From an uncultured Alphaproteobacteria bacterium (GTDB taxonomy: Bacteria; Pseudomonadota; Alphaproteobacteria; UBA7985): a stretch of DNA of 64,000 nt. Below the pieces are notes generated by a model that worked only from the letters and a program-made list of their open reading frames with translations, did not search any database and was not told where the DNA came from. Numbering within the stretch: position 1 is the first letter of the stretch; every line of letters starts with the position of its first letter. The position numbers and the translations under genes are program-made. Positions 1 to 64,000 of the stretch are shown piece by piece. The stretch covers positions 1-64,000 of the forward strand of contig CAJQLX010000022.1 of NCBI GenBank assembly GCA_905479265.1, given 5' to 3'.

Positions 1-4
1 AAAG

Positions 5-80
5 TGGTGTGCCCTGTAGGATTCGAACCTACGACCCGCTGATTAAAAGTCAGCTGCTCTACCAGCTGAGCTAAGGGCAC
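5..80 (-). tRNA. tRNA-Lys (anticodon UUU), CCA encoded
   Basis: Reverse complement GTGCCCTTAGCTCAGCTGGTAGAGCAGCTGACTTTTAATCAGCGGGTCGTAGGTTCGAATCCTACAGGGCACACCA folds as a cloverleaf with TTT anticodon and GGTTCGAATCC T-arm. Confidence 0.97.
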
Positions 81-238
81 AACCGTGCTGGAATGCGCCG
101 GAAACTAAGTCGGGTTGGAGTGACAGTCAACCTTCAGATTGACGTTCCTGATGGTCATCGATGCACTGCAACCATGCACGCTTCTCTTGTCCTCAATTTC
201 TGCCGATAGCGCGTGTCCCGCGCAGGTGGCTTGGCGCT

Positions 239-1468
239 CTATTTCTGGCGCAGTGTGTCGTCCAATGCCGCCAGCGCGGTGTCGGGCAGTATGTGTCCGG
301 ACCGGTTGGCTTTGGTCTTGAGGTACTCAATGTTCTCTTGGCTCAGGCCGACAATCAGGGGGACTTGCTCGACAACCTCGATGCCAACGCGTTCCAAAGC
401 CGCAATTTTCTGCGGGTTGTTTGTCATCAGCCGGACTTGATCACAGCCGATGCTGCGCAGCATTGCGGCGGCAATCTCGTATTCACGTTCATCGTCGCTG
501 TAGCCCAGGGCTCGATTGGCATCCACCGTGTCCAATCCAGCGTCTTGCAGCAAATAGGCTCTAAGCTTGTTGGTCAGGCCAATGCTGCGGCCCTCTTGCG
601 CGAGGTAGAGCAGAATGCCGTGCCCGTTTTGGCTCATCGCTTCCATGGCTGCATTTAACTGTGGGCCACAATCGCATTTCTTCGAATGGAAGATGTCACC
701 CGTCAAGCAAGCTGAATGCAATCTGACCAGCGGGATGTTTTGCTGGTTCATGGGGGCGGCAAGCTGGGAGGGGCGCTCACCCAGTTCGATAGCCAGATGG
801 TCATCATTACCATCGGCGCTTCTGAAGACGTGAAACTGTGCCGTTCCCATCCCTTCCAGCGGAACGGGCGTTGTTCCCAAACGTTTGAGCGAGATGGCTT
901 GCAAGTGGTGCAACTGGCCCGCATCCGCAGCGCGTACGGTCATAATCCCCGGCATGAACGATTCAGCTTCTGCAAAGGTCATTGTTCGCGCGAGCAGAGC
1001 CGGCAGGCACGCTGCTGACTTAGCGAGTTTTAGCGCTGCTGTGTCGAGTTTTGAGGCGTCGCGGAAGGCCGTTGATGGTGCTTCGCGTTCATCCCATCGT
1101 GCAAGCGCCACAAACCGCGCCCAATCCAGCGAGGCGCTGGGTGGCAGCGTGATTGAGATGTCTGGTCCGGTCGTGTCATCGGCCAGACCCAGCCGATGAG
1201 CGCGCATCGCGGTGAGCAGGAGCTGACCTTGGCCGGTTCCAGCACCCAAAATGGTGTTCAACGCAGCCGACTCGGCGTGGTCCAAGCTGAAGATCAGCAG
1301 CCCAGAGGCTGTGGAATCGACCGATTGTGGGTGTAAAGATGATTCGAATCGGCTGTTCGAGTCGAAAAAGAACAATCCTTGGCCCCGCCGCAAATCTCCT
1401 GCTGCACGGTCCAAAGAACGAAGGATTCGCTGAGTTTCGGCGTCGAATGTGCCATAATCGTTGTTCAT
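239..1468 (-). CDS. ribA: GTP cyclohydrolase II (RibA) with an extra N-terminal domain
   Basis: Zn-binding CLTGDIFHSKKCDCG, LLYLAQEGRSIGL, LMTNNPQKI motifs; ~180-aa N-terminal region lacks obvious RibB catalytic motifs. Confidence 0.9.
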   Translation of the reverse strand: MNNDYGTFDAETQRILRSLDRAAGDLRRGQGLFFFDSNSRFESSLHPQSVDSTASGLLIFSLDHAESAALNTILGAGTGQGQLLLTAMRAHRLGLADDTTGPDISITLPPSASLDWARFVALARWDEREAPSTAFRDASKLDTAALKLAKSAACLPALLARTMTFAEAESFMPGIMTVRAADAGQLHHLQAISLKRLGTTPVPLEGMGTAQFHVFRSADGNDDHLAIELGERPSQLAAPMNQQNIPLVRLHSACLTGDIFHSKKCDCGPQLNAAMEAMSQNGHGILLYLAQEGRSIGLTNKLRAYLLQDAGLDTVDANRALGYSDDEREYEIAAAMLRSIGCDQVRLMTNNPQKIAALERVGIEVVEQVPLIVGLSQENIEYLKTKANRSGHILPDTALAALDDTLRQK

Positions 1469-1714
1469 GTCAGCGATTGCCCGACCACGTTGATGATTAC
1501 CCGCCTAAAAGCTGACCCTTAGTACCGCATAATTCAAGTGTCTCTGGCCGCATTGCCCAAACTCGGCCAAAAACTGCAGCAATAAATTGCGGTAGTGTGT
1601 GATTTCAATTTTATTGCCGTGCACGCTACATGGAGACATGTGCATCTGTTGGCGAACGTTCGTGCGCCAAGCGGAAATTTCTAAGGCATGGACGCTATCG
1701 AAGTGAGGGATCAA

Positions 1715-2167
1715 ATGAACCAACGCCGGAAAAGGTGGATGGGCTCCAAGGCTGGAGTTGCCATCGGCAGCTTGTTTTGCCTTTCGCTGACGAGCTGTAG
1801 TGCTTTTTCCGGAAGCGCAGACAGCGATGGTGGCAACCCGATTTCTGGCGCGCTGAACAGTCTTGGTATTCTGCAGGAAGACAGTGAGCTGGTTCGCGAT
1901 CTCGATCCGAACGTCACCCCGCAGATGGCACAGGATTACTTGGGTCAGTACCAACTCGATAGCCGTCATAAAGTGTTCGCGATTTCACCGTCCGGCGCTT
2001 TTGGCGTGGCTGAAGGATTTTCAAGCGTTGATGACGCGAAAATCCGTGCCGTTGCTGAGTGTGAAAAAGACTTACAGCCGGGCGATCTCGGTTGTGTGGT
2101 CTATGACGTCGATGGTGTGGTGGTCTTCCGGCCTCCGCAAAGAGTACCCATTATCCAGGCGAATTAA
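1715..2167 (+). CDS. Putative lipoprotein with small DUF4189-like domain
   Basis: Signal plus lipobox-like SLTSC; FAISPSGAFGVAEGFSSVDDAKIRAVAEC. Confidence 0.6.
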   Translation: MNQRRKRWMGSKAGVAIGSLFCLSLTSCSAFSGSADSDGGNPISGALNSLGILQEDSELVRDLDPNVTPQMAQDYLGQYQLDSRHKVFAISPSGAFGVAEGFSSVDDAKIRAVAECEKDLQPGDLGCVVYDVDGVVVFRPPQRVPIIQAN

Positions 2168-2254
2168 GTGACTCGTCTGCTCTGGGTGTACCCAGGGGCG
2201 CTGAAGTTCTGAGGAACGGAAGCAAAGTCAACTCGTGCTGCTACACACAGAACG

Positions 2255-2285
2255 GCGCGCTTTGGAAACAAAGCGCGCTTTTTTG
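2255..2285 (+). terminator. Rho-independent terminator
   Basis: GCGCGCTTTG-GAAA-CAAAGCGCGC followed by TTTTTT. Confidence 0.9.
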
Positions 2286-2686
2286 TGCGACGATTTTCGA
2301 TGGATTTGGAAGAGTTGGGAGGCAGGTCGGGGATCCTGCCTCCCTTTGAGCAACCGACGGCTGAGCTTACGGGGGAACGACGCCGCCAGTTCCTTAAAAC
2401 TTTATATATCTAGGTTTTATATAAAATTCTAGCAAAAAAGATGCTCTTTCGCATTTTGTGCGCTGCCGTCCGTCAGCGCCTCTTTTCGAAAACTAGAATT
2501 TTCTCGGTAACATTCTCAAAAAAAGACATTTACGCCACGAATCACTTATGATAGTTAGATTCGGTAAGTCGCATAAACTGGCGATTATCCTAATTTTTCA
2601 TCTGCTCAATTTGAGTGGAAATTTTTTATTTTTGTGATTTGAGGTCTTACAGGCGCATGTTTCCTAGCGCGTTCCCCTCCCTGACG

Positions 2687-3898
2687 ATGAAGACTCTGCT
2701 GTGCGCCGCCACATGCTTTGTGCTGCCGTCATGGGCGAGCGCGCAGAGCATGGCCGGGAGCACGACTTCACCGCAAACACCCGTTGTCTTTCTCTCCACC
2801 AACGAACTGGCGCAGAGCAGCAACTACACGGTTCAGCCTGTATTCGTAAACGACGCTTCGGCTTCGGTCGGTGGGGGAGATTTGGCGCGTCCGGTCTACA
2901 CCTCGATCCAAGCCAGTGATTCCAGTCAAACAACGGACCTAAGCGATCCAAACTTCGCGCCCATGCCGGCCAACGCCAACGTTGTGGGGCCGGGTTCGGT
3001 CCAGACCGCCCAATCGGCGTCCGACGATGGTTCTTTGGACCCAAATCATGGTCTTGTTACCGTGCAAATGGTTCCCGTCGGTGAAGTGGTTTCAACAACC
3101 ATATCCCGCACGACAGAAATTGCGGCCAACCCGGTCGGTTCAACGCAGGCCGATGGCTTTGGCTGGCGTCTGAATGCGCTATCCAAGAACGGTTTCAATG
3201 CGCCTGCTGGACTGGTGGGTGATCTCGGTGCTGTGGTTGGCTATCATCCCAATTGGGACGGAAGCGCGGAACACATGTTCCTCGCGCTCCCCTATGCCGA
3301 TGTTCAGTTGGGCAAGCGGATTTATCTTTCGACCGACCGTGGTTTTGGCGTGAACATACTGGCGTCCAAAAACGCTGCGATGTCTGTTGGCGTTGACTAC
3401 CGTTTTCCGCGCATGGATCTCGATCTGATCCAGCCGCTGGACCACGTCAGTGGTGCGCTGACCACCGGTGGGCGATTGAACTTGTACATTCGTGAGCTGG
3501 AGATGTTCTTGAACGCCGATATTGGCGTTTTCGGGGAAATGTCCGGCTGGGATATGGAGCTTGGCTTATCGTCTGTCCAGCCCATTACAGATCGGCTGGC
3601 CATCAAGCTGACCGGCGCCGTTTCTGGCGCGGATGCCGAGCTGCTCAACAATCTTTACAGCGTTTCTGAAGCCGACGCTGTGGCGCTAGACGTGCCTGAA
3701 TACTCTTTCGACCGCTTCGGTTTGAAAGACATGCGGCTCAAAGCAGAAGGCAAGTTCTTCTTTTCTCATCATCTCGGTATTTACAGTGCCGTGCAGGTCA
3801 AAGTTCTGCTCGATCAAGTCGCAGAAAGCCCTTTAGTGGATGACCTGGGCGACGCCGTACAACTCTCTTCAAATCTTGGTCTGATATATCGCTTTTAG
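2687..3898 (+). CDS. MipA/OmpV-family-like outer membrane protein
   Basis: Signal peptide MKTLLCAATCFVLPSWASAQ; VVGYHPNWDGS...LALPYADVQLGKRIYLS and VGVDYRF pattern; terminal YRF. Start uncertain (ORF opens at 2615). Confidence 0.65.
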   Translation: MKTLLCAATCFVLPSWASAQSMAGSTTSPQTPVVFLSTNELAQSSNYTVQPVFVNDASASVGGGDLARPVYTSIQASDSSQTTDLSDPNFAPMPANANVVGPGSVQTAQSASDDGSLDPNHGLVTVQMVPVGEVVSTTISRTTEIAANPVGSTQADGFGWRLNALSKNGFNAPAGLVGDLGAVVGYHPNWDGSAEHMFLALPYADVQLGKRIYLSTDRGFGVNILASKNAAMSVGVDYRFPRMDLDLIQPLDHVSGALTTGGRLNLYIRELEMFLNADIGVFGEMSGWDMELGLSSVQPITDRLAIKLTGAVSGADAELLNNLYSVSEADAVALDVPEYSFDRFGLKDMRLKAEGKFFFSHHLGIYSAVQVKVLLDQVAESPLVDDLGDAVQLSSNLGLIYRF

Positions 3899-3946
3899 TC
3901 CGCACGACTAATTAGCTCGTTCCTCAATTCCGAACCTGGACCAAGT

Positions 3947-3975
3947 ACCCCGCCTTCGTGCGGGGTTCTTTTTTT
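3947..3975 (+). terminator. Rho-independent terminator
   Basis: ACCCCGC-cttcgt-GCGGGGT followed by a T-run. Confidence 0.85.
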
Positions 3976-4147
3976 CTGGGATCTGCTCGGTTTATTCCGA
4001 TGTCAGATCCTCGGTCTGTGTCAGGCTCAGACAAGCATTTTACGATAACAGGGCGTCGCCCGTTTCACGGGTCTAAGGGGGTATTCGCAATGATGGTGCC
4101 ACAGTTTCAGCACAGTCGCAGAATGCTGCAGATGATTTGTTTGGATT

Positions 4148-4390
4148 TTACTCAGCGCCCGCGCCGGTAATGATTGGCAGGATTTGCCAAAGACCGTATC
4201 CGAGTGCGCCAAGGAAGCCGACCAAGATCGCAATCCGCAAAACACCAGCGAGGCGGCGGATGGCTTGTTCGACCAAGAACCAGCTTACAGCCCCGACAAC
4301 AAAAGCAAGTCGGCCGTCTAACGTGCTGACTCTGTTGGAAGTTTCAACCATGAAATCAACGCCCCACTGAATGAACATTTCCATTATCAA
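4148..4390 (-). CDS. Small membrane protein, overlaps ycjF-like gene
   Basis: ORF with hydrophobic segment, 4-bp overlap with upstream gene on same strand. Confidence 0.55.
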   Translation of the reverse strand: MIMEMFIQWGVDFMVETSNRVSTLDGRLAFVVGAVSWFLVEQAIRRLAGVLRIAILVGFLGALGYGLWQILPIITGAGAE

Positions 4391-5439
4391 GCTCCTAGGG
4401 CTTTGGTTTTGATGTCGCTGGCGAGATCACTGGCCAGTTGTGCGATGGTGGGTGCGGGCAGCGTTTGGAACGGCATGGGGCGTAAAACTTTGACGGCTGC
4501 AACCCCAATACGGGCTGTCATGAGGCCATTTATTGCGCCTTCAGACAGTTTTGCTGAGATTTTTCCGGCCAGACCACCGCCTAAAATATTCTGAAGCAAG
4601 CTATCGCCTGCTTCTAAACCGCCGGCAATGAACAAATTTCGGAAAACCAGTCGCAGTAATCGCAGACTTGAGAATGCAGATTGAGGGCCGCCATAGAGCG
4701 CCGAGATCTCCCGCAACAGCTTCAGTGACCGCCAGAGTGAAATACTCACGTCCAGAACCGCAAAGGGCGAAATCGTGGTGAGCCATGCGGAGGAAAAACT
4801 GGCGCTGCGGATGGCGGTCAAGGCGCGCTTATCCAACTCGGCGAGAACGGTTTGCTCATAGATCGTGAGTGCTTCGGCGTCGGTGTAGGTGTTCTGCTGT
4901 GTGATGTCGAAGCGTTCGTGGGCGTGGGCCAAGTCTGGACGATCGCCCAGTTTGGCTCGCATCCGCTTGAGCCCTTTGGCGCTGGCCGTTGCATCGCCCT
5001 TGGCCAGTCCTAAATCCAGTGTCCTGCGCGCCTGCTGATGCTGACGCAGCGCACGGGCAAGCCACCATTCCCGGCCAATCATCATTCCAAAGAACAGCAG
5101 TCCCAGAACGAGCAGGCTGACGCCAACCCAACCCAGCCAAGGGGTCACGGCTGAAATCGCCCGCAGGGTGAAAAACGCGTCAGCGGCGAGCGCGACGATG
5201 AAAAACAGGAACAGGAAAAAACCGCCCCAAGCTGCCAGAGACCACCCGTTTTTCTTCGGCAGCAAAATTTCAGCTTGTGCCGGGTCGGACCCGCCAACGG
5301 CGTCTTCTAACCGTTGCATGGCGACCTTTGCATGATCCGCGTCAAGGCGGGTTGGCTTGGGCGGAGTCCGTCGCTGTGGCTGATCTTCGCGGGGTTCCAG
5401 CGATATTCGCGCCGGTTTTGGCGGCCTGTTTTCGGTCAT
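4387..5439 (-). CDS. TIGR01620/DUF697-family membrane protein (YcjF-like)
   Basis: Two N-terminal hydrophobic segments and a C-terminal DUF697-like region; adjacent to ycjX-like gene. Confidence 0.8.
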   Translation of the reverse strand: MTENRPPKPARISLEPREDQPQRRTPPKPTRLDADHAKVAMQRLEDAVGGSDPAQAEILLPKKNGWSLAAWGGFFLFLFFIVALAADAFFTLRAISAVTPWLGWVGVSLLVLGLLFFGMMIGREWWLARALRQHQQARRTLDLGLAKGDATASAKGLKRMRAKLGDRPDLAHAHERFDITQQNTYTDAEALTIYEQTVLAELDKRALTAIRSASFSSAWLTTISPFAVLDVSISLWRSLKLLREISALYGGPQSAFSSLRLLRLVFRNLFIAGGLEAGDSLLQNILGGGLAGKISAKLSEGAINGLMTARIGVAAVKVLRPMPFQTLPAPTIAQLASDLASDIKTKALGA

Positions 5440-6908
5440 TGCAGCAAATCTCCCAGCAGCTCTTCCAAAGCGCGATCCAAGTTGATGTGCGGAAAGGGCC
5501 GGATTTCTTCCATGGATGCGGGCGGTTTGAAGGACAGGATTTCCAAGTCTCCCGGCGCAAGGTTCTTCAGGTCAACCAAGTCGCGTGGCAATTTCCCCGG
5601 ATAAACCGCTTCGACGGTATCGCTGTCCGTCGGAATCCCGCTGACGCAATCAACGGTGTGTCCGTCAAGGGTTGCGGTGGCGGGTGCCGTGGTGCGCAAC
5701 CCGGCGAGGGCCATAACAGATGTCCGCGCCCCGGCCACCGCTGAACGACTTTGGGCTTCGTTCAACAGGCTGGTGAGCAAGCGTTTGAGCTCGTCATGTT
5801 GCGAGGTTGGCAGGTGGTCCGCTTTGGTCGCTGCAAACAAAATCCGCTCGACCCGCTTGCCGTGCAGCAAAGGTCCAAGCCATGAATTTTGCCCCGGTTT
5901 GAAGGCCTTGAGCACCGAGATCATGGCCTCCTGAAGCTCAGTGATGGCGATGTTGCCGCCCTCGGCTGCGCCCAGCAAATCGACCAAAACCAGTTGCCGG
6001 TCAATGCGCGAGAAGTGCTCCTTGAAAAACCGCCAAACGATCAAGTGTTTATAGTCTTCAAACCGCTTCGCCATGCCAGCCGCGAGGCTGCCGTTTTTAA
6101 GCGCCTGACCGGGCCGCAGGGGCAGTGGTGCGAAGGTGAGCGCAGGGGATCCAGCGAGATCGCCCGGCATCAAGAACCGCCCCGGCTGAAGCATGGATAG
6201 CTTCACGCGCGTCGCGTAGCGGCATTGTCGCAGATATTCGGCGTAGGTTTGGTGCAGCCGCTGAGCGTCGCGCTCGTCCCATTTGGCGTTCAAATCGGCT
6301 TCACGGGTGGCGGCCAGCCAATCCTGCGCCAATCCGCGCCTTGGCTCTTGCTCTGTCGCGGCAAAAACCTGACGGGACCATGTTTGAAAATCGAGCGTCA
6401 TCAGCGGGAGATCCAGCAGCCACTCGCCGGGGTAATCCACGATGTCGATGTGCAACAGGCTATCACCACCCATGGCGCGCTTGACCCAAGCCGCGGAGCG
6501 ATACCGCAACGTCAGGCGGAATTGCGAGATGGACGATGTGCTTTCTGGCCAACGGCTGGGATCACCCAAAAGCGCGTCACGATGATCTTCGAAGGCAAAG
6601 CGCGGCAGAGTCAGGTCCGGTTGTTCGCTCAAGTGCGCGCCAAGAATCCGACCGCTGCCCATTGCCGACAAAAGCGGCAATCCGCCCTGATTCAGCAGGT
6701 TTTGGATGATGGACGTAATGGCCACCGTCTTTCCCGCGCGCGCCAGCCCCGTAACACCCAATCGGACCACAGGCTCAGCAAAGGGCGCGGCAAGGGTTTC
6801 CACCAAATCTGCTGTTCGGTCTGATACGTCGGCAAGCAGTTTTTCAGTCTGTCGGCGGATGTCGTTGTTCAAGGCGCTTCCGTTGATGCGTTCAGGTGGT
6901 TCAATCAA
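5436..6908 (-). CDS. ycjX: YcjX-family P-loop GTPase-like protein
   Basis: P-loop GLARAGKTV, DYPGEWLLDLPL, VLVDLLGAAEGG motifs. Confidence 0.9.
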   Translation of the reverse strand: MIEPPERINGSALNNDIRRQTEKLLADVSDRTADLVETLAAPFAEPVVRLGVTGLARAGKTVAITSIIQNLLNQGGLPLLSAMGSGRILGAHLSEQPDLTLPRFAFEDHRDALLGDPSRWPESTSSISQFRLTLRYRSAAWVKRAMGGDSLLHIDIVDYPGEWLLDLPLMTLDFQTWSRQVFAATEQEPRRGLAQDWLAATREADLNAKWDERDAQRLHQTYAEYLRQCRYATRVKLSMLQPGRFLMPGDLAGSPALTFAPLPLRPGQALKNGSLAAGMAKRFEDYKHLIVWRFFKEHFSRIDRQLVLVDLLGAAEGGNIAITELQEAMISVLKAFKPGQNSWLGPLLHGKRVERILFAATKADHLPTSQHDELKRLLTSLLNEAQSRSAVAGARTSVMALAGLRTTAPATATLDGHTVDCVSGIPTDSDTVEAVYPGKLPRDLVDLKNLAPGDLEILSFKPPASMEEIRPFPHINLDRALEELLGDLLQ

Positions 6909-6934
6909 TATTTAGGTATTCGCTTGGGTAAACG

Positions 6935-7618
6935 CTAGCGACAGGTTTTGCGAGGGCCAAGGTCGAAGTGCAGGTGGTCTTTGTGTGCAGCGTTGTAATT
7001 CGGTGAGAGGACCACATTAAACCGATCGCAGGCGGTTGATGCCAATTCCTGCAAAATCGGCTGACTGTGCCAGTCCTTATTGATGGTTAGGCGCTCGCCA
7101 TCTTTGAAAATCAAGCCCTCCACATCGATGGCGTTGGCGAAGGAATGCTGCGACCAAGAGGAGGAGCCGGCGATTTTCCGGCAGTTGTAGCTGCCCATGT
7201 GGTTGATCTGAACCAACTCTGCCTTTTTGTGTGTTCGGACCAGATGCTTCACGTCCTTTTTCACCCATTGCGCCAACCGTTCAGCCATGGGGCAAGAAAG
7301 CGTCAGGCCTTTGCCTTCGAGGTCGATGCCGGCAATCGACTGCACCAAAACAGGGAAGCGAGCGCCGCAGCCGCGGTCATTGCTGAAGCCGTCTAGCGCG
7401 ACATAGTCGAGGTCTTTTTGGCGCTGCAATCGTTTCAGGCACTGTGGGCCATCATTGAAGAATGCCGGTGGGCCATCGCGGTCGGCCATGCGCTCTGGCT
7501 CACCCCAAAAATCGCGGATCCAGTCGTACAGACGAACCACGGTTCCGCGCCGGTGTTCTACCGCAAGCAAAGCGATCAGAACGGCCAATGCGGTGAGCAG
7601 GAGAGCAATGGTTTTCAT
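6935..7618 (-). CDS. Extensin-like family protein
   Basis: SCPMAERLAQWV, SYNCRKIAGSSSWSQHSFANAIDVEGL, HKDHLHFDLGP. Confidence 0.88.
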   Translation of the reverse strand: MKTIALLLTALAVLIALLAVEHRRGTVVRLYDWIRDFWGEPERMADRDGPPAFFNDGPQCLKRLQRQKDLDYVALDGFSNDRGCGARFPVLVQSIAGIDLEGKGLTLSCPMAERLAQWVKKDVKHLVRTHKKAELVQINHMGSYNCRKIAGSSSWSQHSFANAIDVEGLIFKDGERLTINKDWHSQPILQELASTACDRFNVVLSPNYNAAHKDHLHFDLGPRKTCR

Positions 7619-7647
7619 CGATACCGTGTGCCGTTTCGCTCAGGCTG

Positions 7648-8604
7648 TTAGATGCCCAAATTGTGCAAAAACCAATCAAAATCAGACAGGGACTGGGCGG
7701 GGATCTCTTCCATGGGCATATGGCCAACCCCCGGATAAGTCCGCACGCGCAAGTCGCGAACGCGCGAGGTGAAGCCGATCATGTTTTCTCGCATTGTCAG
7801 CAAGGAATCGTCCTCGCCCCATTGCAAAAACACGGGGCATTCGATGGCGCTGAGCATGCTTGGATCCGGGCTTTCCAACAGACGCAGATTATCCTGCACA
7901 GCCGTCCGTGTTCCTTCGCGCATGATCAGGTCGTGGATCCGGTCGAGGGCGCTGACGTCGATGCGCTTTGGGTCGCCAAACATGGACAATTGCGCGGCAA
8001 GAATAGCGGCCTTTGGGGTCAGCGATTGATAGGCTTGCCCCACCAGAGGGACTTTGAACGCTTGGATGGCGAGTGGCATTTTCGCGGTTCCGCCAGCGGG
8101 GTCGAGCAGGCCAACCGCTTGAACGCGATCCGGCACTTCCACCGCCAAGCGCCACGCCAAAAAACCACCCAAGGAATTACCCACGGGAATGAAGCTCTCC
8201 AAGCCAACCTTATCGGCGAATTCCAACAGCAGCGCCATATAGGTCGTCTCGTCCAACCGTCCCTTGGGGTACGGCCCCGTGATGGCAAACGGCGGCACGT
8301 CTAGCGCAACCACGCGGCGATCAGCGGACAGATGCGGCACCCAACCTTCCCAACAATGCAAGGAGGACATGAGCCCATGGATCAGCAGCAACGGGGCTTT
8401 GTCCGAGTCCGCCGGTCCGAGATCCTGATAATGCACGTTCAGGCCGTCAACCTCGACGAACCTGGACTGCTCATCGCAATAGCGGTCTTTCAGGGTTTGG
8501 ACGGGGATGTCCTCTAGGCCCGGATTAAACCATTCGCTGAGGTTTTGGGCGCGGGCCGAAGCTTCTTCAGCCAAGGACGCCCAACGATTTGTAAGATCGG
8601 ACAA
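7648..8604 (-). CDS. Alpha/beta hydrolase
   Basis: PLLLIHGLMSS oxyanion region, nucleophile GNSLGG, terminal GVGHMPMEE. Confidence 0.88.
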   Translation of the reverse strand: MSDLTNRWASLAEEASARAQNLSEWFNPGLEDIPVQTLKDRYCDEQSRFVEVDGLNVHYQDLGPADSDKAPLLLIHGLMSSLHCWEGWVPHLSADRRVVALDVPPFAITGPYPKGRLDETTYMALLLEFADKVGLESFIPVGNSLGGFLAWRLAVEVPDRVQAVGLLDPAGGTAKMPLAIQAFKVPLVGQAYQSLTPKAAILAAQLSMFGDPKRIDVSALDRIHDLIMREGTRTAVQDNLRLLESPDPSMLSAIECPVFLQWGEDDSLLTMRENMIGFTSRVRDLRVRTYPGVGHMPMEEIPAQSLSDFDWFLHNLGI

Positions 8605-8828
8605 AGGAGCTCCACTTCATAAATTTACAATGTCTAGATAATCGATAAAATGCGAGTTAGCAAGGGGGTTTGGTGTGGATCTGGAGACGCGCGCAAGGCG
8701 GGGCTGGCGGTTTTGATGATGGACTTTTCAACCTGCTATCGGGTATCGGCTGAACACGGGTTTATCGGCGGGAGCCACGTTTGTTCCCGCAACACGAGAA
8801 ACCATTTTCCAACGAGCGGGTAGTGTTG

Positions 8829-9323
8829 ATGAGTGATAAACCGAATTGGCGACCAAATTCGGACGAGCTTGCGCCGAAATTTTGGGTAGACCGCCGTTTA
8901 AAGGACTTTAACGATGCGGAGTGGGAAGCGCTGTGTGATGGCTGCGGTCAGTGCTGTCTCGTCAAGTTAATCGATGAAGACGATGAGCGCATGTATGTCA
9001 CTGACGTTGCCTGTCGCGGCTATGACTGCAAGAACGGCGGCTGTGCGGTCTATGATCGCCGGAAAAGCGTGGTGCCTGAGTGCATTTTTCTGACGCCAGA
9101 AATCATCGCCGAATCACCCCATCTGTTCCCATCCAGTTGCGCGTATAAGCGGCTGAACTGGGGTTTGGATATTCCCGATTGGCACCCGCTCAAACACAAC
9201 GGTGACCGGCAGCCGATGATCGATGCCGGTGTAACAATCGCGGGAAAAGTGGCTTCGGAGAGTGAGGTCAAAGATGCCGACCTCGAAGACCGCATTCGTC
9301 CGTGGTTCAGCGATCAGGCCTGA
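8829..9323 (+). CDS. YcgN-family (UPF0260) cysteine cluster protein
   Basis: CDGCGQCCLVKLIDEDD, ACRGYDCKNGGCAVYDRR. Confidence 0.9.
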   Translation: MSDKPNWRPNSDELAPKFWVDRRLKDFNDAEWEALCDGCGQCCLVKLIDEDDERMYVTDVACRGYDCKNGGCAVYDRRKSVVPECIFLTPEIIAESPHLFPSSCAYKRLNWGLDIPDWHPLKHNGDRQPMIDAGVTIAGKVASESEVKDADLEDRIRPWFSDQA

Positions 9324-9967
9324 TCGAGCAATTGAAGCCGGCCAATCAGGGTGGCGCGGGCTTCGCTGAGCAGGCTTTCGGCCAGCTCGTCAGAAATGTT
9401 GGCCGCAGGGTTAAAGATCCGGGCAAAAATGAACCAGTACGAGATCAGGCCAATGTAGTTTTCGGCCATGGCGGTGAACGAAACGGGCGCCAGTAGACCC
9501 CGTTCCGCGCGCTTTTGCAGGTAGGCGATGAGACGGGCGCGAAAGGGGTTGCGGCCCAGCGTGTAAATCTTGTCTTTCAGCTCCGGAAAACGGCTGACTT
9601 CGCTGATGATCACGCGGAACATATCCAGCGTGTTATCGTCCCGCATCAACTCGACAAAACTTGCCGAAACCTGCTTCAGGCCTTCGTCCAGCGGCAGGGT
9701 TGGGTCGATGTCGTCGGGCGGTGAAGCGATGTCGAATTCCTGAATGCGGTCGGCAACCACAGCGTCGAACAAGGTCTCTTTATTGGCAAAGTGCTTGTAG
9801 AGGGTTGCGGTCGAAACATCGGCGTCCTTGGCAATGGCCGCCATCGCCGCGCCTTGGTAGCCGCGTTCCAAAAAAACACGTTGGGCCGATTGAACAATCG
9901 CCTCGCGCTTTCCTTCGCGGATTGCTTTTCTGTAGGTTTCTAAGCTCACGCCGCCGCCTCTGGACAC
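9314..9967 (-). CDS. TetR/AcrR family transcriptional regulator
   Basis: N-terminal HTH AIVQSAQRVFLERGYQGAAMAAIAKDADVSTATLYKHFANKETLF. Confidence 0.92.
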   Translation of the reverse strand: MSRGGGVSLETYRKAIREGKREAIVQSAQRVFLERGYQGAAMAAIAKDADVSTATLYKHFANKETLFDAVVADRIQEFDIASPPDDIDPTLPLDEGLKQVSASFVELMRDDNTLDMFRVIISEVSRFPELKDKIYTLGRNPFRARLIAYLQKRAERGLLAPVSFTAMAENYIGLISYWFIFARIFNPAANISDELAESLLSEARATLIGRLQLLDQA

Positions 9968-10038
9968 TGACAGTTCGCAGGGTTTAGCGCGTTGAATCGC
10001 TAAAGTAAAACCATGAGTTTAGGATAGGCCAGCGGCGA

Positions 10039-11232
10039 CTAGGCGCGGTATTTGTTGGCCAGCGGCTTGTACCGAGACGGCCAAGACCGTTCTGGACCGG
10101 TATCAATATGGATGAAGTTGGAGCTGGGGTAATATCCAACGCCGCCATCACTGGATTTCAGCGCAGCAACGTGGACATCCTTTATTTGCGCGCCATCGAC
10201 GAACATATCCATTGCCCGTCCCCGGACATGGTATGAATTCTTCGCCACGCCGCCAGATTTGGATCGCAGCATCTTGTTGGTCTCTGGGGAGCGATAGCCC
10301 GAAACCAGATGCAGAATGGCGCGGTCATGTCCTCGCGTCCGCATGGCAATTTCATGCGCGGTATCAAACAGCGCGCGGTCAATGTCGCGCACCTGGTCAT
10401 TTCGGTGATCGCGGAGCAGGTGGTTCAACTCTGCCAAAGCGCCTTCGTCATAGCGCCCGTTGGAGACAAACTTGGCCCGCAGACGCTCGCCTGTATGAGT
10501 GCTTTGAATGGTGACTGTCTTGGCGTCAGCATCGGCAATGCGCACAGTCGAGCTTTGACCCGGCAGGCTGGATCGGTTGGCTGACGAGCCGCTGACCACC
10601 GAGCGATTGGTGGCTGTCGCGACCTGTGTTGATCGATCTGTGCCGTTGTCGGGAACCAGATTGGGGACCGTGCGGTGCGCGGGAATGTCGAGCGAGGCGC
10701 GCATGCCGGGCAGGGGGGCCAGTTGTCGGCTGGGGGTGTTTTCTGGGATCAACCGAGGCGCAGGTTCCGGTATCGGCTGGCCGATTTTGGGAATGATGGG
10801 CGCGATGGGCTCAATCAGATTTTCCTGCCGCACGTCCAGCAGGGCCGCGAGCATGGCGTCCAAGTCTTCGCCGGTTTCCTTGTCCACGTAGCGCAACGTT
10901 TCGTCGCTGACTTGCAGGTTCAGATCAATGTCAGCGTATTCGATAAGCTCAACCGGCAGAACGTCGTGCAGGTTAGCGCGCTGCAGCATGAGATCATTCA
11001 TGGGGAGCTTGTCGAGGCCAAGATCCGAAAACGCCATACGGTCAGCAACGCCCACGCGGGTTCCGCGATATAGGCCATAGGCTGCGCCAGCGGTGCCAAG
11101 GGCAAGAAATGACTGTAAAACCGCCCGTCGGCTTGGGCTTTCCGCAGCTGAGCGGGCTGCTAACCGGCCATTGCCGATTGCCTCCGCCAAACTGTCCAAA
11201 AGACCGTGCATTTTATGTTGGTTGCCCCACAT
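10039..11232 (-). CDS. DUF882/YcbK-like (M15-type) protein with Tat-type signal
   Basis: VSGYRSPETNKML, SYHVRGRAMDMFV, FIHIDTGPERSW; SRRAVLQSFLALGTAGAA twin-arginine signal. Confidence 0.88.
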   Translation of the reverse strand: MWGNQHKMHGLLDSLAEAIGNGRLAARSAAESPSRRAVLQSFLALGTAGAAYGLYRGTRVGVADRMAFSDLGLDKLPMNDLMLQRANLHDVLPVELIEYADIDLNLQVSDETLRYVDKETGEDLDAMLAALLDVRQENLIEPIAPIIPKIGQPIPEPAPRLIPENTPSRQLAPLPGMRASLDIPAHRTVPNLVPDNGTDRSTQVATATNRSVVSGSSANRSSLPGQSSTVRIADADAKTVTIQSTHTGERLRAKFVSNGRYDEGALAELNHLLRDHRNDQVRDIDRALFDTAHEIAMRTRGHDRAILHLVSGYRSPETNKMLRSKSGGVAKNSYHVRGRAMDMFVDGAQIKDVHVAALKSSDGGVGYYPSSNFIHIDTGPERSWPSRYKPLANKYRA

Positions 11233-11413
11233 CGACCTATAATTCCGCCGCGTATCAAACTTAAATAGTCAAAAGGCGCGTAATCACACCCAAAATATCG
11301 CCAGTTTATACGTGCAAAAATTGTGCTAAGCAACGCAAAAAGTCGCTCATTTGAAGCAGAATGCCATATCAAAGCGTTGGAATTACGGCATTCCTTGGCG
11401 GTTGCCGGCTTCG

Positions 11414-13003
11414 CTAAAGCAGGCGGGTGATGAGGTCTTTATCCAAGTCGTAAATATCGTTCGCGAGTTGCAAGCGCCCGTCTTTGCCGACAAAGGCCGT
11501 CATGTAAGACAGAAAAACCTGCACAGACTTTGCCGGACGCGCGACTTCAATTTGACCTGCGTTCATGGCTTGCCGAATGCGGCGACTGTCCCAAACCGTG
11601 TCTTTGAGCATGTATTCCGCGAGCGCTTTGGGCTGGGACACTCGAACACAGCCGGATGAATGCGCGCGATCCTGTCGGCTGAATAGGTTGCGGGTGGGGG
11701 TATCGTGGAGGTAAATCGCCTGATCGTTCGTCAGCGAAAACCGAACAGCGCCGAGCGGGCCATGCGTGCTGGGTGGCTTACGCAGCGTGATTTTCGATGA
11801 AATGTTCTCGTCGAACCAATCCACCCGGTAAGGGTTTACAATCTGACCGCCGAGGTAGACTTCGAAGCCTTGCGCGATGGCGTAGGCGGGGTCTGCTTGG
11901 ATGCTCTCCAGATAATCTTTTTCCAAAATCGAGCGCGGAACCGTCCAATCGGGTGAGAATTTCAGGGACGTGATGCGATCAGACAAAATGGGCGTTTGGC
12001 GCGTTTGCCGCCCCACGACGACGGCCATGTTGAGCACGTCTTTGTCACCGTCACGAGCGACCAGCGAGAAGTCTGCAATGTTCACGCGTACGTGCCGCGG
12101 CGTTTCCAACCGGTCTTCCCACCGCAAACGCTCCAGATTAGCGAGGACGACGCCGAGGCGCTGGGTGGGCGAGGTGTTCATCCGCTTTTTGGTGTTGGAG
12201 CCGATGATGCCATCAACAGACAAACCGTTGCGCCGTTGGTAGCTTTTCACCGCTTCAAACAAGCCGTCATCGAAGAACGCAGGGTCGGCTACTGCAGCGG
12301 TGCTGCTGTAGTCGCCTGCTGCGGTCAAGTGCTGGCGCAATTGGGCGACGGTGGGGTGCGAAATGCCGCGCTTGAGCAATGGTCCCGCGTCGATCTGTGA
12401 CGGCGCTTGGGACGACAGGTTGCGAATTCGGGACAGATAGCCTTGGAGCGCGATGTACTCCGGTTTTTGGGGGGCCAGTCCCTTGAGAAACGCGTCGAGC
12501 CCTGTGTTCTCGTCGAAGTCCAGCAGGATTTCTGAGGGCTGCTTCTTCAGTGATTGGGGATAGCGCCCGTTATAGATGTCTGACGCATAGCGAAGTGTTG
12601 CCGCAGTTAGAACCAAATCTCGCCGCGCAATGTTGGTCAGGTCATAGGACTGGGACAGGTCATCCATCCCCAGCGCCCAATAGTTCGCAGGCTTCAAACC
12701 ATGATCACCAGAGGCCTGCATCACCTTGAGCGCATCGACGGTATCTGCGCGCCAATTGAAGTCTTGATAGAACAGCGGTTGGTAGTTGCGGCGTGCGTAA
12801 TAGTCCAACAGGTCGGTCCGGCTGAGGCCAAAGGTGCGCACGTCTCGGGGGATTGCCCCGGTCAGCATCTCCCGCATGATACCGTCAGAGCTGAACCCAT
12901 CGGTTGCTGCGTCTTGAGCCGGTATCGCAAGCGGCTGAGAAGCGACAGCGAGACCACACAGGACGAGAGAACTGGCCGCTAGAATTCGGAAAGCGCGAAG
13001 CAT
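11414..13003 (-). CDS. L,D-transpeptidase (YcbB/LdtD-like)
   Basis: Peptidoglycan-binding repeat SYQRRNGLSVDGIIGSNTKKRMN; catalytic YLHDTPTRNLFSRQDRAHSSGCVRV. Confidence 0.92.
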   Translation of the reverse strand: MLRAFRILAASSLVLCGLAVASQPLAIPAQDAATDGFSSDGIMREMLTGAIPRDVRTFGLSRTDLLDYYARRNYQPLFYQDFNWRADTVDALKVMQASGDHGLKPANYWALGMDDLSQSYDLTNIARRDLVLTAATLRYASDIYNGRYPQSLKKQPSEILLDFDENTGLDAFLKGLAPQKPEYIALQGYLSRIRNLSSQAPSQIDAGPLLKRGISHPTVAQLRQHLTAAGDYSSTAAVADPAFFDDGLFEAVKSYQRRNGLSVDGIIGSNTKKRMNTSPTQRLGVVLANLERLRWEDRLETPRHVRVNIADFSLVARDGDKDVLNMAVVVGRQTRQTPILSDRITSLKFSPDWTVPRSILEKDYLESIQADPAYAIAQGFEVYLGGQIVNPYRVDWFDENISSKITLRKPPSTHGPLGAVRFSLTNDQAIYLHDTPTRNLFSRQDRAHSSGCVRVSQPKALAEYMLKDTVWDSRRIRQAMNAGQIEVARPAKSVQVFLSYMTAFVGKDGRLQLANDIYDLDKDLITRLL

Positions 13004-13125
13004 CAGGAGACCTTATCGACGGATTAGCAGAAACAGTGATATGCATTACTCGTTTAGGCGAGTGAATCGCCATCACATGTTGTGTATATCAAATTTGTAC
13101 AATGCGTGAAAAGGGAGCGGCGCAT

Positions 13126-13602
13126 ATGGGGCTAGACATGAGTATTCACAATTTGAAGATTTCGACCATTTTTGCGGGAACTGTGGCGCTTGCCTTGGTC
13201 ATGTCCGGATGCGCGTCGACTGATGACCCAAACGCGGCGGTCATTGCTGCGGCGAATTCAGGCCTCAGCACGCAATTGCTGCAAAAGAGCCTGACGGTCG
13301 AAGCCGGGACGGAGCAGTCTGCGCTGGAAGCTGCGGTGAGCACGGCGGTCTGGTCGCCCAGTGACAAACTCAAGGCTGACGTATCGGAATATTTCGGGCA
13401 ACTTGGCCCCAAAGCCTTTGCTGTGACGCCGCCAACGGACACGGGCGCTCAGTCGTGGGGCAGCATCCACGGCGCGGATTCAACGCAGGAAGCACAGCAG
13501 GACGCCCTGCAGATTTGCAGCAACGTCGCCAGTCAGCGCGGCATCAATTTGCCGTGCTCGCTCTTGTTCATCGAAAATTCGCAGCAGCCACTGGGGTGGT
13601 AG
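13126..13602 (+). CDS. Putative lipoprotein with DUF4189-like domain
   Basis: Lipobox LVMSGC; FAVTPPTDTGAQSWGSIHGADSTQEAQQDALQIC. Confidence 0.6.
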   Translation: MGLDMSIHNLKISTIFAGTVALALVMSGCASTDDPNAAVIAAANSGLSTQLLQKSLTVEAGTEQSALEAAVSTAVWSPSDKLKADVSEYFGQLGPKAFAVTPPTDTGAQSWGSIHGADSTQEAQQDALQICSNVASQRGINLPCSLLFIENSQQPLGW

Positions 13603-13627
13603 GTGGCGTTCTTGGGCGCGCGGTGAT

Positions 13628-14230
13628 TTAGGGCGCCAACCAAGCCGCTCGTCTTTGCCCAGCAAGGCCATAATCAAACAGCAACCGCCGGTGACTGCCT
13701 TTGAGCGACAGGACTTCCATGCGGTCCGCCGTCAGGTGCAGCACCCGAAAATTCTTCCGCGCCCGGCTGAGATCGTCGGCGGTCATGTCATCGACAGCAA
13801 TGGTGGTGTTTTCAGGCTCCAACATCGCCGTGCCGGGTTCCACGGTGTTGGCGTAGATGGTCTTGGTGGCAAGGGTCAGCTTGGCCCACGCAAGCTCCGT
13901 ATATTCCTTGCGGGTATCGAGCATCTCGATCCGCCCCATGACCGTCACCTGCAGTGATTTGCGTGGGTCGTAAAATGACAGGCTGGCGTGCTTGGCTTTG
14001 GGGATCACAGCGGCCTTGCGAGAGCGCGCGTCGGTGTGCATTTCAAACCGCTTGGCCGGACGGTCCAACCCCCGGAGCACCACAGTGCGCGGAACGGGCG
14101 TAAAGCCGTCCAGATAGCAAAGCGTTGGCCAATGAAAAGCATGGCGTGGTTTTTGGACACCTTCCCTGAGTTCATTCCAAACCACGTCGTGGCCCAGCTT
14201 CAGATCATCAAAGGGCGAAGGTTCGTTTGA
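13628..14230 (-). CDS. Pyridoxamine 5'-phosphate oxidase-like flavin-binding protein
   Basis: RTVVLRGLD...FEMHTDARSRKAAVI, SLSFYDPRKSLQVTVMGRIEML. Confidence 0.85.
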   Translation of the reverse strand, partial: SNEPSPFDDLKLGHDVVWNELREGVQKPRHAFHWPTLCYLDGFTPVPRTVVLRGLDRPAKRFEMHTDARSRKAAVIPKAKHASLSFYDPRKSLQVTVMGRIEMLDTRKEYTELAWAKLTLATKTIYANTVEPGTAMLEPENTTIAVDDMTADDLSRARKNFRVLHLTADRMEVLSLKGSHRRLLFDYGLAGQRRAAWLAP

Positions 14231-14232
14231 CA

Positions 14233-14958
14233 TCAGCCCGCCAACCGTGCGGCTTGGGCTAAGTCCGCCCAATTGTGCTTGGAGGCAAGATGCGCATACA
14301 GCGGCGCGAGCCATCCTTTTTCCCGCCAAGCGAGGAAGACGCCTTCGCTGACTTCGCTGAGGCGCTGTTCGTCTACAATCAGAAACCCGCCTAGTTTAAG
14401 CGACTGCGTTTCGCCTAATTCAATTTCACGATCATCTTCGACCAGGATTCCTGCGTCCTGAAAGGCTCGTAACATCGCAAGGCTGTCTTCCCATTGGCGA
14501 TTGAAATCGGCGCAGAACGTGAGGGCTTCGTTGAGAAATGGCGTGGGTTGGCGGTTTTCAAACAGCTTGTCGCCCCGATCTTCGGACAACCGCCCGCTCG
14601 ATTCCTCGACCCCCAATACCATGCGTTTGCTTTCCGGGTCAGACATCAGCAAGAACGGATACCGCCGAATATAGGCCGGGATATACGCGCTGGGACGCCA
14701 CTGCCCAGCCTGATCAATGAACAGGTTCCCGCTGTCTTTTATGCCAACAATGCACACCGGAGACATGGGTGCTTGGGGCGTAAAAACGATTGGATAACAG
14801 CGGCTTGCGGTCTGAAACTCAACAGCGGTTAGCGGCAGGGATGTAACCTCACGCGCATATCCAAAGCTGTAGGCGGGCAACAAGCGCATGCTGTTGTGCC
14901 GCCCAGCCGTCACGGGGGCTGGATTGGAGTATAGCGGTGGTTGGCGCTTGGCGCTCAT
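14233..14958 (-). CDS. SapC family protein
   Basis: LPLTAVEFQTASRCYPIVF, WRPSAYIPAYIRRYPFLLM, FNRQWEDSLAMLRAFQDAGIL. Confidence 0.88.
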   Translation of the reverse strand: MSAKRQPPLYSNPAPVTAGRHNSMRLLPAYSFGYAREVTSLPLTAVEFQTASRCYPIVFTPQAPMSPVCIVGIKDSGNLFIDQAGQWRPSAYIPAYIRRYPFLLMSDPESKRMVLGVEESSGRLSEDRGDKLFENRQPTPFLNEALTFCADFNRQWEDSLAMLRAFQDAGILVEDDREIELGETQSLKLGGFLIVDEQRLSEVSEGVFLAWREKGWLAPLYAHLASKHNWADLAQAARLAG

Positions 14959-15233
14959 AGGGGGAGTCTCATGCAGTCTTTTATAACTTCAGACGTTTAA
15001 CTGCGGTTCTGACGCAACGCGGTCAAGTCTTTGCTTTGTGGATCATATCTGTGGGCATCGCTGAGAACTAGATTCAGTTTTACCTAACTTATTCCACCTT
15101 GGCCCCCGAATTGCACCACTCCCTGTACCGCTCAGCGCTGACCGCATAACCCGGCATGCGCAACAAGGGTCGAAAAGGCTCATGGGCAAAAATAATAAAA
15201 ATGAATTTAAAGAATTGAATTGAGGAACAGGCG

Positions 15234-15677
15234 ATGGCTGAGAAGCCTAAAAGCCCGAACGAGCTGCTTCAGATAAGGGAGCTGCTGTTCGGAGACGAGA
15301 AACGTGACATAGATGAGCGCGTTGGCGGTCTGGAAAAGGATGTGGTCGCAGTCCGCGATAACCTTGCCGACGTCAGCACCACGTTGACCCAGAAAATTGA
15401 AACGGCGAATTCTGGCGTCAGTGATGATGTCCGAGCGCTGAACGAGGAAATGCTTTCTCGGCTCAATGGGATGGATCAAACCATCGCGGACAACAGTGCC
15501 GCAGCCTCTGAATCCCTGTCCCTGGCCGTTGGCAATTTGACCTCTGAGTTAAAAAGCCTTGGCACGCAGTTGAACGAGACCACGCGAAAACTCGACGAAG
15601 AGCGCGAGCGGCGTGAGATGTTGTCCAACGGGCTGCGGGCTTTAGCTGACGCTATGATGTCGCCAACAACGTCCTAG
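15234..15677 (+). CDS. Coiled-coil hypothetical protein, first gene of small-GTPase locus
   Basis: ORF; N-terminal LLQIRELLFGDE motif then long heptad-like region. Confidence 0.7.
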   Translation: MAEKPKSPNELLQIRELLFGDEKRDIDERVGGLEKDVVAVRDNLADVSTTLTQKIETANSGVSDDVRALNEEMLSRLNGMDQTIADNSAAASESLSLAVGNLTSELKSLGTQLNETTRKLDEERERREMLSNGLRALADAMMSPTTS

Positions 15678-15737
15678 CCAGCCTTTTGGCCTGTGCTTTG
15701 AACCGATTTTGCTTTTTTGTGACGGAGGCTCCCACGC

Positions 15738-17702
15738 GTGAGCACCGATGACCAGTTTCCGGTGAATGACCTGGACGCCCTGCGTGCGTTGATCCTTGGG
15801 GAGGATGATGCTGCGGTGCGTTCGGTCAGTAAGCTGGCCCGACGAATTGATACTGTTGAAGAGATGCTGCGCGATGATCCTGCGTCGGTCGAGCGGCTGC
15901 AGGCTGTGTTGGGCGATGTCCTGCATGGGCTGGAGGGCGACAAGCGGAGATTGGTGCAGGAACGGCTGACGGCTTTACTGCTGACCAACATCCAAAACGA
16001 GATCAAAGCCGCAAAGCCCAGCTTTGTGCAGGCGATTTACCCGGTTGCGGGCGGCTTGGTTCGCAAGGGTATACAGCAAGCCATTTCTGAGCTGCTGGAA
16101 GTGATCGAAGAGCGCCTCTCCGAGCCGGCCACAATCTACAAACGCGCACAAATCCGGTTTCAGGCACTGATCACGGGCAAGCCCGAGGCTGAAATCTGGT
16201 TGCGTCAGACCGGGCTGTTTCATGTCGATCGGATCCTGATGGTGGATCGGGCTTCGGGCGCTGTTATTACGGGCTTGCGTCAGGATCGAGACGGAACGGC
16301 GACGGACACCATCCATTCGACGGATTCCATTCAGGGCGAAGATCAAATCGTCTCCGGCATGCTGACGGCGATTATGTCGTTCAGTCAGGAAGCCTTTGGC
16401 GAGGGTGGCGGTGGCGAGCTATCGACGTTGGAGTTTGAAAACAGCCAATTGCATGTCAAGGCGACGCCGCTGGTGCTGCTGGTCATTCGCACCATCGGCA
16501 CGCCGCCAGCAAAGATCGACAGCATCATCGAAAACCGCTTCGACCGCATGGTGACGGACAACGCCGACGCTCTGGGCTCGTTTGATGGCAGTCTGCCCAA
16601 TGGGGCGCGATTGGAGATTCAGTCACAACTCCGTCGCTTGCTGCGAGAGCTGCGCAAGGCGGAAAGCGAGGGCCTTCCTTCGCGCAAATCGGGCGCACGG
16701 CGGCCTATTATGACCTTTGTGATGGCATTGGGCGGCGTTCTGCTGGTGGCGCTGGTGCTGATCGCAATCCTCAACGCCATTCGCATCAACGGGAACGTTG
16801 CGCGGGTTCAGAACACCATTGATGATGTTGAGCAATTGCAGGCCTATCCCATCGACGCCGACTATGATCGCTCGAAGGCCAGCGTGGTTGTGCGCGGTTT
16901 GGTGCCAGATGCTGCCTCAGCCGGGCGGCTGGAGACCCACTTGCGAGAAGACCACCCACGCTTGGCGCTGAGCTTTGCGCTGTCCAACATTTCCACCGAT
17001 GCCGTGCGGCCCATCTTGCGCGGGCCAAGGATCGAGCGGGAGGCCAATTCTGCCGGCGTGAACCAACTGCGGGACGAAGCGTTTATACGCGACACGATTA
17101 TCTTGGATCTGGAGCAGCAAATCGGCGACTTGCGCTTGGCGATGGCGGGCACCGAAGCGGTGGATGCCGCGCAATCCTATCCGACGCTGACCTATGATCT
17201 CGACCCAGATTTGGGCGCGCTGAGGAATCAGATTGGCGGAACGCTGCTCACAGCGTTGAAGGCCAAGCGGCGTTTGGCGGGGCAAGCGGATGGCGCGGGC
17301 GATCTCTTCGGTCTGGGCGGCGGGGGGCTGTATTCCCTTGAGGCCGCGCAGCTGGATGAGCAAACCGTTGCGGGGACGTTGATTGGCTTCAACGCTGCGG
17401 GCAGCTTTACAGACGTTGAGCTGGCGCTTGAAGCGACACGGTTGGTGGCGGAATTGCTCGCAACGAAACCCCAGGGCGTAAAGCTGGAGATTCTGTCGGT
17501 TGTCAGGCCTGTCGCCGGGCGAGAATTGCCGGAGAACATGGATCGCTTCATCGCGTCCAAAGCCCGCGCGCTGCTGATCGCCCAAGGCGTGAAACCCGAC
17601 ATGATGCAGATCCGTACCGGCGGTAACGCGGCTGTGGTCGCGGAAATTGATCCTGCGTCATGGCGTAAGTCACATTATGTTGGTTTCCGGCTTGCATATT
17701 AG
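15738..17702 (+). CDS. Membrane protein: N-terminal LxxLRxLIxGED motif, putative roadblock/longin-like region, TM helix, BON-like segment, OmpA-like C-terminus
   Basis: DLDALRALILGEDD; LFHVDRILMVDRASGAVITGL...IVSGMLTAIMSFSQEAFGEGG; TM MTFVMALGGVLLVALVLIAIL; C-term ENMDRFIASKARALLIAQGVKPDMM. GTG start. Confidence 0.7.
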   Translation: MSTDDQFPVNDLDALRALILGEDDAAVRSVSKLARRIDTVEEMLRDDPASVERLQAVLGDVLHGLEGDKRRLVQERLTALLLTNIQNEIKAAKPSFVQAIYPVAGGLVRKGIQQAISELLEVIEERLSEPATIYKRAQIRFQALITGKPEAEIWLRQTGLFHVDRILMVDRASGAVITGLRQDRDGTATDTIHSTDSIQGEDQIVSGMLTAIMSFSQEAFGEGGGGELSTLEFENSQLHVKATPLVLLVIRTIGTPPAKIDSIIENRFDRMVTDNADALGSFDGSLPNGARLEIQSQLRRLLRELRKAESEGLPSRKSGARRPIMTFVMALGGVLLVALVLIAILNAIRINGNVARVQNTIDDVEQLQAYPIDADYDRSKASVVVRGLVPDAASAGRLETHLREDHPRLALSFALSNISTDAVRPILRGPRIEREANSAGVNQLRDEAFIRDTIILDLEQQIGDLRLAMAGTEAVDAAQSYPTLTYDLDPDLGALRNQIGGTLLTALKAKRRLAGQADGAGDLFGLGGGGLYSLEAAQLDEQTVAGTLIGFNAAGSFTDVELALEATRLVAELLATKPQGVKLEILSVVRPVAGRELPENMDRFIASKARALLIAQGVKPDMMQIRTGGNAAVVAEIDPASWRKSHYVGFRLAY

Positions 17703-17746
17703 CCAAAATTATCGTCCTTGAAGATGCAATCTTTAAGGGGATAAGC

Positions 17747-18286
17747 ATGGCCAATCTCGCCCAAAAAGTATGCATTGTGGGGGAGTTTTCCGTTGGCAAA
17801 ACGTCGCTCATACGGCGGTATGTGCGCGGATTGTTTTCCGAGGACTACAAGGCCACCTTGGGTGTGAACTGCTATAATCACGCCGGGCAGTTCCAGCACC
17901 CGACCACGGGCGAAACCCATTCGATCAACCTGATCCTGTGGGACATCGAAGGTGGGCAGCAAAAATCGTCGATGCTGAACACGTATTTGATCGGCGCGTC
18001 CGGTGCGTTGTTGATTGCTGATTTGACCCGTCCAGAGACGATCCAAGCGGTTGATCACTATTTCAACCTGCTCGAAAGCGTAATTCCCGGACGGCCAAAA
18101 GTGCTGGCGTTGAACAAAGTCGATTTGATGGATGGCAGCCCAACGATGACCCAAACGCTCGCGATGGCAAAAGCCAAGGCGAAGGCGTTGGGGCTTCGGT
18201 TGGTGCAGACATCGGCGTCAAAAGGCAATCAGGTGCCAGAGCTTTTCGCTGGCCTCGCCTCCGACATTCTGCGCTTGCGGGACTAG
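17747..18286 (+). CDS. Ras/Rab-like small GTPase
   Basis: G1 GEFSVGKTS, G3 WDIEGG, G4 NKVD, G5 TSASK. Confidence 0.9.
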   Translation: MANLAQKVCIVGEFSVGKTSLIRRYVRGLFSEDYKATLGVNCYNHAGQFQHPTTGETHSINLILWDIEGGQQKSSMLNTYLIGASGALLIADLTRPETIQAVDHYFNLLESVIPGRPKVLALNKVDLMDGSPTMTQTLAMAKAKAKALGLRLVQTSASKGNQVPELFAGLASDILRLRD

Positions 18287-18290
18287 CCCC

Positions 18291-19274
18291 ATGCAGCCAT
18301 CGAACCCCATCCAATTGGCACAAGAATCCCTGCTCAATGCCGGCATCATTAACGTCGTCATCATCGATCGTGGAGCGATGATTCAGGCTGTGCAGGGTGC
18401 CTTGGTCGCTGACTGGGATGTGGGACAACCCGTTACAGACCAGCTTTATGTTCTCGCCGGGATGGAAGCGTTGATCATGGCAATGGCGGATCAGGGTACG
18501 GCCATAGATCCCATCGAGCTTCCAGCCGTTTTTCTTGGCGGCAATCACGAAGACGGTGACTTGGGCGTTTCCGTGCGGATGTCCGCCTTGGACGGGGCCG
18601 GCGTCCTTTTGCTTTTGCGCCCGCTAGAGGCTGACGGCGCGGTTGATCAACAGGCGGTCCAGCAGCACAATGACTTGGCCTTGCTGGGGGGGCAGGTGGC
18701 AAAGTCTCAGACTCAGGCCGAACTGAACATGACGGCCCGAGAAACGCTGTTTGACACGCTAAGGTGGGGGTTCAGGGCGCCCTTGAGCAAGCTTGCGCAG
18801 GCGGCAGAAGGGCAGGAAGCCTTGGCGTCGCTCGCCCATGATGCCCTGCACGCGGTCGATGATTGGCTCGACTTGCTCAGCCTGCGCACACAGCTCGAAG
18901 ATGAAGACGGTTTGCCGACTGAACCCATTGCTTTGGCGTCTCTCATGGACGGCTTTCGGGCGTCTTTTGATGGCCAGATCAGCGCGTCAGACGACAGTAT
19001 CGCGGCGGCGAGCGGGCGTGTGCTGGGTTCCGCAGCGATCCTGTCCAAAGGAATATCTAGCATTTTGCGGGCCGCAGAAGGCTCGCTCAGCCTCGTCTTC
19101 ACTGTCGAAAACGCCAGCGCGGTTTGGACGATTCGTGGGGTTGAGAACGGTTCTGCCTTAGTGGCCGATTATCGCTTGGAACTGGCCCGCTCTGCGCTCA
19201 TGTCTTTGGCGGGGTCGGTCAGCGTCGGTGACGACAGAGTCGTTTTCAGCGTTCCACTCAAGGCTGACGCTTAG
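18291..19274 (+). CDS. Degenerate PAS / histidine-kinase-like protein
   Basis: PAS-like N-terminus; linker QQHNDLALLGGQVAKSQTQAELN; H-box-like TLRWGFRAPLSKL without His; C-term VADYRLELARSALMSLAGSVSVGDDRVVFSVPL resembles HATPase end. Confidence 0.6.
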   Translation: MQPSNPIQLAQESLLNAGIINVVIIDRGAMIQAVQGALVADWDVGQPVTDQLYVLAGMEALIMAMADQGTAIDPIELPAVFLGGNHEDGDLGVSVRMSALDGAGVLLLLRPLEADGAVDQQAVQQHNDLALLGGQVAKSQTQAELNMTARETLFDTLRWGFRAPLSKLAQAAEGQEALASLAHDALHAVDDWLDLLSLRTQLEDEDGLPTEPIALASLMDGFRASFDGQISASDDSIAAASGRVLGSAAILSKGISSILRAAEGSLSLVFTVENASAVWTIRGVENGSALVADYRLELARSALMSLAGSVSVGDDRVVFSVPLKADA

Positions 19275-19281
19275 GCTGGCG

Positions 19282-20640
19282 CTAGGCCAAATCCAGCTCA
19301 ACAATCACCCGCAACCCCCCGCTGGGCGAGTCGGTCAGTGTCATGCGAGCACCGTGGCGGTCCATGACCTTTTTGACGATTGCCAAACCCAGCCCTGTTC
19401 CACCCGTTTTACGGTTGCGCGAGTCCTCCAAGCGCACAAAGGGCTGGAACACGGCGTCACGCTGCTCAGGGGCAATGCCGGGGCCGTCGTCGTCAATGAT
19501 GACGCGTGCGGCTGTACCGTCTTCGGTGCGTTCGGTGGAAACACGCGAGCGCAAGCCGTACTTCGTGCCATTTTCGATCAGATTGAGGAACCCGCGCTTC
19601 AATGAGGTTCGGTCACCAATGATCGTCATGCGGCCACCGCTTTCGAATGCTGCGTCCTTCCCTTGATCTTCAAGATTATCGCAAATGGATGTCAGCAAAG
19701 ACGGCAAGGATAGCTTTTCGAACCCAATATCGTTCTGGTCCGAACGGGCAAATGTCAGCATATCGTCGAGGATCGCTGCCATTTCGTCCGCATCTTCAAG
19801 CGCCTTTGCGCGCTCTGTGGGGTCTTCGAGCTTTTCCGACCGCATGCGCAGACGAAACAGGCCGGTGCGTATGTCGTGTGAAATGGCTGCCAGCATGGTT
19901 GTCCGCTCGGCGAGATAGTCTTTGACCCGCTGCTGCATGGCGTTGAGCGTCTTTGACACAGCGCGCACTTCAGCCACGCCGCGTTTTTCATCCAGTGGTG
20001 GGGCTTCAATGTCGTCAGCCAACCGCAGCGTCGCTTCCTTGAATGTCCCCAAGGGGTTCCCGAGCCGATAGACGAGGATCATGGAAAGGGTAATGATCGT
20101 TGAGCCGATGACGAACAGATAGAACAATTGGCGCAGCAAATCATCGCGTCGTTTGAAGGGCTTGCGCAGCACAAAGGCGACCAAAGTTCCGTCAGACAGC
20201 AGGACTTCGAGCCCGTCGATCTCTGGTCCCGGACGTTGCAAGCCGGCAAGGATCGACAACACCTCCATCGCCCCCGGCCCCCGTCGCGTATCTTGGCTGA
20301 AGGTGTTTTGCGTCAAAAAGCGAAAGGTGAGCATGGAGGCTTGGAAATTGTCAGCAGAGGGTTCCGTCGCATCCGGTTGCAAGGCCACGTCGAAGTAATT
20401 TGACGTGACGGCGCGCAAAACTTCTGGGCGCAGCGAGGCGGGGGTTCGTTCCAGCACTTCGGCCACCGCCATCGCTTGATCGGCAAAAGGCGGGCCTTTG
20501 CCGACTTCTTCGCCATAGGTCTGAACGATCAGAAATCCGCCGACCGAAATCACAATGGACCAACTCAGGCCGATCACGACCAGCAGGAAAGCGCGGGCGA
20601 TGTCCAGTGGGGTGCTTTGTTCAAGCAGGGGCCGAAGCAC
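19282..20640 (-). CDS. EnvZ-like sensor histidine kinase
   Basis: HAMP region, SHDIRTGLFRLRMR H-box, NLIENGTKYG, DDGPGI, GGTGLGLAIV. Confidence 0.93.
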   Translation of the reverse strand: MLRPLLEQSTPLDIARAFLLVVIGLSWSIVISVGGFLIVQTYGEEVGKGPPFADQAMAVAEVLERTPASLRPEVLRAVTSNYFDVALQPDATEPSADNFQASMLTFRFLTQNTFSQDTRRGPGAMEVLSILAGLQRPGPEIDGLEVLLSDGTLVAFVLRKPFKRRDDLLRQLFYLFVIGSTIITLSMILVYRLGNPLGTFKEATLRLADDIEAPPLDEKRGVAEVRAVSKTLNAMQQRVKDYLAERTTMLAAISHDIRTGLFRLRMRSEKLEDPTERAKALEDADEMAAILDDMLTFARSDQNDIGFEKLSLPSLLTSICDNLEDQGKDAAFESGGRMTIIGDRTSLKRGFLNLIENGTKYGLRSRVSTERTEDGTAARVIIDDDGPGIAPEQRDAVFQPFVRLEDSRNRKTGGTGLGLAIVKKVMDRHGARMTLTDSPSGGLRVIVELDLA

Positions 20641-20645
20641 AGATC

Positions 20646-21356
20646 CTAGCCAATCTCAGCGGAGAAAATGTAACCCTTGCCGCGCACCGTTTTGATGAAC
20701 TGAGGGTTCTTCGGGTCGTCTTCGATCTTTTGGCGCAGCCGTGAAATGGTGATGTCGATGGAACGGTCAAAAACGTCTGCTTGCCGTCCCTTGGTAATGT
20801 CGAGCAACAAGTCGCGGGTCATCAAGCGGTTGGGCCGATCGATCAGCGCGGCGAGCAGGTCAAATTCGCCCGACGTGAGATCAACCAAGACATCCTCGGG
20901 GTCACGCAGCTCGCGCCGCACAACATCCAGTTTCCATCCCTCAAAGGTCGCCACGCGCTTCCGGTCTTCGGATTGCGTCGCAACCATGCCTTGCCGACGC
21001 AGCGTCGCTTTGATCCGCGCCACCAATTCGCGAGGGGAGAAGGGCTTGGTCAGGTAGTCATCTGCGCCCATTTCCAGGCCAATGATGCGATCGGCTTCGT
21101 GGGTCATGGCCGTCAGCATGATAATCGGAATATTTGAGTCCGCCCGCAGCGTGCGGCAGATGGTCAGGCCGTCTTCACCGGGCAGCATCAAATCAAGAAC
21201 CACCAGATCGATGGTCTGGTGCTCCAGAATGGTTTTCAGATCACGCCCGGTCGAAGCGGTGGACACTTCGAACCCGGAACTGCGCAGGTTTTGTTCCAAC
21301 AGGCTCCTGATTTCTGGGTCGTCGTCCAGAATTGCGATATGGTTTGCGTCGCTCAT
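20646..21356 (-). CDS. OmpR-family response regulator
   Basis: Receiver ILDDDPEIR...VVLDLMLPGEDGL...MLTAMT...YLTKPF plus C-terminal winged helix RSIDITISRLRQKIEDDPKNPQFIKTVRGKGYIF. Confidence 0.95.
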   Translation of the reverse strand: MSDANHIAILDDDPEIRSLLEQNLRSSGFEVSTASTGRDLKTILEHQTIDLVVLDLMLPGEDGLTICRTLRADSNIPIIMLTAMTHEADRIIGLEMGADDYLTKPFSPRELVARIKATLRRQGMVATQSEDRKRVATFEGWKLDVVRRELRDPEDVLVDLTSGEFDLLAALIDRPNRLMTRDLLLDITKGRQADVFDRSIDITISRLRQKIEDDPKNPQFIKTVRGKGYIFSAEIG

Positions 21357-21618
21357 GGTGTCTTCCGCCATTGGGGTGATGGGCTAAAAGTATCGTATTT
21401 CCCGATTTGTACCATGCGGCTGAAATATTCTGAAACAAACCGAGCGTCCTTGTTTCAATATTCCGAGCATTTCGACAAACATCTGCGGCTCAAATCGCCT
21501 ATATTCAATCCACCAAAGCAAACACCAAGGGGTGCCGCACTCGTTCTCGACGTCAGCCGTTCATGCGCTGGCAATCCCCCACCGGGAGCGAGATTGGTAC
21601 CCGACAAAGGAGTAACCC

Positions 21619-21966
21619 ATGCTGAAGGCTATGGCCCACGCACTGACACAGCGCCCTGCCGTCCGCGGCCCTCTTGTGCCGCTCGTGATCTCGCTGGTCG
21701 CTCAAATCGCCGCGCTGGTGCTGCCACTCAACGCACAGGCCGCTGGGACAACCTTTGCCATTGCGACGCGCTACGGTGAGATCGTTTGTACCTCGCAACT
21801 GGCCGAAGATCGCAAGGGGCTGGATGTCCAGTGTGTTGGCAAGCAGGGGCAGGTCGTGTCCGCCTATCGCCAGTTCCTCGACGGCTCAATCACTGTGCTG
21901 CTCGAAGAAGGCAAAGTGGGTAAGGCCGTGACCAAGGCAATTCTAGACTCCCAGGGCAAGGGCTAG
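21619..21966 (+). CDS. Small secreted hypothetical protein
   Basis: ORF with signal-peptide-like N-terminus and RBS ggag upstream. Confidence 0.5.
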   Translation: MLKAMAHALTQRPAVRGPLVPLVISLVAQIAALVLPLNAQAAGTTFAIATRYGEIVCTSQLAEDRKGLDVQCVGKQGQVVSAYRQFLDGSITVLLEEGKVGKAVTKAILDSQGKG

Positions 21967-22007
21967 CGGTTAACCGCGCCGACCTCTCTGTATCCACACA
22001 ATCTGAA

Positions 22008-22133
22008 ATTTCCCATGCTGCCGGACGTATGTTGGCAAGCGCTACTGCCGTGCGTCATGGGAAATCAGAGGGGTGATGTCTTTTTCCCCTGCAATACATC
22101 ACCCCTCGACCCCTTTGGCGGTCAAGTTTTTTT
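22008..22133. other. Tandem inverted repeats with trailing T-run (candidate structured RNA or regulatory element)
   Basis: atttcccatg(22008-22017)/catgggaaat(22056-22065); gaggggtgatgt(22068-22079)/acatcacccctc(22096-22107); T-run 22127-22133. Confidence 0.5.
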
Positions 22134-22410
22134 GGGTTTTACATTGGAAAACGGCTGCAACGATGACGCGGATCGTCTGTCACCCATTGAATCCAGCCGT
22201 GGCGCAACTTATTTCACGCTAACCAACGCACCGACCAAACCGCTGATGCGTCCCTCAAATGAGGTTGTCTGCGGACAGTTTTAACATCTGAGGTCAGTCT
22301 TGCTGTTTGAATGCTAAACATTATCGAGTCTTCCACGATGAAACTCGTCCAGATGGTCATTCAGGCATTAACAGGCGGCCAAAGTCGTTTCATATTGAGT
22401 TAACTCACGC

Positions 22411-22803
22411 GTGAACACCAACACGGATCAAGACACTATGTCGCTGGACATCCTTGCTTCAGACCCACCGTCCAAACCACCGCACAAAGGGGATGAACCC
22501 AACGTGCCCGGTGGCTCTACGGTGCTAGAGGCTAAGCCTAAGACTAAAAAACCGAGTATGTACAAGGTGTTACTGCTCAACGACGACTACACACCGATGG
22601 AATTTGTTGTGGACGTGCTGGAGCGGTTTTTCAGCATGAACGCGCAGGCCGCAACGCAAGTCATGCTGCATGTGCATCAGCAAGGCGTGGGCGTTTGCGG
22701 TGTTTACACCTTCGAAGTTGCCGAGACCAAGGTGACGCAGGTTGTCGATTACGCTCGCAAACACCAACATCCCTTACAGTGCACGCTAGAAAAAGACGAC
22801 TAA
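22411..22803 (+). CDS. clpS: ATP-dependent Clp protease adaptor ClpS
   Basis: [50 protein letters not shown] or internal ATG start. Confidence 0.95.
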
Positions 22804-22818
22804 AGGTTAGGACAGCTG

Positions 22819-25134
22819 ATGCTCTCGACAGAGCTTGAAGAAACCCTCCGCCGCGCACTTGCTGCGGCTGCCGAACTGAACCACGAGTTTTGTACGCTCG
22901 AACACCTGTTGCTCGCGCTCATTTCTGACCCCGACGCTCAAAAGGTGATGCGGGCTTGTGATGTTGATATCGAAGAACTGACCGAAGCGGTCGAAACCTT
23001 CCTCCGGAACGAGCTCGATGACTTGGTTCGCGAAGACGGTGTTGACCCGCGCCCAACCATGTCGTTCCAGCGCGCTTTTGAGCGGGCAATTCTGCACGTA
23101 CAGGGCTCAGGGCGCGGTCAGGCGACAGGCGCGAACGTTGTCATTTCCCTGTTTCAGGAGCGTGAGAGCTTTGCCGTGTATTTCCTGCAAGAGCGCGGCA
23201 TGTCGCGCTTGGATGCGGTGCAGTTTGTTTCTCACGGCATTGCCAAGAATAAGGATCTCTCAGAATCGCGCAGCATTCGCGGCGCTGATGAGGGTGAGGA
23301 CGAAGGCGAGGGCGAGTCTGGCACCAAGGCGCTGGATCAGTACTGCCGAAATCTGAACGAGCGCGCGCGCGAAGGCAAAATTGATCCGCTGATTGGCCGC
23401 GATCTTGAGGTCGAACGGACCATTCAGGTGCTGTGCCGCCGCACCAAAAACAATCCGCTTTACGTGGGTGATCCCGGTGTTGGCAAAACGGCCATCGCAG
23501 AAGGTCTGGCGAAGAAGATCGTTGACGGCGACGTGCCAGAAGTCCTGAACGACGCAACCATCTTTTCCCTCGACATGGGGGCGTTGCTGGCTGGCACGCG
23601 CTATCGCGGTGATTTCGAAGAGCGGTTGAAGGCCGTTATTGACGAAATCAACGCTTTTGACGGTGCAATTTTGTTCATCGATGAGATCCATACGGTCATC
23701 GGCGCTGGCGCAACATCCGGCGGGGCGATGGACGCTTCAAACCTGCTGAAGCCAGCTTTGGCTGCGGGTGAGCTGCGCACCATCGGTTCAACGACCTACA
23801 AAGAATACCGCTCGTACTTCGAAAAAGACCGTGCGCTGGTTCGTCGTTTCCAGAAAATCGATGTCAATGAGCCGTCGGTTGAGGATGCGGTCAAGATCCT
23901 GCGCGGGCTCAAGCCGAGCTATGAAGAACACCACGGCATTCGCTACACCAGCGAGGCCATTCGGACGGCGGTTGAGCTGTCGAACCGGTACATTGGCGAT
24001 CGTAAGCTGCCGGATAAGGCAATCGACGTGTTGGATGAGGCGGGTGCCGCGACCAAGCTCGCAGCACCGTCAAAGCGCAAGAAAACCGTCGGCGTCAAGG
24101 AAATCGAGGCCATTGTCGCCAAAATCGCGCGGATCCCGCCGAAGACGGTGAACAAGGACGACAAGGAAATGCTGATGACGCTTGAGCGTGACCTCAAGCG
24201 GCTGGTTTATGGCCAAGACGATGCGATCGACGCCTTGTCCACGGCGATGAAACTGTCTCGTGCCGGTCTGCGCGAACCAGAAAAGCCCATTGGCGCGTTC
24301 CTGTTCTCGGGTCCAACCGGCGTTGGTAAAACTGAGGTGGCCAAGCAGTTGGCGCACACCATGGGTGTTGAGCTTATTCGCTTTGACATGTCGGAATACA
24401 TGGAGCGGCACACGGTTTCCCGTTTGATTGGCGCACCACCGGGCTATGTGGGTTTTGATCAGGGCGGTTTGCTCACGGACGCGGTTGATCAGCAGCCGCA
24501 CTGTGTTCTGCTGCTCGACGAGATCGAAAAAGCGCACCCGGACCTGTTCAATATCCTGCTGCAGGTCATGGACCACGGCAAACTGACCGACGCCAACGGC
24601 AAATCCGTCAACTTCCGCAATGTTGTGGTTATCATGACCACCAACGCTGGCGCTTCGGAGATGTCCAAGGCAGCGATTGGCTTTGGATCGGCGGTCAAGG
24701 AAGGGGAAGATACAGAAGCGATCAAGCGTCTGTTCACCCCAGAGTTCCGCAACCGCTTGGACGCTGTGATTCCGTTTGCTGCGTTGGCCAAGGAAACCAT
24801 TGGTCGGGTTGTTGAGAAGTTCATTCTGCAGCTCGAAAACCAGCTTTCAGATCGTTCTGTCACCATCCGTCTGACCGACAAGGCGCGGAACGAGTTGGGC
24901 GAGCAGGGCTATGACCGTCTGATGGGCGCGCGTCCTTTGGCGCGGGTCATTCAGGACAAGATCAAGAAAATGCTTGCGGACGAGCTTCTGTTTGGTCGCT
25001 TGCAGAGTGGCGGTTCTGTTCTCATTGACTGGGATGGCACGGAGTTTGTGTTTACCTTCCCGTCAGCGGCGATCGAAGAAGTTGCCAAGCTGCCTGCACC
25101 CGACGACGCAGACAGCGAGGAGTCGGTGCGCTAA
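22819..25134 (+). CDS. clpA: ATP-dependent Clp protease ATP-binding subunit ClpA
   Basis: Clp_N domain, Walker [14 protein letters not shown] and [33 protein letters not shown]. Confidence 0.98.
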
Positions 25135-25165
25135 GCATCGACCAAGCACCACTCTAACGTTTTTT

Positions 25166-25200
25166 AACGGCCACGAAGGGCACCTTTCGTGGCCGTTTTG
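25166..25200 (+). terminator. Rho-independent terminator after clpA
   Basis: AACGGCCACGAA ... TTCGTGGCCGTT then TTG. Confidence 0.85.
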
Positions 25201-25313
25201 CTTGTCAGTTTGCTGCTCTGTGCGGTCTGCCATAGACAAAATAGATAAAATTTGTACTAATAGTGCTTCCGAATAGCGCCCCATCGGGCGACCGAGACAG
25301 GAGATCCACCACC

Positions 25314-25673
25314 ATGACCGAACGTAAATCCAATTATGCTGAGTTCTGGCCCTACTACCTGCAGGAGCACGGCAAATCCAACACCCGCTTTCTCCACTTT
25401 GTGGGAACGGGCGGCGCGATCATTTTCTTGTTTAACTTTTTGTTGAACACCCACTGGCTGTCGCTGCCTATCGCGTTGATTTGTGGGTATTTATTCGCTT
25501 GGGTTGGCCACTATTTCGTCGAGAAAAACCGCCCCGCGACTTTCACTCATCCGATCTGGTCCCTGATCAGCGATTTCCGGATGTTCTTCCTGTGGCTTGG
25601 CCGCGGGTTGGATGATGAGTTGGCAAAGGCGGGTGTTTCGCAAGAAGAAACCAGCGAGCCAGACGCAGCCTAA
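25314..25673 (+). CDS. DUF962/Mpo1-like protein
   Basis: FWPYYLQEHGKSNTRFLHFVGTGG, WVGHYFVEKNRPATFTHPIWSLISDFRMF. Confidence 0.9.
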   Translation: MTERKSNYAEFWPYYLQEHGKSNTRFLHFVGTGGAIIFLFNFLLNTHWLSLPIALICGYLFAWVGHYFVEKNRPATFTHPIWSLISDFRMFFLWLGRGLDDELAKAGVSQEETSEPDAA

Positions 25674-25715
25674 ACACCGCCATCCATTTTGGATGAAAAA
25701 GCGAAGTCGGACAGG

Positions 25716-26885
25716 CTATTTTTCAGCTTTGCGGTAGGGGTTATCGTGCTCCAGCATGCCTGCAATTTGATGTTCGACTTGTTCCCGTTCGTGACGAACA
25801 AAATCCGCAACGGGACTTCTGAGCGCTGGGTCTGCGATCCAGTGCAGTGAGAACGTCGCACTCGGTAAGTATCCCCGCTGAACCTTGTGCGACCCTTGCG
25901 CACCCGCCTCGACCCGCTGCAGGCCGTGTTTGATGGCGTAATCGATGGCTTGGTAGTAGCAGGCCTCGAAATGCAGGAATTTGTGATCTTCCGAGCAGCC
26001 CCAATTCCGCCCGTAAAGGGTATCCCCGCCCCGTAAGTTCAGCGCACCGGCGACGGGTTGGTCGTTCTCGAAGCACATGACCATCACCACATCATCGGCG
26101 CAGCGTTCGCCCAAGAGCGAAAAGAACGCGCGGGTGAGATAGGCTTGGCCCCACTTCCGGTCGGCGGTGTTCATATAGAAGTCGTAGAAAGCGTCCCAGA
26201 GCGCTTCGGTCATATCGTGGCCCGACAGCACGCGGACATCGATGTCCGATTCCGCCACTTCACGCCGCTCTTTCTTCACTGCTTTACGCTTGCGACTGTT
26301 GAGCTGCATCAGGAAGTCATCAAAGCTCTGATACCCCTGATTCTCCCAATGATATTGCAGTCCCAGCCGTTGTTCAAAATGGTCTAACTCGCCCAGGGCA
26401 TCGAATTCGGATTTGTTGGGAAACGTGACGTGCAGACTGGAAAGCTGCAGTTGCTTGGCGACGGACACAATCGCATCGCCCAAAATCTTGTGCGTCTCAC
26501 TGTCTGAGGCCTCACCCAGCAGCAGGCGCGGGCCCGTTGCTGGGGTAAACGGCACGCAAACTTGCGCTTTGGGGTAATATCGACCACCGGCGCGCTCATA
26601 GGCATCGGCCCAGCCCCAATCGAAAACATACTCGCCATAGGAATGGCTTTTGACGTAAAGCGGCACCGCGCCAAGAATGGCGCCGGTTTCGCTGTCTTCC
26701 AACACCACATGCTGTGCCGCCCAGCCGGACGCCGCATTTGCCGATCCACTGTCCTCCAAAGCAGACAGAAAACCGTGCTTTACGAACGGGTTAGACTGTC
26801 CTGCGCAGGCGTCCCACGCCTCGGCTGAGACTTCAGAGAGGCTACCAATCGTTCGAACGTGCAGGCGCGCTTCAGGGTCAGTCAT
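25716..26885 (-). CDS. GNAT/FemAB-like acyltransferase (COG3146-type)
   Basis: FLSALEDSGSA, HVTFPNKSEFDAL, QLNSRKRKAVKKERREV, HFEACYYQAIDYAIKHGLQRVEAGAQGSHKVQRGYLP. Confidence 0.88.
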   Translation of the reverse strand: MTDPEARLHVRTIGSLSEVSAEAWDACAGQSNPFVKHGFLSALEDSGSANAASGWAAQHVVLEDSETGAILGAVPLYVKSHSYGEYVFDWGWADAYERAGGRYYPKAQVCVPFTPATGPRLLLGEASDSETHKILGDAIVSVAKQLQLSSLHVTFPNKSEFDALGELDHFEQRLGLQYHWENQGYQSFDDFLMQLNSRKRKAVKKERREVAESDIDVRVLSGHDMTEALWDAFYDFYMNTADRKWGQAYLTRAFFSLLGERCADDVVMVMCFENDQPVAGALNLRGGDTLYGRNWGCSEDHKFLHFEACYYQAIDYAIKHGLQRVEAGAQGSHKVQRGYLPSATFSLHWIADPALRSPVADFVRHEREQVEHQIAGMLEHDNPYRKAEK

Positions 26886-26991
26886 GGGGGCGAAGTAATC
26901 CTCGCTGGTGCGGTTATGAAAGGGGAATATTACCCCCTGTAACCTGTACTGCCAGCGGCAGATAGCAAGGCAAAAAGCGGGGTTTTCGGGC

Positions 26992-27699
26992 CTAGTCTTT
27001 CTTCTTTTTCGCCGCAGGTTCTGGCGTCTTTTCCTTGAAGCAACACCAGTCACGCACAGGACAGCGCCAGCACTCCGGCTTTCGCGCTTTACAAAGGTAT
27101 CGTCCGTGCAGAATCAGCCAATGGTGCGCGTGGTTCTTAAAGGCCGCTGGCACGCGCCGGTTCAGGCCGTCTTCGACCTGGTCAGGATTATTTCCCGCAG
27201 CCATTCCCATGCGATTTGAGACGCGGAAGACATGGGTGTCGACGGCGATGGTCGGATGCCCCCAATACATCTGCAGCACGACGTTTGCGGTTTTGCGACC
27301 CACACCGGGCAGACTTTCGAGCGCGGCGCGATCCTCAGGCACTTCGCCGTCATAGGCATCAACCAGTATCCGCGCAGCCTTCATCACGTTCGCGGCTTTG
27401 GCGTTGTAGAGGCCGATGGTCTTGATGTGGTCTTTCAAGGCGTCTTCGCCCAAGTCCAGCATTTGCTGGGGCGTCGTTACCTTGGCAAACAAGGCTTTGG
27501 TCGCGGCATTGACGGAAATGTCGGTGGCTTGCGCAGAAAGCGCCACGGCGACAACCAACGTATAAGCGTTGACGTAATCAAGCTCGCCCTTAGGCTCCGG
27601 CTCGATCCCTTGGAAGACTTCAAAAATAGCCTGAATTTGCTCAGGCTTCAGCACCCGCTGGCGCGGTGTCACAGAGGGCGCTGAATTCTGAAAACCCAT
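26992..27699 (-). CDS. nth: Endonuclease III
   Basis: HhH LESLPGVGRKTANVVL, VDTHVFRVSNRMG, FeS CKARKPECWRCPVRDWC. Confidence 0.96.
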   Translation of the reverse strand: MGFQNSAPSVTPRQRVLKPEQIQAIFEVFQGIEPEPKGELDYVNAYTLVVAVALSAQATDISVNAATKALFAKVTTPQQMLDLGEDALKDHIKTIGLYNAKAANVMKAARILVDAYDGEVPEDRAALESLPGVGRKTANVVLQMYWGHPTIAVDTHVFRVSNRMGMAAGNNPDQVEDGLNRRVPAAFKNHAHHWLILHGRYLCKARKPECWRCPVRDWCCFKEKTPEPAAKKKKD

Positions 27700-28164
27700 T
27701 TAGGCGACTTCCACGATCGCTTCGATCTCTACGGCAACGCCAAGCGGCAGCGCGGCTGCGGAAACCGCTGCGCGTGAATGACGGCCTTTGTCGCCAAAGA
27801 CTTCAACCATGAGGTCAGACGCACCGTTGATGACTTTTGGCTGTTCCGTGAAGTCACCGGTGGAGTTCACGAAGCCGGTCAGCTTGACGATTTGAACCAC
27901 GCGGTCGAGGTCGCCATCGAGTGCCTTTTGCACTTGCGCGATGATCGCGAGCGCGCATTTCTCTGCGGCGACAGCACCCTGTGCGACATCCATATTCTCG
28001 CCGAGTTTGCCCACGATTGGCGCGCCATCGGCCAAGGAAACCTGACCCGAGACAAACAGCAGGTTCCCTGTCCGCGTTACAGGAACATAATTCGCCACAG
28101 GAGCAGTTGCTGGGGGCAGGGTGATGTTCAATTCGGTGAGGCGAGCGTCAATGGTTCCGGTCAT
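27700..28164 (-). CDS. RidA/YjgF-family protein
   Basis: GNLLFVSGQVSLADG, VVQIVKLTGFVNSTGDF, GRHSRAAVSAAALPLGVAVEIEAI. Confidence 0.9.
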   Translation of the reverse strand: MTGTIDARLTELNITLPPATAPVANYVPVTRTGNLLFVSGQVSLADGAPIVGKLGENMDVAQGAVAAEKCALAIIAQVQKALDGDLDRVVQIVKLTGFVNSTGDFTEQPKVINGASDLMVEVFGDKGRHSRAAVSAAALPLGVAVEIEAIVEVA

Positions 28165-28230
28165 TACTGAATCCAGTTTGATTGGAGGTGAATCGTTCTG
28201 AAAGTGGTAATGCGGACCGAAGCGATGCGC

Positions 28231-28260
28231 AAAAAAAAAGGAGACGCGAAGTTTCGCGTC
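28231..28260 (-). terminator. Orphan minus-strand terminator
   Basis: GACGCG-aagttt-CGCGTC (28243-28260) followed on the minus strand by a run of 9 T (28231-28239). Confidence 0.7.
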
Positions 28261-28599
28261 CCCCAGGTGGCTGCAAGAAGAGCTATCAAACAATCTGAGG
28301 CTCGCACTGAAAACTGCACGGCACCAAAGATAGTGAGTACATACGCAACAGTGATGCCAACTTATGCGACTCGGCCCAAAAAAATTATGCGTCAAAGGGG
28401 TAGGTTATTGATATTCCGCATTTCTTTATTTTTGGCCCCGAATCGACACTAAATCATTATAAGATTCTCCCATTTTCTCTTCGCCAAATAGCGTACGTGG
28501 CCCATTCCCATTTTGGGTCTGGTCTGGCCAATCAAGGTTACGCGCTGCAAATCACAGCTCCGCGTGAAGTGACTTGCCACACTGAAAACGCCGCTTTAG

Positions 28600-29697
<1,098 letters not shown>

Positions 29698-29714
29698 GGC
29701 ATTTTCTGCGCGAT

Positions 29715-29746
29715 GGTCAAAGGGGCTAACGAGTGCCCCTTTGACC
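29715..29746 (+). terminator. Stem-loop downstream of mdh
   Basis: GGTCAAAGGGGC-taacgagt-GCCCCTTTGACC; weak T-run. Confidence 0.5.
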
Positions 29747-29939
29747 TTGTAGACAACTGAACCGTATTCGTTTCGCGCGCCACCGCTAAGCACTGTGTGC
29801 GCATTGACCCACGCATCCGCGGGCGTATTGTGCTGGCGACTTCTGTTGCTCAAGACGCGACGCCTGTTCCTGGGTGCCCCTGTCTTGAGATTGTCCGATG
29901 ATAGGGCAAAGCACAAAAAGATAGGGAGCCTTCCTTTCC

Positions 29940-31142
29940 ATGAATATCCACGAGTATCAGGGCAAAGAACTGCTGAAAAAGTACGGCGTAGCTGTGCTGG
30001 ACGGCGGCGTTGCGTTTACGCCTGATGAGGCCGTTGCCGCAGCTGAGAAGCTGGGCGGTCCGGTTTACGTTGTTAAATCGCAAATCCACGCAGGTGGACG
30101 CGGCGCGGGCCACTTCGAAAACGATCCAAAGCGGGAAACCGGCGGCGGCGTTCGTGTTGTTAAGTCCGTTGAGGACGTTCGGGCGGCGGCTTCGTTTATG
30201 CTGGCAAACACCCTGATCACCAAACAAACCGGTCCTGAAGGCAAAGAGGTCAAGCGCCTCTACATCGAAGATGGCTGCGATATCGCGCGTGAGCTGTATC
30301 TCTCCTTCCTCGTGGATCGCGTAAGCTCTCGTGTGACCATCGTTGCTTCGACTGAAGGTGGGATGGACATCGAGACTGTCGCGGAAGAAACACCGGAAAA
30401 AATCATGCAGGTCGATATCGACCCTGCCTCCGGCATCCAAGGCCACCACGCCCGTTCGATCGCGTTTGGTTTGGGTTTGGAAGGGGCGCAGGTTAAGTCG
30501 GCGACCAAGTTCCTTTTTGCAATGTACAAGGCCTTCACAGAACTCGACTGTGCGATGGTTGAGGTCAACCCGCTGGTGGTGACTGGCGCTGGTGATTTGG
30601 TCGCGCTGGACGCTAAAGTCGGCTTTGACGACAACGCGCTGTACCGTCACAAAGACATCGAAGCGCTGCGGGATGAAGACGAGGAAGATGCCTCTGAGCT
30701 GGAAGCAGCACAGTGGGATCTGAACTACGTCAAGCTGGACGGTGAAATTGGCTGTATGGTCAATGGTGCCGGGCTTGCGATGGCAACGATGGACATCATC
30801 AAGCTCTATGGCTCCGAGCCTGCAAACTTCCTCGACGTCGGTGGGGGCGCAACCGAAGAGCGTGTCACGGCCGCCTTCAAAATCATTCTCTCTGACCCGA
30901 ATGTAAAAGGCATTCTGGTCAACATTTTCGGCGGCATCATGAAGTGCGATATCATCGCCAGTGGTGTGGTTGCGGCGGCGCGGGAAACCAGCCTGTCCGT
31001 GCCTTTGGTCGTGCGTCTCGAAGGGACGAATGTGGAAAAGGGTAAGGAAATCATGGCGAATTCCGGCCTGACCATCATCCCCGCTGACAACCTCGCTGAT
31101 GCAGCTGACAAGATTACCAAAGCCGTGAAGGAGGCTGCGTAA
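29940..31142 (+). CDS. sucC: Succinyl-CoA synthetase subunit beta
   Basis: [41 protein letters not shown]. Confidence 0.98.
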
Positions 31143-31143
31143 C

Positions 31144-32016
31144 ATGGCCGTTCTCGTAGACAAAAATACGCGCGTCATCACGCAAGGTTTCACGGGTTCG
31201 CAGGGGACTTTCCACTCCGAACAAGCGCTGGCCTATGGCACCAAAGTTGTGGGTGGCGTAACGCCGGGCAAGGGCGGTCAGGCGCACTTGGACCTGCCGG
31301 TTTTCAACACGGTGGCGGAAGCCAAGCACGTCACGGAAGCCAACGCCTCGGTGATCTATGTCCCGCCTCCGTTCGCGGCAGATTCCATCCTTGAAGCCAT
31401 CGACGCGGAAATTGAGCTGGTGGTTTGTATCACCGAGGGCATTCCGGTGTTGGACATGGTGAAGGTAAAGCGCGCGTTGTCGGGCTCAAAAACCCGCCTG
31501 ATCGGTCCAAACTGTCCGGGTGTGATTACGCCTGACGAATGTAAAATCGGCATCATGCCGGGGCACATTCACCGTCGTGGCAAAATCGGGATCGTTTCTC
31601 GCTCTGGCACGCTGACTTACGAAGCCGTTGCGCAAACAACGGCGGCTGGTTTGGGTCAGTCCACGTGTATTGGTATTGGTGGTGATCCGGTCAACGGCAC
31701 CAACTTCATCGATTGTCTTGAGTTGTTCCTGCAAGACGACGAAACCGCCGGCATCATCATGATCGGCGAGATCGGCGGTTCAGCAGAAGAAGAAGCGGCT
31801 GAGTTCTTTGCTGCACAGAAAGTCAAGAAGCCGATCGTTGGCTTCATTGCGGGTGTTTCCGCGCCTCCGGGCAAGCGCATGGGGCACGCTGGTGCCATCA
31901 TCGCAGGGGGGCAGGGTGACGCTGGCTCAAAGATTGAAGCGATGAAATCTGCGGGCTACGTGGTTTCTGACAGCCCGGCCGGGCTGGGCGAAGCGATGCT
32001 GAAGGCGATGGGCTAA
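31144..32016 (+). CDS. sucD: Succinyl-CoA synthetase subunit alpha
   Basis: [46 protein letters not shown]-like, GHAGAII. Confidence 0.98.
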
Positions 32017-32051
32017 GTCAGCCTCGTTTCCTGATTGCAGGCAAAAAAAAG

Positions 32052-32085
32052 AGGCGGCCTCCCATTCGGGAGAGCCGCCTTTTTA
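32052..32085 (+). terminator. Rho-independent terminator after sucD
   Basis: AGGCGGCCTCCC-attc-GGGAGAGCCGCCT followed by TTTT. Confidence 0.9.
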
Positions 32086-32133
32086 AGTTAGAGAAGTGTA
32101 AGGTTTCCGCAAAAGGGGATCAGTACTTTTGCT

Positions 32134-33279
32134 TCAACCCTCCTGATTGAGTGCGTGCTCCAATACCGACTGGAAAAACGCAGCCCGACCGCCGTGAGGA
32201 GGTATTTGTGCCATTACAGCAATCGTCATGTCGTACGCCGGTACGTTCAAGACGGTTTGGCCTCCAAAGCCGATAGATCCGTAACCCGCGACGAGTTTGC
32301 CGTTCAGCGGGAATTTAACGAACCATGTACCAAAACCGTAACCCCAGTTCTCGGAAAGAAGACGGGATTCGGTACGTCTGAAAAAGCGGCCTTTGCCGGC
32401 CACTGGGCCTTGCATTTCTGCAAGGAATTCTGGATCCACTTGATGCTTCACGTCCGTGGCGAGGAAGCGTCCCAGACGCCACATGTCGCGGGATGTCATG
32501 TACAGCCCATAGCCGGCACGCGCCTGCTTATCCTCACCTTCGGTTACAGCCCACTTGGCGGCCAGCTCGGCGCGCATGGGGAACCAAACTTCGTTGGTGA
32601 TGATCCGCTCGATGGGCGCGTCGTAAACCGCTTCCAAGGCTTCCGCCATGATTTGCGCCGTCAGGGAGCTGTATTGAAATTCATCGCCCGGCTGGGATTC
32701 CGGATTGAAGTCCGGCTGATGCACCAAATCGGAGAAGTCGTCGTCCGTGAACAGGCGCGCCGTCTGCGAAACCGGTGAGAATGGTGTTTCCCGGTAGCGG
32801 ATGTTCGGGGTCATGGTCAGCAGGTGCCGCCACGTCAAACCCGAGCCGCCATATTCCGGCAAATGAAGGGAAATGTACTCATCGGGCGACTGAATCTTGC
32901 CGTCCTTAATCGCCGCGCCAACAGCCGTTGAGATCATCGTCGTGCTGATGCCGTGCATGTTCCACAGCGTCGTTTCGTCGTGTTCCCCGGTGTAGGATTC
33001 GAAAACAACGTCATTGCCCTGCGAAACAATCAACGCGCGAACGTTGTTGTCCCAGAGGAACTCTTTCATTGCATCCGTGGTGGGGGCCAACGGTCGGCTG
33101 AAACTGCGCTCAGCCGTAGAGGCCGCCAGTTCAACGTATTCGCCCTCGCCATGAAAGGCGTGGCCCTTTAACAGGCGTTGTGAAGCGACTTCTCCGTTCT
33201 CCACGGCTTCGCAGCCGAACAGAAAAGTCGCGGAAGCCATGGCGATAATCGCCGTTCCATGCTGTAGCAAACGTCGCAT
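32134..33279 (-). CDS. Serine hydrolase / class C beta-lactamase-like lipoprotein, likely catalytically degenerate
   Basis: Lipobox FLFGC; TWRHLLTMTPNIRYRE, RDMWRLGRFL, YGSIGFGGQTV; SxxK position reads GIST. Confidence 0.8.
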   Translation of the reverse strand: MRRLLQHGTAIIAMASATFLFGCEAVENGEVASQRLLKGHAFHGEGEYVELAASTAERSFSRPLAPTTDAMKEFLWDNNVRALIVSQGNDVVFESYTGEHDETTLWNMHGISTTMISTAVGAAIKDGKIQSPDEYISLHLPEYGGSGLTWRHLLTMTPNIRYRETPFSPVSQTARLFTDDDFSDLVHQPDFNPESQPGDEFQYSSLTAQIMAEALEAVYDAPIERIITNEVWFPMRAELAAKWAVTEGEDKQARAGYGLYMTSRDMWRLGRFLATDVKHQVDPEFLAEMQGPVAGKGRFFRRTESRLLSENWGYGFGTWFVKFPLNGKLVAGYGSIGFGGQTVLNVPAYDMTIAVMAQIPPHGGRAAFFQSVLEHALNQEG

Positions 33280-33731
33280 TGCGTCGTCCCTCAAATCCCG
33301 GTGAGACGTGTTGTCAAATACCCCGATGTCCGTTGCAGAATGCGACCCCAACAATATTGGGTAAGTGAAAAGCAGACTGTTCAGACTTAGAAATTTGCAT
33401 CGATAAGGTGTTAATCCGCCGGCCAAGTCTATGAAAACCAGTGGTTTTTGCTGATTAAGGCGTGTAATCCGTGATTATCCCGCCGATGGCAGCGATTAAG
33501 TCTCATAATGCAAATTGGGAGTCGGGAATCGATTCGCTGGAGTCCTTGCGCCAAAGACCTCAGCAACCAGCCAAGCCATGCAGGTTTGGTTGTGCAGCGG
33601 TCGCAGATACGGCAGGAAGGGGCGCTTTTAATTCTCTGCGGACCGGCGTAAAGCTAAGGCGCAGGATTACTTTGCTTTCTCGTGACCAGCTTATTTCGGC
33701 TGGTACGCACCATTGTAGAGACAGGAAACCA

Positions 33732-36662
33732 ATGGCACCGCTGGATCAGGCTGGTGACGCAGCCTCTTACGACGACCCGCTCTCCGCGCTGACTGGCGCT
33801 AACGCTTCTTATATTGCTGACCTTTTTGCGCTGTACACGCAAAACCCGTCGGCGGTTGATTCCAATTGGCAAGAATTCTTCGCGGCGCTGAGCGACGATG
33901 AAGCTGCTCTGTTTGGCGATTTCAACGGTCCAAGCTGGAAGTCCCGAAGCACTCGAATTGTTGGCGCGATCAGCGCTGAGGAAGAAGCCGACCGTGCGGC
34001 TGCGGCAAAGAAGAAGCCAGCAGCGGCCGTTGGACTGGATTCCGAAGCTGCGAAGCTGGCAACGCAGGATTCCGTAGCGGCGCTGATGATGATCCGCGCC
34101 TACAGAATTCGCGGACATCTCAAGGCGGATCTCGACCCCTTAGGCTTGAAAAAGCAGGAAGAGCACGAAGAGCTGGAGCCAGCGACCTACGGCTTTACCG
34201 ATGCAGACATGAGCCGCGAAGTTTACATCAACAACGTCCTTGGCCTTGGCGAGTACGCGACGGTCGGACAAATCCTCGACCGGTGTCGCGCCACGTACTG
34301 CGGTAAAATCGGCGTTGAGTTCACGCACATCACCGATCCGCGTCAGAAGGCGTGGGTGCAAGAGCGGATCGAGGGCATCGAGAACAAGACCGACTTCACC
34401 GAAATGGGCAAGCGGACGATCTTGGAGCGCCTGACCCACGCTGAAGGTTTCGAAAACTTCCTCGACAAGAAATTCCCCGGCACCAAGCGGTTTGGCTTGG
34501 ATGGCGGTGAGACGATGATTCCCGCTTTGGAGCAAATCCTGAAGCGTGGCTCGCAACTGGGCTTGAAAGAAGTTGTGCTTGGCATGGCGCACCGTGGGCG
34601 GTTGAACGTGCTGGCGAACTTCATGAACAAGCCGTACCGGGCGATTCTGAACGAGTTCCTTGGCGGCTTTGCCTTCCCCGACGACATCAACGCGTCCGGC
34701 GACGTGAAATATCACTTGGGCTCATCCGCCGATCGTGAGTTTGATGGCGAGACGGTTCACCTGTCGCTCAACCCCAATCCATCGCACCTTGAGGCCGTAA
34801 ACCCGGTTGTGGTGGGTAAGACGCGGGCTAAGCAAGACCAGCATGGCGATACGGAACGGACCAAGGTCATGCCGATCTTGATCCATGGTGATGCGGCCTT
34901 TGCGGGTCAGGGCTTGGTGCCTGAGGTTCTGGATCTGACCGGCTTGAAGGGCTACCGCACAGGCGGCGTGATTAACTTCGTGATTAACAACCAGATTGGC
35001 TTCACCACCAATCCGGTCAATGCGCGTCCCGGTCCGTACTGTACGGACATCGCAAAGGCGATCGAGGCACCGATTTTCCATGTGAATGGCGACGATCCAG
35101 AAGCCGTGATTCACGTGGCGCGGATTGCGACGGAGTTTCGGCAGGAATTCAAGCAGGACGTTGTCATCGACATGTTCTGCTACCGTCGCTTTGGTCATAA
35201 CGAAGGCGACGAGCCCGCGTTCACCCAGCCGCTCATGTACAAGCAAATCAAGCAGCAACGCCCGACGCGTGCGCTCTATGCGGAAAAGCTGGCCGCCGAA
35301 AACGTGGTTTCTGCGGAAGAGTCGCAGCGCTTGCACGACGATTTCCAAGCGCTGATGGCCGAGGAATTCGAGGCTGCACAATCGTACAAGCCAAACAGCG
35401 CCGATTGGCTGGGTGGGTCTTGGCAAGGATTGAAGCGCGCCGAAGACGGCCCGCGTCGCGGCAAAACCGGCCTGTCCGTCGAGCAGTGGATGGTCTTGGC
35501 GGAACAGCTGCCATCCATGCCGGAGGACTTTGTACCGAACAAGAAAGTTGTCCGTCTGATGGACAACAAGCGCGAGATGTTTGAGTCTGGCGAGGGCTTC
35601 GATTGGGCAACGGCGGAGGCTATGGCCTTTGGCTCGCTGCTGATGGAAGGTGCTCCGATCCGGTTTTCAGGTCAGGATGTGCGCCGGGGGACGTTCACGC
35701 AGCGTCATGCGGTGCTGACGGACCAAGAAACCGAAGCGACGCACACGCCACTGGCGACTTTGTCAGAGGATCAGGCGCGGTTGGAGATCATCGACTCGCC
35801 CCTGTCCGAGTTGGGTGTTTTGGGGTTCGAGTACGGCTATTCTTATACCGAACCCAAGGCGCTGACCCTTTGGGAAGCGCAATTTGGTGATTTCTCTAAC
35901 GGCGCACAGATCATCATCGACCAGTTCATTTCATCGGCTGAAGCAAAATGGCTGCGGATGTCCGGGTTGGTGATGCTGCTCCCGCACGGCTACGAAGGCC
36001 AAGGCCCGGAGCACTCTTCAGCGCGGCTTGAGCGGTATTTGCAGATGTGCGGAGAAGACAACTGGCAGGTGGCGAATTGCACCACGCCAGCAAACTATTT
36101 CCACATCCTGCGCCGCCAACTGCGCCGGGATTTCCGGAAGCCGTTGGTGCTGATGACGCCGAAGTCACTGCTGCGTCACAAGCGGTGTGTTTCGTCCAAA
36201 GCTGCCTTTATGAACGGTTCGACCTTCCACCGGGTTTTGTTGGAAGATCGCTCGATGGACATGGCGGTGCGCAAAGACGCCAAGCGCGTGGTTCTGTGCA
36301 CGGGCAAGGTCTATTACGACTTGCTCGAAGAACGCGAACAGCGCGGTTTGGATCACGTCCATCTGGTGCGGGTCGAGCAGCTCTATCCGTTCCCAAGCAT
36401 CGCCTTGGCCGAAGAGATGGAGAGCTTCAAGCACTGTGAGTTCGTCTGGTGTCAGGAAGAGCCCAAAAACATGGGCGCTTGGACCCACGTTGATCCGTAC
36501 ATCGAAGACGTGCTGGAGCAGGTTGGCGCCCCAGCGGGACGTGCGGGTTACGCGGGCCGCGCGGCTGCGGCTTCACCGGCGACGGGCTCAGGCTCCTTGC
36601 ATAAAAAACAACAGGCAGCCTTGGTCGAAGCGGCTTTGGTTGGTCCGGTCAAGCGGCGCTAA
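33732..36662 (+). CDS. sucA: 2-oxoglutarate dehydrogenase E1 component
   Basis: MGMAHRGRLNVLAN-like VLGMAHRGRLNVLANFM, HGDAAFAGQG, CYRRFGHNEGDEPAFTQPLMY, LPHGYEGQGPEHSSARLERYLQ. Confidence 0.98.
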   Translation: MAPLDQAGDAASYDDPLSALTGANASYIADLFALYTQNPSAVDSNWQEFFAALSDDEAALFGDFNGPSWKSRSTRIVGAISAEEEADRAAAAKKKPAAAVGLDSEAAKLATQDSVAALMMIRAYRIRGHLKADLDPLGLKKQEEHEELEPATYGFTDADMSREVYINNVLGLGEYATVGQILDRCRATYCGKIGVEFTHITDPRQKAWVQERIEGIENKTDFTEMGKRTILERLTHAEGFENFLDKKFPGTKRFGLDGGETMIPALEQILKRGSQLGLKEVVLGMAHRGRLNVLANFMNKPYRAILNEFLGGFAFPDDINASGDVKYHLGSSADREFDGETVHLSLNPNPSHLEAVNPVVVGKTRAKQDQHGDTERTKVMPILIHGDAAFAGQGLVPEVLDLTGLKGYRTGGVINFVINNQIGFTTNPVNARPGPYCTDIAKAIEAPIFHVNGDDPEAVIHVARIATEFRQEFKQDVVIDMFCYRRFGHNEGDEPAFTQPLMYKQIKQQRPTRALYAEKLAAENVVSAEESQRLHDDFQALMAEEFEAAQSYKPNSADWLGGSWQGLKRAEDGPRRGKTGLSVEQWMVLAEQLPSMPEDFVPNKKVVRLMDNKREMFESGEGFDWATAEAMAFGSLLMEGAPIRFSGQDVRRGTFTQRHAVLTDQETEATHTPLATLSEDQARLEIIDSPLSELGVLGFEYGYSYTEPKALTLWEAQFGDFSNGAQIIIDQFISSAEAKWLRMSGLVMLLPHGYEGQGPEHSSARLERYLQMCGEDNWQVANCTTPANYFHILRRQLRRDFRKPLVLMTPKSLLRHKRCVSSKAAFMNGSTFHRVLLEDRSMDMAVRKDAKRVVLCTGKVYYDLLEEREQRGLDHVHLVRVEQLYPFPSIALAEEMESFKHCEFVWCQEEPKNMGAWTHVDPYIEDVLEQVGAPAGRAGYAGRAAAASPATGSGSLHKKQQAALVEAALVGPVKRR

Positions 36663-36695
36663 GTCGCTTTCTACATAGTAAAAGGAAAACAGCGA

Positions 36696-37880
36696 ATGGC
36701 TGTAGAAATCGTCGTCCCTGTCTTGGGCGAATCTGTTACCGAAGCGACCGTTGCTCAGTGGCTCAAGCAGCCCGGTGAAGCCGTGGCGCAAGACGAGCCG
36801 CTGGTCGAACTGGAAACAGACAAGGTAACGCTCGAAGTTGGTGCACCTGCAAACGGTGTCGTGGCTTCGGTTTTGGCGGAAGAAGGCGCTACCGTAGAGG
36901 TTGGTGCTGTTCTTGGGATGATGGAAGCGGGCGCTGCGCCTGTGGCGGCTCCGGCTGCTGCGCCGACGCCTTCGCCTGCCGCGGCGGCTCCGGCTCCGGC
37001 TCCGGCTGCACCAGCGCCAAAGCCCTCTGCTGCGCCTGCGGCTGGTGCGCGGGTGATGCCGTCTGATGCGCTGAAGGCTGCAAAAGCTGGTTCCTGGCCG
37101 GAGGGTCACGTATCTGGTGCGGTTGCAAGCAAGGCCTCTGGCCTGACCCCAACGGACCAATTACCGCCCCGTCAGCCCGGCGGTGAAGAAGAAATCGTTC
37201 GCATGTCGCGACTGCGCCAGACCATCGCGCGACGCTTGAAAGAAGCGCAAGATACCGCTGCGATGCTCACGACGTTCAACGATGTTGATATGTCTGCGGT
37301 GATGAATCTGCGCAAATCGCACCAAGATGCGTTTGTGAAGAAGTACGGCATCAAGCTGGGTTTCATGTCCTTCTTTGCGAAGGCTTGTGTGGCCGCGTTG
37401 CAAGAGTTGCCAGCGGTCAACGCCGAGATTTACGGCACCGACATCATCTACAAGAACTACTACAACATCGGTGTCGCTGTCGGCACGGAGAACGGCTTGG
37501 TGGTTCCAGTGATCCGTGATGCGGATCAGATGGGTTTTGCGGATATCGAGAACAGCATCTCTGATTTCGGGAAGCGCGCGCGGGATGGCAAGCTGTCTAT
37601 GGCCGAAATGTCCGGCGGGACGTTCACCATTTCCAATGGCGGCATTTACGGCTCCATGCTGTCAACGCCGATTCTGAACCAGCCACAGAGCGCCATTTTG
37701 GGCATGCACAAAATCGAAGATCGCCCAATTGCGGTGAACGGTGAAGTTGTCATTCGCCCGATGATGTACCTCGCGCTGTCCTACGATCACCGAATTGTCG
37801 ACGGTCGGGAAGCGGTGACGTTCTTGGTCAAGGTGAAGGAAAACATCGAAGACCCGAGCCGGTTGCTGTTTGGCGTTTAA
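36696..37880 (+). CDS. sucB: 2-oxoglutarate dehydrogenase E2 (dihydrolipoyllysine succinyltransferase)
   Basis: Lipoyl ETDKVTLEV, Ala/Pro linker, [16 protein letters not shown], catalytic [15 protein letters not shown]. Confidence 0.97.
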
Positions 37881-37911
37881 GCCCCAAGCACCGGATCGAA
37901 GCGTTGAAAGA

Positions 37912-37934
37912 GGGGGCATTGGCCCCCTTTTTTT
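37912..37934 (+). terminator. Rho-independent terminator after sucB
   Basis: GGGGGC-attg-GCCCCC then TTTTTTT. Confidence 0.9.
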
Positions 37935-37940
37935 GTGGCT

Positions 37941-39161
37941 CTAGTCGATCATGCGCAGAGCGTTTTCCAAGTCGGTTTTCAAGTCCCCGACGTCTTCGAG
38001 GCCAACGCTCAGCCGGATCAGATTGTTGGAAATGCCAACCTCCCACCGCGCCTCTTCACTCAATACGCGGTGCGTGGTGGTCGCCGGGTGGGTGACCAGA
38101 GATTTGCTGTCGCCAAGGTTGTTCGAGATACGGATGAGACGCAGGGCGTTCAATACCTTGAAGGCATTGGCCTTTCCTCCTGCCACTTGGAAGGCCACGA
38201 GCGTACCACCGTTTCGCATTTGTCTTGAGGCGATCTCTCGTTGAGGGTGGCTTTGGAGACCGGGGTAAGACACGCGATCGATGGCGTCATGACCTTCCAA
38301 GTGTTCAGCAATGTTTAGGGCGTTATCGGCCATGCGCGACACCCGCAAATCCAGCGTTTCCAGCGCCTTAGCCAGCGTCCATGCGTTGAATGGGCTGAGC
38401 GATGGGCCCGTGTGGCGGACAAAATCTTGCAGGTGGTCGGTGTAGAATTGCTCAGAACAGCAAACAGCACCGCCCATGCAGCGGCCCTGTCCATCGATGT
38501 GCTTGGTGGCGGAGTAGGTGATGACGTCCGCCCCGAGCGGGGTGGCGCGTTGGACCACGGGCGAGGCAAAAGCGTTATCGACGACAAACGTGATACCGGC
38601 GGCCTTGGCAATCTTTCCCACCGCCGCAACATCGACCAAAGCAAGGGTTGGATTGGCCGGTGTTTCGCAGAAGAAAACTTTCGTGTGCTTCGTAATCGCG
38701 GATTCCCAAGCTGCGAGGTCGGTTCCATCCACGAGCGTGTAGGAAATGCCATAGCGTGGGAGCAGGGTGGTGATGACCTGCAGGCACGAACCAAACAGCG
38801 CCTTTGACGCGACGAGGTGATCGCCCGCCTGCAGCCGGCAAGCGAGGGCCGCGTGCATCGCCGCCATCCCACTGGATACCGCAACACATCGCTCTGTTCC
38901 TTCTAAAGCGGCGAGGCGCTGTTCGAACAGGCTGACGGTTGGATTGCCATAGCGGGAATAGATGTACCCATCATCCTCGCCTTTGAAACGGGCTTCAGCC
39001 TGTTCTGCGCTGTCGTAGACGTAGCCTGATGTCAGGTACAGGGCTTCGGCGGTTTCACCGAAACCGGAGCGTTCCATGCCGTTGTGGATCAGTTGGGACT
39101 GAACTGACCATTCTGGCGTCTGATCGTCTGAATTTGGGATATGCAGCATGACCTTCGACAC
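37941..39161 (-). CDS. metZ: Cys/Met metabolism PLP enzyme, probably O-succinylhomoserine sulfhydrylase
   Basis: YIYSRYGNPTVSLFEQRLAALEG, SSGMAAMHAAL, YSATKHIDGQGRCMGGAV. Confidence 0.88.
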   Translation of the reverse strand: MSKVMLHIPNSDDQTPEWSVQSQLIHNGMERSGFGETAEALYLTSGYVYDSAEQAEARFKGEDDGYIYSRYGNPTVSLFEQRLAALEGTERCVAVSSGMAAMHAALACRLQAGDHLVASKALFGSCLQVITTLLPRYGISYTLVDGTDLAAWESAITKHTKVFFCETPANPTLALVDVAAVGKIAKAAGITFVVDNAFASPVVQRATPLGADVITYSATKHIDGQGRCMGGAVCCSEQFYTDHLQDFVRHTGPSLSPFNAWTLAKALETLDLRVSRMADNALNIAEHLEGHDAIDRVSYPGLQSHPQREIASRQMRNGGTLVAFQVAGGKANAFKVLNALRLIRISNNLGDSKSLVTHPATTTHRVLSEEARWEVGISNNLIRLSVGLEDVGDLKTDLENALRMID

Positions 39162-39301
39162 TTTGCGTTACGGTTGTGTATGAGTCTGATGCCGCTTTGG
39201 GTGAGATTTTCCCAATAAAATCCGTATTTTCCACTAAGATTTTGAAAAGTCATGAATAGGAAGTATAAAGTTGCGGAAATAAGGATTTGAGAAGAACAAA
39301 T

Positions 39302-39757
39302 ATGCAGTTCGATGACACGGATAGAAAAATCCTCCGCTTGATCCAAGTCGATGCGACCCTTCCGTTGGAAGAAATCGCCCGGCAAATCGGTTCAACCAAG
39401 TCTCCGGTGTGGAACCGGATTAAGAAGCTGAAAGCGGCGGGTGTTATTGATCGCGAGGTCGCTATTCTCAACGGCAACAGCATTGGGCTGACCGAGACGT
39501 TTTTCATCGCCATTCGGACGGATCAGCATACAAGCGATTGGTTGGGGCGTTTTACGGAGATCGTCAATGAAATGCCGGAGATATTGGAATGTCATCGGCT
39601 GGCTGGCGATGTTGATTACATCATGAAAATCCGCGTTGCGAGTACCCGTGATTACGACCTGTTCTACAAGCGGTTTATTGGGCGGATTAACCTGTTCAAC
39701 GTGACATCCAGCTTGTCGATGGAGGTCATTAAGGAAACCACGGCGCTCAAAGTCTAA
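39302..39757 (+). CDS. Lrp/AsnC family transcriptional regulator
   Basis: MQFDDTDRKILRLIQVDATLPLEEIARQIGSTKSPVWNRIKKLKAAGVI; GDVDYIMKI. Confidence 0.94.
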   Translation: MQFDDTDRKILRLIQVDATLPLEEIARQIGSTKSPVWNRIKKLKAAGVIDREVAILNGNSIGLTETFFIAIRTDQHTSDWLGRFTEIVNEMPEILECHRLAGDVDYIMKIRVASTRDYDLFYKRFIGRINLFNVTSSLSMEVIKETTALKV

Positions 39758-39797
39758 GAGGCTGGCTTGGCGCGCCGTGGTTGTCTTGCTGTCCTTC

Positions 39798-41303
39798 TTA
39801 GCCCGCGGCGGCGGGGTTAAAGAAGATAAACGTGACCAGCACGAACAGCGGCATCAGGATGCCGACTGACCATGCCATGTAGCCAAAGAACGACGGCATT
39901 TTGATCCCGCGATCTTCGGCGATGGAGCGAACCATGAAGTTCGGCGCATTACCGATATAGGTGACCGCGCCCATAAAGACGGCACCGGCGGAAATGGCCA
40001 ATAGCGTCTGACTGAGCTCGCCCATCAACTGCTCTGGATCACCGCCTGCGGTATTGAAGAACACGAGGTAGGTTGGCGCGTTATCGAGGAAGCTGGACAG
40101 GATGCCGGTTGCCCAGAAGTACGCGGCATTGAACGGTGCGCCATCGGATTGCGTCACCCCGTCGATGACCCAGCCAAGCGCGCCATCGGAACCTGCGCGC
40201 AGGATGGCCAGCGCGGGGATGATGGTCATGAAGATACCGGCGAACAAGGTCGCAACTTCGATGATGGGGAACCACGTAAAGCCGTTCAAACGGCGGCTTT
40301 CGTTGACGGTGAGCAGCAGCGATAGACCCGCGAGCCCGACCAGTCCGAAATCTCGGATCAAGTTGGCGAGTTTGATGTCTACGTCATAGATCATGAAGTG
40401 CGCCGAGGTGCCAAAGGGCGCCGGAAGATCGGCGGCAAAGCCGGAGTAGAGCACAAAGGCGACAACGCCCGCGAGCAGCAGCAGGTTTACGCTGCCTTCG
40501 AGCCCAAGCTTTTCGCCCTCTTTACCGGTTTCGATGTTGTTCATCGGCACGGTTTCATCTTCGCGGCGGCTGAGCACTGTATCAACAACGAAGTACAGGA
40601 CCAGCAGGATCACGGACAGCATCAGCATGGGCAGGAACATAGCCTGTGTGGGCCAGAAGAAGCTGACGCCCTTCAGGAAGCCCAAAAACAGTGGTGGGTC
40701 ACCCAAGGGCGACAGCGAGCCACCGATATTGGCAACAAGGAAGATGAAGAAAACGATGGTGTGAACGCGGTGCTTGCGGTGGTCATTGGCGCGGCACAGC
40801 GGGCGAATGAGCAGCATGGCTGCGCCGGTTGTGCCCATGAAGGAGGCGAGAATGGTGCCAATGGCGAGAATACCGGTATTCAGCACGGGCGTTCCGACCA
40901 ACGATCCCTTGATCCGCACACCGCCAGAGACGGTAAACAGCGCAAACAGCAGAATGATAAACGGCAGGTATTCATGCATGAACGTTTCCCATGCGAGGAA
41001 CGTCGTCGTTTGGAAGCCGTAAATCACCAAACACGGGACCAGAAAACACAGCGCCCAAAAGGCGCTGATCTTGCCAAAGTGATGGTGCCACAGCCGTGGA
41101 ATAAACAGCGGCATCAGGGCAATCGATAGCAACATCCCGGCAAAAGGCAGCACCCAGAGCAGGTTCAGGTCCGTACCTGGCAGATGATAACCGCCATGCC
41201 CGGCCTCAGCGCCGTAAGCGGTTCCGGCGGTTCCCAGTCCCGTGACCAAGAAGAGTGCAACTATGCCAAGCAAACGGTTCAGCGGGGCGATATGGCCGAT
41301 CAT
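39798..41303 (-). CDS. NhaD/ArsB-type sodium:proton antiporter-like membrane protein
   Basis: Polytopic; GTTGAAMLLIRPLCRAN, LVANIGGSLSPLGDPPLFLGFLKGV, FLDNAPTYLVFFN. Confidence 0.85.
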   Translation of the reverse strand: MIGHIAPLNRLLGIVALFLVTGLGTAGTAYGAEAGHGGYHLPGTDLNLLWVLPFAGMLLSIALMPLFIPRLWHHHFGKISAFWALCFLVPCLVIYGFQTTTFLAWETFMHEYLPFIILLFALFTVSGGVRIKGSLVGTPVLNTGILAIGTILASFMGTTGAAMLLIRPLCRANDHRKHRVHTIVFFIFLVANIGGSLSPLGDPPLFLGFLKGVSFFWPTQAMFLPMLMLSVILLVLYFVVDTVLSRREDETVPMNNIETGKEGEKLGLEGSVNLLLLAGVVAFVLYSGFAADLPAPFGTSAHFMIYDVDIKLANLIRDFGLVGLAGLSLLLTVNESRRLNGFTWFPIIEVATLFAGIFMTIIPALAILRAGSDGALGWVIDGVTQSDGAPFNAAYFWATGILSSFLDNAPTYLVFFNTAGGDPEQLMGELSQTLLAISAGAVFMGAVTYIGNAPNFMVRSIAEDRGIKMPSFFGYMAWSVGILMPLFVLVTFIFFNPAAAG

Positions 41304-41342
41304 TGGTTTTCCTGAAAATCGTGTGAAAGTGTTAAGGGGGAG

Positions 41343-42101
41343 TTAGGACGCAGAGAGGGATGATTCAACCGCTTTCCAAGTCCCATGTTGGTGAATTTCA
41401 ACACCAGAGAACCCGATCTTATAGGCCATCGTCTCGGATCCTTTGATCCAATAGCCGAGGTAGAACTTGGGCAGGTGTAGCAATTTCAAATGTTCAACGG
41501 TGTCGAGGATGCAGAATGTCCCAAGCGACCGGCGGGTCTCGTCCGGGCAAAAGAAGGAATAAACCGCCGACAGACCGTCTTCCATAGCATCAAACAGCAT
41601 ACAGGCCTTTAACGCACCGTCGCTGTCCCGCCACTCAAGCAGGCCGGATTCGACCGTGGACTGATCAATCATCATGCGCAGGTCGTCCGGCGTCATCAGC
41701 GCCATTTCTGACACGCCGTGGCGCGCGCGGATATAGCGATCAAACAACGCCCAATGTTCGGGCGTGCATTCGTTGACCCGAACGGAGCGGGTTAAATCGC
41801 GGTTGCGGTTGATGATCTTTCGATGCGTCCGCGAGGTCCGGTGAGAAGCAACGTCGATGCGAGCGGACATGCATGCATTGCACGACGGGCAAGCGGGGCG
41901 ATAGGCGATCTCGTGGCTGCGGCGAAAGCCCGACCAGCTGAGCGCGTCAAAAGCTTCATCATCACCATGATCCAAAGCCGTTATCAGCTTCCGCTCCGTG
42001 CGGTTCGGCAAATACGGGCAGGGCGCCGGAGCGGTCATGTAGAACACGCGCTCAATCTGCGACCAGTCATGGCGAAGGAATGTTTGGTTTTCGTTCGACA
42101 T
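41343..42101 (-). CDS. bpt: Aspartate/glutamate leucyltransferase (N-end rule)
   Basis: CPYLPNRTERKLITAL, GFRRSHEIAYRPACPSCNACMSARI, FYLGYWIKGSETMAYK. Confidence 0.93.
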   Translation of the reverse strand: MSNENQTFLRHDWSQIERVFYMTAPAPCPYLPNRTERKLITALDHGDDEAFDALSWSGFRRSHEIAYRPACPSCNACMSARIDVASHRTSRTHRKIINRNRDLTRSVRVNECTPEHWALFDRYIRARHGVSEMALMTPDDLRMMIDQSTVESGLLEWRDSDGALKACMLFDAMEDGLSAVYSFFCPDETRRSLGTFCILDTVEHLKLLHLPKFYLGYWIKGSETMAYKIGFSGVEIHQHGTWKAVESSLSAS

Positions 42102-42268
42102 GAACTTATCAGTGGCGGTTTGATTGGGTGAGGTCAAGGCTGGGCTGATATTAGCACGCTCAATTGCCAAGCTTGGCAGGGACCACTACAACAAAAGAAC
42201 GTGAGTTGACGTCTGCTAGGCGTCAGAACCGTTTTTGCTGAGTCATCCAGGGGAGGACGTCCGGAATC

Positions 42269-43996
42269 ATGGGCGCTGACAAAAAGATCGATAAATCGAA
42301 ACTGCCAAGTCGTCACACCACCGTAGGGCCAGAGCGTGCGCCGCACCGCTCTTACCTGCACGCGATGGGTTTGGGCGACGATGAAATCGCACAGCCGCTG
42401 ATCGGCGTTGCGACCACATGGAACGAAGCTGCGCCTTGTAACATTTCGCTGTCGCGTCAAGCGCAAGTGGTGAAGCGGGGCGTGGAGCACGCGCACGGGA
42501 CACCGCGTGAGTTTACCACCATCACCGTCACCGACGGCATCGCCATGGGCCACGAAGGCATGAAGTCTTCACTGGTTTCCCGTGAAGTGATTGCCGACTC
42601 CGTTGAGCTGACCATGCGTGGTCATTGTTACGATGGTTTGGTCGGTTTGGCAGGTTGTGACAAATCGCTACCCGGCATGATGATGGCGATGGTTCGTCTG
42701 AATGTACCGTCCGTGTTCCTGTATGGCGGTTCCATTCTGCCCGGCACGTTCAAAGGCCGCGATGTAACCGTGCAGGACTTGTTCGAAGCCGTTGGTCAGC
42801 ATGCTGTTGGTGAAATGTCTGACGAAGACTTGCACCTGTTGGAATGCATGGCGTGTCCTTCTGCGGGCTCCTGTGGCGCACAGTTCACTGCGAACACCAT
42901 GGCCTGTGTTTCTGAAGCCATCGGTCTGGCGTTACCGCACTCTGCTGGCGCGCCGGCACCGTACGAGATCCGTGACACTTTCGCGCATAAATCGGGTGAA
43001 GCGGTCATGTCGCTGATCGAAATGAACCTGCGCCCTCGTGATATCGTGACTCGTAAGTCGCTGGAAAACGCTGCGCGGGTTGTGGCGGCGACGGGGGGTT
43101 CGACCAACGCTGGTCTGCACCTGCCTGCGATCGCACACGAATGCGGCATCGACTTTGATCTGCATGATGTCTGTGACATTTTCCGCGATACCCCTTACAT
43201 CGCTGACCTCAAGCCCGGCGGTAAGTACGTGGCGAAGGACTTGTTCGAGATTGGCGGCGTGCCGATTGTGATCAAGGCGCTGATTGAAGGCGGCTACATC
43301 CACACGGATTGCATCACCACGACCGGCAAGACCATCGGTGAAAACCATGAGAAGATTGCGTTCCCAGAGGGCAACAAGGTCGTTTATCCCGTTTCCAACG
43401 CCATCACGCCGACCGGCGGTGTCGTGGGTCTGCGCGGCAATCTGGCTCCAGAAGGCGCAATCGTGAAGGTTGCGGGTATGGAAGTGCAGAACTTCAGCGG
43501 TCCAGCACGCGTTTTTGAGTGTGAAGAAGACTGCTTTGCTGCGGTTCAGAAGGGTGACTATCAGGACGGCGAAGTTCTGGTGATCCGCAACGAAGGGCCA
43601 AAGGGTGGTCCGGGCATGCGTGAAATGCTCTCCACCACCGCAGCGATCTACGGCCAAGGCCGAGGCGACAAGGTGGCACTGATCACCGACGGTCGCTTCT
43701 CGGGCGCGACCCGCGGTTTCTGTGTTGGTCACGTTGGTCCAGAAGCTGCTGTTGGTGGGCCGATTGGCTTGCTGCAGAACGGCGATCTGATCTCAATCGA
43801 CGCGGTTTCCGGTTTGATGACCGTTGACCTGTCGGACGAGGAATTGGAGCGTCGCCGGGGCGAGTGGAAGCCGCGCACGCACAACTACAATTCCGGTGCG
43901 ATCTGGCGTTACGCGCAAACAGTCGGTTCGGCTGAGAAGGGCGCGGTCTGTCATCCGGGCGGTAAAGGCGAAACACACGTTTACGCTGACATTTAA
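42269..43996 (+). CDS. ilvD: Dihydroxy-acid dehydratase
   Basis: ATTWNEAAPCNI, VGLAGCDKSLPGMMMAM, CPSAGSCGAQFTANTM, GRFSGATRGFCVGHVGPEA. Confidence 0.97.
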   Translation: MGADKKIDKSKLPSRHTTVGPERAPHRSYLHAMGLGDDEIAQPLIGVATTWNEAAPCNISLSRQAQVVKRGVEHAHGTPREFTTITVTDGIAMGHEGMKSSLVSREVIADSVELTMRGHCYDGLVGLAGCDKSLPGMMMAMVRLNVPSVFLYGGSILPGTFKGRDVTVQDLFEAVGQHAVGEMSDEDLHLLECMACPSAGSCGAQFTANTMACVSEAIGLALPHSAGAPAPYEIRDTFAHKSGEAVMSLIEMNLRPRDIVTRKSLENAARVVAATGGSTNAGLHLPAIAHECGIDFDLHDVCDIFRDTPYIADLKPGGKYVAKDLFEIGGVPIVIKALIEGGYIHTDCITTTGKTIGENHEKIAFPEGNKVVYPVSNAITPTGGVVGLRGNLAPEGAIVKVAGMEVQNFSGPARVFECEEDCFAAVQKGDYQDGEVLVIRNEGPKGGPGMREMLSTTAAIYGQGRGDKVALITDGRFSGATRGFCVGHVGPEAAVGGPIGLLQNGDLISIDAVSGLMTVDLSDEELERRRGEWKPRTHNYNSGAIWRYAQTVGSAEKGAVCHPGGKGETHVYADI

Positions 43997-44052
43997 CAAC
44001 ACGAGAGACGAGCAGGGTCGGCGAGTACCGTTCTGGCCCTGCTCAATCAGAT

Positions 44053-44550
44053 ATGAAACAAATCCTGAAATCCCTGTTCGGCTCTAAACGCCAACAGGGT
44101 TCTGAAATGGGCGCGGTCTTTGCAGACATCGCCACAACGATCCGCGACGAAGACGAGCCTTTTACCGAAGGCGAAGACGCGGACGCTGAGGAAGTCGAAA
44201 CCTACGCCCCTTTTTTGCTCGAAACCACCGAGACAGAAGACGGCACGCTGTCCTATCGCATCACCTCAGACCCGGAAATGCTGGAAAGCGATGGGTACTT
44301 GCAATCGCGTGATGGTCGGGGCGGGGGAACGTCGTGGACGGAGCTTGTGCGCGGGGCTTTGCACCTGTCGGGGCAGGCTGAAGTGCTCAATGATCTGTGC
44401 TTCATGTCCACCGACGAGCAATTTGTCGCTGAAACCCTCAACGCGGGCGATGCGGGGGCTGTGGCTGCTGTGGCTCAGGCCATGCACTGGGATCGCGCAA
44501 TGATGGATGCAGCGCTGGATTGGGCGCAAAAGCAGGGGTTCTGGGTCTAG
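44053..44550 (+). CDS. Hypothetical protein
   Basis: 165-aa ORF downstream of ilvD, same strand. Confidence 0.6.
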   Translation: MKQILKSLFGSKRQQGSEMGAVFADIATTIRDEDEPFTEGEDADAEEVETYAPFLLETTETEDGTLSYRITSDPEMLESDGYLQSRDGRGGGTSWTELVRGALHLSGQAEVLNDLCFMSTDEQFVAETLNAGDAGAVAAVAQAMHWDRAMMDAALDWAQKQGFWV

Positions 44551-44583
44551 GCCGAGACACCCTGCTTTCTTAACCGCGCGCTT

Positions 44584-46005
44584 TTATAGCCCAGCAATCA
44601 GGCTGTTTGGATCCGCCTTCAACCGGTCATACATTCGTCCGGCGCGCTGCTCGATCGCCTCACACGCGTCGAGCACGAGATCTTCGCGGAACCGCTTGCC
44701 AATGATCTGCACCGAGACAGGCATCCCGTCCGCAAAGTGAGACCCGATGTTCCCTGCCGGCAGGCCGAGGAAGTTCATCGAGTAGACGTAGACCGCCGAG
44801 CCAATCAAATCGAGCATGCCGTCAAGGTCTTCAGCATCGCGGTTCCACGGCTGGGTCGTGACGGGCATGAACGGCGTCAGGACCAGCGGGTATTTCTCCA
44901 AAAACAGCAAATAGTCGCGCACGTGCTTGGACCGCCGCGCCAAGCCCTGCATCAGCTCATCGCCCTGATAGAGGGTGAAGTAGTCGAAATAGCTGTCGAA
45001 AATCCGGTTAACGGACTCGCTGCCATACTCGCGCACAGCAGGGGTTAGGTGCGCCAGTAGATCGCCAAAGAAGCAGCCTTCGGCGTCCTTGATCATCGCG
45101 TCGAAGTTCGGCAATTCGACTTCTTCGAGCACGTAGCCCGCGTCTTTTAGCGCATCAATAGCGGCATCAAGCGCTGCCTCTGTTTCCGTGGACAAACCAC
45201 GTCGGGGCATATAGCGGGTGAAGCCAACCTTCTTGGGGCCGTCGATCGCAGGACCGTCAAACGCAACCGGGGCCATCCACGGATCATGCGGGTTGTAGCG
45301 TGTGAGCGCGCGCATCCCCAGCCGGACATCTTCGACATCGCGGGTGATGACACCCTGCACGGACATCAGCTGGGCCAAGATCGAACGTTCCGCCGGGGCG
45401 GAGGGGTTGTAAGCGGGGGTGCGGCCCAAACCGGGCTTGACGGTTGCCGCGCCAACCGCTGCGGCCGGATAGCGCACGGATCCCGCGATATCGTTGCCGT
45501 GCGCAATCGCGCCCATGCCGCCCATAACAGCAGACGATGCGCCACCGGATGATCCGCCAGAGGTTGCCCAGTCGTTCCACGGGTTAAACGTGCGACCATG
45601 CAGATCGTTTACCGTGGTTGCACGCATGGAGAATTCCGGGGTGTTGGTCCGGCCAATAATCACCGCGCCAGCAGCCTCAAGGTTCTGCACAACCGGCGCA
45701 TCACCCGGCGAGATCAAGTCCTTGAACGCTTCGACACCGTTTGTGTTCGCCCAGCCTTTCTGGTCGATGTTGACCTTAACCGTCACGGGAACGCCATGCA
45801 TCTCACCGCGTCCGTCTTTCTGCGCATCCAGCGCTTTTGCGCGCTCCAGTGCTGGTTCACTGAGGTCTTGCACGACAGCATTCAGCGTCGGGTTTGTGAC
45901 GTGCATCCTGTCGATGCTGGCTTGCGCTGCATCAACACAGGAAATGTCGCCCTTGCGGATCAACGCAGCAGTTTCGGTTCCAGAAAGTTCCCAAAGTTCA
46001 GTCAC
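44584..46005 (-). CDS. Amidase (amidase signature family)
   Basis: GVPVTVKVNIDQKGW, WATSGGSSGGASSAVMGGMGAIAHGNDIAGSVRYPA. Confidence 0.93.
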   Translation of the reverse strand: MTELWELSGTETAALIRKGDISCVDAAQASIDRMHVTNPTLNAVVQDLSEPALERAKALDAQKDGRGEMHGVPVTVKVNIDQKGWANTNGVEAFKDLISPGDAPVVQNLEAAGAVIIGRTNTPEFSMRATTVNDLHGRTFNPWNDWATSGGSSGGASSAVMGGMGAIAHGNDIAGSVRYPAAAVGAATVKPGLGRTPAYNPSAPAERSILAQLMSVQGVITRDVEDVRLGMRALTRYNPHDPWMAPVAFDGPAIDGPKKVGFTRYMPRRGLSTETEAALDAAIDALKDAGYVLEEVELPNFDAMIKDAEGCFFGDLLAHLTPAVREYGSESVNRIFDSYFDYFTLYQGDELMQGLARRSKHVRDYLLFLEKYPLVLTPFMPVTTQPWNRDAEDLDGMLDLIGSAVYVYSMNFLGLPAGNIGSHFADGMPVSVQIIGKRFREDLVLDACEAIEQRAGRMYDRLKADPNSLIAGL

Positions 46006-46095
46006 GGTATCGGCCTCCCACCATCGTTACTTGGGGTAGCAAATCACAGAAACTGTTGGGAGTCTTGGGGCTAAAAGCTGGGGATACCGCTTTGG

Positions 46096-46866
46096 TTAGG
46101 AAAACTCGGCCCAAACCGGCGTGTGGTCTGAGGCTTTTTCCTTGGGTCGAGGCGTGCGGTCGATGCCGGCGTTCACCAATCGGTCCGCAGCTTGCGGCGA
46201 GGCAAGGATGAAATCGATCCGCCAGCCGTGGTCCTTGTCATAGGCTCCGCGTTGATAATCCCAGTAAGAAAACTGGCCGGGTCGTTCTTCGAATACCCGA
46301 AACGTGTCGGTCAAACCCATGTTGAGCAGGGTGTAGAGACGGTCCTTGCTCTCTGGTCGCCCGAGGGCGTCGTCTTTCATCGCCGTTGGGCTGTAAACGT
46401 CGGCATCGGTTGGAATGACGTTGTAGTCACCGCACAGCACAAAGGGCTGCTCCGTCGCCAGCAGACTTTCCGCATGGCGGATCAGTCGGTCCATCCAGCT
46501 GAGTTTGTAATCAAACTTTGGCCCCGGTGCCGGGTTGCCGTTGGGCAGGTACAGGCCGCCGACGATGAAGCCGTCGCGGGTCTCGACCTCAATATAACGG
46601 GCGTGATCGTCCTCGTCGTCACCGGGCAGGGCGCGCAAGCGGGTTTCGACCGGTTCCCGAGACAGGATCGCCACGCCATTGTAGCTCTTTTGGCCAACGA
46701 TGGTTGCGTGATAGCCAGCGGCTTCGAGGTCGGCGAAGGGGAAGTTTTCGTCCTGCGCTTTGATTTCTTGCAAGCACACAATGTCAGGCTTAAACGCGTC
46801 CAGCCACTCAGTGACGTTCGCGAGCCGGGCACGGACGGAATTTACGTTAAAGCTGGCAACCTTCAC
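46096..46866 (-). CDS. xth: Exodeoxyribonuclease III
   Basis: VKVASFNVNSVRARL (GTG start), CLQEIKAQDENFP, LCGDYNVIPTDADVY, SDHTPVWAEF. Confidence 0.94.
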   Translation of the reverse strand: MKVASFNVNSVRARLANVTEWLDAFKPDIVCLQEIKAQDENFPFADLEAAGYHATIVGQKSYNGVAILSREPVETRLRALPGDDEDDHARYIEVETRDGFIVGGLYLPNGNPAPGPKFDYKLSWMDRLIRHAESLLATEQPFVLCGDYNVIPTDADVYSPTAMKDDALGRPESKDRLYTLLNMGLTDTFRVFEERPGQFSYWDYQRGAYDKDHGWRIDFILASPQAADRLVNAGIDRTPRPKEKASDHTPVWAEFS

Positions 46867-46870
46867 GTGA

Positions 46871-47227
46871 TCAGAACACGCTGAAAGACGTGCCGCAGCC
46901 GCACGAGGCCGTTGCGTTTGGATTGTTGATCTTGAACGCCGCGCCAATCAGCTCGTCCACAAAATCAACTTCCGCGCCTTCCATGAACTCCATGGACGTT
47001 TCATCGACCAGCAGTTTAACGCCATCGGTTTCGAAGATGCTGTCGTCTGTCTTCACAGCTTCGTCAAAGTCGATTTTGTATTGAAAGCCGGAGCACCCGC
47101 CCCCCAACACCGACACACGCAGATGCAAGGCGGCGTTCCCCTCCATCTCGCGCAAAGTCTTGACACGAGCGGCGGCAGAAGCGGTTAGGATGACAGTCGA
47201 GCTGTCTTCTGGTCTATCCAAAGGCAT
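46871..47227 (-). CDS. erpA: Iron-sulfur cluster insertion protein ErpA
   Basis: LRVSVLGGGCSGFQYKIDFD, NPNATASCGCGTSFSV. Confidence 0.93.
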   Translation of the reverse strand: MPLDRPEDSSTVILTASAAARVKTLREMEGNAALHLRVSVLGGGCSGFQYKIDFDEAVKTDDSIFETDGVKLLVDETSMEFMEGAEVDFVDELIGAAFKINNPNATASCGCGTSFSVF

Positions 47228-47294
47228 AGATTGAGAGTAGGGAGTGCCTGCGCATCCTTCAAGAGAGAACTCCGCCGATTGGGGTCAAAATGTC

Positions 47295-48461
47295 ATGTCC
47301 ACCCTCGCTTCTTACGCCATAAACCCTACAAAGACCCGTGGACGGGCACATTTAGAGCCGGGAAGTGACGGCGGAGAGCGGTTGCCGCACCAGCGCGATC
47401 GCGACCGAATCATTCACAGCCGAGCGTTTCGCAAGCTGCTTTACAAAACCCAAGTCTTTGTCAGCGATGAAAACGACACGCTGCGAACGCGCCTGACGCA
47501 CTCGATGGAAGTCGCGCAAATCACCCGTGATATGTGCCGGGCGCTTTCGCTGAACGAAGACTTGGGCGAAACCGTTGCGCTGGCTCACGATCTGGGCCAC
47601 AGCCCCTTTGGCCATGCGGGCGAAGATGCGCTGTCGGATTGCTTGCATCAACGGGGCTTGCCGTCGTTCAATCACAACCTGCATACGGCCAAGATCGTCA
47701 CGGTGCTTGAGCGTCGCTATGCCGCTTATGACGGACTGAACTTGTGTTGGGAAACGCTGGAGGGCATCGCCAAGCACAATGGCCCCGTTCACGGTGATTT
47801 GGCCGCAGATATGGAACGCCTGTTTGCTGGCTTTGATCTTGAGCTGCACACCCACGCCTCAGCCGAGGCACAGGTTGCCGCGCTGTCGGATGATATCGCC
47901 TACAACACGCATGACGTTGACGACGGCTTGCGTGCCGGTTTGCTGGACTTTGCCGCGTTGGCCGATGTTGCGTTGCCCGCTCGGGCGCTTCGGGACATTG
48001 ACGCGACTTTTCCGGGCCTGCCTGCAGACAAGCGCGCTTTTGAAGTCGCACGGCGGATGATTTCCGAGCTGATCGGTGACGTGCTGTCGAACAGCCGGGG
48101 TTTGCTGGCTGCGTTCGCGGGGCGGGGACCGGAAGACATTCGCGCGCATGAGACGCACGTTATCGCGTTCTCTCCGGCGATGTACGAAGATCTGCAGGAA
48201 CTGCGCGCCTTTCTGTTTACCAATCTCTACCGCCACCCACAGGTGAATCGCCGCCGTCATAAGACGACAAAGATCATTCGCGACCTCTTCGACCTTTACG
48301 ACGCTCGCCCTGATCTGCTGTTGAGCGAGAAGGGTATGGCAGAGGCGATGGATGACCCTGTTGTCCGAGCTGGCATCGTCACCGACACTATTGCATCCAT
48401 GACTGATAAATCGGCAATCGAAGAGCATCGGCGCCAGTTCGATCTCTATGCCATCGACTGA
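47295..48461 (+). CDS. dgt: Deoxyguanosinetriphosphate triphosphohydrolase-like protein
   Basis: RDRDRIIHSRAFRKLLYKTQVF, HDLGHSPFGHAGEDAL, DDIAYNTHDVDDGL. Confidence 0.95.
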   Translation: MSTLASYAINPTKTRGRAHLEPGSDGGERLPHQRDRDRIIHSRAFRKLLYKTQVFVSDENDTLRTRLTHSMEVAQITRDMCRALSLNEDLGETVALAHDLGHSPFGHAGEDALSDCLHQRGLPSFNHNLHTAKIVTVLERRYAAYDGLNLCWETLEGIAKHNGPVHGDLAADMERLFAGFDLELHTHASAEAQVAALSDDIAYNTHDVDDGLRAGLLDFAALADVALPARALRDIDATFPGLPADKRAFEVARRMISELIGDVLSNSRGLLAAFAGRGPEDIRAHETHVIAFSPAMYEDLQELRAFLFTNLYRHPQVNRRRHKTTKIIRDLFDLYDARPDLLLSEKGMAEAMDDPVVRAGIVTDTIASMTDKSAIEEHRRQFDLYAID

Positions 48462-48485
48462 CCCCCACCAAAGGCCACGCTTTCC

Positions 48486-50255
48486 ATGAATCTGTTTGCC
48501 AACCTCGAAATCCGGTTGAAAGCCCACCTCGCTTCTATGGTCGCCGATGGCCGCTTGCCCGATGGACTGCCGATTGACCGCATTACGGTGGAGCCGCCGC
48601 GCGATGCGAGCCACGGTGATTTCGCAACGAACGCCGCGATGGTGTTGGCAAAACCGGCGAAGACCAACCCTCGCGCGCTGGCGGAAGAGTTGGTGGCCGA
48701 GATTGCTGGCTGGGCGGAAATTGATACAGCCGAGATTGCAGGGCCGGGCTTCATCAACATGCGCGCTAAAGACGAAGCATGGCATGGGCTGCTCAAGGGC
48801 ATTTTGACCGATGGGGACGGCTTCGGAAGCTCTGACTTGGGGCAGGGCAATCCGGTGAATGTCGAGTACGTTTCGGCCAACCCCACTGGCCCTTTGCACC
48901 TGGGCCACGCACGCGGCGCGGTTGTGGGTGATGTCATGGCGGCGTTGCTGGCCAAAGTCGGCTTTGGCGTCACGCGGGAATACTACATCAACGACGCAGG
49001 CGCGCAGGTAGACGTTCTGGGCCGGACCGCTTTTGCCCGTTATCGCGAAGTGCTGGGCGAGACCATCACGCTGGAGGATGGCCAATACCCCGGCGAATAC
49101 ATGATCGACATCGCGCAAGCCCTTGCGGACCGGGATGGCGACAAATGGTTGACCGCCAACGAAGACGAGTGGCTGCCTGAGTTCCGCGCCTTTGCGATTG
49201 ACTACAACATGAACGAAGTGCGCAGCACGCTGGCGCTGATGGACATCGACCAGCTCTATGTCAGCGAGCGCAGCATTGTCGATACGGGCGGGGTCGAGCG
49301 CGCGATTGGCAAGCTGACCGATCTGGGTTTGATGTATTGGGGCGTTCTTGAGCCACCAAAGGGCAAGAAGCCGGATGATTGGGAAGAGCGCGAGCAGCTG
49401 CTGTTCCGCTCGACCGCCTTTGGCGACGACGTGGATCGCCCGCTGAAGAAGTCCGACGGCTCCTACACCTATTTCGCCAACGACATCGCCTATCATTACG
49501 ACAAGCACATGCGTGGCTTTGCAGAGCAGATTGACGTCTGGGGTGAAGATCACAAGGGCTACATCAAGCGGATGCAAGCCGCTGTCGCGGGCGTGACCGA
49601 CAAGCAGGCCGCGCTAGAGATCATCATTTGTAACATTGTAAAGGTGTTCAAAAACGGTGAGCCGGTGAAGCTGTCCAAGCGCGCCGGTAACATCGTCACC
49701 TTGGAAAGTATGGTCCGCGAGATTGGCGCTTCAGCGCTGCGGTTCATCATGCTGACGCGGCGCAACAATGAAGTGCTGGAGTTCGATATCGCGGAAGTAA
49801 CATCCGCCACCAAAGATAATCCCGTCTTTTATGTCCAATATGCACATGCACGTATTTCCAGTGCTTTACGGAAAGCAGTTGAGGTCTTTACGGATTCGCG
49901 AATCGATGATAAATCTTTATGCGATGCTGAATTTGCTCACCTGCGGACACGCGAAGAACAGCGACTTATATCGGTCGTTGCGCAGTTCCCTCGTATTGTA
50001 GAGAGCGCTGCTCTCGCTCGGGAACCTCATCGTGTGGCGTTTTATTTGAGTGACCTTGCCGGAGCCATTCATGGGCTTTGGGCTGCAGGGAATGTAGATC
50101 CAGCGCAAAGAATTGTTGTCGACGACGATCTGCCGCTCACGCAAGCTCGCCTTGCGCTTATTAGAGCGGCTCAGATTACATTAGCGACCGGGTTGCGTCT
50201 TTTGGGCGTAGTGCCGGTTCAGGAGCTGCGCCGTAATGAGCAAGAGCTATTTTGA
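48486..50255 (+). CDS. argS: Arginyl-tRNA synthetase
   Basis: EYVSANPTGPLHLGHARGAVVGD (HIGH-like), KLSKRAGNIVTLESMV, C-terminal anticodon-binding domain. Confidence 0.97.
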   Translation: MNLFANLEIRLKAHLASMVADGRLPDGLPIDRITVEPPRDASHGDFATNAAMVLAKPAKTNPRALAEELVAEIAGWAEIDTAEIAGPGFINMRAKDEAWHGLLKGILTDGDGFGSSDLGQGNPVNVEYVSANPTGPLHLGHARGAVVGDVMAALLAKVGFGVTREYYINDAGAQVDVLGRTAFARYREVLGETITLEDGQYPGEYMIDIAQALADRDGDKWLTANEDEWLPEFRAFAIDYNMNEVRSTLALMDIDQLYVSERSIVDTGGVERAIGKLTDLGLMYWGVLEPPKGKKPDDWEEREQLLFRSTAFGDDVDRPLKKSDGSYTYFANDIAYHYDKHMRGFAEQIDVWGEDHKGYIKRMQAAVAGVTDKQAALEIIICNIVKVFKNGEPVKLSKRAGNIVTLESMVREIGASALRFIMLTRRNNEVLEFDIAEVTSATKDNPVFYVQYAHARISSALRKAVEVFTDSRIDDKSLCDAEFAHLRTREEQRLISVVAQFPRIVESAALAREPHRVAFYLSDLAGAIHGLWAAGNVDPAQRIVVDDDLPLTQARLALIRAAQITLATGLRLLGVVPVQELRRNEQELF

Positions 50256-52170
50256 ACGCCGTATTTTTGGTGAAGGTGATAACGCCGACGCCAATCAGGA
50301 AAACGCCCCAACGCTGGGGTCGTTGAAATCCGAAAATCTGACTGCGCCCTCGCAGCCGTATCGCTTTGGTGCGAGCCGAAAAGGCATTCGCCCTGCGATC
50401 ACAGCGCCGGAGCCTGAACAGGCTCAGGTCCAGCCAGAATTCGAACAGCCGGGTTTTGGCTGGGAAGCATCCAACGAATTACGCAGTCGCTTAGGCATGA
50501 CCGCAGAAGCGCCGATGGAAGAAACGGCTGCGCCCGTTTGGGACGCGCAGACCGCAGCGCCAGAAGAAATCCAACAGCATGTCGCGGAACAAGAGCGTCT
50601 GATGGACGACTTAACCGGCTACCAGAGCAGCGAAGAGCCTTATCCGCTCGGCGCGCCACAGCCGTCGCTGGCGACCGAGCCGGACGAGCCGTCTTTTGGC
50701 TTCCACGGTGGTCGTGACTTCGACGAACCGCAGCATACGCCGCCCAGCACGCCGTCTTTCCAAGCTGCGCCTGTCGCGACAACAGCAACCCATGCTGTCA
50801 GCCCAGCTGCTGCGCCGCAAAGTGCGGTGACAGAGCCTCGCATGGCTTCTGCTTCTGCCATCCGTGCGGGTGAGCGAGTGAACCTCAGCGATCAGCGCGC
50901 CGGTCCGTCCGTGCAGCCTAATCATTACGTTTCCACCGACGCGCAAGCAGCCGAGCGCCGTCCATCCGGTCCGCTGGGGCCAGCTGGTCGAAAGGCCACG
51001 GCAAATCCCTTGGCCGGTGCTGCGGCATCCCGTGAAACGCAACGGCGCAAGCCTGCGCCAATTCGGACCGAGCGGCGTGGAAATTCTGCTTTGCCATCGC
51101 GACCACCAAAGCGTGATCGCAAAAAGGGTGGCGGCGCGTTCATGTTTATCCGCAATGGCATGATGGCCGTGGTGATGCTGCTCGGGCTTGGGCTGCTCAT
51201 GTCCGTCAGTTACGCCGCGTTTAAAGGCATTGGCCAATCGCAGAATGACGATGCGCTGGTTCTGCTGGCGCCAGAAGGTCCGATCAAATTGCGCCCGGAC
51301 GAAGCCGGCATTGACCCCAATGTTGCCGCCGGACGCTCGTTTGAGACTGATTTATCGGTGCTGACCAACCCACGCGGTGTTCTGGAGCCATCCGACGACC
51401 GCTACGCCAGTGATGCGGGTGACGCGCCAACCATGACGATGAACTTTGGTGGTCAGTCCCTGATTGTTCCGCAAATTGACAGCGCGCGAGCGCCGGTGAC
51501 CCTTGAGCCCATCACAGAAGTTGCCGTGGCAGCGCCGGCGGAAAGTGCGACACCAGCCGCCCTCACGCCTGCTCCAGCAGCTGAAGTGGCACCACTGACA
51601 GCGCCTGCGGATGAAGAGCCTTTGGCCGACGCTTCACCACTGGCAAACGGCTTGATTGACGTGATTCCCAAAACACGCGGCACCGTGCCTTTGACCTATG
51701 AAGGCTTCGCCCGAACCGTTCAGGCAAGCGCTCAGGTGACAACGATGACGCCAACGCTGTTGGCTTCAACGGCGGTGCTGACGCCATCAAACACGGCGTC
51801 TGCGCAAACCGTTCAGTTGACGGGGCAGCGCGGCAGCGTTTCCCAAACAGCGTCCATTGATCCCGCTTCTGGCCTGCCAACCACGCCGCAATCACCGGGT
51901 TTGTCGGGTGCAGCCGTCATTGCGCCCTTTGGCATTCAGCTTGCCTCCCTGCGGACCGAGCAACAGGCAAAAGTGCTTTGGGAGCGGTTGCAGGACAAGT
52001 ATCCATCGCTGCTCGGTGGCCTATCGAGCCGCGTTGTTAAATACGACTCGACCTCTCGTGGGATCTTCTATCGCCTGCAAGCCGGTCCAATGCCGACGAA
52101 AATCACCGCTGTCGATTTCTGTGTGAAGCTTAAGGTCGCCGGTCAGGAATGTTTTTTCGTCCGCGGCTAG
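50236..52170 (+). CDS. SPOR domain-containing membrane protein
   Basis: Disordered N-terminus, TM FIRNGMMAVVMLLGLGLLMSV, C-terminal FGIQLASLRTEQQAKVLWERL...FYRLQAGPM (SPOR). 20-bp overlap with argS. Confidence 0.9.
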   Translation: MSKSYFERRIFGEGDNADANQENAPTLGSLKSENLTAPSQPYRFGASRKGIRPAITAPEPEQAQVQPEFEQPGFGWEASNELRSRLGMTAEAPMEETAAPVWDAQTAAPEEIQQHVAEQERLMDDLTGYQSSEEPYPLGAPQPSLATEPDEPSFGFHGGRDFDEPQHTPPSTPSFQAAPVATTATHAVSPAAAPQSAVTEPRMASASAIRAGERVNLSDQRAGPSVQPNHYVSTDAQAAERRPSGPLGPAGRKATANPLAGAAASRETQRRKPAPIRTERRGNSALPSRPPKRDRKKGGGAFMFIRNGMMAVVMLLGLGLLMSVSYAAFKGIGQSQNDDALVLLAPEGPIKLRPDEAGIDPNVAAGRSFETDLSVLTNPRGVLEPSDDRYASDAGDAPTMTMNFGGQSLIVPQIDSARAPVTLEPITEVAVAAPAESATPAALTPAPAAEVAPLTAPADEEPLADASPLANGLIDVIPKTRGTVPLTYEGFARTVQASAQVTTMTPTLLASTAVLTPSNTASAQTVQLTGQRGSVSQTASIDPASGLPTTPQSPGLSGAAVIAPFGIQLASLRTEQQAKVLWERLQDKYPSLLGGLSSRVVKYDSTSRGIFYRLQAGPMPTKITAVDFCVKLKVAGQECFFVRG

Positions 52171-52268
52171 GGGCTGCGCTGTGAATTTTGGCGTCTAGGC
52201 TGGGGAAGTTTCACTTATCCCCAGCCGCCTGAATTCCCAATTCAAGGGCTTTCGCCTATAGCGGAAGC

Positions 52269-53111
52269 ATGGATAAATCCTCGCATAATGCTGAAAATGA
52301 TCCGGACTTTGAGGACGACGGTGGTGCGCCGCGTTCCAATGGTGGTCTGTTTTTAAAGCTCGAAGGCTATGAGGGGCCGATCGACCTGTTGCTTGATTTG
52401 GCACGGGATCAGAAGGTCGATCTTACTCAGATTTCCATCCTCGCTTTGGTCGATCAGTATTTGCGCTTCATGCATATGGCAAAGAAGCAGCGCTTGGACC
52501 TGGCTGCTGAATACCTCGTAATGGCGGCATGGCTGGTTTATCTGAAATCCAAAATCCTCCTGCCCTCAACGGCGGAAGAAGCGATTGCGGCGGCAGAGTC
52601 TGCTGAGGCGATTGCGTTCCGGTTGCAGCGGCTCGCAGCGATGCAAAAGGCGGCTGAAGAGGTCTTTAACCTGCCGCAACGTGGCGATCAGCGGTTCGAG
52701 CGTGGGCCGGTTTTCAAGATCAAAAACCGGGTTGAAACCCGTCTGGATGTCGAGCTTTACCACCTGCTCCGCGCCTATGCGCTGGTGCAGAATCGCCATA
52801 CGGCGGTGGATCGCGCCGTACGCAAGATCCCGGTTTATTCGCTGGAAGAAGCCGTCAAGAACCTGTCGCGCTTGGTTGGACGGCCCATCCCCAGTTGGCG
52901 CACACTTTCTTCGTTCATGCCGATCAACATCAGCTCCCCCAACAAGCGCCGCTCCGCACGCGCCTCGTTTTTCGCGGCCAGTCTGGAATTGGCCCGCCGG
53001 GGTGAGATTTCGCTGCGGCAAGAGGGTGCGTTTGGTGACATCTACTTGAAAACGCCCGAGGGCCGGGAATTCGACCTTGATGATGCGGGCGAGTGGGAGC
53101 GTGGTGAATGA
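52269..53111 (+). CDS. scpA: Segregation and condensation protein A
   Basis: LKLEGYEGPIDLLLDLARDQKVDLTQISILALVDQYL, AWLVYLKSKILLP. Confidence 0.95.
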   Translation: MDKSSHNAENDPDFEDDGGAPRSNGGLFLKLEGYEGPIDLLLDLARDQKVDLTQISILALVDQYLRFMHMAKKQRLDLAAEYLVMAAWLVYLKSKILLPSTAEEAIAAAESAEAIAFRLQRLAAMQKAAEEVFNLPQRGDQRFERGPVFKIKNRVETRLDVELYHLLRAYALVQNRHTAVDRAVRKIPVYSLEEAVKNLSRLVGRPIPSWRTLSSFMPINISSPNKRRSARASFFAASLELARRGEISLRQEGAFGDIYLKTPEGREFDLDDAGEWERGE

Positions 53112-53770
53112 CCGATTTCAACACCCTGAGACTGATTGAAGCCCTGCTGTTTGCCTCCAAGGATCCAGTGCCGGCGACCGTGCTTGCTGCGCAAATCCCA
53201 GAAGGGGAAGACGTTGGCGAGATTCTGGAAACGCTGCAATCACACTATTCCAACCGCGGAATTGTGCTGGAGAACGCGGGCAATGCTTGGGCGTTTCGGA
53301 CAGCATCAGACTTGGCCGGCGACCTCGCCATCCAGCGTGTTGCCAGTCGCCGGTTGAGCCGTGCCGCGATGGAGACGATGGCGATCATCGCCTACCACCA
53401 GCCCGTCACCCGCGCTGAGATTGAAGACATCCGCGGTGTGGCTGTTGCAAAGGGCACCGTGGATACGCTGCTTGAAGCCGGCTGGATCAAGCCGCGCGGA
53501 CGAAAGCAGACGCCGGGTCGCCCGCTGATGTGGGGCACCACAGACGCTTTTCTGGATCATTTCGGCCTGTCGACGGTGAAAGAATTGCCCGGCATGGACG
53601 AACTCAAGGCCGCCGGCTTGCTCGACAAGCGCGAAGGCCTCGCATCTCTCCCAACGTCTGAGGAAGACAATGAAGATGAAACCGAAACCGAGCTGGAAAT
53701 GGAAGACGGCGAAGAAGCGGTCGACGCAGGCACGTCGGCGGACGTCATCCAACTGGATCAAGCCCGCTGA
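53108..53770 (+). CDS. scpB: Segregation and condensation protein B
   Basis: LIEALLFASKDPVPATVLA, SRAAMETMAIIAYHQPVTRAEIEDIRGVAV. Confidence 0.95.
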   Translation: MTDFNTLRLIEALLFASKDPVPATVLAAQIPEGEDVGEILETLQSHYSNRGIVLENAGNAWAFRTASDLAGDLAIQRVASRRLSRAAMETMAIIAYHQPVTRAEIEDIRGVAVAKGTVDTLLEAGWIKPRGRKQTPGRPLMWGTTDAFLDHFGLSTVKELPGMDELKAAGLLDKREGLASLPTSEEDNEDETETELEMEDGEEAVDAGTSADVIQLDQAR

Positions 53771-54009
53771 AAAGCGTTCTGGCCAATAATATAATTTTCG
53801 CGAAAAAAGTTGTCCGTTTGCGGCTTCATTGCTAGTGCAGAAGATGCAAATTCGTTCTGAATGGCTTGACCCTTACCAAGGGTGAGGCCGGAACGGGAAT
53901 AACAACATTGTTGCTGTTGCGCGTTGTGGTTTGATGCCCCATATCAAATCAAACAGTTCAGCCTCGCGCGCACCTGAGGCGACATTAATCCACTTTTGGA
54001 GGAAATATC

Positions 54010-54270
54010 ATGGGTCTCGGTGGTCTCGGTAATCCTATCGTTCTTCTCATTCTGCTGGCTATTGTACTGCTGATTTTCGGTGGTCGCGGTCGTATCCCAA
54101 ATCTCATGGGTGACATGGCCAAGGGCATCAACGCGTTTCGTTCGGGTCTGAAAGACGACAAGAAGGGCGAAGAAGCCGAAGCAGAAGCTGACGAGCCTGC
54201 GAAGACAATCGATCACGATCAAACTGCTGAAACGGTTAAGACTGAGACCGGCAGCAAAGAGAGCGCTTAA
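54010..54270 (+). CDS. tatA: Twin-arginine translocase subunit TatA
   Basis: TM plus [27 protein letters not shown]. Confidence 0.93.
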
Positions 54271-54321
54271 GCGCCAATCTTCGCCGTTGACGTGTTGCTT
54301 TTTCTAGCCTGAGGAACCGCT

Positions 54322-54708
54322 GTGTTTGGCCTGGGAATGACCGAAATGATCGTGATTGGCGGCATAGCGCTGCTGGTCGTTGGTCCCAAAGATCTGCCCA
54401 AGGTCTTTAAGGGCATCGCTGCGGTTATGAAGCAGATCCGCAAGCTGACGCGTGAATTCCAAGGCGTGGTCAACGACATGATCCGCGAAAGCGATCTCGA
54501 TGATCTGCGCAAAGAAGCCCAAGATCTTCGTAAAAGCATCGACCCAACCTCCGAAATTCGCGAAGCGATGCAGGAGGTTGAGGACGATGTGCGGGAGACC
54601 TCGAAGTCTGTAAATCCCAAAGACCTTTGGCAGCCTGATCCCGCGCCCATCAAACCGGCTGCGGAAAGCAAACCCGCACCAGCCCCCAAGTCTGAGGCAT
54701 CGTCCTAA
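54322..54708 (+). CDS. tatB: Twin-arginine translocase subunit TatB
   Basis: MFGLGMTEMIVIGGIALLVVGPKDLPKVFKGI. Confidence 0.95.
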   Translation: MFGLGMTEMIVIGGIALLVVGPKDLPKVFKGIAAVMKQIRKLTREFQGVVNDMIRESDLDDLRKEAQDLRKSIDPTSEIREAMQEVEDDVRETSKSVNPKDLWQPDPAPIKPAAESKPAPAPKSEASS

Positions 54709-54711
54709 CCC

Positions 54712-56007
54712 ATGAGTGACGACAAAAAGCCCGGCGGCATTTCCCGTGTCGCTTCGCAAATGCAGTCCATGTTCCGGAAGAAAGCTGAAGAAACCAAGCT
54801 GGAAACAGAAGCGGGGCAGGGGCCGAAGTACCTTTATTCGGACGTGAAAGATACGGTGATCGGGACAGAAGAAGACCCGAGCCAAGCGCCGTTGATGGAG
54901 CACCTCAAGGAACTGCGACAGCGCTTGTTCGTCTTTGTCGCTGTGTTCTTTGCGCTGACCATCGGCGCGTTCTTTCTCGCGAAGCCAATTTACCTGTGGC
55001 TGGCACGCCCGATTATTGCGGTTTTTGAGCGCAATGGTTTACCGACTGTGTTCATCGTCACCAGTCCTTTCGAGAAATTCTTCGCTGACTTCACGCTGGC
55101 ACTGTTTGTCGGATTGACGCTTACACTGCCTGTGTTGCTGTACCAAATTTGGCGGTTTATCGCGCCGGGGCTGTACAACAATGAAAAGGGCGCGATGCGG
55201 CCTTTCTTGGTGGCATCCCCAATCCTGTATTGGGTTGGTATCAGCTTCGTTTACTTCGTTGTGATGCCGATGGCGTTCAACTTCCTTATCGGCTACGCGC
55301 TGGACGGCGGCGAGTTTAACCTGTCTCGCAACGCGACTGAGTTTAACGCGGTGCTGGAAACATTCCGGACCGTGTCCGAAACCTTCTTTGCGATGAATCC
55401 GGCCGAAGTTGCCAAAGAGGAGTTCATCAAAGCCGGTGAGGACTATCGAGCCGCGCTGCGTGATATGGCCCAACTGCGCCCGCTGGATAAAGTAACCATC
55501 GACCCACAGACCAAGATTGCCGATTACCTGCGTGATTCCATGCGGATGCTGATCGGCGGCGGCCTCGGCTTCCAGCTGCCTGTGGCGCTTACGCTCATGG
55601 TGCGCTCGGGGCTGGTGTCTACGGATTTCCTCAAACGGAACCGCAAGTTTGCGGTGCTTATTCTGTTTATCCTCTCCGGTGTGCTGACCCCACCCGACAT
55701 CATCTCCCAAGCCATGCTCGGCGGTCCCATGTACCTGCTGTATGAAGTAGCGATTTTGATCGGTGGCCGTATCGAAAAGCATCAGCGGGCCAACAACCCC
55801 TATTGGGATGGCGGCGAGCCGGATTCTGACGCAGACGAAGATGACGACGGGGAAGAAAACTCGATTGGTGGCGATCAGCCAGGTCCGGACATGGACGATG
55901 ACGAGCTGTTTGCGCCTTTGGATGATGAAGAGCCTCGCATCCTGAAATCGACGCCTGAACCCTCGGGTGATGAGGGCTTTGTGAAGCCCGATCCCAACGA
56001 CGACTAG
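54712..56007 (+). CDS. tatC: Twin-arginine translocase subunit TatC
   Basis: PLMEHLKELRQRLFVF, SPFEKFFADFTLALFVG, YQIWRFIAPGLYNNEKGAMRPF; acidic C-terminal tail. Confidence 0.96.
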   Translation: MSDDKKPGGISRVASQMQSMFRKKAEETKLETEAGQGPKYLYSDVKDTVIGTEEDPSQAPLMEHLKELRQRLFVFVAVFFALTIGAFFLAKPIYLWLARPIIAVFERNGLPTVFIVTSPFEKFFADFTLALFVGLTLTLPVLLYQIWRFIAPGLYNNEKGAMRPFLVASPILYWVGISFVYFVVMPMAFNFLIGYALDGGEFNLSRNATEFNAVLETFRTVSETFFAMNPAEVAKEEFIKAGEDYRAALRDMAQLRPLDKVTIDPQTKIADYLRDSMRMLIGGGLGFQLPVALTLMVRSGLVSTDFLKRNRKFAVLILFILSGVLTPPDIISQAMLGGPMYLLYEVAILIGGRIEKHQRANNPYWDGGEPDSDADEDDDGEENSIGGDQPGPDMDDDELFAPLDDEEPRILKSTPEPSGDEGFVKPDPNDD

Positions 56008-56102
56008 CGCTCCATCGTGTGCCCCTGACAATTGGACACACCAGATCATCCGCATGAAAGTGTGTATGACGGTTGAAAGCTGCGTCTTGCGCTTCTATTT
56101 TG

Positions 56103-56129
56103 GGAATAGGACTAACGCGGTCCGATTCC
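56103..56129. promoter_or_regulatory. Imperfect palindrome, candidate Rrf2/IscR-type operator
   Basis: GGAATaGGAC-taacgcg-GTCCgATTCC immediately upstream of the Rrf2-family gene. Confidence 0.55.
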
Positions 56130-56155
56130 TGAAATGATGGAAGCGATCAAAGCTC

Positions 56156-56605
56156 ATGAAGCTGTCACGTCTAACAGATTATGCCGTGATTTTGCTGACC
56201 AAACTGTCGTTTGGTGATGGCGAGCCCGCTTCGGCTGCTCGGCTTTCTGAAGATTTGATGCTGCCACAGCCGACCGTGTCTAAGTTGCTGAAGATGCTGA
56301 CAAAGGCGAACTTGGTTGCCTCACAGCGCGGTGCGGCGGGTGGTTACTCGCTCACGCGGAACGCTGGCAAGATCAGCATCGGCGACGTGATCGCCGCCAT
56401 CGAGGGGCCGGTCGCACTGACGGCCTGCATCGATGAAAGCGAAGAAGATGTTTGCGGCGTTCAGTCGTTTTGCGGCATGCGCGGGAATTGGGTGCTGGTC
56501 AACGCTGCGGTGAATGAGGCGTTGAATAAGGTTACACTGTCGGACATGGCGCCGGCTTGGATGAACATGTTTGGACCGGTCGATCCGGTCGTTGAGAAGG
56601 CTTAA
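56156..56605 (+). CDS. Rrf2-family SUF-system regulator
   Basis: MKLSRLTDYAVILLTKLS, LPQPTVSKLLKMLTKANLVASQRGAAGGYSL; three Cys in C-terminal region. Confidence 0.94.
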   Translation: MKLSRLTDYAVILLTKLSFGDGEPASAARLSEDLMLPQPTVSKLLKMLTKANLVASQRGAAGGYSLTRNAGKISIGDVIAAIEGPVALTACIDESEEDVCGVQSFCGMRGNWVLVNAAVNEALNKVTLSDMAPAWMNMFGPVDPVVEKA

Positions 56606-56611
56606 CCGACC

Positions 56612-58077
<1,466 letters not shown>

Positions 58078-58081
<4 letters not shown>

Positions 58082-58815
58082 CGTTGCTGTCCGTCAACAT
58101 CAACAAAATTGCTCTGCTGCGGAATTCACGCGGGACAGGAACGCCGGATCTTGTCGACGGCGCCAGACTCGCGATTGCGGGTGGCGCGCAGGGGATCACG
58201 GTGCACCCCCGTGAAGACCAGCGGCACATCACGCTGGATGATGTCATCAGCATCGCGACGTTGCCGGAAATCAAATCTGGTGCCGTCGAGTACAACGTCG
58301 AAGGCGATATTCGCGACGACCTGTTCAACATGGTCCGCGTGGTAAAGCCCACGCAGTTCACCGTCGTTCCCGTGATTGCGGGTGAGGTGACATCCTCGCG
58401 CGGTTGGCGCGCGTACGACGATCACGACGGCTTGGAATACTGGGCGGCGGAAATGCGCGAAGCGGGCATTCGGACGGCGGTGTTTGTCGATCCCGACCCG
58501 GTTTCGGTCGAGCTGGCTGCGGCGTGTACCATTGAGGCTGTTGAAATCTACACCGGCGATTATGCCGCGGCGCACGAGCGGGGCGACTACGCCGAAGCGC
58601 TCGATGCCATCGAACAAGCTGCTGAAACCGCGCGAGCGCTGGGTTTGCGGCTCAACGGGGGTCACGACCTGACCATCCGAAACCTGGGGCCGCTGTGCTC
58701 ACGGGTTGAATTTGACGAGTTTTCCATTGGTCATCACATCGCGACGGACGCCCTGTTTCGCGGGCTTTCTGATGCCGTGACTGACTTTAAATCTGCAGTT
58801 CCTGAAAGGGTCTGA
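58078..58815 (+). CDS. pdxJ: Pyridoxine 5'-phosphate synthase
   Basis: [68 protein letters not shown]. Confidence 0.97.
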
Positions 58816-58823
58816 ACGAACAA

Positions 58824-59570
58824 ATGTTGGACATCAAAGGCCTTCAAGCCGGTCTCGAAGACGGCACTGAAATCCTCAAAGGCATCAACCTGAGCATTGG
58901 CGCGGGTGAAGTGCATGCGATCATGGGCCCGAACGGTTCGGGTAAATCCACCACGGCGAACATCCTGTCTGGCAAGTCCGGGTATGACGTGACCGCAGGC
59001 AGCGCGACGCTGGACGGCGCAGACTTGTTCGAGATGGAGCCAGAAGAGCGCGCCCACGCCGGTTTGTTTCAGGCGTTCCAGTACCCGGTCGAGATTCCGG
59101 GTGTACAGGCGTCTACATTCTTGCAAACGGCGGTGAACGCCAAGCGCAAGGTGGCGGGCTTGCCAGAGCTGGACGCGCTTGCCTTCGTTCGCGAGCTGCG
59201 TGCCAAGGCCAAGCAGTTGGGCATCGGCAATGACATGCTGAAGCGGGCTGTTAATGTTGGCTTTTCGGGCGGCGAGAAAAAGCGGTTCGAGACCCTGCAA
59301 ATGGCGCTGCTGGAGCCACGGCTCGCCGTGCTGGATGAGACTGATTCCGGCTTGGATGTGGACGCGTTGCGGGTCGTGGCCGAGGGCGTAAACGCCCTGC
59401 GGTCGCCGGATCGTTCCTTCCTGGTTATCACGCACTACCAGCGTTTGCTGGACTATATTGTGCCGGATTACGTGCACATTCTCAGCGATGGCAAGATCGT
59501 CAAATCTGGCGATAAATCACTGGCGCTTGAGGTTGAGCAGTCGGGCTATGCGGAGTTTGAAGCGGCATGA
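58824..59570 (+). CDS. sufC: Fe-S cluster assembly ATPase SufC
   Basis: Walker A GPNGSGKSTTANIL, signature FSGGEKKRFE, DETDSGLDVDAL. Confidence 0.98.
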   Translation: MLDIKGLQAGLEDGTEILKGINLSIGAGEVHAIMGPNGSGKSTTANILSGKSGYDVTAGSATLDGADLFEMEPEERAHAGLFQAFQYPVEIPGVQASTFLQTAVNAKRKVAGLPELDALAFVRELRAKAKQLGIGNDMLKRAVNVGFSGGEKKRFETLQMALLEPRLAVLDETDSGLDVDALRVVAEGVNALRSPDRSFLVITHYQRLLDYIVPDYVHILSDGKIVKSGDKSLALEVEQSGYAEFEAA

Positions 59571-60709
59571 CAGACGTCTTTGGCGCAGAATTTCTAGACC
59601 GGTTGCACAGCTCTGGCGCGGTGAAAAACCCCGCGCCGTTTGAGGCTTTGCGCACCACGGGCTTTCCCAATCGCCGGGTCGAGGCTTGGCGCTACACCGA
59701 TTTGGCCAGCCAGCTCTCTCAGTCGCTGACCCCTGCGGGCTTGCGAATCAATCAGGAGCAGAGCGGCCTGTTTGGGCCTAACCCATCCGCTGACGCGGTT
59801 GAAGGTGACGCCCTGAGCTTGCTGAACGCGGCTGTGGGCGGTGAGGGTTTTCTGTTTGAGGTGCCTGCGGGCGCCAAGCTCAAGCCGGTTTTCGCCCGGT
59901 TTGGCCCGATGGCGCCAAACGCGCTGGTCAACGCCACAAACCGGATTTCGGTTGGTGAAGGCGCGCAGGCTGTTTTGGTCGAGCGCTGGGGTCAAACAGA
60001 CGACAGTTGGATGAACAGCGACACGGCGATTGACGTGGCCGATGGTGGGCATCTGATCCGAGTCATCTTGGTCGAAGATGGTGGAAACGGAACGCAGACG
60101 CACCGCACATTTACCGCGCTGGGCGAAAACGCCCGCTATGATGCGCTGGTGGTGACGCTGGGCGGTGGTTTGCACCGGATTGAGCAGCACGCTGACATCA
60201 ACAAGCCCGGTGCGCACGCGGGACTGTCGGCCATTGTCCTGAAAAAGGGCAAGGAGCACAGCGATTTCGTGACAAACGTCCGTCACTTGGCCGAAGACAC
60301 AACGTCGGACCAGCAAGTGCGCACGGTGGTCGATGACGAAGCAACAGCGGTGTTCCAAGGCGGGATCAAGGTGGCGCAGGACAGTCAGCGGATTGAGGGC
60401 GACCAGCTTTCACGCGCGCTGATGCTGTCCGATCGCGCGCAGGCGTTTACCAAGCCCGAACTTGAGATTTACGCCGATGACGTAAAGTGCAGTCACGGGG
60501 CAACGGTTGGCGATTTGGACGCGGAAGCGCTGTTCTACATGCGGGCGCGCGGCATCGATGATGCGGCAGCGCGGGCGCTGCTGATCTTGGCGTTTGCCCG
60601 GGAACCGTTTGATGCGCTGGATCTGCCAGAGCAGGTTCAGACCATGCTGGATGGCAAAATTCAGGAATGGCTGGGCGTCGCCGGTCGATTTGACGAGATG
60701 GTGCTGTAA
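59567..60709 (+). CDS. sufD: Fe-S cluster assembly protein SufD
   Basis: FPNRRVEAWRYTDL, DDVKCSHGATVGDLDAEALFYMRARGID. Confidence 0.96.
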   Translation: MTDVFGAEFLDRLHSSGAVKNPAPFEALRTTGFPNRRVEAWRYTDLASQLSQSLTPAGLRINQEQSGLFGPNPSADAVEGDALSLLNAAVGGEGFLFEVPAGAKLKPVFARFGPMAPNALVNATNRISVGEGAQAVLVERWGQTDDSWMNSDTAIDVADGGHLIRVILVEDGGNGTQTHRTFTALGENARYDALVVTLGGGLHRIEQHADINKPGAHAGLSAIVLKKGKEHSDFVTNVRHLAEDTTSDQQVRTVVDDEATAVFQGGIKVAQDSQRIEGDQLSRALMLSDRAQAFTKPELEIYADDVKCSHGATVGDLDAEALFYMRARGIDDAAARALLILAFAREPFDALDLPEQVQTMLDGKIQEWLGVAGRFDEMVL

Positions 60710-61929
60710 TGGCTTACGACGTTGCCGCCATACGCGCGCAGTTCCCCACGCTGGAGCGGAAGGTGTACGGCAACAAGCCGCTGATCTTTCTCGACTCAGC
60801 CGCTTCTGCGCAAAAGCCATTGGCGGTGACGGACGCCATGACAGAGTTCATGGCAACGACCTATTCCAACGTGCATCGCGGGGTTCACGCGCTGTCCCAA
60901 GAGGCAACAGATGCGTTCGAAGCTGCGCGGGGCAAAGTCGCAACCTTCATGAATGCCGATGAGCGCGAGGTGGTGTTCACCAAAAACACGACCGAAGCGA
61001 TCAACCTTGTCGCGCAATCGTGGGGCCGGAAAAACCTCACGCGGGGGGATGAGATCCTGCTCACCGAGCTGGAACACCACGCAAATATCGTCCCTTGGCA
61101 GCTGATCGCAGAAGCGACGGGTGCGACGGTAAAGGCGGTAAGGGTTCTCGACGACGGCGCGCTGGATATGGACGACTTCCACGCTAAGCTTGGGCCACGG
61201 ACCAAGATGGTCGCGGTGGCCTATGTCTCCAACGTGCTGGGTACGGTTTTACCCGTGCATGAGATCATCGCCGCCGCGCATGCGCAAGGCGCGCTGGTGC
61301 TGCTGGACGCCTCGCAAGCCGTGACCCACAAGCGGGTGGATGTGAAGGGCCTGGACGTCGATTTCCTCGCATGGACCGGGCACAAGCTCTATGGCCCGAC
61401 CGGGATCGGTGTGTTGTTCGGCAAGTACGAACATTTGGACGCCATGCCACCGTTTTTGGGTGGGGGCGACATGATCGATACGGTCAGTTTTGAAGGCTCA
61501 ACCTACCGCGAGCCGCCCTATCGTTTTGAGGCCGGTACGCCGGCGATTGTTGAAACCATCGGGTTGGGCGCAGCGATTGATTGGGTGGAGGCTGTCGGCA
61601 TCGACAACATTGCCGCCCACGAAGACGATTTGCTCGACTATGCGATGGAGCAACTGAGCGCCACCAATGACGTGCGAATTTTCGGCACGACGGAGAGCAA
61701 AATTTCGGTTCTGGCGTTCTTGCTGGGTGATCACCACGCGCATGATGTCGGGACGATTTTGGACCGGACGGGTGTGGCGTTGCGCGTTGGCCAGCACTGT
61801 GCGGAACCGCTGCACAACCGCTTGGGCGTGCATTCTACGGCGCGTGCGTCCTTTGCCGCCTATAACTCGCGCGACGACGTCGATGGCCTGCTCGAAGGCT
61901 TGGCGGTCTGTCGGGAGCTGCTGGGGTAA
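60709..61929 (+). CDS. sufS: Cysteine desulfurase SufS
   Basis: FLDSAASAQKP, NVHRGVHALSQEAT, TGHKLYGPTGIGVLFGK, RVGQHCAEPL. Confidence 0.97.
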   Translation: MAYDVAAIRAQFPTLERKVYGNKPLIFLDSAASAQKPLAVTDAMTEFMATTYSNVHRGVHALSQEATDAFEAARGKVATFMNADEREVVFTKNTTEAINLVAQSWGRKNLTRGDEILLTELEHHANIVPWQLIAEATGATVKAVRVLDDGALDMDDFHAKLGPRTKMVAVAYVSNVLGTVLPVHEIIAAAHAQGALVLLDASQAVTHKRVDVKGLDVDFLAWTGHKLYGPTGIGVLFGKYEHLDAMPPFLGGGDMIDTVSFEGSTYREPPYRFEAGTPAIVETIGLGAAIDWVEAVGIDNIAAHEDDLLDYAMEQLSATNDVRIFGTTESKISVLAFLLGDHHAHDVGTILDRTGVALRVGQHCAEPLHNRLGVHSTARASFAAYNSRDDVDGLLEGLAVCRELLG

Positions 61930-62369
61930 TGGACGAGGAGACCCGCATCCTGTTTGAGAGCGATTTGCTTTCACTGGCCAAAGCGCGGGTAAGAGAAGGC
62001 CGGTTGGCGCACCGTTCCGGCACCGGCAAGGCCAAGAACCCATTTTGCGGGGACGAAATCGCGGTCGATCTGGATGTGGTCGATGGCGCGATGAAGACGG
62101 TGGGCTATGAGGCGAAGGCCTGTAGCCTGTGTGTCGCTTCGGCAGAAATGCTCAGTGCGTGGGTCGAGCAGCACGGCGGATCGACTAAGGATTTGGTTGC
62201 CCTCGCGGAGGCCGTGAACGGCGTTCTGCAGGGGCAAGACGCGCCGGCTGGATTTGAGGCGCTGGCATCAGTTGCGCCGTTTCGGGCGCGGCATAAATGC
62301 GTAACCTTGCCCTTTGATGCGGCGCAAAAGGCTGCAGCGGCGACGGCGGCGGAGGAGATCGAGACGTGA
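61929..62369 (+). CDS. SufU/NifU-N-like iron-sulfur scaffold protein
   Basis: NPFCGDEI, ACSLCVASAEML, RHKCVTL cysteine pattern. Confidence 0.85.
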   Translation: MDEETRILFESDLLSLAKARVREGRLAHRSGTGKAKNPFCGDEIAVDLDVVDGAMKTVGYEAKACSLCVASAEMLSAWVEQHGGSTKDLVALAEAVNGVLQGQDAPAGFEALASVAPFRARHKCVTLPFDAAQKAAAATAAEEIET

Positions 62370-62809
62370 TCAAAGACGGGAAGACACTGGCTGACTTCAT
62401 GCCCAACCCCGGCGTCACCATGGACCCCGCGAAGGGTGTCCGCGTGCGCCGCGAAGGGACGACATTTGTGGCTGAGGCTGGCGCATCTTTGGCACCGGGT
62501 GCAGCGCAGGCGTCCGAAGCCGCGATGATCGAGGCGATGCAGACCGTCCACGACCCCGAAATTCCGATTAATATCTATGACCTCGGCCTGATTTACCGGC
62601 TGGACCAAAATACAGACAATGGCGATGTTGACGTGGACATGACACTGACGGCGCCCGGTTGTCCGGTTGCGGGGGAAATGCCCGGCCATGTCGCGGCTGC
62701 TTTAGCGGGTGTTGATGGGGTTGGTGTGGCCACCGTTCGGCTGGTTTGGGAGCCGACTTGGACCCCGGATAAGGCCAGCGAAGACGCGCAATTGGTCCTT
62801 GGGCTGTAG
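62366..62809 (+). CDS. sufT: SufT-like (DUF59/MIP18) Fe-S assembly protein
   Basis: VHDPEIPINIYDLGLIYRL, MTLTAPGCPVAGEMPGHV. Confidence 0.9.
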   Translation: MIKDGKTLADFMPNPGVTMDPAKGVRVRREGTTFVAEAGASLAPGAAQASEAAMIEAMQTVHDPEIPINIYDLGLIYRLDQNTDNGDVDVDMTLTAPGCPVAGEMPGHVAAALAGVDGVGVATVRLVWEPTWTPDKASEDAQLVLGL

Positions 62810-62884
62810 CAGGGGCTTTGCGAAGTCCAGAATTCGTGCCTATATTTGATAACTGACGACCACTGAACGAATTGAGTTCCCGCC

Positions 62885-63223
62885 ATGATGCAGAACGTTC
62901 TGAACCTGACCGATACAGCCGCAAACCGCGTGAAGTCGCTCATCGCCAAATCTGGAGATGACTCGGTGCAAGGGCTGCGTGTGGGTGTGAAGCAGGGGGG
63001 ATGCTCGGGGATGGAGTACTTTGTTGAGTACGCATCCGAGAAGTCAGCGATGGAAGAAGAAGTGCTGGACAAGGGTGTCCGCATCTTCATCGAACCCGCA
63101 GCGTTTATGTTCCTGCTGGGTTCGACGATGGACTATCACGAAGACCGTCTTACGTCGGGATTCACGTTTGAGAATCCCAACGAAAAAGCCAAGTGTGGCT
63201 GTGGTCAGTCGGTCGCCTTCTGA
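62885..63223 (+). CDS. sufA: A-type Fe-S carrier (SufA/IscA-like)
   Basis: LRVGVKQGGCSGMEYFVEYA, NPNEKAKCGCGQSVAF. Confidence 0.92.
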   Translation: MMQNVLNLTDTAANRVKSLIAKSGDDSVQGLRVGVKQGGCSGMEYFVEYASEKSAMEEEVLDKGVRIFIEPAAFMFLLGSTMDYHEDRLTSGFTFENPNEKAKCGCGQSVAF

Positions 63224-63813
63224 CTTTCTGCCAGCTGAAGCGCGGCGAGTAGCTTATCCAAATCAGTTTCTAGCGTATCCAACTGCTTGTTGATGGTTGG
63301 CAGTTGCTGCACCAGACGGGCGCGCTGTGCGATTGCATCGCTGTCTGATGTGCTGGAGCTGTTCTGGATGAACTTGGTCACGGTCGTTTGGCGACGGCGG
63401 ACTTTCTCGATCTTCCGTGCCGTTAGTTCGAGGCGTTTGGCGAGAAGATTGATCGTCGCGGTATTAACCTCAATCGCTTCTGCCAACTTCGCTTCGATCG
63501 AAACAATTTCTTCCTTGAGCAGATCAGCCTGAACTTTTTGGCTCGCGACCTGCAAGTGGTAGGATTCCAATTGCTCTTTGAACTTTGCACAGCTGACGGA
63601 TGTAAAGCTGCTTGCGGAGCACAGACGCTCGTACTTTTGGTTCTGTGCAGCAAGGACGGCAACGTTACGGGCAATCTGCTCGTCGTAAGCGATACTGGTT
63701 TCGCTCAAGCGCAGATGCTCTTCCTTGATCGCTTTTGGGTTCGCGGTGGCCATGTTGGCTGTGCCAAGAGAGACACAGATGGAAATACCCAACAGCGCAA
63801 TATGCTTTTTCAT
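63205..63813 (-). CDS. Secreted coiled-coil hypothetical protein
   Basis: Signal peptide MKKHIALLGISICVSLGTANMATA, helical Glu/Lys-rich body; 3' convergent overlap with sufA. Confidence 0.6.
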   Translation of the reverse strand: MKKHIALLGISICVSLGTANMATANPKAIKEEHLRLSETSIAYDEQIARNVAVLAAQNQKYERLCSASSFTSVSCAKFKEQLESYHLQVASQKVQADLLKEEIVSIEAKLAEAIEVNTATINLLAKRLELTARKIEKVRRRQTTVTKFIQNSSSTSDSDAIAQRARLVQQLPTINKQLDTLETDLDKLLAALQLAESQKATD

Positions 63814-64000
63814 TTCTCTCGTTCCAACAGTAATACTAGGGTAACATTCCCTTAAAGATAGGCATAAATCGGGCCGTTTCTCGTCTGACACGCTTATTGG
63901 CTGCCTTTTTTCGTATTCCTCTCAAATTGGTAATACATACGGGCGTATTCAGCATTTCTCATCGCAAAATCGAACCCGATGCCCACATTATTGTTAGCTT

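Follow-up and report, generated by a model that had tools for sequence, protein, structure and literature searches.

Organization and identity of the locus

Four genes lie in close succession on the + strand of the window (the whole 64,000-nucleotide stretch of DNA that was analysed), with intergenic gaps of 60, 44 and 4 nt:

15234..15677, + strand: gene 1, coiled-coil protein P0001 (ORF, 147 aa; cytoplasmic)
15738..17702, + strand: gene 2, membrane protein P0002 (ORF, 654 aa; GTG start)
17747..18286, + strand: gene 3, Rup-type Rab-like small GTPase P0003 (179 aa)
18291..19274, + strand: gene 4, output protein P0004, hereafter P4 (327 aa)

These ORFs lie where originally predicted and are real genes, and their grouping extends well beyond this genome. 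Congener G001 carries all four genes intact and in unchanged order, congener G003 carries genes 1-3 and the start of gene 4 before its contig ends, and the same gene order recurs in genomes of the same taxonomic order and at dozens of loci from cyanobacteria and other alphaproteobacteria. In the comparison with G001, genes 1-3 show a dN far lower than dS; for gene 4, dS was not computable. Scans of the locus for sigma-70 promoters and terminators performed no better than scans of shuffled sequence.

Gene 3 encodes the Ras/Rab-like GTPase that had been predicted: it matches Pfam Ras with an E-value of 1.5e-24 and is the sole match to PF00071 in the genome. Motifs G1-G5 are intact (GEFSVGKTS, T37, WDIEGG, NKVD, and TSA), with the G3 motif WDIEGG lacking the catalytic Gln after DxxG, a residue likewise missing in 76 of the 83 relatives scored. 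Its best solved relatives are Rab23 and Rab38/32, and its best-matching loci are cyanobacterial and chloroflexal, both of which are likewise represented in the published Rup Group 1 (PMC4316618). A plasmid tblastn search returned only three or four divergent records, which served as seeds.

Given the four-gene neighbourhood and the loss of the G3 Gln, on which the assignment is based, the locus is almost certainly a Group 1 Rup small-GTPase system. The original prediction treated the four genes as a new combination and named an existing description of the operon as grounds for abandoning that view; Wuichet & Sogaard-Andersen 2014 (PMC4316618) had already described the neighbourhood and proposed membrane signalling for it, so that the predicted surface-to-cytoplasm signalling module fits as an idea and is not new. 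Features shared with Group 1 include: (i) a small (150-240 aa; here 179 aa) Rab-like GTPase of the Ras superfamily without the G3 Gln and without a coupled MglB gene, (ii) a neighbouring coiled-coil protein, here P0001 with the family motif, (iii) a membrane protein with the conserved domain and a TM helix, the latter read from sequence, and (iv) an output protein with an invariant Gln in its N-terminal region (PMC4316618), represented here by a PAS-type N-terminus with Q124. Group 1 membrane proteins also carry a C-terminal OmpA, which is less clear here, being recognised by a profile chain only. The locus differs from Group 1 in its catalytically dead kinase, its degenerate OmpA part, and the existence of a partial-loss form in congeners.

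The predicted longin platform and its partners

P0002 comprises a helical N-terminus followed by three segments:

16185..16670, + strand: predicted longin-fold domain, residues about 150-311 (AF2, Foldseek, hhalign)
16701..16787, + strand: predicted inner-membrane helix RRPIMTFVMALGGVLLVALVLIAILNAIRI, residues about 322-350 (hydrophobic stretch read from sequence; conserved in congeners)
16788..17699, + strand: periplasmic part ending in a degenerate OmpA-like domain (hhalign chain via intermediates)

The partner domain of the Rup membrane protein was, as of 2014, a "conserved domain of unknown function" with no known fold (PMC4316618). Our models indicate that this domain very probably adopts a longin fold, which goes beyond the 2014 paper and bears out, through AF2 and Foldseek, the roadblock/longin-like region originally predicted in the 654-aa protein. 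Residues 162-310 are mostly modelled with pLDDT above 90, and the predicted topology, b-b-a-b-b-b-a-a, is that of the longin fold. Foldseek aligned the domain with Bet5 at a TM of 0.70; among the PDB matches listed, 50 of 50 were small-GTPase platforms or fold relatives, including TRAPP Bet5/Trs23, Mon1-Ccz1, CPLANE, MglB, AP-sigma, and Ragulator. Comparison with the roadblock family by hhalign gave Prob 61.8 (controls at most 0.5), and one of the 54 members of the domain family matched Robl_LC7 (E 0.022). Scanning the 654-aa and 327-aa proteins against Pfam and NCBIfam yielded nothing usable, no model of either database covers the longin-fold domain, and when an HMM of the domain alignment was run against PDB sequences, only chance helical matches came back.

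The BON/OmpA-like periplasmic part predicted earlier is retained in a weakened form. Profile intermediates connect it to such proteins (98.7 for the genus against relatives of the order, and 99.0 for the latter against cyanobacterial BON+OmpA proteins), but the Pfam scan of P0002 gave no OmpA or BON match and both putative peptidoglycan-binding OmpA residues are replaced, so that the domain is best described as degenerate.

The coiled-coil protein has positionally conserved orthologues in both G001 and G003 (72% identical), and its Pfam scan gave weak coiled-coil-type matches only. Two segments can be distinguished:

15264..15335, + strand: conserved motif LLQIRELLFGDEKRDIDERVGGLE, a GTPase-linked element (motif survey; absence in GTPase-less congeners)
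15426..15662, + strand: C-terminal half, retained in congeners without the GTPase (37-43% identity to the short proteins of L020/L021/L022)

The motif, [IV]R[DE][IL][IL][FL]G, occurs in an ORF of 100-330 aa at 56 of 80 loci and across phyla, with no occurrence (0) in the reversed-sequence control.

These 80 loci were found by the GTPase alone, and within the fetched flank, to which the partner counts are confined, 72 encode a longin-domain protein and 58 a PAS-type output protein. The GTPase is present in 7 of 290 alphaproteobacterial genomes, all seven of which also encode the longin domain, compared with one of the 283 genomes without it (Fisher p 2.5e-13). Furthermore, three congeners forming a sister clade within the genus have lost the GTPase, gene 4, the longin domain, and the IRELLFG-type motif at the same locus, where nothing remains but the periplasmic part and the C-terminus of the coiled-coil protein. 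We rejected an assembly artefact as the source of this short form; three separate MAGs are alike and the flanks are conserved on both sides. The natural deletion marks out the GTPase-linked parts. As read from neighbourhood and co-loss, the GTPase, longin domain, coiled-coil protein, and output protein are strongly predicted to be gained and lost together.

It is unlikely that the longin domain instead mediates homodimerisation of the membrane protein and that control of the GTPase falls to a different partner, for example the output protein. Longin/roadblock domains elsewhere do serve dimerisation and SNAREs, and in genome G104 longin proteins and the coiled coil persist where neither a GTPase nor a fourth gene was found at the locus; against this, the domain and the Rup GTPase co-occur near-perfectly, it is exactly the longin domain that disappeared with the GTPase in the three congeners, and Rab GEF subunits are among its closest fold relatives. 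Within the preferred reading, a longin platform for the GTPase, the domain could be an effector or GAP instead of an exchange factor.

While a roadblock-related domain does adjoin a Ras-like GTPase, the polarity module that had been proposed by analogy with MglA/MglB was rejected on the type of the GTPase and the missing MglB, and is most improbable: the best matches of the GTPase are Rabs, its G3 motif and neighbourhood are of Rup type, and a search of the genome with PF03259 (MglB/roadblock) gave no match. MglA/MglB of Myxococcus and Thermus do resemble the locus in that a small GTPase is encoded with a roadblock/longin-superfamily protein; here, however, the GTPase is Rup-type, the longin-like topology lies inside a membrane protein, and there is no free MglB gene.

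The fourth protein

P4 consists of a PAS domain, a long helix, a DHp-like hairpin, and a degenerate ATPase-like domain. The AF2 model (pLDDT 84) has a PAS-DHp-CA fold, and Foldseek matches include PAS-histidine kinases, RetS, and NifL, in agreement with the degenerate PAS/histidine-kinase-like protein originally predicted. Two positions are of particular importance:

18660..18662, + strand: Gln124 (in VQQHN), probable counterpart of the invariant Gln of Rup output proteins (alignment and fourth-gene survey)
18765..18767, + strand: Trp159, replacing the H-box phospho-acceptor His (alignment, LRWGFRAPL vs SHELRTPL; Trp in G001 too)

In the alignment P4 also lacks the N-box, the G-boxes (G1), and the F and lid elements. 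Judged from its sequence, the signalling enzyme of the operon, a kinase, is dead in this marine lineage. In relatives the fourth position is occupied by intact kinases or cyclases; those of the same order retain an intact kinase, and they and several Neomegalonema loci have His at the position of Gln124. Group 1 Rup output proteins are described as "typically" catalytically active, being DGC/PDE or HK (PMC4316618), a feature P4 does not share. Since "typically" denotes what is usual and not a strict rule, we file the locus as a Rup variant with a pseudokinase.

Loss of the kinase centres may alternatively reflect decay of the cytoplasmic arm in this genus, with P4 on course to pseudogenization and the GTPase arm surviving as a remnant; the sister clade, which has lost that arm whole, would then already have discarded it. 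Of the four genes, P4 evolves fastest (dN 0.52 vs 0.16-0.25), so weak constraint is possible. Its frame nevertheless remains open in G000, G001, and the part of G003 on the contig, the PAS and DHp regions are 50% and 58% identical between this species and G001 (30% for the ATPase-like region), and the intact GTPase motifs and the low dN relative to dS of genes 1-3 do not suggest a discarded system. We regard decay as doubtful, though less so than the homodimerisation alternative.

A convergent two-component system adjoins the operon:

19282-20640: kinase
20646-21371: regulator

This adjacency, together with the resemblance of the P4 fold to RetS, raises the prospect that P4 is a RetS-like inhibitor of that system, which we consider very unlikely given that congeners lacking P4 also conserve the pair and that it lies outside the operon in other lineages. 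RetS and NifL are comparable with P4 by fold. Both are PAS/HK-fold proteins that work by protein binding, without phosphotransfer, and neither is known to be encoded with GTPases.

Proposed signalling order and implications

A Group 1 Rup system with a longin platform and a non-catalytic output adaptor is, as a whole, the best explanation of the locus (probability roughly 0.6). The signal order that we propose by analogy, from periplasm to longin domain to GTPase to output protein, falls slightly short of even odds. Envelope state would be sensed in the periplasm and relayed by the TM helix to the longin domain, which would serve as the platform on which the Rup GTPase docks and has its nucleotide state set (by analogy with MglB, TRAPP, and Mon1-Ccz1), while the coiled-coil protein would scaffold the platform via its IRELLFG-type motif. 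GTP-bound Rup would then engage the fourth protein at its PAS/signalling-helix region and may there obtain the missing catalytic Gln in trans, as proposed in 2014 (PMC4316618). Because most lineages have a histidine kinase or cyclase as their fourth protein, output there would be phosphotransfer or a second messenger; with the kinase dead in this genus, output most likely proceeds via the PAS-DHp dimer, which would serve either as a binding adaptor or to regulate the GTPase. The adaptor role is modelled on the action of RetS and NifL without phosphotransfer.

Other known systems resemble parts of this arrangement. The eukaryotic TRAPP core (Bet5/Trs23) and Mon1-Ccz1 Rab GEFs share a longin-fold platform and a Rab-like partner GTPase, whereas here the platform is predicted within a single-gene, membrane-anchored bacterial protein, and the likeness is one of fold only. 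The actinobacterial conservon CvnA-D also combines a histidine kinase, a roadblock-type protein, and a GTPase in an operon, but has an MglA-type GTPase, a free roadblock protein, and another membrane component.

The predicted longin fold, the lost kinase centres, and the joint loss in the sister clade are new relative to the 2014 paper, in which Rup GTPases are the closest prokaryotic relatives of Rab/Ras/Rho and of which, at that time, no member had been experimentally tested (PMC4316618). Loss of the GTPase arm in congeners defines the segments belonging to that arm and thereby offers direct pull-down constructs, and the dead kinase shows that the arm can exist without phosphotransfer. Longin-type domains regulate Rab switches in human cells, and a domain of this type is predicted here on a bacterial Rup partner; if the domain is longin, Rab-longin regulation would have a bacterial counterpart amenable to testing, and the coupling of roadblock/longin domains to small GTPases would take in the Rup family as well as the MglA family. 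More speculatively, and with the odds against so broad a statement, bacteria may hold a vertically maintained pair made up of a Rab-like GTPase and a TRAPP-like longin platform, the latter borne by a membrane-spanning protein, in which case the Rab-longin partnership would predate eukaryotes and occur outside Archaea too, with the dead kinase serving as an adaptor in this genus.

The operon and its distribution

The four same-strand genes predicted to lie in close succession were confirmed at their positions in the source assembly, an alphaproteobacterial genome of 2.9 Mb and 96% completeness:

15234-15677, + strand, gene 1, open reading frame for the coiled-coil protein; 60-nt gap to gene 2
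15738-17702, + strand, gene 2, open reading frame for the membrane protein, GTG start; 44-nt gap to gene 3
17747-18286, + strand, gene 3, open reading frame for the GTPase; 4-nt gap to gene 4
18291-19274, + strand, gene 4, open reading frame for the output protein (P4)

The GTPase, the sole PF00071 match in its genome, is Ras/Rab-like as proposed (Pfam Ras, E 1.5e-24), and its closest solved structures are Rab23, followed by Rab38/32. Its G3 motif reads WDIEGG, the G3 Gln is absent in 76 of 83 scored relatives, and the genome of the window yielded no Robl_LC7 gene. Wuichet and Sogaard-Andersen 2014 (PMC4316618) defined the prokaryotic small-GTPase family Rup, in which Group 1 has no G3 Gln and no member is coupled to MglB. 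The operon is of this already known kind and fits the Group 1 traits; the set is thus not a new combination, as that paper already describes this four-gene neighbourhood.

The genes upstream (window 10039-14958), whose synteny is preserved in the genus, encode among others an M15-type peptidase, a peptidoglycan-binding-domain L,D-transpeptidase, a PNPOx-like protein and SapC. Directly after the operon (19282-21371) is a convergent pair of a HAMP histidine kinase and an OmpR-type regulator, probably independent of the operon because it is conserved in congeners without the GTPase.

Scanning GTDB genomes with seven GTPases as queries gave 80 loci in alphaproteobacteria, cyanobacteria, Chloroflexota and one Bacteroidetes MAG. 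The proposed association recurs: the N-terminal domain of the membrane protein is encoded in the fetched flank of 72/80 loci, a PAS-type output protein adjoins the GTPase in 58/80, and both partners are present in 52/80, many absences being contig ends. In a set of 290 alphaproteobacterial genomes, 7 carry the GTPase, 8 the domain and 7 both (Fisher p 2.5e-13, for genomes that are not fully independent; the 7 shared cases span six families). The eighth domain-bearing genome, G104, has two domain copies and a coiled coil, and neither GTPase nor output gene was found at its locus. This locus (L133, G104:C12:12000-26000) encodes longin-domain proteins in open frames of 1120 and 502 aa plus the coiled coil, with a FAD monooxygenase-like gene in the expected GTPase position. 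At another locus, L029, the coiled-coil gene lies between two longin-domain membrane proteins in one operon (likewise G219, L134), which suggests that such paired proteins may form a longin heterodimer.

Domain predictions for the membrane and output proteins

No Pfam or NCBIfam model covers the N-terminal domain of the membrane protein, and 1 of 54 domain members touches Robl_LC7 (E 0.022). An AlphaFold2 model of residues 1-325 of the 654-aa protein, built from 54 sequences, had a mean pLDDT of 80.7, mostly >90 for residues 162-310, and its secondary structure runs strand-strand-helix-strand-strand-strand-helix-helix. Foldseek against the PDB returned 27 matches at E <=0.001, and all of the 50 matches listed are longin/roadblock proteins or fold relatives, including TRAPP Bet5 (TM 0.70, by target length), Trs23, Mon1-Ccz1, CPLANE, MglB, AP sigma, zeta-COP and Ragulator. 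Independently, hhalign aligned the domain in register with roadblock proteins of other genomes at a probability of 61.8, versus <=0.5 for unrelated profiles. The roadblock/longin-like region of the original prediction is supported by modelling, and the domain is predicted to be a longin domain: longin topology, whose difference from roadblock is described in PMC10933270, is favoured because scores are higher against TRAPP longins (0.50-0.70) than against MglB (0.37-0.43) and because two C-terminal helices are present. Longin/roadblock proteins are listed among bacteria in general (PMC4917890); our literature search, which was incomplete and limits any claim of novelty, found no paper tying a longin domain to Rup.

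The periplasmic part had been described as BON/OmpA-like. Cyanobacterial homologues match Pfam BON and OmpA; the window protein matches neither, and the OmpA-like assignment is supported through a profile chain linking the genus to same-order relatives (98.7) and these to the cyanobacterial set (99.0), the direct comparison of the genus with the cyanobacterial OmpA segment giving 56.8. At two positions that we take to be the normal peptidoglycan-binding sites, the genus has Arg in place of Asp and Ile in place of Arg. Judged from these profiles and replacements, the segment is OmpA-like in descent and probably not a standard peptidoglycan binder.

For P4, the proposed degenerate PAS/histidine-kinase-like character agrees with an AlphaFold2 model (pLDDT 84) comprising a PAS domain, long helix, DHp-like hairpin and ATPase-like domain, with PAS-histidine kinases, RetS and NifL as Foldseek relatives. 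In alignment, Trp159 replaces the H-box His (Trp also in G001, which like G003 is a congener carrying the operon), and the protein lacks the N-box, G-boxes and lid; the kinase is predicted to be inactive. Identity to G001 is 50% in PAS, 58% in DHp and 30% in the ATPase-like region. The QxxN motif is kept with the reported Gln (Q124), where same-order relatives have His; these relatives are intact kinases that keep SHELRTPL, and other lineages carry hybrid kinases or an adenylate cyclase as the fourth gene.

Partial loss in congeners

The GTPase, longin domain and P4 N-terminal region were found nowhere in the assemblies of three congeners, G002, G004 and G005 (completeness 79, 63 and 94%). In the corresponding position, flanked by the SapC/PNPOx pair on one side and the two-component/ClpA genes on the other, these genomes (loci L020, L022 and L021) retain only two products: a short protein with the C-terminal coiled-coil half, and one of 357-384 aa that comprises the TM helix with the periplasmic part and shares 46-50% identity with its window counterpart. 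Also gone is the coiled-coil motif IR[DE][IL][IL][FL]G, present in 56/80 loci and in 0 of the reversed control. Chloroflexota coiled-coil proteins (L034, L041, L043, L048, L078, L081, L082, L083) carry two tandem copies of an IRDIIFG-type motif, and some longin-domain proteins have a related LRxLIhG motif N-terminally.

A flanking-protein tree with G006/G008 as outgroup separates the three congeners from the clade of the window, with a support of 71 for the split and 99 for the window clade. Since G006 holds the full operon between the same flanking genes, loss is the simpler reading. Joint loss at one locus therefore marks the lost pieces as the GTPase-linked parts, the retained pieces having their own function.

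Proposed signalling route

Gene order, conservation, co-occurrence and co-loss of operon parts are direct observations; the route that they may serve is conditional. A signal would originate in the periplasm and pass to the longin platform, which together with the GTPase would relay it to the PAS output protein, the dead kinase P4 serving as a putative adaptor. TRAPP and Mon1-Ccz1 serve as GEFs for Rabs, and MglB has GAP as well as GEF activity (PMC6785124), so longin action on Rup could run in either direction. By gene set the locus is an ordinary member of its kind, to which it adds a predicted fold for a previously unknown domain, a variant with a pseudokinase and an instructive case of partial loss.
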